38,021 nucleotides of DNA from Desulfobulbaceae bacterium (GTDB lineage Bacteria; Desulfobacterota; Desulfobulbia; Desulfobulbales; Desulfobulbaceae). The notes under the pieces were generated by a model that did no database searches, had not been told where the DNA came from, and saw nothing but the letters and a program-made list of their open reading frames with translations. The stretch covers positions 1-38,021 of the forward strand of contig JALSNC010000152.1 of the NCBI GenBank assembly GCA_026987195.1. Reading direction: 5' to 3'. Below, in pieces: positions 1 to 38,021 of this stretch; within the stretch, counting starts at the first letter, position 1; the number at the start of each line of letters is the position of its first letter. A program made the position numbers and the translations under genes.

Positions 1-95
1 AGGTTCTTGAGAGCGTCCCAGACGTGCTCTGTGCCCGAGAAGATATCAGCGTGGGCAAAATCACTCAGGTCGAAAAAGGATGCGGCGTCAAACAT
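1..95 (-). CDS. N-terminal fragment of an unidentified protein (possibly sugar-nucleotide pyrophosphorylase/acyltransferase-like)
   Basis: Reading the minus strand from an ATG at 95-93 gives 31 open codons that run off the window edge, beginning MFDAASFFDLSDFAHADIFS. The segment has no stop, and a GGAG lies just upstream of the ATG. The opening pattern of Phe-Phe-Asp-Leu-Ser, then Phe-Ala-His and later a Val-Trp-Asp-Ala-Leu-Lys stretch recalls the N-terminus of left-handed beta-helix sugar-nucleotide pyrophosphorylase-like proteins of deltaproteobacteria. This is recollection of a pattern from a very short piece, so the function is only a suggestion. The gene diverges from lon, with about 720 bp of repeat-bearing DNA between them. 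Confidence 0.5.
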   Translation of the reverse strand, partial: MFDAASFFDLSDFAHADIFSGTEHVWDALKN

Positions 96-120
96 GGGGA
101 CTCCGGGCTGGGTAAAGGTT

Positions 121-172
121 GGGTAAAAGTATCGGTGTTTTCAGGTGGTTGCCGATAGCGGTGAACTGTTAC
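121..172 (+). repeat. Interspersed repeat family A, copy 1
   Basis: About 52 bp ending in GCCGATAGCGGTGAACTGTT followed by AC. Related copies occur at 4371-4420 (minus), 6088-6137 (plus), 12428-12480 (minus) and 24992-25030 (plus). The core can form a small stem, CCG-ATAG-CGG, flanked by G-T pairs. All five copies lie between genes. Confidence 0.75.
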
Positions 173-343
173 AACAAGGTTGGCGGGGACAGTCTCCGGG
201 CGCCGTGGCAGATCCGGTACGGATCGCTGTCCGGACGGGGGCCGGGCCGGAAACCGCGGCTGCATACCTTCTCTATATTGAGCCCCTCGAAATTATTCAA
301 GGAAAAACTGTCGCCGACAGTACGGACTCCGGAGGCGCAGGGA

Positions 344-478
344 ATGGTCCCGACCACAATGGTGTAATCGTTCTCAGGGGCCGCAGATTTGCGCAGGCGT
401 GCCTGACCGCAGGTAAGCGACCGTGGGGAGACTCCGATAGCCTGCCTGTGCGGGCAGGCACGACCGTGCAAAGATGCG
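344..478 (-). repeat. Interspersed repeat family B, copy 1 (inverted)
   Basis: The reverse complement of this stretch closely matches 7870-8010. The shared core includes TTTGCACGGTCGTGCCTGCC, an internal hairpin GCCTGCC/GGCAGGC (440-446 with 453-459), a GGAGTCTCC block and a CTGCGGCCCCTGAGA block. The two copies lie about 7.4 kb apart in opposite orientation, both between genes. Confidence 0.75.
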
Positions 479-813
479 GCTCCTGTGAGCGTTTACATTC
501 ATACCCCGGCTTGACTTCCGGGACTGTGATGTTTACCTTCTCTTGACCATCGTGCGGGCCATACGACGCCCGGAGTCCTTGTCTCTGCAGAAAAAGTCCC
601 TGTTTCAACCTGTTGGTCGATGTCTCCGCATCCGGAGGCGGTCACGTCCATGCAGCCGCCGGCAAAGAGCACCGAGGGGCGAGCATTTCATCTGCAGCTG
701 CTGCTGACGCGGCACCGAAGAAGTGACCGTTTGCTGCTGACGACAACTACCTTGAATTACCTGGACTTTTTGTAAAAGTATGTTGTTCCGGACCGGAACA
801 GGAGGAGAAAAAC

Positions 814-3231
814 GTGGAATTTAACGATTCGTTGTCCACAAGCATGGATGACTTCGGAGAAAACACCCAGGATCTCGAGATCCCCGAATCCCTGCCCATG
901 ATGGCGGTGCGGGACGTGGTGGTGTTCAATTATATGATCATACCGCTGTTTGTGGGCCGGCCCGGCTCCATCGAGGCGGTCAACGAGGCCATGAACGGCG
1001 ACAAGCTGCTCATGCTGGTCACCCAGAAGGATGCGACCCGGGACAATCCCGAGCCCGATGATCTCTACCGGGTGGGCATGGTCTCGATGATCATGCGGAC
1101 CCTGAAGCTGCCAGACGGCCGCCTCAAGGTCCTGGTCCAGGCCCTGTCCAAGGCCAGGATCCGCTCCTTTCTCCAGACCGATCCCTGCTACCGGGTGGAG
1201 ATCGAGCTGGTTGAGGAACAGGAGAGCACCGAGATCACCGTCGAGGTCGAGGCCCTGATGCGTACCGTGCGCGAGCAGACCGAGAAGATCATGTCCCTGC
1301 GGGGCATGCTCTCCTCCGACCTGATGATGATCATCAACAACATCGAGGAGCCGGGCCGGCTGGCCGACCTGGTGGGGTCCAACCTGCGCCTCAAGATTTC
1401 GGAGTCCCAGAAGATCCTCGAGACCGTGGATCCGGTGGAGCGGCTGCGCCTGGTGGCTGATCTCCTCCACAAGGAACTGGAGGTCTCGACGGTCCAGGCC
1501 AAGATCCAGTCCGATGCCAAGGAGGAGATGTCACGATCGCAGCGGGAATATTTCCTCCGCGAGCAGATCCAGGCCCTCAAGCGGGAGTTGGGCGACGAGG
1601 ACGCCTATTCCCAGGAGATCGAGGAACTGCACAGGAAGCTGAAAAAGAAACGGATGCCCAAGTATGCCAAGAAAGAGGCGCGCAAGCAGCTCAAGAGGCT
1701 GGAGATGATGCATCCGGATGCCTCCGAGGCCACCATCGTCCGTACCTATCTCGAGTGGTTCCTGGACCTGCCGTGGAAGAAATCCTCAAAGGACCGGCTC
1801 GACCTCAAGGTCGCGGCCAGGGTCCTGGACGAGGATCACTACGGCCTGGAGAAGATCAAGGAACGTATTCTCGAGTACCTGGCGGTCCGCAAGCTCAACA
1901 AGGATACCAAGGGACCGATCATCTGCTTCGTCGGGCCGCCCGGTGTGGGCAAGACCTCGCTGGGCCAGGCCATCGCCAAGGCCATGGGCCGCAAGTTCTA
2001 CCGCCTCTCCCTGGGCGGCATGCGGGACGAGGCCGAGATCAGGGGCCACCGGCGGACCTATATCGGTGCCCTGCCCGGCCGCATCCTGCAGGGATTGAAA
2101 AACGTCAAGACCAACAACCCGGTCTTCATGATGGACGAGATCGACAAGATCGGCGACGATTACCGGGGCGACCCCTCCTCGGCCCTGCTCGAGGTACTGG
2201 ACCCGGAACAGAACGCCACCTTCTCCGACCACTACATGAACCTGCCCTTTGATCTCTCCAAGGTCATGTTCATCACCACCGCCAACCGGACCGACACCAT
2301 ACCCGGTCCCCTCATGGACCGCATGGAGGTGATCCAGCTCTCCGGCTATACCCAGGAGGAGAAGATGGTCATTGCCCGCAAGTACCTTCTGCCGCGGCAG
2401 ATCCGGGAGAACGGGCTCAGGCCCAGCCAGATCCGGCTCGACGACAAGATCCTGGAGATCATTATCCGCAACTACACCCACGAGGCCGGGGTGCGGAACC
2501 TGGAGCGGGAGCTGGGCAAGATCTGCCGCAAGATCGCGCGCAAGATCGCCGAGGGCGGCAAGGGGCCCTATTCGGTCTCGAAGAATACCCTGCACCGCTA
2601 CCTGGGACCGCCCAGGTACCTGCCCGAGACCGAGCTGGATACCCTGGCCCAGCCGGGTCTGGTGGTCGGCCTGGCCTGGACCGAGGTGGGTGGCGAGCTG
2701 CTGCATATCGAGACCTCCATCTTCCCCGGCAAGGGGAAGCTGACACTCACCGGCCAGCTTGGTGATGTGATGAAGGAATCGGCCCAGGCGGCGCTCAGCT
2801 ACTGCCGGAGCCGCTACAGGGAGCTCGGGGTGGAGCCGGACTATTTCGACACCATCGATATCCACATCCACGTGCCGGCCGGCGCCATCCCCAAGGACGG
2901 CCCCTCGGCCGGCATCACCATGACCACGGCCCTCTATTCGGCGATTCTCGATCAGCCGGTGAAGATGGGGCTGGCCATGACCGGTGAGGTGACCCTGCGC
3001 GGCCGGGTCCTGCCCATCGGCGGTCTCAAGGAAAAGGCCCTGGCCGCGCTGCGGGCCGGTATCACCCATATCGTGATCCCGGAGGAGAACAAGAAGGACC
3101 TGACGGATATCCCCGGGGAGCTGCGGAAGAAGATCACCTTCCATCCGGTCAGCCACATGGACGAGGTCATCGGACTTGCCCTGGGCAAGATAAGGAAGAA
3201 CAACCGCAAGAAGAAGTCCCGCGCCAAGTAG
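814..3231 (+). CDS. lon: ATP-dependent protease Lon (class LonA)
   Basis: Encodes an 805-residue cytosolic AAA+ serine protease that unfolds and degrades misfolded and regulatory proteins. The usual LonA order is present: an N-terminal substrate-binding domain from about residue 30 to 220, a coiled linker, an AAA+ domain with Walker A GPPGVGKT (374-381) and Walker B MMDEID (Asp441/Glu442), then the protease domain. The catalytic pair is Ser698 in PKDGPSAG and Lys741 in GGLKEKALA, 43 residues apart as in E. coli LonA. The start is a GTG at 814, preceded at 7 bp by a strong AGGAGGA (800-806); this outweighs any downstream ATG. The gene stands alone at the head of a plus-strand run, with mltG 30 bp after it. 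Length and motifs are complete, so the call is secure. Confidence 0.98.
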
Positions 3232-3261
3232 GGAGCGGCGGCAGCTCCTGCCGGAGTCACG

Positions 3262-4272
3262 ATGCGTCTTTCTGCCCTGTGGGTCGCCGCTCTGCTCCTT
3301 GTCGCCGCGCTGGTCGCCGGCGGCTGGTTCTGGTCGTGGGCCCACACGCCCCTCTCCTACGACACGGCCACGGTGATCCGTATTCCCAGGGGCAGTGGTG
3401 TGCGTCGGATAACGACCCTCCTTGCCGGCGCGGGAATCCTGGATGATGATCTTCGCTTTCCGCTCCTGGCCCGGCTCACCGGGCTTGGCGGCCGGTTGCG
3501 GGCCGGGGAGTTCCGCCTGCCGCCGGGCCTTTCACCGCTGGCGCTGCTCCATCTGCTGGAGCGGGGCGAGGTGGTGCGGCACCGGGTGACGGTGCCGGAG
3601 GGATGGAACGTCCAGCAGGTGGCCTCGTTTCTCGCCGCCCGGAACTGGGTCGATGCGGACCGGTTTCTCGCCCTGGCCAGGGACAGGCAGTTTATCCGTT
3701 CCCTGGGCCTTGATGAGGCAGGCCTCGAGGGGTATCTCTTCCCGGACACCTATGTCCTGGAGCGGGGCGCCACCGATGAACGTCTTGTGCTGACCATGAT
3801 GGTCTCCCGGTTCCTCGCCGTCTGGAAGGAGCTGGCAAAAGATAGCCATACCGGTCTCAGCCGGCACCAGGTGGTCACCCTGGCCTCCATTGTCGAGAAG
3901 GAGACCGCCGCAGCCGCCGAGCGGCCGCTCATCGCCCGGGTCTTTCTCAACCGCCTGGCCCGCGGCATGCGGTTGCAGTCCGACCCCACCGTGATCTACG
4001 GCCTTGCCGGTTTCGACGGCAATCTCACCCGCCGGGACCTCAGAACAAGGACTCCTTACAACACCTATGTAATACCCGGCCTGCCGCCGGGCCCCATCTG
4101 CAATCCCGGTCGGGCGGCCCTGGTGGCGGTCCTCCATCCCGCTGATTCGGATGTCCTCTATTTCGTCTCCCGTAATGACGGCACCCATCAGTTCTCCCGG
4201 ACCCTCAGGGAGCATAACCGGGCTGTCCGCCGTTTCCAGCGTGCTCGGAACAGGCAACAGACGAAAGAATAG
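3262..4272 (+). CDS. mltG: Endolytic murein transglycosylase MltG (YceG-like)
   Basis: Encodes a 336-residue inner-membrane lytic transglycosylase of the YceG/DUF175 family, which cleaves nascent peptidoglycan strands in the periplasm and sets their length. A single N-terminal membrane helix covers about residues 6-26, followed by a periplasmic LysM-like region and the catalytic domain. The family signature is clear: ASIVEKET with the catalytic Glu212, then [19 protein letters not shown] and, near the end, a [11 protein letters not shown] block. The ATG at 3262 has a GGAG 5 bp upstream. It follows lon by 30 bp and could be co-transcribed with it, although no functional link is implied. Downstream lies repeat-bearing DNA without an obvious terminator. 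Confidence 0.95.
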
Positions 4273-4310
4273 TCAGCCCCGGTTCCGTAAGCGGTCCCTG
4301 GGAGCCCCTG

Positions 4311-4360
4311 CACCATTGTGCTCGGAAAAACCGATCCTCGGTCATCCCGTGAGGGGTTGC
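4311..4360 (+). repeat. Interspersed repeat family B, partial copy
   Basis: About 50 bp that match the right end of the family B copy at 8003-8052. Both contain a CGGGAAAACCGAT or CGGAAAAACCGAT block followed by GTCATCCCGTGAGGGGTTGC. This copy lacks the left portion of the element and is followed 10 bp later by a family A copy. Confidence 0.7.
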
Positions 4361-4370
4361 CCGGAACCGG

Positions 4371-4420
4371 GCAACAGTTCGCCGCTATCGGCAACTATTT
4401 TGAAATGCCGGGACTTTTAC
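4371..4420 (-). repeat. Interspersed repeat family A, copy 2 (inverted)
   Basis: The reverse complement matches the copy at 121-172 along its whole length, including the GTTGCCGATAGCGG core and the GTAAAAGT end. It lies between mltG and the histidine kinase gene. Confidence 0.7.
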
Positions 4421-4531
4421 GATTTTTCGTGATCCGCTATTGTCAGATCTTCGCCAACCTGCTAATGATAGTGATGTTTCCCCGCAGCGGCCTCTTCTTT
4501 TCCGCCCGCTTCCCGTCCGACCCCGGAGACG

Positions 4532-5638
4532 ATGCAACAGCGAAGAATCCAGTACATGCCGAAGCTGATCGGCGACCTGCTCGATATCATCTACAATGCC
4601 ATTCTGGTCATCGATTCCGGGCAGCGGATCATCTTTGCCAACAGCCGTATGCGCACCATGTTCCGGGCCGCCGGGCATGAGCTCGACGGCATGGCCATCA
4701 CCGATATCTTCATGCCCGAGGACCGGGAGCTCTTTGCCCGCAATTTCCTGGAACAGATCCGTCGGCAACAGGAATTCGAGACCGAGGCCATGCTGCGGCG
4801 CCTGGACGGCACTTCCTTCCTGGGGCTGCTCTCCGGAACCCTCTTCCACTGGGACAATCAGCAGGAGGGCATGGCCTTCGCCATTCACGACATCACCCAC
4901 GTCAAGTCGCTGGAGCGGTCCCTGCGACGGTCGGAGCGGGTGGCCTTTCTCGGTCGTCTGGTGGATGATATCAGCCATCAGATCAGGAATCCGGTCCAGG
5001 TCATCGGCGGTTTTGCCCGCCGCCTGGAGGACCGGTGCGATGACCGCCGCAAGGTGCGGGCCATTGTCCGCGAGGCGGAGCGGCTCGAGGCCCTGCTCGA
5101 GACCCTGCATCATTTCATCCGGCTGCCGCGGCCCAGGCCGGAAAAGATGTCCCTGGTCAGGCTGATCCGCGTCGCCGAGGAATACCTCCTGCCCAGGGTT
5201 GCGGCAAAGGGGTGTACCTGGGTTGCCGAGTATGATCCGGAGGAGTTGTCCGGCCATTCCCTGCTCATCGACCTGCCGCTCCTGCTGGAGGCCCTGGCAG
5301 CGGTGGTGGACAATGCCTGCGAGTCCTACCGGCAGGGAGAAGGTCTGCGGCCGGTCTGCTTCCGGGTCGCCTGGAACGAGGGTGACGACCTCCCCTGTAC
5401 CATGGCGGTCAGGGACCGGGGGTGCGGGATCGCGGCCGAACATCTGGACCATGTCTTTTCCCATTTCTTTTCCAACAAGACCCGGCATGTGGGCATGGGC
5501 CTGACCCTGGCCGAACGGATCCTGGAGGAGCAGCGGGGCAGGGTGACCATCGCCTCCAGACCGGGCCAGGGGACCGAGGTGGTCTTTCATCTCGGCAGGG
5601 AACGGCGCCGGCCCATCCGCACCACCCGCATCCACTGA
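4532..5638 (+). CDS. PAS-domain sensor histidine kinase
   Basis: Encodes a 368-residue soluble sensor kinase; I see no membrane helix. An N-terminal PAS domain covers about residues 10-130, with IIYNAILVIDSGQRIIFANS followed by a FMPEDRE block. The DHp helix follows, with the H-box DDISHQIRNPVQ and the phospho-accepting His149. The HATPase domain has an N-box VVDNACESY (Asn261), a G1 motif DRGCGI and a G2 motif GMGLTLAERI. The signal is unknown and no response regulator gene is adjacent, so the partner must be encoded elsewhere. The ATG at 4532 has GGAG 3 bp upstream, rather close, but the PAS fold begins directly after it. The gene is flanked by repeats upstream and by the long cspA leader downstream. 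Confidence 0.9.
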   Translation: MQQRRIQYMPKLIGDLLDIIYNAILVIDSGQRIIFANSRMRTMFRAAGHELDGMAITDIFMPEDRELFARNFLEQIRRQQEFETEAMLRRLDGTSFLGLLSGTLFHWDNQQEGMAFAIHDITHVKSLERSLRRSERVAFLGRLVDDISHQIRNPVQVIGGFARRLEDRCDDRRKVRAIVREAERLEALLETLHHFIRLPRPRPEKMSLVRLIRVAEEYLLPRVAAKGCTWVAEYDPEELSGHSLLIDLPLLLEALAAVVDNACESYRQGEGLRPVCFRVAWNEGDDLPCTMAVRDRGCGIAAEHLDHVFSHFFSNKTRHVGMGLTLAERILEEQRGRVTIASRPGQGTEVVFHLGRERRRPIRTTRIH

Positions 5639-5833
5639 CACCTGTCCCCTGATTTTCTGGTAAAATTCCCTTGGATTTCCATCTTTTTTCTGGTAAGAAA
5701 AGCGCATGAGTAAATTGCGTAGTGCTGTATTGCAGTAAAAAACGTCGGCACCTGTTTGTGTGGTCTTCATTTTTACCCGTGTAGCCTTACGCGCCCAAAA
5801 CATTCAGCCCATCACAAGGAGAACAAGGGAGCA
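5639..5833 (+). promoter_or_regulatory. Long leader upstream of the cold-shock gene
   Basis: This 195-bp gap before the cold-shock protein is noticeably AT-richer than its surroundings. It carries a near-direct repeat of TTTTCTGGTAA at about 5652-5664 and 5685-5696. Cold-shock genes of the cspA type are known to have long untranslated leaders that act as RNA thermosensors, and a leader of this size would fit. No clean -35/-10 pair was identified, so the role is inferred from position. Confidence 0.35.
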
Positions 5834-6034
5834 ATGTTAAAAGGAACAGTCAAGTGGTTTAACGAGTCGAAGGGGTTCGGTTTCATCGAGCAGGAACAGG
5901 GCAAGGACGTTTTTGTTCATTATTCCGCCATCGAGGGCACCGGGTTCAAGACACTCAATGAAGGCGACAATGTCGAGTTCGAGATCGTTGACGGTCCCAA
6001 GGGACCGGCTGCCGCCAAGGTGCAGAAGGTCTGA
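5834..6034 (+). CDS. CspA-family cold-shock protein
   Basis: Encodes a 66-residue single-domain cold-shock protein that binds single-stranded RNA and DNA as a nucleic-acid chaperone. The protein begins [18 protein letters not shown], holding RNP1 (KGFGFI, residues 13-18); RNP2 (VFVHY) is at 26-30. Length and motifs are those of a complete CspA-type protein. The start is the ATG at 5834, because the conserved family N-terminus begins there; an upstream in-frame GTG would add an unrelated tail. GGGAG lies only 2 bp before the ATG and AAGGAG 12 bp before it, so the spacing is unusual. A strong intrinsic terminator follows 20 bp after the stop, making this a monocistronic unit. Confidence 0.97.
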
Positions 6035-6053
6035 TTGACCAGCAGGCGGTTTC

Positions 6054-6087
6054 GGCCCGGCAGGCTTTCCTGCCGGGCCTTTTTTTT
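6054..6087 (+). terminator. Rho-independent terminator of the cold-shock gene
   Basis: A perfect 11-bp GC-rich stem, GGCCCGGCAGG (6054-6064) with CCTGCCGGGCC (6069-6079), has a 4-nt loop and is followed by eight T residues (6080-6087). It lies 20 bp after the cold-shock stop codon. Confidence 0.95.
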
Positions 6088-6137
6088 GTGAAAGCACCTG
6101 CAATTCAAGGCAGTTGCCGATCGCGGTGAACTGTTAC
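6088..6137 (+). repeat. Interspersed repeat family A, copy 3
   Basis: Aligns without gaps to the copy at 121-172, ending in CGGTGAACTGTTAC. It begins immediately after the T-run of the cold-shock terminator and ends 44 bp before the nadE start, so it occupies most of the nadE leader. Confidence 0.7.
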
Positions 6138-6181
6138 GAATTATCGACCCGTGTGGTCATCCCTGTCCGCATGCAGAAACC

Positions 6182-7810
6182 GTGAAGATAGCCCTTGCCC
6201 AGACCAATCCCCTGATAGGCGCCTTTGAACAGAATCTGGCCATGGTCCTGGACCGCATCGACCGGGCCGGACAGGCCGGCTGCCGCCTGGTCATCTTTCC
6301 CGAGCTGGCCCTCTGCGGCTACCCGCCCCGGGACCTGCTGGAGCGGCCTGCCTTTGTCGAGGCCCATGACCGAGCCCTGGCCGATCTGGTCGGCCGCGTC
6401 AATGGTACCGCCTGTATCGTCGGCGGGCTTGAGCGGTGTCCCGGGCCGGGCAAACCGCTCTTCAACTCGGCCCTCTGCATCGATAAGGGCCGGGTGGTGT
6501 TCCGGGCCCGCAAGCAGCTTCTTCCCACCTATGATGTCTTTGACGAGGCCAGGTATTTCGAGCCGGGCGACGCCTCGACAGTGGTGGTCCTGGACGGGCT
6601 CCACTTCGGGCTCACGGTGTGCGAGGACATCTGGGTCGAGAACTCCCCCTATGCCCGCAATCCGGTGGCTGATCTGAAGAGCGGTTGTCCCGAGCTCGAC
6701 TTCCTGGTCAACATCTCGGCCTCGCCCTTCCATCACGGCAAGCTGGCCGAACGGCGGCATCTCTTTGCCCGCATCTGTCGTCAGCACCATCTGCCCCTGC
6801 TGTACGTCAACCAGGTGGGCGGTCAGGACAGCCTGGTCTTTGACGGCCATTCCATGGTGGTTGATGCAACCGGCAGCGTCACGGGCGCCGCCTGCGGGTT
6901 TGACGAGCACCTGCTCTTTGTCGAGACCGGCACCTGGAAGGTCGCAGGCGGTCGCGAGCCCGAACCGGACTCCATCGGCCAGGTACTTGCGGCCCTGGTC
7001 CTCGGGCTTCGGGACTACCTGCACAAGACCGGTTTCGGCCAGGCGGTGCTGGGGCTCTCCGGCGGTATCGATTCCGCGGTCACCGCTGCCATCGCCTGCC
7101 GGGCCCTGGGGCCGGAGAACGTGCTCTGCGTTTCCCTGCCGTCGCCCTATACCTCGGAGGCCAGCGTGGAGGACGCCCGTCAGCTGGCGGCCAATCTCGG
7201 CTGCGCTTTCCGGCTCATGCCCATCGAGCCGGCCATGCGCGCCTACGGGGATATCCTGGCGCCGCTCTTTGCCGGTCGCGACGAGGACGTGACCGAACAG
7301 AACCTGCAGGCCCGCATCCGCGGCAATCTGCTCATGGCCCTGTCCAACAAGTTCGGCAGCCTGCTCCTGGCCACGGGCAACAAGTCCGAGATGGCCGTGG
7401 GCTACTGTACGCTGTACGGTGACATGAGCGGCGGCCTGGCCGTACTTGCCGACGTGCCCAAGGTTATGGTATATGAACTTGCCCGGCACCTGAACCGGGA
7501 GCGGCAGGTGATTCCCGGGCGGATCCTCACCAGGCCGCCCACCGCGGAGCTCAAGCCGGGCCAGCTCGACCAGGACGACCTGCCGCCCTACGAGATCCTG
7601 GACCCGATCCTGGCCGCCTACCTGGAAGAGCAGCTCGGGATCGACGAGATCGTCGGTCGCGGATTTGACCGCCGGACCGTGGAAGATGTGGTCAGGAGGA
7701 TCAGGGTCAACGAGTTCAAGCGTCAACAGGCGCCGCTGGGGATCAAGGTGACCTCCAAGGCCTTTGGTTACGGTCGGCGCTATCCCGTGGCCCAGGGATT
7801 TGCCGGGTAG
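6182..7810 (+). CDS. nadE: Glutamine-dependent NAD+ synthetase
   Basis: Encodes a 542-residue two-domain enzyme that makes NAD+ from nicotinate adenine dinucleotide, ATP and glutamine in the cytosol. The N-terminal nitrilase-type glutaminase domain has its catalytic triad in the usual contexts: Glu41 (FPELALCGYPP), Lys111 (ARKQLLPTYDVF) and Cys147 (LTVCEDIW). The C-terminal synthetase domain carries the PP-loop SGGIDS (293-298), and further on ATGNKSEMAVGYCTLYGDM, a conserved stretch of the family. The start is a GTG at 6182; no good Shine-Dalgarno is visible, and an ATG at 6173 is out of frame and meets a stop at once. The first residues MKIALAQTNP match the expected domain start. The gene stands alone between repeat-bearing gaps. 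Confidence 0.97.
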   Translation: MKIALAQTNPLIGAFEQNLAMVLDRIDRAGQAGCRLVIFPELALCGYPPRDLLERPAFVEAHDRALADLVGRVNGTACIVGGLERCPGPGKPLFNSALCIDKGRVVFRARKQLLPTYDVFDEARYFEPGDASTVVVLDGLHFGLTVCEDIWVENSPYARNPVADLKSGCPELDFLVNISASPFHHGKLAERRHLFARICRQHHLPLLYVNQVGGQDSLVFDGHSMVVDATGSVTGAACGFDEHLLFVETGTWKVAGGREPEPDSIGQVLAALVLGLRDYLHKTGFGQAVLGLSGGIDSAVTAAIACRALGPENVLCVSLPSPYTSEASVEDARQLAANLGCAFRLMPIEPAMRAYGDILAPLFAGRDEDVTEQNLQARIRGNLLMALSNKFGSLLLATGNKSEMAVGYCTLYGDMSGGLAVLADVPKVMVYELARHLNRERQVIPGRILTRPPTAELKPGQLDQDDLPPYEILDPILAAYLEEQLGIDEIVGRGFDRRTVEDVVRRIRVNEFKRQQAPLGIKVTSKAFGYGRRYPVAQGFAG

Positions 7811-7826
7811 TCAGAACAGCTCACCG

Positions 7827-8052
7827 GTAAGCGCTTGCAGGAGCCGCACGGAGTCTACGCTGTGCTCCGCTTACCTCTTTGCACGGTCGTGCCTGCCCGC
7901 ACAGGCAGGCTGTCGGAGTCTCCCTGCGGTCGCTTACCTGCGGTCAGACACGCCTGCACAGGTAAGCGTAGACTCCGAATCTGCGGCCCCTGAGAGCGCT
8001 TACACTGTTGTGCCCGGGAAAACCGATGGTTAGTCATCCCGTGAGGGGTTGC
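7827..8052 (+). repeat. Interspersed repeat family B, longest copy
   Basis: A composite element of about 225 bp that fills the gap between nadE and the cytochrome gene. It contains several short inverted repeats, among them GCCTGCC/GGCAGGC (7891-7910) and repeated CGCTTAC or GTAAGCG blocks next to AGACTCCG or GGAGTCT. The core matches 344-478 in inverted orientation. The right end (8003-8052) matches 4311-4360. A weaker match to the middle lies at 12524-12563. No open frame in it looks like a protein. Confidence 0.7.
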
Positions 8053-8117
8053 TCACCGGTACTTGTACCTGATCTGTTACCTGCCGCACACCCTTTTCAC
8101 ACCACTTCCTGCTTGCC

Positions 8118-9908
8118 ATGACCACTCCACCCCGAAAGATCATCGCCGCCCTGGTGGTGATACCTTTTGCCATTCTCCTGGCCGGATATCTTCTCTTCCG
8201 GGAACAGGGAACGAAGCGGCCCGGGCAGCTGCCGGTCACCACGGCGGGCTACGTGGAAATGTGCCTGTTCTGCCACACCACGGAAAAGCTCGACCGGGCC
8301 CATGACAGCAGTGTCCTTGGCTGTTCGCCCTGCCACCTGGGGGATGCCATGGCCGTGGACAAGGAAAAGGCCCACGCCGGCATGGTGCTCAACCCCGGCG
8401 ACCTGCGGGTGGTGGACAGGACCTGCGGCGTGGAGGGCTGTCATCCGGCGGACGTGCACAAGGTGAAGAACTCGCTCATGGCCACCAACCGGGGGATCCT
8501 CTCCACCCTGCTCTATTACTGGGGGGAGCGGGAGACCCAGGACAGTGACCTGACGGTGGAAAAGCTCATGGCCAGCGGCGAGACCTCCCTGGCCCTGGAT
8601 TATTTCCGCAAGCTCTGCGCCACCTGCCATCTCTGGAAACAGAAGAACGACCTGCCGCAGGCCCCGGCTTTTTTCAATGAAAAAGGCGGAGGCTGCACGG
8701 CCTGCCACCATGTCCTGCCGGACGAGGGCCGCGCAGATGCCGGGCAACTCTTCAGCGACGGGGAGGATGAGCAGCCGGCAGCGGAAACGGACGAAAAGAA
8801 GAAAAAGAAACCCCACCCCCTGATCATCAAAAAAGTGCCGGAGAAAAACTGCATCCGCTGCCACAACCGCTCCGGACGCATCGGCCTCTCCTATACCGGG
8901 ATCTTCGAGTCCGAGGGCTACGGCACCCCCTACGAGAGGGGGCGGCTCTCTTCGCAGCGTCTGCCCGGTGACCGGTTCTACCTGAAGATCGCCGAGGATG
9001 TCCACCATCGCAAGGGAATGAGCTGTATCGACTGCCACACCCGGGACGAGATCATGGGCGACGGCACCTCCTATGCCCATTACGAGGATCAGCTCGAGAT
9101 CTCCTGCACGGTCTGTCATGCCGATCCGCCGGCAAAGACCCGTAAGGGGCACGAGATGACCAACATCACCAGGAAGGGGGACGGCTATGTCCTGACTGGT
9201 CGTCTTGACGGCAAGGCCCACCCGGTGCGGCCACCGAAAAAGGAGGTCTGTCTCTACCCGGGGCACCGGCGCATCGCCTGCGATGCCTGTCATTCGACCT
9301 GGGTGCCCCAGTGTTACGGCTGCCATGCCAAGCGCGACGCCTCCGAGACCCATCTCGACAAGCTGACCCTGGAGGAAACACCGGGCTGGTGGGAGGAGGG
9401 GAGGTCCTACATCCGCTACGAGCGCCCCATGCTCGCGGTCTGGGGTGAACGGGTGGTGATCGTCACCCCCGGCTGCCAGGACGTTGTCACCCTGGTGAAC
9501 AAGGAAGGAGAGGTGGAAGGCGGTTTCAACCGCTTCACCATGGCGGCCATCAGCCCCCACACCACCCAGGCCGGTGGCAGGAGCTGTCAGGACTGTCATG
9601 CCTCACCAAAGACCGTGGGCCTGGGAGAGGGAACCGTGGTACGCCGGGATGGCAAATGGAGCTTTGTGCCGGTGGGTCGGGGCGTGGATACCCTGGAGGG
9701 CAGGACCGTGCCCATGGACGCCTTTGTCACCATCGACGGCAAACCGCTCCAGCATGGTTCCCGCAGGGATCTGCGGCCGTTCAACAGGGAGGAACTGGAG
9801 CGTATCCTGCGCGTCGGCCTCTGTCTGCAGTGCCATACCGACTACAATGATCCGGCCTACAGGGACTATGATCCCGGCCGGCCCTGCCCGGTGTACGAGG
9901 AGCCGTGA
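8118..9908 (+). CDS. Membrane-anchored multiheme cytochrome c (11 CXXCH + 1 CX4CH)
   Basis: Encodes a 596-residue extracytoplasmic electron carrier. An N-terminal hydrophobic segment (about residues 8-27) without an evident cleavage site suggests a signal anchor. Eleven CXXCH heme sites are present, starting at Cys49, 69, 167, 193, 245, 303, 330, 388, 399, 490 and 569. A twelfth, variant site with four spacer residues, CGVEGCH, is at 103-109. An acidic and lysine-rich linker (about 213-232) separates the first five sites from the rest. I do not recognise a named family; it could serve periplasmic electron transfer in sulfur, metal or direct extracellular respiration. The ATG at 8118 precedes the anchor directly, though its ribosome binding site is weak. 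No partner genes flank it, so its redox partners cannot be inferred. Confidence 0.9.
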   Translation: MTTPPRKIIAALVVIPFAILLAGYLLFREQGTKRPGQLPVTTAGYVEMCLFCHTTEKLDRAHDSSVLGCSPCHLGDAMAVDKEKAHAGMVLNPGDLRVVDRTCGVEGCHPADVHKVKNSLMATNRGILSTLLYYWGERETQDSDLTVEKLMASGETSLALDYFRKLCATCHLWKQKNDLPQAPAFFNEKGGGCTACHHVLPDEGRADAGQLFSDGEDEQPAAETDEKKKKKPHPLIIKKVPEKNCIRCHNRSGRIGLSYTGIFESEGYGTPYERGRLSSQRLPGDRFYLKIAEDVHHRKGMSCIDCHTRDEIMGDGTSYAHYEDQLEISCTVCHADPPAKTRKGHEMTNITRKGDGYVLTGRLDGKAHPVRPPKKEVCLYPGHRRIACDACHSTWVPQCYGCHAKRDASETHLDKLTLEETPGWWEEGRSYIRYERPMLAVWGERVVIVTPGCQDVVTLVNKEGEVEGGFNRFTMAAISPHTTQAGGRSCQDCHASPKTVGLGEGTVVRRDGKWSFVPVGRGVDTLEGRTVPMDAFVTIDGKPLQHGSRRDLRPFNREELERILRVGLCLQCHTDYNDPAYRDYDPGRPCPVYEEP

Positions 9909-10024
9909 GCGCTTACCTGCAGATTGGTGTTGAATAATTGCCGGGATTGCGCTACAGCAGACCGGACCGGTGTTACTGATGACACTATCCAGTCTTTTCC
10001 CTGACCAACAACGAGGAAGCAGCC

Positions 10025-11233
10025 ATGGCTCACGAGAAGATCACCCTTGCAGACCGGGTCCTTCAGGTCCCGCCCTCTCCCACCCTGGCGGTGAACGCCA
10101 AGGCAAAGGCGCTCAAGGCGGCCGGTGCAGATATCCTGAATTTCAGTGTCGGCGAGCCCGATTTCGACACCCCGGCCCATGTCCGCGAGGCGGGCAAGAA
10201 GGCCATTGACGACGGCCATACCCGCTACACCGCGGTCCCCGGCATTCCGGAGCTGCGGCAGGCGGTCTGCGACCGGTTCCGCGAGGACCACGGCTGGGAG
10301 TATACCCCGGACCAGATCCAGGTCTGCTGCGGCGGCAAGCACGGCCTGTACAATATCTTCCAGGCCATCCTCAATCCCGGTGACGAGGTCCTGGTGCCGG
10401 CACCCTACTGGGTCTCCTATCCGCCCATGGTACAGCTGGCCGGCGGGGTGCCGGTGGAGGTGGGCCTGGACGAGGGCATGGACTTTGATCTCAATCCGGA
10501 GACCCTGGCCGCGGCGGCCACCGACCGGACCCGGGCCATCTTTCTCAACAGCCCCTCCAATCCCACCGGTTCGGTCTTTTCGGAGGCCGCCCTGCGGGCA
10601 GTGGCCGATATGGCACTTGAACGGAACTGGCTGGTGGTGAGCGACGATATCTACGAGACCATCACCTACGGCGACGGGCCGCTGCCGCACATCCTCGACG
10701 TGGAGCCGCGCATGCGGGAGCAGACCATCATCCTCAACGGCGTGTCCAAGTCCTTTGCCATGACCGGCTGGCGGATCGGCTACTGTGCCGGCCCCGAGTA
10801 CATCATCAAGGCCATGAACAAGATCCAGAGCCAGTCCACCTCCAACCCCTGCGCCCCGTCCCAGTATGCGGCCCTGGCCGCCCTCACCGGTCCCCAGGAT
10901 TTTCCCGGCATCATGAAGAAGGCCTTTGTGGAACGGCGTGATTTCTTTGTCCGGGATCTCCGGTCCATCGACGGCGTCACCTGTGTCGATCCCCGGGGCG
11001 CCTTTTACGTGTTTCCCAACTTCTCGGCCTACTATGGCCGTTCGTTCAAGGGCCGCAGGATCGAGGGCTCGGTGGCCATGGCCGACTACTTTCTCGACGA
11101 GGCCAGGGTGGCCAGCGTGCCCGGTGCCGCGTTCGGGGCCGATGATTTTGTCCGCTTCTCCTTTGCCACCTCCATGGAGGTGATCCAGGAGGGCATGGAG
11201 CGGATCAGGACGGCCCTGGCCGCCCTCGAGTAG
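10025..11233 (+). CDS. Class I pyridoxal-phosphate aminotransferase (aspartate aminotransferase type)
   Basis: Encodes a 402-residue cytosolic fold-type I aminotransferase, probably moving the amino group between aspartate (or a similar amino acid) and 2-oxoglutarate. The PLP lysine is Lys242 in NGVSKSFAMTGWRIGY. Other family marks are FSVGEPDFDTP near the N-terminus, a YTAVPGIPELR stretch, NSPSNPTGSV and the C-terminal arginine context VRFSFATS. The ATG at 10025 has GAGGA 7 bp upstream. The pattern is close to AspC subgroup Ib enzymes, but aromatic or prephenate specificity cannot be excluded. Its stop is 4 bp from the stop of the convergent LysR gene, with no terminator between them, so the transcripts may overlap. 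Confidence 0.93.
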   Translation: MAHEKITLADRVLQVPPSPTLAVNAKAKALKAAGADILNFSVGEPDFDTPAHVREAGKKAIDDGHTRYTAVPGIPELRQAVCDRFREDHGWEYTPDQIQVCCGGKHGLYNIFQAILNPGDEVLVPAPYWVSYPPMVQLAGGVPVEVGLDEGMDFDLNPETLAAAATDRTRAIFLNSPSNPTGSVFSEAALRAVADMALERNWLVVSDDIYETITYGDGPLPHILDVEPRMREQTIILNGVSKSFAMTGWRIGYCAGPEYIIKAMNKIQSQSTSNPCAPSQYAALAALTGPQDFPGIMKKAFVERRDFFVRDLRSIDGVTCVDPRGAFYVFPNFSAYYGRSFKGRRIEGSVAMADYFLDEARVASVPGAAFGADDFVRFSFATSMEVIQEGMERIRTALAALE

Positions 11234-11237
11234 CAGG

Positions 11238-12224
11238 TCAGGACTGTTCGGCCTGTTCCTTTTCCGCGTTGTACTGGGCCAGGAGTGTCTGCAGCTTCCA
11301 CGGCGAGGAGAGGCACTCCCGGCCCAGGCCGCACTCCGTTATCACCTCGCAGAAACTCAGGAATTCGTCCATCAGCCGGGTGGTGACCTTTTCCCGGTGC
11401 TTGATGATGCGCAGCTGTCGCTGCATGTTGATGCCCTCGATGGGCAGGCTCTTGAGCCATCCCTGTTCCGTTTCCCGGCAGACGGTCAGCACCGAGAGGC
11501 AGGCCGCGCCAACCCCGGATTCCACCGCCTTCTTGATGGCCTCGGTGTGCCCCATCTTGGTGACCACCTTGAGCAGCGAGGCATGCCGGCCCAGTTTTTT
11601 CCTGAAGATCTCCGCTGTTCCCGATCCCTCCTCCCGCATGACCCAGGTGGTCTCCTTGAGATCGTCAGGGACACGGAACACTGACTGTCTGGCCAGCCTG
11701 TGGGTGGGATGGACGATGATCGCCAGCTCATCCTCGAACCAGGGAACGGCCCGCACCGTATCCACACTGATTCCGCCCTCCACGAATCCCAGGTCGGCCT
11801 CGCCGCTGGAGACGAGCTGTTCCGCCCGCCGGGTGTTGGAAACCAGCATGTTGATGTGGGCCTCCGGGTGAAGACGCATGAAGGCGCCCACCAGGTAGGG
11901 AAGCACATAGTTGCCGATGGTGGAGGAGGCGACGATCTCCAGCGATCCGGCCACCACGTCCCGCTGCTCGGTGAGCATGGCCTCCACGTTGCCCACCTGG
12001 TAGAGGATCTCCTTGGAGAGCGGCAGCAGGTAACGGCCCCGGTCGTTGAGCAACAGGCTGCGGCCGTGGCGGTCAAAGAGCGGACCGCCCAGCTGGTTCT
12101 CCAGCTCTCCCAGGGCCATGCTGACCGCGGACTGGGTGAGAAAGAGTTTTTTGCTGGCCCGGGTGACCTGCTGGGTCTCTGCGACTGCGATGAATATTTC
12201 CAGTTGTCTCAGTGTGATAGCCAT
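11238..12224 (-). CDS. LysR-family transcriptional regulator
   Basis: Encodes a 328-residue DNA-binding regulator. The N-terminal winged helix-turn-helix is typical: ITLRQLEIFIAVAETQQVTR, then LTQSAVSMALGELENQLG, followed by the LFDRHGR wing. A two-lobed effector-binding domain begins at about residue 90 and includes the usual EDELAIIVHPTHRLA-type stretch. The ligand is unknown; CysB- or CbbR-like sensing is possible but not shown. The ATG at 12224 has AAGGAG 12 bp upstream, longer than ideal, but the HTH begins at the right distance. It lies tail to tail with the aminotransferase, so regulation of that gene is not implied by position. On the other side it diverges from the nuo operon across about 720 bp. 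Confidence 0.93.
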   Translation of the reverse strand: MAITLRQLEIFIAVAETQQVTRASKKLFLTQSAVSMALGELENQLGGPLFDRHGRSLLLNDRGRYLLPLSKEILYQVGNVEAMLTEQRDVVAGSLEIVASSTIGNYVLPYLVGAFMRLHPEAHINMLVSNTRRAEQLVSSGEADLGFVEGGISVDTVRAVPWFEDELAIIVHPTHRLARQSVFRVPDDLKETTWVMREEGSGTAEIFRKKLGRHASLLKVVTKMGHTEAIKKAVESGVGAACLSVLTVCRETEQGWLKSLPIEGINMQRQLRIIKHREKVTTRLMDEFLSFCEVITECGLGRECLSSPWKLQTLLAQYNAEKEQAEQS

Positions 12225-12254
12225 CTGGTTGTGGTTCTCCTTTTGTCAGAAAAT

Positions 12255-12296
12255 CAGGTGCCAGGTGCCAGGTTCCAGGTGCCAGGGGGCAGGAGT
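12255..12296 (+). repeat. Tandem repeat, 7-bp unit CAGGTGC, six units
   Basis: Six consecutive heptamers run from 12255: CAGGTGC twice, CAGGTTC, CAGGTGC, CAGGGGG and CAGGAGT. The last two units are degenerate. The array starts about 12 bp upstream of the lysR ribosome binding site, so a change in copy number could affect the lysR promoter or leader. Confidence 0.85.
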
Positions 12297-12427
12297 CCTG
12301 GCTCTTGACGATGAGGCGGCCTGCGGGGGTGCATACCGGCCGTGATCATCCACCTCTGGTGCCCGCTGAATTTTCACGAAAATTCAAAAAATACCACTGT
12401 GCGGCTAACGCAGGCAGGTAATTATCC

Positions 12428-12480
12428 GTATTCGTTCACCGCTATCGGCAATCCCCTGAAAATACCGATACTTTGGGTAA
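12428..12480 (-). repeat. Interspersed repeat family A, copy 4 (inverted)
   Basis: The reverse complement reads GGTATTTTCAGGGGATTGCC then GATAGCGGTGAACG, almost identical to the copy at 121-172, including the GTATCGGT block to its left. It lies in the lysR-nuoA gap. Confidence 0.75.
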
Positions 12481-12523
12481 ACGTTCAGCAGTGCGCCGGC
12501 TCTGCGTGATCGTGGCTGGCCGG

Positions 12524-12563
12524 CAGGTAAGCGAAGACTCGGTGCGGCCCTGTGCGCGCTTAC
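12524..12563 (+). repeat. Interspersed repeat family B, short degenerate copy
   Basis: CAGGTAAGCGAAGACTCGGT followed by GCGGCCCTGTGCGCGCTTAC resembles the segment of the family B copy that begins CAGGTAAGCGTAGACTCCG (near 7960-8004). Only about 40 bp are retained. Confidence 0.5.
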
Positions 12564-12706
12564 TGATAATCTGGTCCCAGCCATGCCGGTCCATCAGAAA
12601 ATTTTGTGGTACCTATCAGAATTTCGCCATTGTTCTGCTGCAGAGTACCATGTACTGTGAAACGGTCAATTTATTTCCCGGCAGGGGCCGTATTGCGTCG
12701 ACCAGG

Positions 12707-12730
12707 AAAAATGAATGAAGGTTCATTTTT
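12707..12730. promoter_or_regulatory. AT-rich dyad (candidate operator) upstream of the nuo promoter
   Basis: A perfect 9-bp inverted repeat, AAAAATGAA (12707-12715) and TTCATTTTT (12722-12730), is separated by TGAAGG. It ends 2 bp before a TTGACA. The TGAATGAAGGTTCATT core resembles TetR-type operators; the protein that might bind it is not identifiable. It could also act as a weak terminator for rightward transcripts. Confidence 0.45.
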
Positions 12731-12732
12731 TG

Positions 12733-12762
12733 TTGACAAGTACCCGCCTGCTTAAGTAGTGT
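12733..12762 (+). promoter_or_regulatory. Candidate sigma70-type promoter of the nuo operon
   Basis: A consensus -35 TTGACA (12733-12738) is followed after 18 bp by TAGTGT (12757-12762), a poor -10 match. It is the best -35 hexamer in the gap and would leave a leader of about 175 nt before nuoA. The -10 weakness keeps confidence low. Confidence 0.35.
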
Positions 12763-12887
12763 GCACAACAAATCCTGATACGTTTCATCATTTGGGTTTA
12801 TGTTGCGGCGGTCAATGCCTGACGCAAGCCACTGATCAATCGCGACCGGTGCAGGGTTTCCATGGCCCGGTCATGACAGACGATGAA

Positions 12888-12920
12888 GATCATCCGGACG
12901 GCAGCCTTTCCCGGATGATC
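12888..12920 (+). promoter_or_regulatory. Perfect 10-bp hairpin in the nuoA leader
   Basis: GATCATCCGG (12888-12897) and CCGGATGATC (12911-12920) form a perfect inverted repeat with a 13-nt loop. It ends 12 bp before the nuoA Shine-Dalgarno (GGAG, 12933-12936). No T-run follows, so it is not a typical terminator. An mRNA-stabilising or protein-binding hairpin, or a DNA operator, are both possible. Confidence 0.6.
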
Positions 12921-12943
12921 GCACGGTACAACGGAGAGACACG

Positions 12944-13351
12944 ATGGATCAGCAGATTCTGACCAACATCATCTACGTTACCATCTTCCTCATCGGTGCC
13001 CTCCTGTTCGGCATTGGCCCCATCATCATCGTCAAACTCCTCAGCCCGTCCTCCCACACGCGTAACGTAACGGACAAGACCCGCCAGTTCATCGAATGCG
13101 GCATGGCGCCCATCGGCAGTGCCTGGATCCGCTTCGGCATCATCTATTACCTGTATGCCCTGATCTTTCTGGCCTTTGATGTTGATGTCCTGTTTCTCTT
13201 TCCGGTGGCTGTCGCCTACAACAGCCCCCAATTCGTGGTCCGCGATTTTGTCGAGGTGCTGATCTTTGTCGGCATCCTGTCGCTGGCCGTAGTCTACGCC
13301 TGGGTGAAAGGAGTCTTCAAGTGGGAACCGAAAAAGTACCTTCATCAATAG
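12944..13351 (+). CDS. nuoA: NADH-quinone oxidoreductase subunit A
   Basis: Encodes a 135-residue inner-membrane subunit of complex I with three hydrophobic helices. The family signature is visible between helices 1 and 2, where the loop passes near the quinone site: a ...YECG-type stretch appears here as [20 protein letters not shown], and then the acidic helix [18 protein letters not shown]. The ATG at 12944 has GGAG 7 bp upstream. It is the first gene of the long nuo operon, and its last 31 bp overlap the start of nuoB, indicating coupled translation. Confidence 0.96.
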
Positions 13352-13830
13352 TTCATTTTGCCGAACTCGACAAGCTGCTCAATCTCTGTCGTGCCAATTC
13401 GCTCTGGCCGATGACCTTCGGCCTGGCCTGCTGTGCCATCGAGATGATGTGTACCGGCGGTTCCAGGTTTGATATCTCCCGTTTCGGCGCCGAGGTTTTC
13501 CGGCCCTCGCCAAGGCAGTCGGATGTCATGATCGTCGCCGGCACCATCACCAGAAAGATGGAACCCGGCGTCAAGACCCTCTATGACCAGATGCCCGAGC
13601 CCAAGTGGGTGATCGCCATGGGCAACTGCGCCATCTCCGGCGGACCGTTCAAGTTCAAGGGAAATTACAACGTGGTGGAGGGCGCGGACCAGTTCCTGCC
13701 CGTGGATGTCTATATCCCCGGTTGTCCGCCCCGGCCCGAGGCCCTGCTCGAGGGGATCATGACCCTGGAGGAGAAGATCACCGGCAAGCGCCGCTGGCCG
13801 CGCCGGCAGCCCGGCCAGGTCACGGGATAA
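13321..13830 (+). CDS. nuoB: NADH-quinone oxidoreductase subunit B (cluster N2)
   Basis: Encodes a 169-residue peripheral-arm subunit that carries the terminal 4Fe-4S cluster N2, which reduces the quinone. The four ligands are visible: Cys37-Cys38 (LACCAIEMM), Cys103 (GNCAISGG) and Cys135 ([10 protein letters not shown]). The distance between the last two is 32 residues, against 29 in E. coli NuoB, because of a short insertion in the [15 protein letters not shown] loop. The GTG start at 13321 is chosen because AAAGGAG lies 7 bp upstream and the conserved domain begins soon after; it overlaps the end of nuoA. All catalytic features are intact. Confidence 0.97.
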
Positions 13831-13906
13831 CCCTGATCGTCCGGCCGTCCTGGTGCTGCAGGGCCGGGCGGGGCGGAAGATCGTCACAGAACAGCGGGAT
13901 GGATTG

Positions 13907-14554
13907 ATGAGTATTGTAGAAGAGACCAGGAAAGCACTGTTGCAGCTTTTTCCCGAACAGGCCGCCGCCGAGGCAGAGGCGGAGGCCGCAGCCGATGCCG
14001 AGGCCGCAGCCGGAGCAGAGGCTGATACCGATGCCACGGCTGAAGATACGGCATCAACGGAGGAAGCAGGGGAGGCCGCCGGGGGTGAGGAGACGGCGGC
14101 CGAGCCTGCCGCACCTGCGAAGGAGGAAGAACCGGCCGAGGAGGGGCCGCGGGAAAACGGGGTGCTGGTGACCGACCATGCTGCCAGGGGGACACATCTT
14201 GACGTGCTCTGCGATCCGGAACAGGTCGTGGAGGCCGCCGGGATCATGGACGAGGCAGGCTTTTTCCTGGAGGCGATCACCGGCGTGGACTGGATCAAGG
14301 AGGACCGGATGGAGGTGATCTACGATTACAACCAGACCGGACCGGATCCATGCCGGGTCGTCGTCAGGACGTTCATCCCCCGTGCCAACCCGGAGATCCC
14401 GACCATCTCGGAGATCCATCCGGGTGCCAACTGGCACGAGCGGGAGACCCATGATTTCTTTGGTATCAAGTTCCAGGGGCATCCTTACCTGGAGCCGCTT
14501 CTTCTTCCTGAAGACGCGGATTTCCACCCTCTCTTAAAGGACTTCACGCCATGA
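13907..14554 (+). CDS. nuoC: NADH-quinone oxidoreductase subunit C with Ala/Glu-rich N-terminal extension
   Basis: Encodes a 215-residue peripheral subunit of complex I (30-kDa type). The C-terminal half has the family signature, HERETHDFFGIKFQGHPYLE followed by PLLLPED, and an earlier ITGVDW. Residues about 16-83 are unlike ordinary NuoC: a low-complexity stretch almost entirely of Ala, Glu, Gly, Asp, Thr and Pro. The ATG at 13907 starts MSIVEETRKALLQLFPEQ; GGGA lies 7 bp upstream, and an upstream in-frame ATG at 13853 would add only an unconserved tail. The gene begins 76 bp after nuoB and its stop overlaps the nuoD start as ATGA. NuoC and NuoD are separate here, not fused as in E. coli. 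Confidence 0.94.
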   Translation: MSIVEETRKALLQLFPEQAAAEAEAEAAADAEAAAGAEADTDATAEDTASTEEAGEAAGGEETAAEPAAPAKEEEPAEEGPRENGVLVTDHAARGTHLDVLCDPEQVVEAAGIMDEAGFFLEAITGVDWIKEDRMEVIYDYNQTGPDPCRVVVRTFIPRANPEIPTISEIHPGANWHERETHDFFGIKFQGHPYLEPLLLPEDADFHPLLKDFTP

Positions 14555-15672
14555 CCGTCCCGATTCAATGCAGACCCGACGAGGTCTTTGTTCTCAATCT
14601 CGGTCCCCAGCATCCCGCGACCCATGGTGTCCTGCGGGTCAAACTGACCATGGATGGCGAGTACATCGTCAAGGCCGAGCCGGTGCTCGGTTACATCCAC
14701 CGCATGCACGAGAAGATGGCCGAGGCGGGCAGCTTTGCCCAGTTCATGCCCAACACCGCCCGCATGGACTACCTGCATGCCCTTGCCTACAACCACGGCT
14801 ACGTGCTGGCCGTGGAGCGGGCCGCCGGCATCGAGGTGCCGGAGCGGGCCGAGTATATCCGCGTCATCACCGTCGAGCTGAACCGGCTCTCCAGCCACCT
14901 GCTCTGGTGGGCGGCCTTTCTGCTTGATCTCGGCGGCTTTACCCCGCTGCTCTATGCCTTTGATGACCGTGAACGGATCCTCGATCTGCTGGAGCGGATC
15001 ACCGGTTCCCGGCTCACCTACTGCTACTTCCGGTTCGGCGGCGTCTACAATGACATCGACGATGAATTCATCGCCGGAACCCGTGACTTCATCAAGCGGC
15101 TCCGCTCCCGGCTGCCGCGCATGTACCACGACCTGGTCACCCACAACATCATCCTGATCAAGCGGCTGAAGGACATCGGCTTCATCACCCCGGAGCAGTG
15201 CCGCAAGTACGGCGCCACCGGCCCGGTGGCCCGCGGTTCCGGCATCAACTACGACGTGCGCAAGAACGAGCCCTACTCGGTCTATCCCGAGTTCGATTTT
15301 GATGTCCCGGTCTACACCGAGTGCGACTCCATGGCCCGCTACATGGTACGCATGGACGAGATCGAGCAGTCCTTGCGGATCATCGAACAGGCCCTGGACA
15401 AGCTGCCCGACGGTCCGGTCAAGGCCAAGAAGGTGCCCAAGATCCTCAAACCGGCGGCCGGTGACTACTACGCCGCCGTGGAGGCGGCTCGCGGCGCCTT
15501 CGGCTGCCGCCTGGTCTGCGACGGCGGCAAGTCCGCCTACCGCCTCAAGCTGCGCTCGCCCACGTTCTCCAACCTGAGCCTGTTCGGCGAGGTCGCCGAG
15601 GGCATGCTCCTGGCCGATGCCCTGGCCTTCATGGGCAGCCTGGACCTGGTCATTCCCGAGATCGATCGCTAG
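14551..15672 (+). CDS. nuoD: NADH-quinone oxidoreductase subunit D (49-kDa)
   Basis: Encodes a 373-residue peripheral subunit that forms the quinone-reduction pocket together with NuoB. The quinone-site loop LNLGPQHPATHGVLRVKL, the MDYLHALAYNHGY helix with the expected tyrosine, and the C-terminal IPEIDR end typical of the family are all visible. The protein is homologous to the large subunit of NiFe hydrogenases but lacks the metal-binding cysteine pairs, as expected for complex I. The ATG at 14551 overlaps the nuoC stop by 4 bp (ATGA), so translation is probably coupled. NuoH follows 16 bp later, without the nuoE, nuoF and nuoG genes that many bacteria place here. Confidence 0.97.
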   Translation: MTVPIQCRPDEVFVLNLGPQHPATHGVLRVKLTMDGEYIVKAEPVLGYIHRMHEKMAEAGSFAQFMPNTARMDYLHALAYNHGYVLAVERAAGIEVPERAEYIRVITVELNRLSSHLLWWAAFLLDLGGFTPLLYAFDDRERILDLLERITGSRLTYCYFRFGGVYNDIDDEFIAGTRDFIKRLRSRLPRMYHDLVTHNIILIKRLKDIGFITPEQCRKYGATGPVARGSGINYDVRKNEPYSVYPEFDFDVPVYTECDSMARYMVRMDEIEQSLRIIEQALDKLPDGPVKAKKVPKILKPAAGDYYAAVEAARGAFGCRLVCDGGKSAYRLKLRSPTFSNLSLFGEVAEGMLLADALAFMGSLDLVIPEIDR

Positions 15673-15688
15673 GGGGAAAGGAATAATT

Positions 15689-16675
15689 ATGGATACAAGT
15701 ATCTGGCGCCCCATCATCTACCTCGTCTGCTTCATGGCCTTTGCCGGTCTCAACGCCGCCTACCTGGGCTGGTGCGAGCGCAAAGGCGCCGGCCGCATCC
15801 AGCGGCGGACCGGTCCCATGGAGGTCGGCTTCCACGGTCTGCTCCAGCCGCTGGCCGACGGTCTCAAGCTGATGACCAAGCAGCTCCTTGTGCCCGAGGG
15901 AGTGGACCAAATCCTGTTCCGGATCGCGCCGATCCTGGCCATGATCCCGGCGCTCACCTCCATGGTGGTGATCCCGTTTTCCGACAACATCCAGGGCCGG
16001 GCCGTGGAGCTGTCCGTGCTCATGCTCTTTGCCCTGGCCTCCATCGGCATGATCGCCATCCTCATCGGCGGCTGGGCCTCGGCCAACAAGTATGCGGTCA
16101 TCTCGGCGGCCCGCGCCGTGTCCCAGAACCTGGCCTACGAGATCCCCATGCTCCTCACCGTGATCACCATCGTCATGATCACCGGCTCCATGAACCTGCA
16201 GGACATCGCCATGGACCAGCAGGGCGGATTCTGGCACTGGAACATCTTCCGCTTCGACAAGTCGATCTTCATGCCGGTGTCCTTTCTCATCTTCTTCATC
16301 TGTTCGGTGGCCGAGACCAACCGGGCGCCCTTTGACATGGCCGAGGCCGAGAGCGAGCTGATCGCCGGTTTCATGACCGAGTACGGCTCCATGGGATTCG
16401 GCCTCTTCATGATGGGCGAGTATCTCAATATCGTTGTCGGCGCCTGTCTCACCACCATCCTCTTCCTGGGCGGCTGGAGCTGCCCCTTTGGCCTGTTTCC
16501 CGGTGTCTGGTGGTTCCTGATCAAGATCTACATTCTGATCTTCACCTTCATCTGGGTGCGCTGGACCTATCCCAGGACCCAGGTCTACAAGCTGCTGAAC
16601 CTGTCCTGGAAGATCCTCATTCCTTTCTCAATGGTTAACCTGCTGGTCACAGCCGCATTTATCAAGGTGTTCTGA
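15689..16675 (+). CDS. nuoH: NADH-quinone oxidoreductase subunit H
   Basis: Encodes a 328-residue membrane subunit that connects the peripheral and membrane arms and lines the quinone channel. About eight hydrophobic helices can be traced. The family's charged blocks are present: CERKGAGRIQRRTGPMEVG near the N-terminus, GGWASANKYAVISAARAVSQ in the middle, and AETNRAPFDMAEAESELIAG with the conserved glutamates. The ATG at 15689 is chosen because AAAGGA lies 6 bp upstream and the conserved N-terminus MDTSIWRPIIYL begins there; the frame is open further upstream but overlaps nuoD. nuoI starts 2 bp after its stop. Confidence 0.97.
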   Translation: MDTSIWRPIIYLVCFMAFAGLNAAYLGWCERKGAGRIQRRTGPMEVGFHGLLQPLADGLKLMTKQLLVPEGVDQILFRIAPILAMIPALTSMVVIPFSDNIQGRAVELSVLMLFALASIGMIAILIGGWASANKYAVISAARAVSQNLAYEIPMLLTVITIVMITGSMNLQDIAMDQQGGFWHWNIFRFDKSIFMPVSFLIFFICSVAETNRAPFDMAEAESELIAGFMTEYGSMGFGLFMMGEYLNIVVGACLTTILFLGGWSCPFGLFPGVWWFLIKIYILIFTFIWVRWTYPRTQVYKLLNLSWKILIPFSMVNLLVTAAFIKVF

Positions 16676-16677
16676 TT

Positions 16678-17118
16678 ATGAGTGCATACTGGAACGATGT
16701 GTTCGGTGGCGCCAAGAGCCTTGCCATCGGGCTCTCCATCACGGCGAGGGAGTTCTTCAAGCCGGTCATCACCATGCAGTATCCGTGGGAGGTCCCGGAG
16801 ATTCCGGAGCGCTACCGCGGTCACATCGAGCTGGTGAAGAACGAGAAGACCGGCAAACCCAAGTGTATCTGCTGCGGCATGTGCATGCGCTCCTGCCCGT
16901 CGGGCTGCATCTCGCTGGTGGGCAAAAAGCCGGAGGGAGAAAAGAAAAAGGTGCTGACCAAGTACGAGCTTGATTTCACCAAGTGCAGCCTGTGCGGTTC
17001 CTGCATCGAGAGCTGTAACTTCGGTGCGATCCGGTTTTCCAAGGACTACAACCTGGCCAGCACCAGGAAGGAAGATTACGTGTTCGATCTTCTCAAACGA
17101 CTGGAGGAACAGGGCTGA
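16678..17118 (+). CDS. nuoI: NADH-quinone oxidoreductase subunit I (two 4Fe-4S clusters)
   Basis: Encodes a 146-residue ferredoxin-like peripheral subunit that passes electrons to cluster N2 in NuoB. Two 4Fe-4S motifs are present: Cys63, 66, 69 and 73 (CICCGMCMRSCP, with an additional Cys65) and Cys103, 106, 109 and 113 (CSLCGSCIESCN). In the second motif the usual proline after the last cysteine is asparagine, a known variation in this subunit. Because nuoE, nuoF and nuoG are absent from the operon, NuoI is the most exposed cluster protein and a likely entry point for electrons from ferredoxin or another donor. Its stop overlaps the nuoJ start by one base. Confidence 0.97.
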   Translation: MSAYWNDVFGGAKSLAIGLSITAREFFKPVITMQYPWEVPEIPERYRGHIELVKNEKTGKPKCICCGMCMRSCPSGCISLVGKKPEGEKKKVLTKYELDFTKCSLCGSCIESCNFGAIRFSKDYNLASTRKEDYVFDLLKRLEEQG

Positions 17119-17669
17119 TGCAAGAATTTATCTGCCAGACATCGGCAAATCCGTCGCTCTTTTCAGCCGAGGGCTTTGTGGGCCTGATTTTTCTGGTCAC
17201 CATCGGCCTGATCGTCGCCGGCGCCCTGGTGGCCACCTGCGCCAGGCGGCTGGTGCGCAGCGTCGCGGGACTCGCCCTCTGTTTCACCGGCGTGGCCGGG
17301 ATGTACTACTTCCTGCTGGCCCCCTTTGTCGCCATGATGCAGATGCTGATCTATGTCGGTGCCGTCGCCATCCTTATCGCCTTTGCCATCATGATGGCGA
17401 CCCCGGAGGAGGGTGACCTGCCGGGCAGACGTATCTCGGCCCTGGCCGGTCCCCTGGGATTTGCCACCGGCGCTCTCCTGTTCGCCGCTCTTACGGTTCT
17501 GGCCATCCGGACGCCGTGGCAGGTCTTTCCCCGCGAGGGATCGGCGGACATGAAACACATCGGTACCGTCCTGCTCACCAGCCATTCCATGGTCTTCGAG
17601 CTGATCTCCATAGTCCTTTTGATCGCAATCATCGGCGCCCTGGTCCTGGCGCGCAGAGGAAGGAACTGA
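17118..17669 (+). CDS. nuoJ: NADH-quinone oxidoreductase subunit J
   Basis: Encodes a 183-residue membrane subunit with five predicted helices. The recognisable family core is LLAPFVAMMQMLIYVGAVAI, the helix whose pi-bulge is involved in coupling, followed by LIAFAIMMATPEE. The start ATG at 17118 shares one base with the nuoI stop (TGATG), so translation is coupled. nuoK follows 4 bp after the stop. Confidence 0.95.
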   Translation: MQEFICQTSANPSLFSAEGFVGLIFLVTIGLIVAGALVATCARRLVRSVAGLALCFTGVAGMYYFLLAPFVAMMQMLIYVGAVAILIAFAIMMATPEEGDLPGRRISALAGPLGFATGALLFAALTVLAIRTPWQVFPREGSADMKHIGTVLLTSHSMVFELISIVLLIAIIGALVLARRGRN

Positions 17670-17673
17670 TCCC

Positions 17674-18000
17674 ATGCATCTGCTCAATCTCTACAACTGT
17701 CTCAATACCTATCTCGTAGTCGGCGCCCTGCTGTTCGGATTCGGCATCTACGGTCTGGTGTCCCGCCGGACCATCATCGGCATGCTGATCTCCTCGGAGC
17801 TGGTCCTGGCCGCAGCCTCGGTCAACTTCATGGCCTTCAACCGGTTCACGGCCCCGGATCCGGCCGTCGGCCAGATATTCACCCTGTTCATCATGGCCAT
17901 TGCCGCCGCCGAGGCCGCCATCGCTGTCAGTATCGTGATTGCGGTCTATCGCAACTACAAGAGCATCGACACGGAAGATATCGTTGATCTGCACGGTTAG
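17674..18000 (+). CDS. nuoK: NADH-quinone oxidoreductase subunit K
   Basis: Encodes a 108-residue membrane subunit, homologous to MrpC, with three helices. The family pattern is clear: GIYGLVSRRTIIGMLISSEL holds a conserved helix-2 glutamate, and FIMAIAAAEAAIAVSIVIAV the helix-3 glutamate, both part of the proton-transfer chain. An AAGGAA about 10 bp before the ATG serves as ribosome binding site. A 101-bp gap follows before the next subunit, the largest spacing inside the operon apart from the one before nuoN. Confidence 0.96.
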   Translation: MHLLNLYNCLNTYLVVGALLFGFGIYGLVSRRTIIGMLISSELVLAAASVNFMAFNRFTAPDPAVGQIFTLFIMAIAAAEAAIAVSIVIAVYRNYKSIDTEDIVDLHG

Positions 18001-18101
18001 GCTCCGGTTCCCGGGGCAGGTTGCCGGATAGGAACGAGTTTTTTCAAGCCTTTGTAACCACGGAGTCATTCCGCGGGCACCTTCACGGTAAGGGAAAGAT
18101 T

Positions 18102-19598
18102 ATGGACGCTGTTTCCACCACCGCAAACATTGTCGAGAATTCCAACCTCCTGCTGGCGGTCATGATACCGCTGTTCGGCAGCCTGGTTGTGATGACCATG
18201 AAGAACCATCCCAACCTGCGGGAGTTTATCTCTTCGTGTTCATCCATTCTCCTGTTCATCATTGTCCTCTCCTTCATCCCCGGTGTCCTGCACGGCAAGG
18301 TCCTCTATTACCGGATCTTCGACATCCTGCCGGGCCTGTCCGTGACCCTGCGTGCCGACGGATTTTCCATGATCTTCGCCATGGTGGCCTCGTCCCTGTG
18401 GATGATCGCGGTCTTCTACTCCATGGGGTACATGCGCGGTCTCAAGGAACATGCCCAGACCCGCTTCAATGCCTGTTTCGCCCTGGCCATCTTCGGTGCC
18501 ATCGGTGTGGCCCTTTCCGACAACCTGTTCACCCTCTACCTCTTCTACGAGATCGTCTCGGTCTGCACCTACCCGCTGGTCGCGCATCACCAGGACGAGG
18601 AGGGCTACATGGGGGCCCGCAAGTACATCATCTACCTGACCACTACGGCCAAGCTCTTCCTGCTGCCGGCACTGATCCTGATCTATGTCCTGGTCGGCAA
18701 CCTGGATTTTCCGCACAACATCTTCACCGGCATGCTGCCCACCGATACCAAGTCCTGGGTGGTGATCATGCTCTATGTCTTCTGTATCTTCGGCTTTGCC
18801 AAGAACGGCATCATGCCGCTCCACCACTGGCTGCCGGGGGCCATGGTCGCACCGACCCCGGTCTCCGCGCTGCTCCATGCGGTGGCCGTGGTCAAGGTCG
18901 GTGTCTTCTGCACCACCCGCACCATGCTCTACGTGTTCGGCGTCGACACCATGAACGCGCTCAACCTGGGGATTCCCACGGCCTACTTTGTCAGCTTCAC
19001 CATCATCATGGCCTCGGTGATCGCGCTGTCCAAGGATAATCTCAAGAGCCGGCTCGCCTATTCCACCGTCAGTCAGCTTTCCTACATCATCCTCGGCGTG
19101 GCGCTGCTCACTCCGCATTCCATCGACGGCGGCCTGATCCATATCGTCAACCACGCCTTTTCCAAGATCACCCTCTTCTTCGTGGCCGGCGCCATCTACG
19201 TGGCCACCCACAAGAAGAACATCTCCGAGATGAGTGGCCTGGGGCGGACCATGCCGTTTACCTTCGGCGCCTTTGCCGTCGCCTCCCTGTCCATGATCGG
19301 CGCTCCGCCCGTGGCCGGATTCGTGACCAAGTGGTACCTGCTGGTCGGTTCCATGGAGGCGCACCAGGTCGGCATCCTCCTGGTGCTGATCGCCTCCACC
19401 GTGCTCAATGTCGGGTATTTTGCGCCGGTCGCCTACAAGGCGTTCTTCGGCAAGCGGCCCGCCGGCGAGACCGAGACCGGTATCCGCGAGGCGCCGCTCA
19501 GCATGCTGATCCCCATTCTGATCGCGGCCACCGTGTCCGTGATCATCGGTATCTATCCCAACTTCATGATGCAGTTCGTCAAGGCGGTGACAGGATGA
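18102..19598 (+). CDS. MrpD/NuoL-like proton-translocating antiporter subunit (first copy)
   Basis: Encodes a 498-residue polytopic membrane protein of the proton_antipo_M family, in the position usually occupied by nuoL. Proton-channel residues are retained: Glu150 (LYLFYEIVSVC), Lys234 (FGFAKNGIMPLHHWLP) and Lys265 (AVVKVGVF), plus the SRLAYSTVSQLSYI and HAFSKITLFF helices. The protein lacks the long C-terminal lateral helix of true NuoL and is closer in pattern to MrpD-type subunits. The ATG at 18102 is selected because AAGGGA lies about 7 bp upstream; the frame opens earlier, at 18021, but without conserved residues. Its stop overlaps the start of the next small gene as ATGA. It probably pumps one proton or sodium ion per cycle within the complex. 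Confidence 0.92.
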   Translation: MDAVSTTANIVENSNLLLAVMIPLFGSLVVMTMKNHPNLREFISSCSSILLFIIVLSFIPGVLHGKVLYYRIFDILPGLSVTLRADGFSMIFAMVASSLWMIAVFYSMGYMRGLKEHAQTRFNACFALAIFGAIGVALSDNLFTLYLFYEIVSVCTYPLVAHHQDEEGYMGARKYIIYLTTTAKLFLLPALILIYVLVGNLDFPHNIFTGMLPTDTKSWVVIMLYVFCIFGFAKNGIMPLHHWLPGAMVAPTPVSALLHAVAVVKVGVFCTTRTMLYVFGVDTMNALNLGIPTAYFVSFTIIMASVIALSKDNLKSRLAYSTVSQLSYIILGVALLTPHSIDGGLIHIVNHAFSKITLFFVAGAIYVATHKKNISEMSGLGRTMPFTFGAFAVASLSMIGAPPVAGFVTKWYLLVGSMEAHQVGILLVLIASTVLNVGYFAPVAYKAFFGKRPAGETETGIREAPLSMLIPILIAATVSVIIGIYPNFMMQFVKAVTG

Positions 19599-19870
19599 TT
19601 AGACTGATCGAATACCTGCAGGAACACCTCCGGTGCGTTGTCTGGGCCTGCTACTTTCTGCTGGCAGCAATCGTGGTCTTTGCCTCCATGGTCGACCGGG
19701 GCCATGCCCATACGGCGGTGGAGCGGAGTATCCCCTTTTTCTGGTCCATCTTCGGGTTTGTCGCCGCGGCTGTGATCATCGGCATCGCCTACTGGTACGG
19801 CCGTTCCGGGATCATGGTTGACGAGGACTACTATGAGCGGCCCATACTCGAGGTGGACGAGGACGAGTAA
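19595..19870 (+). CDS. Small two-helix membrane protein inside the nuo operon
   Basis: Encodes a 91-residue protein that I do not recognise. It begins MIRLIEYLQEHLRCVVWACY and has two hydrophobic helices (about residues 13-33 and 46-66) joined by a short polar loop, then an acidic tail ending LEVDEDE. The ATG at 19595 overlaps the stop of the preceding antiporter gene (ATGA), and the next antiporter gene begins 53 bp after the stop. Such tight placement suggests a protein made with, and possibly built into, the membrane arm, for example between the two MrpD-like subunits. A longer open frame in the same register extends upstream to 19331 but lies wholly inside the antiporter gene. Confidence 0.8.
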   Translation: MIRLIEYLQEHLRCVVWACYFLLAAIVVFASMVDRGHAHTAVERSIPFFWSIFGFVAAAVIIGIAYWYGRSGIMVDEDYYERPILEVDEDE

Positions 19871-19923
19871 TCGCTTTCAGGGCGCATCATCTACCATGAA
19901 TGTAGATCAACGAGGAAAAAAGA

Positions 19924-21714
19924 ATGACTAGCAGTTTCACCCATCCGGCGCTCATCATGATGATCGGCGCACTGATCCTGCCCTTTGTCAGGGGGCCGTT
20001 CAGGAAACCCTATCTTTTCCTGGTTCCGCTCCTCAGCCTGGCCGCGGTGCTCGTCAACAGCGCCCATCCCGGTACGTACGGCGTCTATCAGTTCATGGAC
20101 TGGCAGCTCGTTTTCGGCCGGGTGGACAAGCTCTCCTCGGTCTTCGCCTTCATCATGGCGCTCATGGCCGTCATCGGCACCCTCTACGGCCTGCACGTGG
20201 AGAAGGCCACCGAGCACATGGCCGCCTGGTTCTATGTCGCCGGCTCGCTGGGCACCATCTATTGCGGTGACTGCCTGACCCTGTTCTTCTTCTGGGAGAT
20301 GATGGCCTTTTCCTCGGTCTTCCTGATCTGGTTCCGGCGGCGCAGACAGTCGCTGGCCTGCGGCTACCGTTACCTCCTGGTCCATACCGTGGGCGGGGTG
20401 ATCCTGCTGTTCGGCATCATGCTCCGCTACCAGGCCACGGGCGATCTTTCCTTCACCCTGCTCGACGTCCAGCATCCCCAGCTCTATACCTGGCTGATGA
20501 TGATCGGCCTCGGCCTGAACGCCGCGGTGGTGCCCATGCACTCCTGGCTGCCCGACGCCTATTCCGAGGCCTCGTTCAACGGTGCGGTCTTCATGTGCGC
20601 CTTCACCACCAAGACTGCGGTCTACACCCTGGCCCGGGCCTGTGCCGGCATGGACATCCTGGTCCTGCTCGGCGTGATCATGGCGCTCTACGGCGTGATC
20701 TACGCGGTCATGGAGAATGACATCCGCAAGCTGCTGGCCTGGTCCATCGTCTCCCAGGTCGGCTACATGGTGGCCGGTGTCGGCATCGGCACCGAGCTGG
20801 CCATCAACGGGGCCACGGCCCATGCCGTGGTCCATATCCTCTACAAAAGCCTGCTCTTCATGGGCACCGGTTCCGTGCTCTACATGACCGGCAAGACCAA
20901 GTTCACCGAACTGGGAGGGCTCTATAAAAAGATGCCGGCCACCTTTGTCTTCACCATGGTCGGCTGCCTGTCGATCTCGGCGGCACCGCTCTTTGCCGCC
21001 TATGTCTCCAAGTCGATGATCATCGGCGCCGGTTTCGAGACCCATCTCAACTGGGCCGCCTGGCTCCTGATGTTCGGTGCCACCGGCACCTTCATGTACA
21101 ATGGCCTCAAGCTGCCCTATTTTCTCTTCTTCGGCAGGAACAACTGCAGCGAGACGACCTGGAGGCGGGCCGAGGATCCGACCTGGAACATGATGCTGGC
21201 CATGGCCACCGGCGCCACCCTCTGCATCCTGGTGGGCACCTTTCCCGGATTCCTCTACGCCATGCTGCCCTATCCGGTGGAGTACAATCCCTATACCCTC
21301 TATCACCTGGCCGAGACCCTGCAGATCATGGGTTTTGCCGGTCTGGCCTTCTTCCTGCTCAAGAAGTACCTGCAGCCGGTGGACAAGATCTGTCTGGACA
21401 TGGACTGGTTCTACCGCATGGGCGGCCGGCTCTTTCTCTGGATCGACAAGAATCCCCTGCAGTGGTTTGACACCGCCTGGGGCGAGGCATACCGGGTCGT
21501 CGGTCTGCGGCTGCTGATGGCGACCTCGTTCTTCATGAGCTGGTTCGACTGGCACGGCATCGACGGGGTGGTCGACGGGTTTGCCCGCAGCGTCCGTGGT
21601 GTCGGCGGCAGGCTGCGGGCACTGCAGAGCGGCCAGATTCAGTACACGATCTACTACGCCGCCTCCTTCGTTGCCGTCCTGATGATAGCGTATGTTCTCT
21701 ACCAACTCTCTTAA
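19924..21714 (+). CDS. MrpD/NuoL-like antiporter subunit (second copy) with NuoL-type C-terminus
   Basis: Encodes a 596-residue polytopic protein of the same proton_antipo_M family. Glu125 (FFFWEMMAFSS), Lys230 (AFTTKTAVYTLAR) and Lys308 (VHILYKSLLF) are kept. At the site of the usual helix-7 lysine it has Asn199 (GLGLNAAVVPMHSWLPDAY); a related subgroup of Mrp-like subunits shows the same feature. The last 100 residues are unlike MrpD and recall NuoL: a basic amphipathic stretch, GVVDGFARSVRGVGGRLRAL, and then QSGQIQY and a final membrane helix. Among the antiporter subunits it is therefore the best candidate for the distal position with a lateral helix. The ATG at 19924 has GAGGAAA about 7 bp upstream. 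nuoM follows within 20 bp. Confidence 0.9.
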   Translation: MTSSFTHPALIMMIGALILPFVRGPFRKPYLFLVPLLSLAAVLVNSAHPGTYGVYQFMDWQLVFGRVDKLSSVFAFIMALMAVIGTLYGLHVEKATEHMAAWFYVAGSLGTIYCGDCLTLFFFWEMMAFSSVFLIWFRRRRQSLACGYRYLLVHTVGGVILLFGIMLRYQATGDLSFTLLDVQHPQLYTWLMMIGLGLNAAVVPMHSWLPDAYSEASFNGAVFMCAFTTKTAVYTLARACAGMDILVLLGVIMALYGVIYAVMENDIRKLLAWSIVSQVGYMVAGVGIGTELAINGATAHAVVHILYKSLLFMGTGSVLYMTGKTKFTELGGLYKKMPATFVFTMVGCLSISAAPLFAAYVSKSMIIGAGFETHLNWAAWLLMFGATGTFMYNGLKLPYFLFFGRNNCSETTWRRAEDPTWNMMLAMATGATLCILVGTFPGFLYAMLPYPVEYNPYTLYHLAETLQIMGFAGLAFFLLKKYLQPVDKICLDMDWFYRMGGRLFLWIDKNPLQWFDTAWGEAYRVVGLRLLMATSFFMSWFDWHGIDGVVDGFARSVRGVGGRLRALQSGQIQYTIYYAASFVAVLMIAYVLYQLS

Positions 21715-21732
21715 CTGAAAGGACTTGTGGGA

Positions 21733-23250
21733 ATGGACTGCCTGATACTCAAAGAGGGGTTTCCCCTGCTCAGTTTCCTGATTTTCTTCCCGCTTGCCGG
21801 TGCGGTGGTGATGTTCTTCTTCTCCGGCGAGAGATTTGCCCGCTGGTGGACGCTGGCCGTCACCACGGTGGAGGCCGTTGTCTCCATCCCCCTGATTACG
21901 GGTTTCGACACCACCACCGTCAAGTACCAGTTCGCCGAGATGCACACCTGGATTCCCCAGTGGCATATCAACTATATCCTCGGGGTTGACGGTATCTCCA
22001 TCCTGCTGGTGCTGCTCTCCACACTGATCATGCCCTTCTGCGTGCTGGCCTCCTGGCGCTACATCAAGACCCGGGTCACCCAGTTCATGATCTGCCTGCT
22101 GATCATGCAGGTCTCCATGGTCGGCCTGTTCGTGGCGCTGGACTTCATGCTCTTCTGGGTTTTCTGGGAGTTCATGCTCATCCCCATGTACCTGCTGATC
22201 GCCGTCTGGGGCGGTCCGCGCAAGGAGTATGCCTCCATCAAGTTCTTCATCTACACCATGGCGGGCTCGGTCTTCCTCCTGGTCGCCATCATTGCCCTCT
22301 ATCTGAAGAACGGCAGTTTCTTCATCCCGGACATGATGTGGCAGAACTATTCCACCACCTTCCAGATCCTGGTCTTCCTGGCCTTTTTTCTGGCCTTTGC
22401 CATCAAGGTGCCCATGTTTCCGTTCCATACCTGGCTGCCTGCCGCCCATGTCGAGGCGCCCACCGCCGGTTCGGTCATCCTGGCCTCGGTGCTGCTGAAG
22501 ATGGGAACCTACGGCATGCTCCGCTTCTGCCTGCCCATCACCCCGGAGGCGACCTTCACTCTGGCGCCCTACATCCTCTGGCTCTCCATCGCCGGTATCA
22601 TGTACGGCGGCTTCACGGCTCTGGCCCAGCACGATATGAAGAAACTGGTCGCCTATTCCAGTGTCGGTCACATGGGTTTTGTGACACTGGGCATCTTCAT
22701 CCTCAATTCCCGTGGTGTCGAAGGCGCCATCATGCAGATGATCAATCACGGCGTCACCACCGGGGCCCTGTTCCTCTGCGTGGGTATGATCTACGAGCGG
22801 ACCCACAGCCGCGAGTTGCGGCTCGCCACCGGTGTGGGCAAATACATGCCCTGGTATGTGACCTTTCTCGCCTTTTTCTCGCTTTCGTCCTTCGGCTTTC
22901 CCGGCACCAACTCGTTCATCGGCGAGTTTCTGGTCCTGGCCGGGACATTTGATGTCAACAAACCGCTGGCCCTGGCCGCGATCCCCGGCACTGTCCTGGC
23001 TGCGGCCTATATGCTGCGCATGCTGCAGAAGATCATCTGGGGCGGCACCGACAATCCCGACCAGTCCTATCTCAAGGACCTGGGGTTTCGCGAGATCATC
23101 ACCCTGGCGCCGTTTCTCTTCTTTGTCTTCTGGATCGGTCTCGGGCCACAGCCCTTCATCGATCTCATGCATACCTCGGTGGTCAATCTGCTCCAGCAGT
23201 TGAACGACTGGCAGCAGCAGGCGAATGTGGCGGCCATCATCCTGCAGTAG
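21733..23250 (+). CDS. nuoM: NADH-quinone oxidoreductase subunit M
   Basis: Encodes a 505-residue antiporter-like membrane subunit with about 14 helices. The key residues are in place: Glu146 (FWVFWEFMLIPMYLL), Lys225 (FAIKVPMFPFHTWLPAAHVE) and Lys256 (VLLKMGTYGMLRF), and later KLVAYSSVGHMGFV and the INHGVTTGALFL helix. These match NuoM rather than MrpD. The ATG at 21733 is preferred over a GTG at 21727, because AAAGGA (21718-21723) is 9 bp from the ATG but only 3 bp from the GTG; the difference is two residues. It lies 18 bp after the preceding subunit and 85 bp before nuoN. Confidence 0.96.
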   Translation: MDCLILKEGFPLLSFLIFFPLAGAVVMFFFSGERFARWWTLAVTTVEAVVSIPLITGFDTTTVKYQFAEMHTWIPQWHINYILGVDGISILLVLLSTLIMPFCVLASWRYIKTRVTQFMICLLIMQVSMVGLFVALDFMLFWVFWEFMLIPMYLLIAVWGGPRKEYASIKFFIYTMAGSVFLLVAIIALYLKNGSFFIPDMMWQNYSTTFQILVFLAFFLAFAIKVPMFPFHTWLPAAHVEAPTAGSVILASVLLKMGTYGMLRFCLPITPEATFTLAPYILWLSIAGIMYGGFTALAQHDMKKLVAYSSVGHMGFVTLGIFILNSRGVEGAIMQMINHGVTTGALFLCVGMIYERTHSRELRLATGVGKYMPWYVTFLAFFSLSSFGFPGTNSFIGEFLVLAGTFDVNKPLALAAIPGTVLAAAYMLRMLQKIIWGGTDNPDQSYLKDLGFREIITLAPFLFFVFWIGLGPQPFIDLMHTSVVNLLQQLNDWQQQANVAAIILQ

Positions 23251-23335
23251 TCCTGACTGCATGTGGAGAGAACAACGGGCCTAGACTCGACAGACTCATC
23301 AGATTTTCCGGCAAATCCAAGGAAAGGAATACCAA

Positions 23336-24751
23336 ATGGCTATTCTACCCGAATTAACGCTTCTGTCCGCTGCCGTGGCCTTTTTCGGCCTCAGTCTCAG
23401 CAAGCAGCTGGACGGTGTCCAGACCAGGAATACCGCAGTTGCCTTCGGTATCGTCACCTTCATCTGTTCGCTGATCACCCTCAATGACCAGGGCTCGGTC
23501 TTCATGGGGGCCTACCGGGTCGACCTCTTCAGCCAGTTCTTCAAGCTGGTGATCAGCATGGGGCTGGTCTTTGTTCTCATCGCCGGTCAGAACCTGAAGG
23601 ATATCGAACTGGAGATCCGGCCCGAATACTACATGTTCCTCTTCCTCAGCTGCCTGGGCCTGATGTCGCTGGTCAGTTCGGTGGAACTGATCACCCTGTT
23701 TGTCTCCCTGGAGCTTTCGTCCTTTGCCCTCTACCTGATGGTGCCCATGCGCAGCGATCGCAAGGGGCTGCGGATGCAGATGGAGGCCGGTATCAAGTAC
23801 ATCCTGTTCGGCGTCTTTGCCACCGGCTGCATGCTCTACGGCATGAGTTATATCTACGGCCTCACCGGCACCACCTATCTCACGGATATCGTCACCGGCC
23901 TGCAGAAGGTCAGCAGCCAGCCGGCAGCCTTTTTCGCCGTGGTCATGGTCCTGGCCGGCTTTTTCTACAAGCTGGCCATCTTTCCCATGCATTTCTGGGT
24001 TCCTGATATCTACCAGGGGGCCTCCAACGAGACCACGGCCTTTGTCGCCACCGTGCCCAAGCTCGGGGCCGTGGCCCTGCTGATCCGCTTTGTCATCCTC
24101 CTGCCCGGTCATGCCGACATCCTGGTCGGCCTGCTCATGGTGCTTGCGATCTGTTCCATGTTCTACGGCAACCTCTGTGCCCTGGTGCAGACCGATGTCA
24201 AGCGCATGCTCGGCTACTCGGGTATCGCCCATGCCGGCTTCATCCTTCTCGGCCTGCTGACGCTGAAGGTGAGCGGCTATGCCACGGTCATGTACTACAT
24301 CGCCGGTTACGTGTTCATGAACATCGCCTGCTACATGGTGCTGGCCAATGTCTCTGCCAACGGCGAGAACCTGGAGATCTCCGACCTGAACGGCCTGCAC
24401 AGGCGCCAGCCCATGCTGGCCTTTGTCCTGGCGGTGGGGCTCTTTGCCCTGGCCGGTATCCCGCCCATGGTCGGCTTCATGGGTGAATTCATGTTCCTTG
24501 CCGGTGCGCTGCGGGAGGGCCACATCGTTCTGGTCACCCTGGCCGCTGTCAATGCCGGTATCGCGATCTATTATTACCTGCTGGTGATCAAGGCCGCCTA
24601 TACCGCTGATCCGGAGGAGCGACCCTCGGTGGAGATCGACGGTCTCACCCGGTTCACCGGGGTCCTCCTGGTCCTGATCATTCTGCTCATGGGTGCCTTT
24701 CCGTCCAAGATCATCGCCTTTGCCGGCACGGCGGTGCAGACCATCATGTGA
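23336..24751 (+). CDS. nuoN: NADH-quinone oxidoreductase subunit N
   Basis: Encodes a 471-residue antiporter-like subunit, nearest the peripheral arm in known complex I structures. Family marks are Glu126 (TLFVSLELSSFALYLMV), Lys212 (GFFYKLAIFPMHFWVPDIYQ), Lys242 (ATVPKLGAVALL) and VKRMLGYSGIAHAGFILLG; the C-terminus has ALAGIPPMVGFMGEF. The ATG at 23336 has AAAGGA about 9 bp upstream. It is the last gene of the operon, followed 26 bp after its stop by a strong terminator, so the complex I transcription unit clearly ends here. Confidence 0.97.
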   Translation: MAILPELTLLSAAVAFFGLSLSKQLDGVQTRNTAVAFGIVTFICSLITLNDQGSVFMGAYRVDLFSQFFKLVISMGLVFVLIAGQNLKDIELEIRPEYYMFLFLSCLGLMSLVSSVELITLFVSLELSSFALYLMVPMRSDRKGLRMQMEAGIKYILFGVFATGCMLYGMSYIYGLTGTTYLTDIVTGLQKVSSQPAAFFAVVMVLAGFFYKLAIFPMHFWVPDIYQGASNETTAFVATVPKLGAVALLIRFVILLPGHADILVGLLMVLAICSMFYGNLCALVQTDVKRMLGYSGIAHAGFILLGLLTLKVSGYATVMYYIAGYVFMNIACYMVLANVSANGENLEISDLNGLHRRQPMLAFVLAVGLFALAGIPPMVGFMGEFMFLAGALREGHIVLVTLAAVNAGIAIYYYLLVIKAAYTADPEERPSVEIDGLTRFTGVLLVLIILLMGAFPSKIIAFAGTAVQTIM

Positions 24752-24777
24752 CCCCGGAAGAGAAACAGGGTATACTG

Positions 24778-24807
24778 GGGCGGCACAGGGGTGCCGCCCT
24801 TTTTTTT
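24778..24807 (+). terminator. Rho-independent terminator of the nuo operon
   Basis: A perfect 9-bp stem, GGGCGGCAC (24778-24786) with GTGCCGCCC (24791-24799), has an AGGG loop and is followed by eight T residues (24800-24807). It begins 26 bp after the nuoN stop codon. Confidence 0.95.
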
Positions 24808-24822
24808 GCCAGGGTAAAAGTT

Positions 24823-24984
24823 GATGGCGTCGCAAAAAGTCCGATCTACTGCGTTGTAGCGGGTACGGCCAATGGTCGACGTACGCCATGTACGCCTCCG
24901 CTTGGCCGACACCGCTACGCCGTGTATATCGAACGTTTATGCTGAGCCATCTTTGGAGTGTGACGGACTTTTTACGAGTCCATC
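24823..24984. repeat. 162-bp palindromic element with 21-bp terminal inverted repeats (MITE-like)
   Basis: The left end GATGGCGTCGCAAAAAGTCC-G and the reverse complement of the right end GATGGACTCGTAAAAAGTCC-G agree at 18 of 21 bases. Further inside, GTAGCGG/CCGCTAC and CGGCCA/TGGCCG pair as well, so nearly the whole element can fold into one long hairpin. It contains no credible gene. A mobile, non-autonomous insertion or a structural repeat is the likeliest nature; no target-site duplication is obvious. Confidence 0.75.
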
Positions 24985-24991
24985 AGCAGTT

Positions 24992-25030
24992 GGGTATTTT
25001 TAGGCGGTTGCCGATGCGGTGAACTGTTAC
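24992..25030 (+). repeat. Interspersed repeat family A, copy 5
   Basis: Ends in GGCGGTTGCCGATGCGGTGA followed by ACTGTTAC, with one base missing from the core relative to the copy at 121-172. It starts 8 bp after the palindromic element and lies upstream of the enoyl-CoA hydratase gene. Confidence 0.65.
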
Positions 25031-25151
25031 CTGCCCGGGGCACAGAGCGTGCGGGGCGCATGGCGGATGGCCGGCAGGCTGCCGCTGCCTGTTCTCCGCG
25101 GTTCATGGCCGGTATGGTCACCGCCAGTCGGCAGCGTACAGGAGGAGAGAT

Positions 25152-25973
25152 ATGGAGAGTGACAACGAACAGGTCCTGTTCACCAGGCGCACGGGAAGAC
25201 TGGTGTACCTGGTGCTGAACCGGCCCGGGGTACACAATGCCCTGAGCCGGGAGCTGCTGCTGGCGTTACGAAGGGAACTGGAGCTGATCCGGGACGATCC
25301 CGGCGTGGATGCGGTCTTCTTCACCGGCGCCGGTGAACGGGCCTTTTCCGCCGGCGCCGATATTGGTTTTCTGCACAGGGCAACGCCCCTCGACGTCAGG
25401 GAACTGGCCCTGCTTGCAATCTCCGTGACCCGGCTCATCGAGGAGCTGGGCAGGCTCACCATCGCCCTGATCAACGGCTTTGCCCTGGGGGGCGGCCTGG
25501 AGCTGGCCGAGGCATGCATGCTGCGGATCGCCAGTCGCGAAGCACGGATGGGGCATCCCGAGGTCCGCATCGGCGCCGTTGCCGGCTGGGGCGGAACAAC
25601 ACGCCTGCCGCGCCTCATCGGCCGGGGACGGGCCACGGAGATGCTGCTCACCGGCGAGATCATCGATGCCGACGAGGCACTGCGCCTGGGGCTGGTGAAC
25701 CGGGTGGTTGAAGGCAGTGAACTGCGGCAGGAGGGGGAACGGTTGGCCGGGCAGATCCTGGACAACAGCCCGGTGGCGGTCCGGCTTACCTGGGAGGCCA
25801 TCCTTGGCGGACAGGATGCAGGCCTGGCCGGGTCTCTGCGCCTGGGCGCGGACTGCTTCGGTCTGGCCGCAGCCAGCAGTGATTTCCGCACCGGTACCGC
25901 CGCCTTTCTGAACAGGGAAAAGGCCAGGTTTCATGCGGCCCGGGAAGACCGGATCGTGCCGTCATCATCATGA
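25152..25973 (+). CDS. Enoyl-CoA hydratase/isomerase family protein
   Basis: Encodes a 273-residue crotonase-fold enzyme that probably adds water to a 2-enoyl-CoA. The oxyanion-hole stretch FSAGADIGFLHR and the segment INGFALGGGLELAEACMLRI hold the first catalytic glutamate, Glu117. Glu137 follows in MGHPEVRIGAVAGWGGTTRL. The 20-residue distance and contexts match the two catalytic glutamates of classical enoyl-CoA hydratase, so a hydratase is more likely than an isomerase or decarboxylase, although substrate chain length cannot be read. AGGAGGAGA lies just before the ATG. It stands alone between the nuo terminator and a convergent gene; a role in fatty-acid or aromatic degradation, or supply of the downstream synthases, is speculation. 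Confidence 0.93.
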   Translation: MESDNEQVLFTRRTGRLVYLVLNRPGVHNALSRELLLALRRELELIRDDPGVDAVFFTGAGERAFSAGADIGFLHRATPLDVRELALLAISVTRLIEELGRLTIALINGFALGGGLELAEACMLRIASREARMGHPEVRIGAVAGWGGTTRLPRLIGRGRATEMLLTGEIIDADEALRLGLVNRVVEGSELRQEGERLAGQILDNSPVAVRLTWEAILGGQDAGLAGSLRLGADCFGLAAASSDFRTGTAAFLNREKARFHAAREDRIVPSSS

Positions 25974-25991
25974 TGGGCAGAGGCCGTACCG

Positions 25992-26033
25992 GGTGACGGA
26001 TCTCTATCGGCCGTCACCACGCCTCTTTTTTTT
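25992..26033 (+). terminator. Possible terminator after the enoyl-CoA hydratase gene
   Basis: An 8-bp perfect inverted repeat, GGTGACGG (25992-25999) with CCGTCACC (26011-26018), has an 11-nt loop and is followed after 7 bp by eight T residues (26026-26033). It overlaps the last codons of the convergent PEP-CTERM gene. The gap between stem and T-run makes it less than canonical. Confidence 0.45.
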
Positions 26034-26657
26034 CAGCACTCCGGCAATGCCGGCCAGGCCGGTGGCGAACAGGACCATGGTCCCGGGTTCCGGTACCGGG
26101 GCGGTTCCCCGCACCGAGACATTATCGATGCCGACGACAGAGCTTGTCCACCAACCCTGTTCCCAGAGCTGGAAGGCGAGAATCGCATCCGGCGAGGTGT
26201 AGGCGGAGACATCGAGGATGGTCTGAAAAGAGCCGTGATTGGTCCAGTTGACACCGTCTGACTGCAGGTCCATGATGCTGAGCCGCATCACCGGTGTGCC
26301 ATCCTGCCGGACAAAGGAGAGAAAGGTGTCCTCCCGGTGCGCCGAAAGATCGGTATAGGGAAAGGTCCAGTCAAAGGAGACCTCCAGCTGGTCGATGCCC
26401 TGGATGGAGAAGGTCTGCCAGAGGGCCGACAGACCAGCACCGGTGTCTGCCCCGAGAAGGGCGAAGTTTCCTTCCATGCCCAGGATGCTGGTCGCATACC
26501 AGCCGGCAGGAACCACCTGCACGTCCCCATATCTGTTCCATCCGGCCAGTCCCTGGTCGAAACCGCCGTTTTCTATCAGTTCCACCGGGGTCGCAGAGGC
26601 GGCCCCGCTCCAGCCTGCCAGGATCGTACAGAGAACAGCCACTATCAGTCGTTGCAT
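26004..26657 (-). CDS. Secreted PEP-CTERM sorting-domain protein
   Basis: Encodes a 217-residue exported protein of unknown function. It starts with a signal peptide, MQRLIVAVLCTILAGWSGAASA. The mature part opens with NGGFDQGLAGW, a pattern common in carbohydrate-binding-like beta-sandwich domains of such proteins. The C-terminus is a textbook PEP-CTERM tail: VPEPGTMVLFATGLAGIAGV followed by a basic LKKKRRGDGR end. Such tails are recognised by exosortase, linking the protein to the cell surface or exopolysaccharide; no exosortase gene is in this window. The start at 26657 is chosen because AGGAGG lies 5 bp upstream and the signal peptide begins there; an ATG at 26732 would add 25 hydrophilic residues. 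It converges on the enoyl-CoA hydratase gene. Confidence 0.9.
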   Translation of the reverse strand: MQRLIVAVLCTILAGWSGAASATPVELIENGGFDQGLAGWNRYGDVQVVPAGWYATSILGMEGNFALLGADTGAGLSALWQTFSIQGIDQLEVSFDWTFPYTDLSAHREDTFLSFVRQDGTPVMRLSIMDLQSDGVNWTNHGSFQTILDVSAYTSPDAILAFQLWEQGWWTSSVVGIDNVSVRGTAPVPEPGTMVLFATGLAGIAGVLKKKRRGDGR

Positions 26658-27424
26658 TGTTGCCTCCTGTTGTTGGTGCCCTCCTCGGTTGCAATAAGCG
26701 GGCCCATGGTGTCGCTCTGTGCGTTTTTTCATATATGTAGTGTATTCATCCTGTTATGACGGTAAGCCACGATCGGCGCAGGGAGCGGTCGCGGCCTGGC
26801 AGCGCCTGCCTGTTCGTTTTTTCGGAATATTTCGCAATGCCGGAAAAAGCAGGCCGCAGGATTGAGAGCAATTCTTTCTGTTATCTTGGCCGATTATCCG
26901 TTATTGACACATTGTGGCATCATATGTCTTTCGAAATTTCGGAATTATGATATGATGGAGTTCCTTTTCGGGTCGTATCCTTCCTGGCTCCGGTACCCTG
27001 TTGTCCGTGGTGGACAGCAGATCCGGTGGAGAGGTGAAGGCTTGGAAAGAATCTGTGCCCCCAGGGAAAGGAATTTGGTGGCAACAGAAAGGCAATGGTG
27101 GTAACGTATGGAAAATTATACTTATCAGTGATCCTTGCCAATGTGGAATGATCTCAGGGCGCCTGGATCGTCATTGTGATGTATCTGGTTGTTTTTTGGA
27201 TTTGTCGTCCACTGAACAGTCCAGGTGTCCGGCCTGTCGGGTCAGGGACCAGCCGGTGACACTGGTGGCCGGGCATGATGGCATAATCGCCGCCTGCGGC
27301 ATTGATCATGCAGCGCGTGGTGGCAACCGCGCCCGGGCAGGGTGTCTGTCCTTTCCGAATCCGAATCTTCCGCCGTTGACAAAACCGGGTCGCGCCTGCA
27401 AAGGCGATCCTCAACCGGAGTTGT
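26658..27424. other. 767-bp non-coding region between the PEP-CTERM gene and the megasynthase operon
   Basis: No gene is supported here; open frames are short and lack family patterns. The stretch 26860-26960 is AT-rich against its surroundings and holds a TTGACA (26904-26909), without a well-spaced -10, and a TATGAT (26946-26951). A hairpin, CTGTTGTCC/GGACAGCAG with a 5-nt loop and one G-T pair, lies at 26998-27020. Another TTGACA at 27376 is also without a good -10. Promoters for both divergent genes should lie here, but none can be fixed. Confidence 0.5.
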
Positions 27425-30400
27425 ATGAAACGGACACAGGTTCTGGTCTCGCAACTTCCTGGATTTCCTGATCCGCTGCCGGTGGCCGCGGCCTGCCGGG
27501 CCGGTGCGACCGGCATCCTCGATGGCCTCTGGCTCTCCGATCAGGCCGTGATCCGCTGCCGGGAGCGCCTTCAGGCACTTGCCGGCACGCCGGCCGGGCT
27601 CCGGCTGGCCGCCAGCCGGGCCGGCCTGATTGATACCCTCCTTGACCAGGGAGACCAGGCCATCGACACCCTGGTCCTGACCGGTCCCTTTCCCCCGGAT
27701 ACCGCGGATACGGTCACCCGCATTGCCCCCCGTGTCGGCCAGGTTCTCGTCGAATGTCTGGACGAGGAGGATCTTCGCCTGGCCCAACGGTCAGGCGCCG
27801 GCGGTGTCATTGTCCGGGGCAACGAGGCCGGCGGCCTGGTGGCCGCCGAGTCGTCGTTCATCCTCCTGCAACGGTTTCTTGCCGCCACATCCCTGCCCGT
27901 CTATGTCCAGGGCGGCATAGGGCCGCATAGCGCTGCCGCCTGCATGGCGGCCGGTGCGGCCGGCGTGGTTCTGGACGGTCAGTGTGCTCTGGCCCGGGAA
28001 TCATCCCTGCCGGATCATCTGAAAAAGCATTTCTCCTCCTTCGACGGCACCCAGACCGGGTGTCCGGAGCTGGGCCATGGTCACGGGTTGAGGGTCCTCT
28101 CGCGCATCAACCGCGCTGCTGCCGGGGAGTTCCTGCGCCGGGTCGAGGCCCGGGCTGCCGAATCTCCGGGATGGCCGCAGCTCAGGGACGTTCTCTCTTC
28201 CCTGCTGGCCACGGCGGCCTCTCCTGAAGCAGGCGCCGGCCGTGTTTTTCCTCTGGGCCAGGACATCGCTCTTGCCGCGCCGCTGGCCGAGAGGTTCGTC
28301 ACCGTGGCCGGCATTGTTTCAGGAATCTGTGATCAGGTCAACCGGCTGCCAGCCGACCTCGATGCCTCCGCCATTCTCGGCGAGAACACCCCCCTTGCCC
28401 GTTCGCACCGTACCCGGTATCCCATCGTCCAGGGGCCCATGGCCAGGATCAGCGATTCGCCCGCCTTCGCCCTGGCAGTGGCCGAGGCCGGCGGTCTCCC
28501 CTTTCTTGCCGCCGCCATGCTGGGTGGAAATGAGCTGGAACGGATCGTGACCGCCACTGCGAATACCCTCGGCAGCCGTCCCTGGGGAGTGGGCCTGCTC
28601 GGGTTTCTGCCCTCTGACCGCTACCGGGAACAGGTCCGGATCCTGCTTGCCCACCGGCCGCCCTTTGCCCTCATCGCCGGCGGCCGGCCTGAACAGGCCC
28701 GGGCCCTGGAGGCGGAGGGCATCGCAACCTATCTCCATGTCCCCACCCCCGGGCTGCTGCGCATGTTTCTCAAGGCCGGGGCCAGGCGCTTTGTCTTCGA
28801 AGGCCGCGAGGCCGGCGGTCATGTGGCGCCGCTTGCTTCCTTTGTCCTCTGGGAGCAGATGCTCCTGCTGCTCGGGGATTTTCTCGCCCGGAGAAAGGGA
28901 GAGGCCGAGGAACTGCACCTGCTCTTTGCCGGTGGTATCCATGATGGTCTGTCCGCGGCCATGGTCGCGGCCCTGGCGGCTCCCCTGGCCGGACAGGGGG
29001 TACGGATCGGCCTTCAGCTCGGCAGCGTCTATCTCTTTACCGAGGAGATCGTCGCCACCGGCGCTCTGGAGAAACAGTACCGCGACATGGTGCTGGCCGG
29101 AGAGCGGACAGTACTGCTGGAGACCGGCCTCGGCCATGCCAGCCGCTGCGTGCCCACACCCTTTGCCGACGAATTTCTGCGCCGGCGGCAGGAGCTCCGT
29201 TCCCGGGGTCTTGGCGAGCGCGAGATCCGTGACCGGCTCGAGCTGCTGAACCTGGGCAAGTTGCGCCTGGCCGCCAAGGGCGTGGACCGTCCGGCAGCGG
29301 ACAGCAGGGCAGAGCCGGTCCGGGTGAGTGAGAAGGAACAGCGTCGTCAGGGGCTCTACATGGTCGGCCAGCTCGGCACCCTGCGGCGGCAGGTGGTATC
29401 CGTGGCCGATGTCCACCGCAGTGTCATCGACGACGGTCGCAGCCGGCTGGAGGAGTACCGTGCCCGCCATGGCGGCAGGCCTCCGGCCCCACGGTCCCGG
29501 CCTGCGGACATCGCCATCATCGGCATGGCCTCCATTCTGCCGGGTGCCCCGTCCGTCCGCCGTTACTGGCACAACATCCTCTCCCGGGTCAACGCGGTCA
29601 CCGAGGTGCCGCCCGAGCGATGGGACTGGCGTCTCTATTATGACGAGGACCAGGATGCCGAGGATCGCTGTTATTCCCGCTGGGGCGCCTTTATCGACGA
29701 GACAGTGTTCGACCCGGTCTCCTGGGGCATGCCGCCGGCCTCGATCCCCTTCATCGAGCCCCTGCAACTCCTTGCCCTGGAGATGGCCCGGCAGGCGCTG
29801 GTCGATGCCGGCTATGACCGACGGCCCTTTTCCAGGGAGCGCACCTCGGTGATCCTGGGTATCAGCGGTGCCGGCGAGCTGGGCCAGCTCTACAGCTTCC
29901 GGGCCGCCCTGCCCATGTTCCTCGGAGAGGCCGCCCGCAGGGTCACCGACCATTTTCATGACCGGCTGCCCCGCTGGAGCGAGGATACCTTTCCCGGTAT
30001 TCTCACCAATGTCACCGCCGGCCGCATCGCCAACCGTCTTGATCTCGGCGGCACCAACTATACCGTCGACGCCGCCTGTGCCTCCTCCCTGGCCGCCCTC
30101 TATCTGGCAGTGATGGAGCTCGAAGCCGGGCGAAGCCGCATGGCGCTGGTGGGGGCCGCCGACTGCCTGCAGAATCCCTTTGCCTATCTCTGTTTTTCCA
30201 AAACCCGTGCCCTGTCACCCCGCGGCCAGTGCCGTACCTTTGACCGGGATGCCGACGGTATCGCCCTGGGCGAGGGAGTGGCCATGCTGGTCCTCAAACG
30301 GCTGGCCGACGCCGAGGCCGACGGGGACAGGATCCACGCCGTGATCAGGAGCGTGGGGGCATCCAGTGACGGCCGGGACCGGAGCCTGACCGCGCCGCGA

Positions 30401-33400
30401 CGGGAGGGGCAGCTCGTCGCCTTTGAGCGCGCCTACGGTCGGGCCGGGTTCTCCCCGGCCACGGTGGGGCTCGTCGAGGCCCATGGTACCGGCACCGTGC
30501 TCGGTGACCAGGTGGAACTGGAGGCCCTGACCGCACTTCTCCGCTCTGCAGGTGCACCACCGCGCAGTGTTGCCGTGGGCTCGGTCAAGTCCATGATCGG
30601 CCATACCAAGTCCACCGCCGGTATCGCCGGCCTGATCAAGGCCACCCTGGCCCTGCGCGACCGGATCCTGCCGCCGACCATGGGCGTGGAACAGCCCAAC
30701 CGGGTCCTGGAGGATGACGACAGTCCCCTGTTTCTCAACACCACGGCCCGGCCCTGGCTCAATGGCCACCGGGACCTGCCCCGTCGGGCCGGGGTCAGTG
30801 CCCTGGGATTCGGCGGCACCAACTTCCATGTCGTTCTGGAGGAGTACCGGAACAGCCTGGTGCCGCAGCGGCAGCGGCCCCTGCTCGGGTTTGCGGCCGA
30901 GCTCTATCTCTTCCGCGCTGCCTCGGCCGACGAGCTGCGGACAACCCTGGCCGCCTGGCGGCAGTGGCTTGCCCGCCACCCGGATGTCGATCCCGCCTGC
31001 CTGGCCCTGGGTGCCTGGCAGGCAGCGCAGACAACCGACGACGCACGCCGGTGCCTGGCCGTGGTCGCTGCCTCGACCCGGGAACTGGCCCAGCTCCTTG
31101 CCGAGGCAGGCGAGCATCTTGCCACGGACGCGGAGATCCGGGATCCGCGCGGTATCTATCATGCCCCCCGTCCCCTGGCAGCAGGCGGCGCTGTCGCGTT
31201 TCTCTTCCCCGGCCAGGGGTCGCAGTACGTCAACATGCTGGCCGACCTGGCCATTCAGTTTCCCGAGGTCCATGATCTTTTCGAGCGCGCGGTCTTTCTC
31301 CTCAGGGACCGTCTGGAGGAGCCGCTCTCCGCAGTCCTCTATCCCTGGTCCGCATTCCGCCCGGACGAGGAGAAGCGTCAGGCAAAGGCCCTGGCCCGGA
31401 CCCGCTACGCGCAGCCGGCCATGGGAGCGGCCGATCTGGCCATCTTCGACCTGCTCGGGGCGTGCAATGTCCGTCCCGACATGGCCGGCGGCCACAGCTA
31501 CGGCGAGTACGCGGCCCTGTGCGCCGCCGGTGTCATGGGCCGTGACGATCTGATCCGTCTCTCCGAGGCCCGGGGTCGTTTCATCGTCGAGTCGGCCGAG
31601 CCCGAGCCCGGCACCATGGCCGCGGTCAAGGCTGACCGGGAACAGGTGGCCCGGATTCTCGCCAACCGGCCCCATGTCTGGATCGCCAACCTCAATGCCC
31701 CGGACCAGACCATCATCTCCGGTCATGGCCGGGCCGTGGAAGAAGCGGTCCGGGATTTCGGCTCCGCCGGTATCGCCGCCCGCACCATACCCGTGGCCTG
31801 CGCCTTTCACTCGCCGGTGGTGGCCGGCGCCGTGGACAGGCTGCACGAGTTCCTGGCCGACGTCGAGCTGGGCGAGCCCCGTTTTCCGGTCTATTCCAAC
31901 CGCACGGCTGCATCATACCCGGCGGATCGCAGCGCTGTCATCGACCTGCTGGGTGAGCACCTGGTGCACGGGGTCGAGTTCATCCGCCAGATCGAGGCCA
32001 TGTACGACGCCGGCGCCCGCCTCTTCGTGGAGTCGGGTCCGGGCCGGGTACTGAGCAACCTGGTGGCCAGCATCCTCGGCGACCGTCCCCATCTGGCCGT
32101 ACCCGCCAACCTGCCGGGCCGATCCGGCATGGTCGGCCTGCTCCATTGCCTGGGCCACCTTGCCGCGCACGGAGTGCCTGTGGACCTGGTTCCGCTTTTT
32201 CAGGGCCGGGACCTGGAGCCGGTCTCGCCCGGGATACCAGAGAGGGATACCGGTTATCCGGCTGCGGCCTGGCTGGTCAGCGGCGGCCGGGCCCGGCCCT
32301 GCAGCGGGGCGGACCAGCCGCCGGCCCCGGTCCGTCCCATGGAGCCGGGCCGGCTCTGGCCGGCCGATGGCGAGTCAGGGGCCGCCACCAGGTCGGCAGG
32401 GCTGCCGGCTGCCGGCCCGGTGAACATGCCGCCGGCCGGCGCTGGAGACCGCGACCGGGTCTTTGCCGGCTACCAGCGGCTGATGCAGACCTTCCTGGAG
32501 ACCCAGGCCGGAGTCATGAAGGCCTGGCTCGGTGACTCCCGGTCGACGGAGCAGGAGAGCAGCGGCCGGGAGCCGGTTCCTGTTCCCCTGCCCCGGGAGG
32601 CGGAGAAATGCCACGTCCCGGAAGCGGTGGCAGGGGCGCCACCACCGGGCGATGTCCGGACCGTCCTGCTGGCCATTGTCAGCGACCGGACCGGCTACCC
32701 GGTCGAGATGCTGTCCCTGGATGCGGACCTGGAAGGGGAACTGGGTATTGATTCCATCAAGCGGGTGGAGATCCTGGGCGTACTGGTCGGCGAACTCTTT
32801 GCCGGAGACCGGGAGGCGGCGGCAGAGGCATCCTCGGAACTGGCCACCTGCCGGAGCCTTGGTGCAATCATCGACCGGGCAGGGGAGATCCTTGCCCGGA
32901 AAGGGGCACCGGACGATGGCAGAATCGTGCCGGGAAAGGAGACAGCGTCTGCCGGAGAGGCGGCAGATCCGAAGGAGCTGCTCCTGGGAATCGTTGCCGA
33001 CCGGACCGGTTACCCGGTCGGTATGCTGTCCCCGGATGCGGATCTGGAAGGAGAACTGGGCATCGACTCCATCAAGCGGGTGGAGATCCTGGGCGCCTTT
33101 GCCGATGCCCTCCGTGCAGCCGGTCCGCTCGACGGTGAGGCACTGGAACGGATGGGCCAGGCCCGGACCCTGGCCGCGATCCTGGCCTGCCTCGACCCGG
33201 TGCCGGACAGGCAGGAAGGGGAAGACAGCGGAGAGCCGCTGCCGAGGTTCCTGCTCACCAGCCGTTCCTGTCCCCTGCAGGAGCCGCTTCTGCAGAAAGT
33301 GCCGACCCGGGGATGGATCCTGGTCACGGACGATGGCCAGGGACGGGCCACGGAACTGGCCGGACTGATCGCCGGTCAGGGCGGCAGGGTGGAGATCCTC

Positions 33401-34795
33401 GCGACTGCGGATATGAAGGAGGCCGAACTGCGGCAGCGGATACAGGCCCTGCGGCAGGTTCATGGTCCGGCGAACGGTCTGGTGCATCTTGCCCCCCTGG
33501 CAGCGGGGCCATCCTATGACGACCTGGACCTGGCGGGCTGGCGGGCGCGGATCCGGCAGGAAAGTGAAGTCCTCTTTCATCTGCTGCAGGAACTGGCCGT
33601 GGATCTGGCAGGGGCGGATGACGGGGTGATCCTAGCGGCAACGGCCATGGGTGGCTGTTTCGGCATTGAGGGGGGAGCGGATTTCATGCCCTGCCAGGGC
33701 GGGGTTTGCGGCCTGCTCAAGACCGTGGCCGCGGAGTGGCCCGGCGTCCGGGTCCGCTGTGTCGATCTTGATCCGGGCCTCGGGCCGCAGGCGATGCTCG
33801 ATGCGGTGTGGGCTGAACTGCGATGCGCCGGAGACGAGGTCGAGGTGGGGTGGACGGATCGTGGCCGCTGCCGGCCGGTGCTCGAAGCACGGCCCCTGCC
33901 CGCGGAAGCCGACCTTGCCCTGGATACCCCGTCCGTGATCCTGGTGACCGGCGGTGCCCGCGGTATCACCGCTGCCGCGGCCCTGGAACTGGCCCGCCGC
34001 CATCGGCCCACCCTGATCCTGGTGGGCAGTTCGCCCCTGCCTCCGGAACGGGAGGATGAGACTACCGTCGGCCTGGACGAGGCCGGGATCAAGGCGGCGC
34101 TCGTCGCCCGGATGAAGGATGACGATGGCCGGGTCCGCCTTCCCGAGGTGGAGCGGGCCTGCCGTGCCGTTCTCAAGGAACGGGAGATCCGAGCCAATAT
34201 CGCAGCCATGCGGGCCGCCGGTGCCCGGGTCATCTACCGCCAGGCCGATGTCCGCAGGCAGGAAGAGTTTGTCACTCTCCTCGATGAGCTGTACGACGAG
34301 TTCGGTGGTATCCACGGGGTAATTCATGGCGCCGGGATTATCGAGGACAAACTGCTGGTCGACAAGCCCGCCGAATCCTTCCGCAGGGTGGTGTCCACCA
34401 AGGCGGACAGCGTGTTCCTTCTCGCCCGTGCCCTGCGGCCGGATTCCCTGCGGTTCCTGGTCCTGTTCTCGTCGGTGGCCGGCCGGTTCGGCAATCCCGG
34501 CCAGTGCGACTATACGGCCGCCAACGAGATCGTCAACAAGACAGCCCGGCTCCTTGACCGGCGCTGGCCCTGCCGGGTGGTGGCGATCAACTGGGGTCCC
34601 TGGGCAAAGGAGGGGATGGTCAGCCCGGCCCTGGAACGGCAGTTCGCCGAGCGGGGTGTACGCCTCATCGAGCCCGCTGACGGCGTGGCCATGCTCATGG
34701 CCGAGATCTTCCGCGGCCGCAAGGGCGAGGTGGAGGTGACCGTCGGTGACGGCCCCTGGGGCGCCATCGCCGGAGACGGGGAGGAGAATACATGA
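27425..34795 (+). CDS. Multidomain Pfa-like synthase: two nitronate-monooxygenase-like barrels-KS-AT-ACP-ACP-KR
   Basis: Encodes a 2456-residue megasynthase. Residues 1-220 form a degenerate FMN-barrel half (VYVQGGIGPHSAAACMAAGA). Residues about 330-620 form a PfaD/2-nitropropane-dioxygenase-like barrel: YPIVQGPMARISDS, then GREAGGHVAP with His466. Next is a ketosynthase from residue 695 with an intact triad: Cys885 (DAACASS), His1020 (EAHGTGT) and His1060. An acyltransferase (about 1257-1560) has Ser1358 (GHSYGE) and His1462. A helix, YQRLMQTFLETQAGVMKAWL, precedes two carrier domains with GIDSIKR (Ser1777, Ser1882). A ketoreductase ends it: TGGARGITA (from 2175) and Tyr2363 in CDYTAANE. KS-AT-ACPs-KR is the order of PfaA; PfaD is normally separate and here appears fused in front. 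GGAG lies 4 bp before the ATG. The product is unknown, and a polyunsaturated or otherwise specialised fatty acid is the leading guess. Confidence 0.93.
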   Translation: MKRTQVLVSQLPGFPDPLPVAAACRAGATGILDGLWLSDQAVIRCRERLQALAGTPAGLRLAASRAGLIDTLLDQGDQAIDTLVLTGPFPPDTADTVTRIAPRVGQVLVECLDEEDLRLAQRSGAGGVIVRGNEAGGLVAAESSFILLQRFLAATSLPVYVQGGIGPHSAAACMAAGAAGVVLDGQCALARESSLPDHLKKHFSSFDGTQTGCPELGHGHGLRVLSRINRAAAGEFLRRVEARAAESPGWPQLRDVLSSLLATAASPEAGAGRVFPLGQDIALAAPLAERFVTVAGIVSGICDQVNRLPADLDASAILGENTPLARSHRTRYPIVQGPMARISDSPAFALAVAEAGGLPFLAAAMLGGNELERIVTATANTLGSRPWGVGLLGFLPSDRYREQVRILLAHRPPFALIAGGRPEQARALEAEGIATYLHVPTPGLLRMFLKAGARRFVFEGREAGGHVAPLASFVLWEQMLLLLGDFLARRKGEAEELHLLFAGGIHDGLSAAMVAALAAPLAGQGVRIGLQLGSVYLFTEEIVATGALEKQYRDMVLAGERTVLLETGLGHASRCVPTPFADEFLRRRQELRSRGLGEREIRDRLELLNLGKLRLAAKGVDRPAADSRAEPVRVSEKEQRRQGLYMVGQLGTLRRQVVSVADVHRSVIDDGRSRLEEYRARHGGRPPAPRSRPADIAIIGMASILPGAPSVRRYWHNILSRVNAVTEVPPERWDWRLYYDEDQDAEDRCYSRWGAFIDETVFDPVSWGMPPASIPFIEPLQLLALEMARQALVDAGYDRRPFSRERTSVILGISGAGELGQLYSFRAALPMFLGEAARRVTDHFHDRLPRWSEDTFPGILTNVTAGRIANRLDLGGTNYTVDAACASSLAALYLAVMELEAGRSRMALVGAADCLQNPFAYLCFSKTRALSPRGQCRTFDRDADGIALGEGVAMLVLKRLADAEADGDRIHAVIRSVGASSDGRDRSLTAPRREGQLVAFERAYGRAGFSPATVGLVEAHGTGTVLGDQVELEALTALLRSAGAPPRSVAVGSVKSMIGHTKSTAGIAGLIKATLALRDRILPPTMGVEQPNRVLEDDDSPLFLNTTARPWLNGHRDLPRRAGVSALGFGGTNFHVVLEEYRNSLVPQRQRPLLGFAAELYLFRAASADELRTTLAAWRQWLARHPDVDPACLALGAWQAAQTTDDARRCLAVVAASTRELAQLLAEAGEHLATDAEIRDPRGIYHAPRPLAAGGAVAFLFPGQGSQYVNMLADLAIQFPEVHDLFERAVFLLRDRLEEPLSAVLYPWSAFRPDEEKRQAKALARTRYAQPAMGAADLAIFDLLGACNVRPDMAGGHSYGEYAALCAAGVMGRDDLIRLSEARGRFIVESAEPEPGTMAAVKADREQVARILANRPHVWIANLNAPDQTIISGHGRAVEEAVRDFGSAGIAARTIPVACAFHSPVVAGAVDRLHEFLADVELGEPRFPVYSNRTAASYPADRSAVIDLLGEHLVHGVEFIRQIEAMYDAGARLFVESGPGRVLSNLVASILGDRPHLAVPANLPGRSGMVGLLHCLGHLAAHGVPVDLVPLFQGRDLEPVSPGIPERDTGYPAAAWLVSGGRARPCSGADQPPAPVRPMEPGRLWPADGESGAATRSAGLPAAGPVNMPPAGAGDRDRVFAGYQRLMQTFLETQAGVMKAWLGDSRSTEQESSGREPVPVPLPREAEKCHVPEAVAGAPPPGDVRTVLLAIVSDRTGYPVEMLSLDADLEGELGIDSIKRVEILGVLVGELFAGDREAAAEASSELATCRSLGAIIDRAGEILARKGAPDDGRIVPGKETASAGEAADPKELLLGIVADRTGYPVGMLSPDADLEGELGIDSIKRVEILGAFADALRAAGPLDGEALERMGQARTLAAILACLDPVPDRQEGEDSGEPLPRFLLTSRSCPLQEPLLQKVPTRGWILVTDDGQGRATELAGLIAGQGGRVEILATADMKEAELRQRIQALRQVHGPANGLVHLAPLAAGPSYDDLDLAGWRARIRQESEVLFHLLQELAVDLAGADDGVILAATAMGGCFGIEGGADFMPCQGGVCGLLKTVAAEWPGVRVRCVDLDPGLGPQAMLDAVWAELRCAGDEVEVGWTDRGRCRPVLEARPLPAEADLALDTPSVILVTGGARGITAAAALELARRHRPTLILVGSSPLPPEREDETTVGLDEAGIKAALVARMKDDDGRVRLPEVERACRAVLKEREIRANIAAMRAAGARVIYRQADVRRQEEFVTLLDELYDEFGGIHGVIHGAGIIEDKLLVDKPAESFRRVVSTKADSVFLLARALRPDSLRFLVLFSSVAGRFGNPGQCDYTAANEIVNKTARLLDRRWPCRVVAINWGPWAKEGMVSPALERQFAERGVRLIEPADGVAMLMAEIFRGRKGEVEVTVGDGPWGAIAGDGEENT

Positions 34796-37700
34796 CCACC
34801 GCAGACACCGATACCCGCATCGCCATCGTCGGCATGGCCTGCATCGTGCCCGGCGCTGCGGATCCGCGCGTCTTCTGGCAGAATATCGTCGACGGCGTGG
34901 ACGCGGTGTCCGATCCTCCACCGGACTGGGGCGCAGATTTCTGGTACGATCCCGATTCGGAGGAGAACGACCGCATCTACTGCAAGCGGGGCGGATACCT
35001 GGGTGAACTGGCGACCTTTGATCCCCTGAAATACGGCATCATGCCCAATACCGTGGACGGGGCCGAGCCCGAACATTTCCTGGCCCTCAAGGTGGCCCAT
35101 GCCGCCCTGGCCGATGCCGGGGTGCCCGACCTGCCGCTCAACCGCGAGCGGACCGAGGTGATCCTGGGCCGCGGTACCTTTGTCAACCGGGGATATACCT
35201 CCCTGCATCAGCACGGCCTGTTCATCGATCAGACCCTGATGATCCTGCGCCAGCTCTTCCCCGAGTACAGTGCCGATGAACTTGCCCGGATCAGGCAGAG
35301 GCTCAGAGAGCAGCTGCCGCCTTTCAATGCCCAGATCGCGCCGGGCCTGGTCTCCACCATCATGACCGGCCGGGTGGCCAACCGGCTGGACCTGCAGGGT
35401 TGCAACTTTTCCGTGGACGCGGCCTGCGCCTCATCCCTGATCGCGGTGGAACGGGGCGTGCAGGATCTGGTGGCCGGAAACTGCGACGCGGTCATCGCCG
35501 GTGGCGTGCAGCTCTCCACCGACCAGCTGATCCTGATGGTCTTCTCCCAGCTCGGGGCCCTGTCCCGGAGCGGTCAGATCCGGCCCTTTGCCGCCGACGC
35601 CAACGGCACCCTGCTCGGCGAGGGGCTGGGCATGGTGGTGCTCAAGCGGCTGGCCGACGCCGAGCGCGACGGCAACCGTATCTATGCCGTTATCAGGGGC
35701 GTGGCCAGCGCCTCTGACGGCCGCGGCAGGAGCGTGGTCGCCCCCCGGGTCGAGGGCGAGGCCCTGGCCCTGGCGCGGGCTTATGAGCGGGCCGGGATCG
35801 ACCCGGCCACCATCGGCCTGGTCGAGGCCCATGGCACGGCCATGCCCCTGGGCGACGCCACCGAGATCCAGGGCCTTGCCCGTCTGTTCGGCAGCCGGAC
35901 CGACCCGGTACCTTCCTGTGCCATCGGTTCGGTCAAGTCGATGATCGCCCATCTGATCCCGGCAGCCGGCATCGCCGGTCTGATCAAGGCCGCCCTGGCC
36001 CTCTACCACCGGACCCTGCCGCCGACCCTGCACTGCGACAGACCCAATCCCGACCTTGGCCTGGAGAAGACCCCCTTCTATATCAATACCGAGACACGGC
36101 CCTGGATCCATGGCGGCCCTGTACCGCGCCGGGCCGGGGTCAACGCCTTCGGTTTCGGCGGCATCAATGCCCACGCCATTCTCGAGGAACATGCCGGTGT
36201 CCCGGAAGAGGAGTCCTTTGTCCGTCACTGGCCCAGCGAACTCTGCCTGCTTGCCGCCGGTTCCCGTGATGAACTGATCGACAGGGGCGAGCAGCTGCTT
36301 TCCTTCCTGCGTCGGGAGCGTCCTGCCCTGGTGGACGTGGCCGCCACCCTGGCCGCAAGCCTGCGCGGCAATCCAGTGCGCCTGGCCCTGGTCGCCTCGT
36401 CCTGTGACGAACTGGCCGCCAGGGTGACCCATGCCCTGGAGCGGTTGCGCGACCCGGCCAGAAAACGGATCCGCGAGAAAAAGGGGATCTACTTTTTCGA
36501 GGAGCAACTGGGACGCTCCGGCAGGATCGGGTTTCTCTATCCCGGGGAAGGCTCCCAGTATCCGGACATGCTGGCGGACCTCTGTATCCATTTCCCGGAG
36601 GTGCGCGCCTGTTTCGACAACCTGGATCGCGCCCTTGCCGACCTGAACATGGCTGTGCCGCCCAGCCGGGTCCTGTTCCCGCCACCGGGCCTGGGCGAAC
36701 AGGAGCGGCAGTATCTTGCCGACCTGCTCTGGGACATGGAGTATGCCGTGGACGCGGTGATCACCGCCGACCGTGCCCTGACACGACTGCTGGAAAGTTT
36801 CGGTATCCGCGCCCATGCCATGGCCGGGCACTCCAGCGGCGAGTTCATGGCTCTTGAGGCCGCAGGGGTCATCGCTGTCGGTTCGGAGGAGGAGCTCCGC
36901 CACCATATCCGCACCGGCCACGAGATGATCCGTGAGCTGGCCCGGGGCGAGACCATGGCAGGATCGCGCCTGGTGGCCATGGGACCGGTGGAGCGGCCAC
37001 TGGTGGACGAGCTGGTGGCCCGGGACGAAAGGATCTTTCTGGCCATGGACAACTGCCCTCACCAGGCAGTGCTCTGTATGCCGGAAGACACGGTGGAGAA
37101 GATCTCCGTTGGCCTCCGTTCCCGGGGGACCATCTGTCAGCCCCTTGCCTTCGGCCGTCCCTACCATACCCCACTCTACGCCTCTGCCTGCGGCCCCCTG
37201 GAACGGTTCTTCGATACCCTGCCCCTGTGCCCGGCCAGGATCCCGCTCTACTCCTGCATGTCCGCTGCGCCCATGCCCGATGATCTCGCCGGCCTGCGAC
37301 GGCTGGCCGTAGGCCAGTGGGCTGCCACGGTCCGGTTCCGCGAGACTGTCCTCGCCATGCATGAGGACGGGATCCGGATCTTTCTCGAGGTTGGACCCAA
37401 GGCCCATCTCACCGGTTTTGTCAGCGATACCCTCAAGGGAAAGGAATTTCTGAGCCTGCCGGTCAATGTCCATCACCGTTCCGGTCTGCTCCAGCTCCAG
37501 CACTGCCTGGGCATGCTGGCCGCTCATGGTGTTGACCTGGACCTGACCCCGCTTTTTCACCGCCGTTCACCCGAGATCCTCGATTTTCACGGCAGCCGGC
37601 CTCCCCGCGACACGGAGCCGCCCCTCTCCCTGCGACTGCCCCTGCTCAGCCTGGAAGGAGAGGATGCCGGCCTCCTGCGGCCCGCGGCTGCCACGGCCAC

Positions 37701-38021
37701 GTCACCACCCGGTGATGGCCAGGGTGTCGCCGACGGCCGGGCGCAGGGCATGGAGGAGTACCTGCGGACCATGGAGCGATTTCTCCATACCCAGCAGGAG
37801 GTGATGCAGGCCTGGCTCGCCGGCGGACCGGCGCAGACCTTTGCCCAGACGGCGGCAGAGGAAACCCGGCCCTCTGGCCCGCCCCAGGTCCCAGTCCCTG
37901 TTGCCCCGGCCGCTGAACCGGGGACGCCGGTGGAAGAGGCTGCCGGCCGGGAGACAGACATGCAGCGCCTGCTGCTGGATGTGGTCAGCGAAAAGACCGG
38001 GTATCCCGTGGAGATGATCGA
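34792..38021 (+). CDS. Second Pfa-like synthase: KS-AT-ACP..., incomplete at window end
   Basis: Runs open from an ATG at 34792 to the window edge (1,076 complete codons). The ATG overlaps the stop of the first synthase as ATGA, so the two are translated together. The ketosynthase (from about residue 8) keeps Cys212 (DAACASS), His347 and His387, but the usual HGTGT reads EAHGTAMPLGD, and the NxGH site reads SMIAHLIPAAG. The acyltransferase starts near residue 583 with FLYPGEGSQYPDMLADL, has Ser681 (GHSSGE) and His792 (GRPYHTP). A helix, MEEYLRTMERFLHTQQEVMQ (987-1006), matches the one before the carriers of the first synthase. After a Pro/Ala-rich linker, a carrier domain begins (LLLDVVSEKTGYPVEMI) and is cut off. 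Further carrier or tailoring domains are to be expected beyond the window. Confidence 0.93.
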   Translation, partial: MTTADTDTRIAIVGMACIVPGAADPRVFWQNIVDGVDAVSDPPPDWGADFWYDPDSEENDRIYCKRGGYLGELATFDPLKYGIMPNTVDGAEPEHFLALKVAHAALADAGVPDLPLNRERTEVILGRGTFVNRGYTSLHQHGLFIDQTLMILRQLFPEYSADELARIRQRLREQLPPFNAQIAPGLVSTIMTGRVANRLDLQGCNFSVDAACASSLIAVERGVQDLVAGNCDAVIAGGVQLSTDQLILMVFSQLGALSRSGQIRPFAADANGTLLGEGLGMVVLKRLADAERDGNRIYAVIRGVASASDGRGRSVVAPRVEGEALALARAYERAGIDPATIGLVEAHGTAMPLGDATEIQGLARLFGSRTDPVPSCAIGSVKSMIAHLIPAAGIAGLIKAALALYHRTLPPTLHCDRPNPDLGLEKTPFYINTETRPWIHGGPVPRRAGVNAFGFGGINAHAILEEHAGVPEEESFVRHWPSELCLLAAGSRDELIDRGEQLLSFLRRERPALVDVAATLAASLRGNPVRLALVASSCDELAARVTHALERLRDPARKRIREKKGIYFFEEQLGRSGRIGFLYPGEGSQYPDMLADLCIHFPEVRACFDNLDRALADLNMAVPPSRVLFPPPGLGEQERQYLADLLWDMEYAVDAVITADRALTRLLESFGIRAHAMAGHSSGEFMALEAAGVIAVGSEEELRHHIRTGHEMIRELARGETMAGSRLVAMGPVERPLVDELVARDERIFLAMDNCPHQAVLCMPEDTVEKISVGLRSRGTICQPLAFGRPYHTPLYASACGPLERFFDTLPLCPARIPLYSCMSAAPMPDDLAGLRRLAVGQWAATVRFRETVLAMHEDGIRIFLEVGPKAHLTGFVSDTLKGKEFLSLPVNVHHRSGLLQLQHCLGMLAAHGVDLDLTPLFHRRSPEILDFHGSRPPRDTEPPLSLRLPLLSLEGEDAGLLRPAAATATSPPGDGQGVADGRAQGMEEYLRTMERFLHTQQEVMQAWLAGGPAQTFAQTAAEETRPSGPPQVPVPVAPAAEPGTPVEEAAGRETDMQRLLLDVVSEKTGYPVEMI

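Follow-up and report, generated by a model that had tools for sequence, protein, structure and literature searches.

Organization of the synthase locus

The window analysed here, a stretch of 38,021 nucleotides from a Desulfobulbaceae bacterium, is the entire contig C152 of a 3.8 Mb assembly in 316 contigs that is ~95% complete. We observed two synthase genes on its + strand. The first (27425-34795) encodes a protein of 2456 aa, while the second begins at 34792, overlapping the first by ATGA, and runs to the contig end at 38021. An earlier note on this DNA had described a fused protein coupled through ATGA to a second KS-AT-ACP protein, and the open reading frames and Pfam matches bore this out. 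The domain matches in the synthase proteins had E-values down to 1e-64, and are strong family matches rather than chance. Upstream of the cluster lie a Nuo operon, an enoyl-CoA hydratase just before it (25152-25973) and a PEP-CTERM-type secreted protein beside it on the - strand (26004-26732), all named from their translations. The last two occupy the same place in the same-genus genome G001.

Protein 1 has the domain order NMO1-NMO2-KS-AT-ACP-ACP-KR, as judged from the open reading frame, Pfam and the PfaA model (TIGR02813). The first FMN-barrel domain (residues 1-322; 27425-28390) is FabK-like, gave the weaker match, and has Leu138 at the position of the catalytic His. The second (residues 323-666; 28391-29422) was recognized from Pfam NMO matches in two stretches, from its fold, and from an intact EAGGH motif with His466. 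These are followed by ketosynthase 1 (KS1, 29495-30859; Pfam, KS tree), whose Cys/His/His motifs start at residues 882, 1018 and 1055, and by acyltransferase 1 (AT1, 31199-32041; Pfam), which carries GHSYGE and, within SEARGRF, an Arg that is typical of malonyl transferases. The two acyl-carrier domains (32648-33169, outer limits approximate; Pfam PP-binding) have LGIDSIK at residues 1773 and 1878, and a ketoreductase domain (33935-34606; Pfam) completes the protein. All of these domains are on the + strand, and the catalytic motifs of the KS, AT and KR are intact. Protein 1 scored above the curated PfaA cut-off (1111.7 versus 1010.1 bits). Together with the KS tree described below, this upheld the proposal in the earlier note that the locus encodes a Pfa-like secondary-lipid synthase. 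From these features protein 1 can be classed as the ArsA-like, or fused pfaDA, type.

The part of protein 2 that lies in the window (34792-38021, + strand) consists of a KS, an AT and the start of an ACP. Ketosynthase 2 (KS2, 34813-36216, + strand; Pfam, KS tree) has the active-site Cys and both His motifs, so that it looks active and is not a chain-length factor. Acyltransferase 2 (AT2, 36532-37440, + strand; Pfam) has GHSSGE, and GEGSQ replaces GQGSQ. AT1 carries the Arg for binding the malonyl carboxylate. This residue is missing from AT2 and from its homologues, which likewise have GEGSQ, and AT2 therefore probably handles long acyl chains, either in loading or in off-loading. This would resemble PfaB, the terminal long-chain acyltransferase, from which the same Arg is absent (PMC12895367); the two differ, however, at the His of GHSxG, retained in AT2 but replaced in PfaB.

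The cluster continues on a second contig

The earlier note had placed the remainder of the cluster beyond the window end, and we found it on contig C135 (locus L004) of the same genome. The final 389 nt of C152 (37633-38021) and the first 389 nt of C135 (L004 1-389) were 93% identical, and the terminal 126 nt of the overlap matched exactly. The junction thus sits in a strain-variable stretch, a pattern that would be expected at the meeting point of two strain variants in an assembly. Joining the two contigs kept the reading frame and gave a protein 2 of 1718 aa, ending at position 2316 of L004, which was colinear with an unbroken homologue of 1721 aa in the same-genus genome G002. The exact overlap and this colinearity support the join. 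A different contig, C287, matched over only 33 nt and was set aside as a continuation. In the relative G002 we also noted an assembly break inside synthase protein 1, near the carrier linker (C76/C164).

The part of protein 2 on C135 contains the rest of the third ACP, a double-hotdog dehydratase (PS-DH, E 2.8e-12) and a phosphopantetheinyl transferase (PPTase; ACPS, 1.3e-7), so that the joined protein is KS-AT-ACP-DH-PPTase. Extending the sequence past 38021, as the earlier note had advised, therefore recovered both the DH and the PPTase. Its remark that there was no dehydratase so far is correct within the window, but the apparent absence is an end-of-contig effect. Protein 2 remained below the TIGR02813 cut-off of 1010.1 bits, with 601.2 bits for the window part and 68.5 bits for the C135 part.

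The reductase module is FabK-like

The earlier note had described a PfaD-like module in front of a PfaA-like protein. We observed that an enoyl-reductase-type module does stand in front, but that it is not of the PfaD family: the N-terminal barrel module scored 16.2 bits with the PfaD model (TIGR02814), below the cut-off of 449.25, while the same module scored 75 bits with the FabK model. Its predicted structure had a pLDDT of 92.5 and a pTM of 0.94. In the structure search, FabK was the closest to the second barrel (Z 37), followed by PfaD (Z 32); the matches covered mainly residues 208-686 and so say little on barrel 1. These comparisons indicate a FabK/NMO-like module rather than a member of the PfaD family. 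The likeness to FabK and nitronate monooxygenase lies in the fold, whereas here the barrels are in tandem, the first is without the catalytic His, and both are fused to a KS.

The EAGGH motif that contains the catalytic His is motif III (PMC13311796). This His was kept in the second barrel of 87/87 homologues, while in the first barrel it was present in only 2/87 and absent from the other 85. Enoyl reduction is therefore probably the task of barrel 2, with barrel 1 as its degenerate partner. By analogy with the subunits of FabK, or with the thraustochytrid ERb/ERc heterodimer, barrel 1 is probably structural and pairs with barrel 2. We also noted that the first FMN barrel has been kept across phyla in spite of its lost catalytic His.

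Ketosynthase phylogeny

In the KS tree, KS1 grouped with the Beijerinckia type P (ars) sequence and other barrel-fused ketosynthases in one clade (support 98/98). This Beijerinckia homologue served as the ars reference, in place of the Azotobacter ArsA itself. The KS1 clade adjoins the PfaA/Hgl clade, although the support for joining them was only moderate (91/89); its gammaproteobacterial PfaA and Hgl references are unnamed or genome-derived sequences picked out with the PfaA model, rather than characterized enzymes. KS2 was placed in a separate clade of second-protein ketosynthases (support 100/99). Both KS were apart from those of modular PKS, and the KS1 clade was also separate from FabF. 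A position of the KS in an ordinary modular PKS clade, which the earlier note had named as evidence against a Pfa-like synthase, was thus looked for and not found. As for the enediyne PKS, these were weighed from their single-protein layout only, the tree having no enediyne reference.

The fused synthase is widespread and previously described

A match to the two-barrel module (E<=1e-30) turned up in 15 of the 297 genomes that were sampled in the phylum (about 5%). Identity varied, and most of the matches lay within open frames of >2000 codons. There were at least 507 candidate stretches in the genome collection, and the best 80 of these include Desulfobulbaceae, Gammaproteobacteria, Planctomycetota, Chloroflexota and Acidobacteriota, as well as Cyanobacteria (Fischerella), Micromonospora, Chryseobacterium and Flavobacterium. 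A second KS-AT-DH protein was present beside most of the fused synthases whose flank was long enough, and the two-protein architecture is conserved across phyla.

Fused pfaDA plus pfaBC-PPTase synthases are on record in Renibacterium, Aquimarina and Flavobacterium (PMC13291983), and comparable layouts occur among the Types M-T and P that Shulse and Allen (2011) defined (PMC3098273). The synthase studied here shares with the fused pfaDA systems and Types M-T an ER fused ahead of KS-AT-ACPn-KR, and a second protein with KS-AT, DH and a C-terminal PPTase. The PPTase motifs QGRP and ISLAH fit x(G/D)xP and hShxH (P1a and P1b'), while the P0 pattern is absent; the same combination is seen in Types M-T. 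The neighbouring genes differ, however, being here an ACP, an AlkP-type protein, a hydrolase, SDRs, CoA-transferases and methyltransferases, and we found no NRPS/PKS assembly line beside the synthase, unlike in the fused pfaDA plus pfaBC-PPTase systems. The view in the earlier note that the fusion is unusual did not hold: it is real, but common in the genome searches and already described (PMC13291983; compare PMC3098273). What looked like an odd arrangement on a single contig is a genuine and well conserved locus of a known, widespread and largely uncharacterized synthase type.

A conserved set of accessory genes follows the synthase

On C135 the synthase is followed on the same strand by genes for a free ACP, a protein of the type I phosphodiesterase/AlkP superfamily, an alpha/beta hydrolase, a pair of SDRs and a pair of class III CoA-transferases. 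Further genes encode a protein with a methyltransferase at its C-terminus, an esterase resembling PHB depolymerases, three methyltransferases, a B12-binding radical SAM protein, a TPR-PilZ protein, one more conserved protein and an efflux protein of the outer membrane. This set was also found near the synthase in G002, G044, G053 and G682, partly reordered, and G006, G629 and Desulfobacula have a reduced version of it; it is conserved across several families.

An orthologue of the AlkP protein (>=48% identity) occurred in exactly the 7 of 116 related genomes that have a strong synthase match. These seven span six genera and four families. The chance of two identical genome sets is ~2e-11 if the genomes are independent, although kinship makes that independence incomplete. 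A search of the literature found no link between AlkP and PKS.

Two features of the accessory genes may be recorded separately. The protein with the C-terminal methyltransferase (L004 9354-11780) has 808 aa, the first ~500 of which have no Pfam match but are kept in clusters of Desulfobacterota and Gammaproteobacteria (Haliea). The SDR-SDR-CaiB-CaiB order at L004 5144-9308 resembles bbsCDEF (BbsCD/BbsEF) of anaerobic toluene/benzylsuccinate degradation. The best PDB match of CoA-transferase 2 was the benzylsuccinate CoA-transferase B chain. That of CoA-transferase 1 was not the partner chain, and the SDR gave no BbsCD match, and we therefore make no claim of a benzylsuccinate pathway for these genes.

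Proposed pathway and alternative interpretations

We consider, with a probability of roughly 0.78, that the locus is the core of an iterative type I FAS/PKS-like secondary-lipid cluster of the ArsA, or fused pfaDA, kind, whose product would be a long acyl chain, largely reduced and subsequently tailored. The basis for this is the domain content, the joined second gene, the clade, the motifs and the co-occurrence. From these we infer the order of steps, the chain length and the degree of reduction, the roles of KS2, AT2 and barrel 1, the tailoring and the export. The C-terminal PPTase of protein 2 would prime the carriers, AT1 would load malonyl units, and KS1 would condense them. The KR of protein 1, the DH of protein 2 and barrel 2 would reduce each keto group to give a long, mostly reduced acyl chain. 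KS2 may act in a late elongation and AT2 in PfaB-like long-chain loading or release. The free ACP would then probably take over the chain, for tailoring by the AlkP-type phosphodiesterase, the alpha/beta hydrolase, the SDRs, the CoA-transferases, the methyltransferases and the B12-radical SAM enzyme, and the product is perhaps exported.

The alternative that survives best is that some beta-hydroxy groups are left unreduced, and that the product is an O-methylated polyketide-like chain and not a simple fatty chain. There is only one DH for the two KS, and three related SAM methyltransferases, the methyltransferase fusion and the two SDRs are conserved in the cluster. The methyltransferases and SDRs would be easier to reconcile with a decorated chain that stays partly unreduced than with a plain saturated chain. 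The KR, DH and ER set is complete with intact motifs, however, and the characterized member of this lineage makes long fatty chains (PMC3098273, PMC4824345), so that we regard this alternative as rather unlikely.

A phenolic-lipid pathway (alkylresorcinol/alkylpyrone) like that of arsABCD was considered in view of the type P clusters. The cluster of Beijerinckia indica ATCC 9039 was placed in Type P with the Azotobacter vinelandii arsABCD by Shulse and Allen (PMC3098273), and ArsA makes long fatty acids that feed a type III PKS (PMC4824345). On the Beijerinckia plasmid we observed one protein with two barrels-KS-AT-ACP-KR, another with DH-PPTase, and two proteins with a KAS III C-terminal-like domain at the positions of arsB/arsC (type III PKS). 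This cluster is matched by protein 1, with the same domain order and KS1 clade as the Beijerinckia homologue, and by the DH-PPTase half of protein 2; protein 2 has an extra KS-AT-ACP in front. In the host genome, at the ~95% completeness given above, no type III PKS was detected: PF02797 gave no match and PF00195 none over its cut-off, and none of the six relatives carrying the synthase had a PF00195 match over the cut-off. Phenolic lipids are therefore very unlikely products.

A true PUFA synthase of the EPA/DHA/ARA type we consider equally improbable. Protein 1 does pass the PfaA model, and the locus shares with PfaABCDE (Types A/B) the KS-MAT-ACPn-KR order and a PfaB-like AT without the malonyl Arg. 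Types A/B, however, have 4-6 tandem ACPs, a KS-CLF-DH2 protein with a pair of DH in PfaC, and a separate ER, whereas we found two tandem ACPs, no CLF in either synthase protein (the Cys of KS2 is in place), one DH, and a fused FabK-like ER that is not of the PfaD family; KS1 also lies outside the PfaA/Hgl clade. The suggestion in the earlier note of a product other than EPA or DHA is thus probable, given the two ACPs, the lack of a CLF and the single DH. An ordinary modular PKS misread as a lipid synthase would account for the generic KS/AT/KR domains and for the closest PDB structures to the KS being PKS, but is scarcely credible given the separation of both KS in the tree, the PfaA-type LGIDSIK carriers and the two-protein architecture kept across phyla.

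Returning to a tailored secondary lipid, a more tentative reading concerns the cluster as a whole. The synthase, together with the conserved ACP, AlkP, hydrolase, SDR, CoA-transferase, methyltransferase, radical SAM and export genes, might form a Desulfobacterota pathway of ~30-40 kb, present as partial copies in Gammaproteobacteria, for methylated and possibly exported very-long-chain lipids of an undescribed class. The conserved tailoring set and its product are the more interesting part of the locus. This syntenic set, with an AlkP-type enzyme that shares the distribution of the synthase among related genomes, offers a testable lead, and the identity of the product would tell the role of these lipids in the relatives of sulfate reducers.

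A dispersed intergenic repeat

An Rfam search of the window gave no match. The window has a dispersed intergenic repeat of ~155 bp (350-496, 4291-4358 and 7876-8050), which was also seen at L004 5907-6061 and at L027 1361-1440. It has a strong internal inverted-repeat structure (fold z -7.3), and about 40 near-complete copies were found at 83-96% identity (40 scored of 337 genome-wide candidates).
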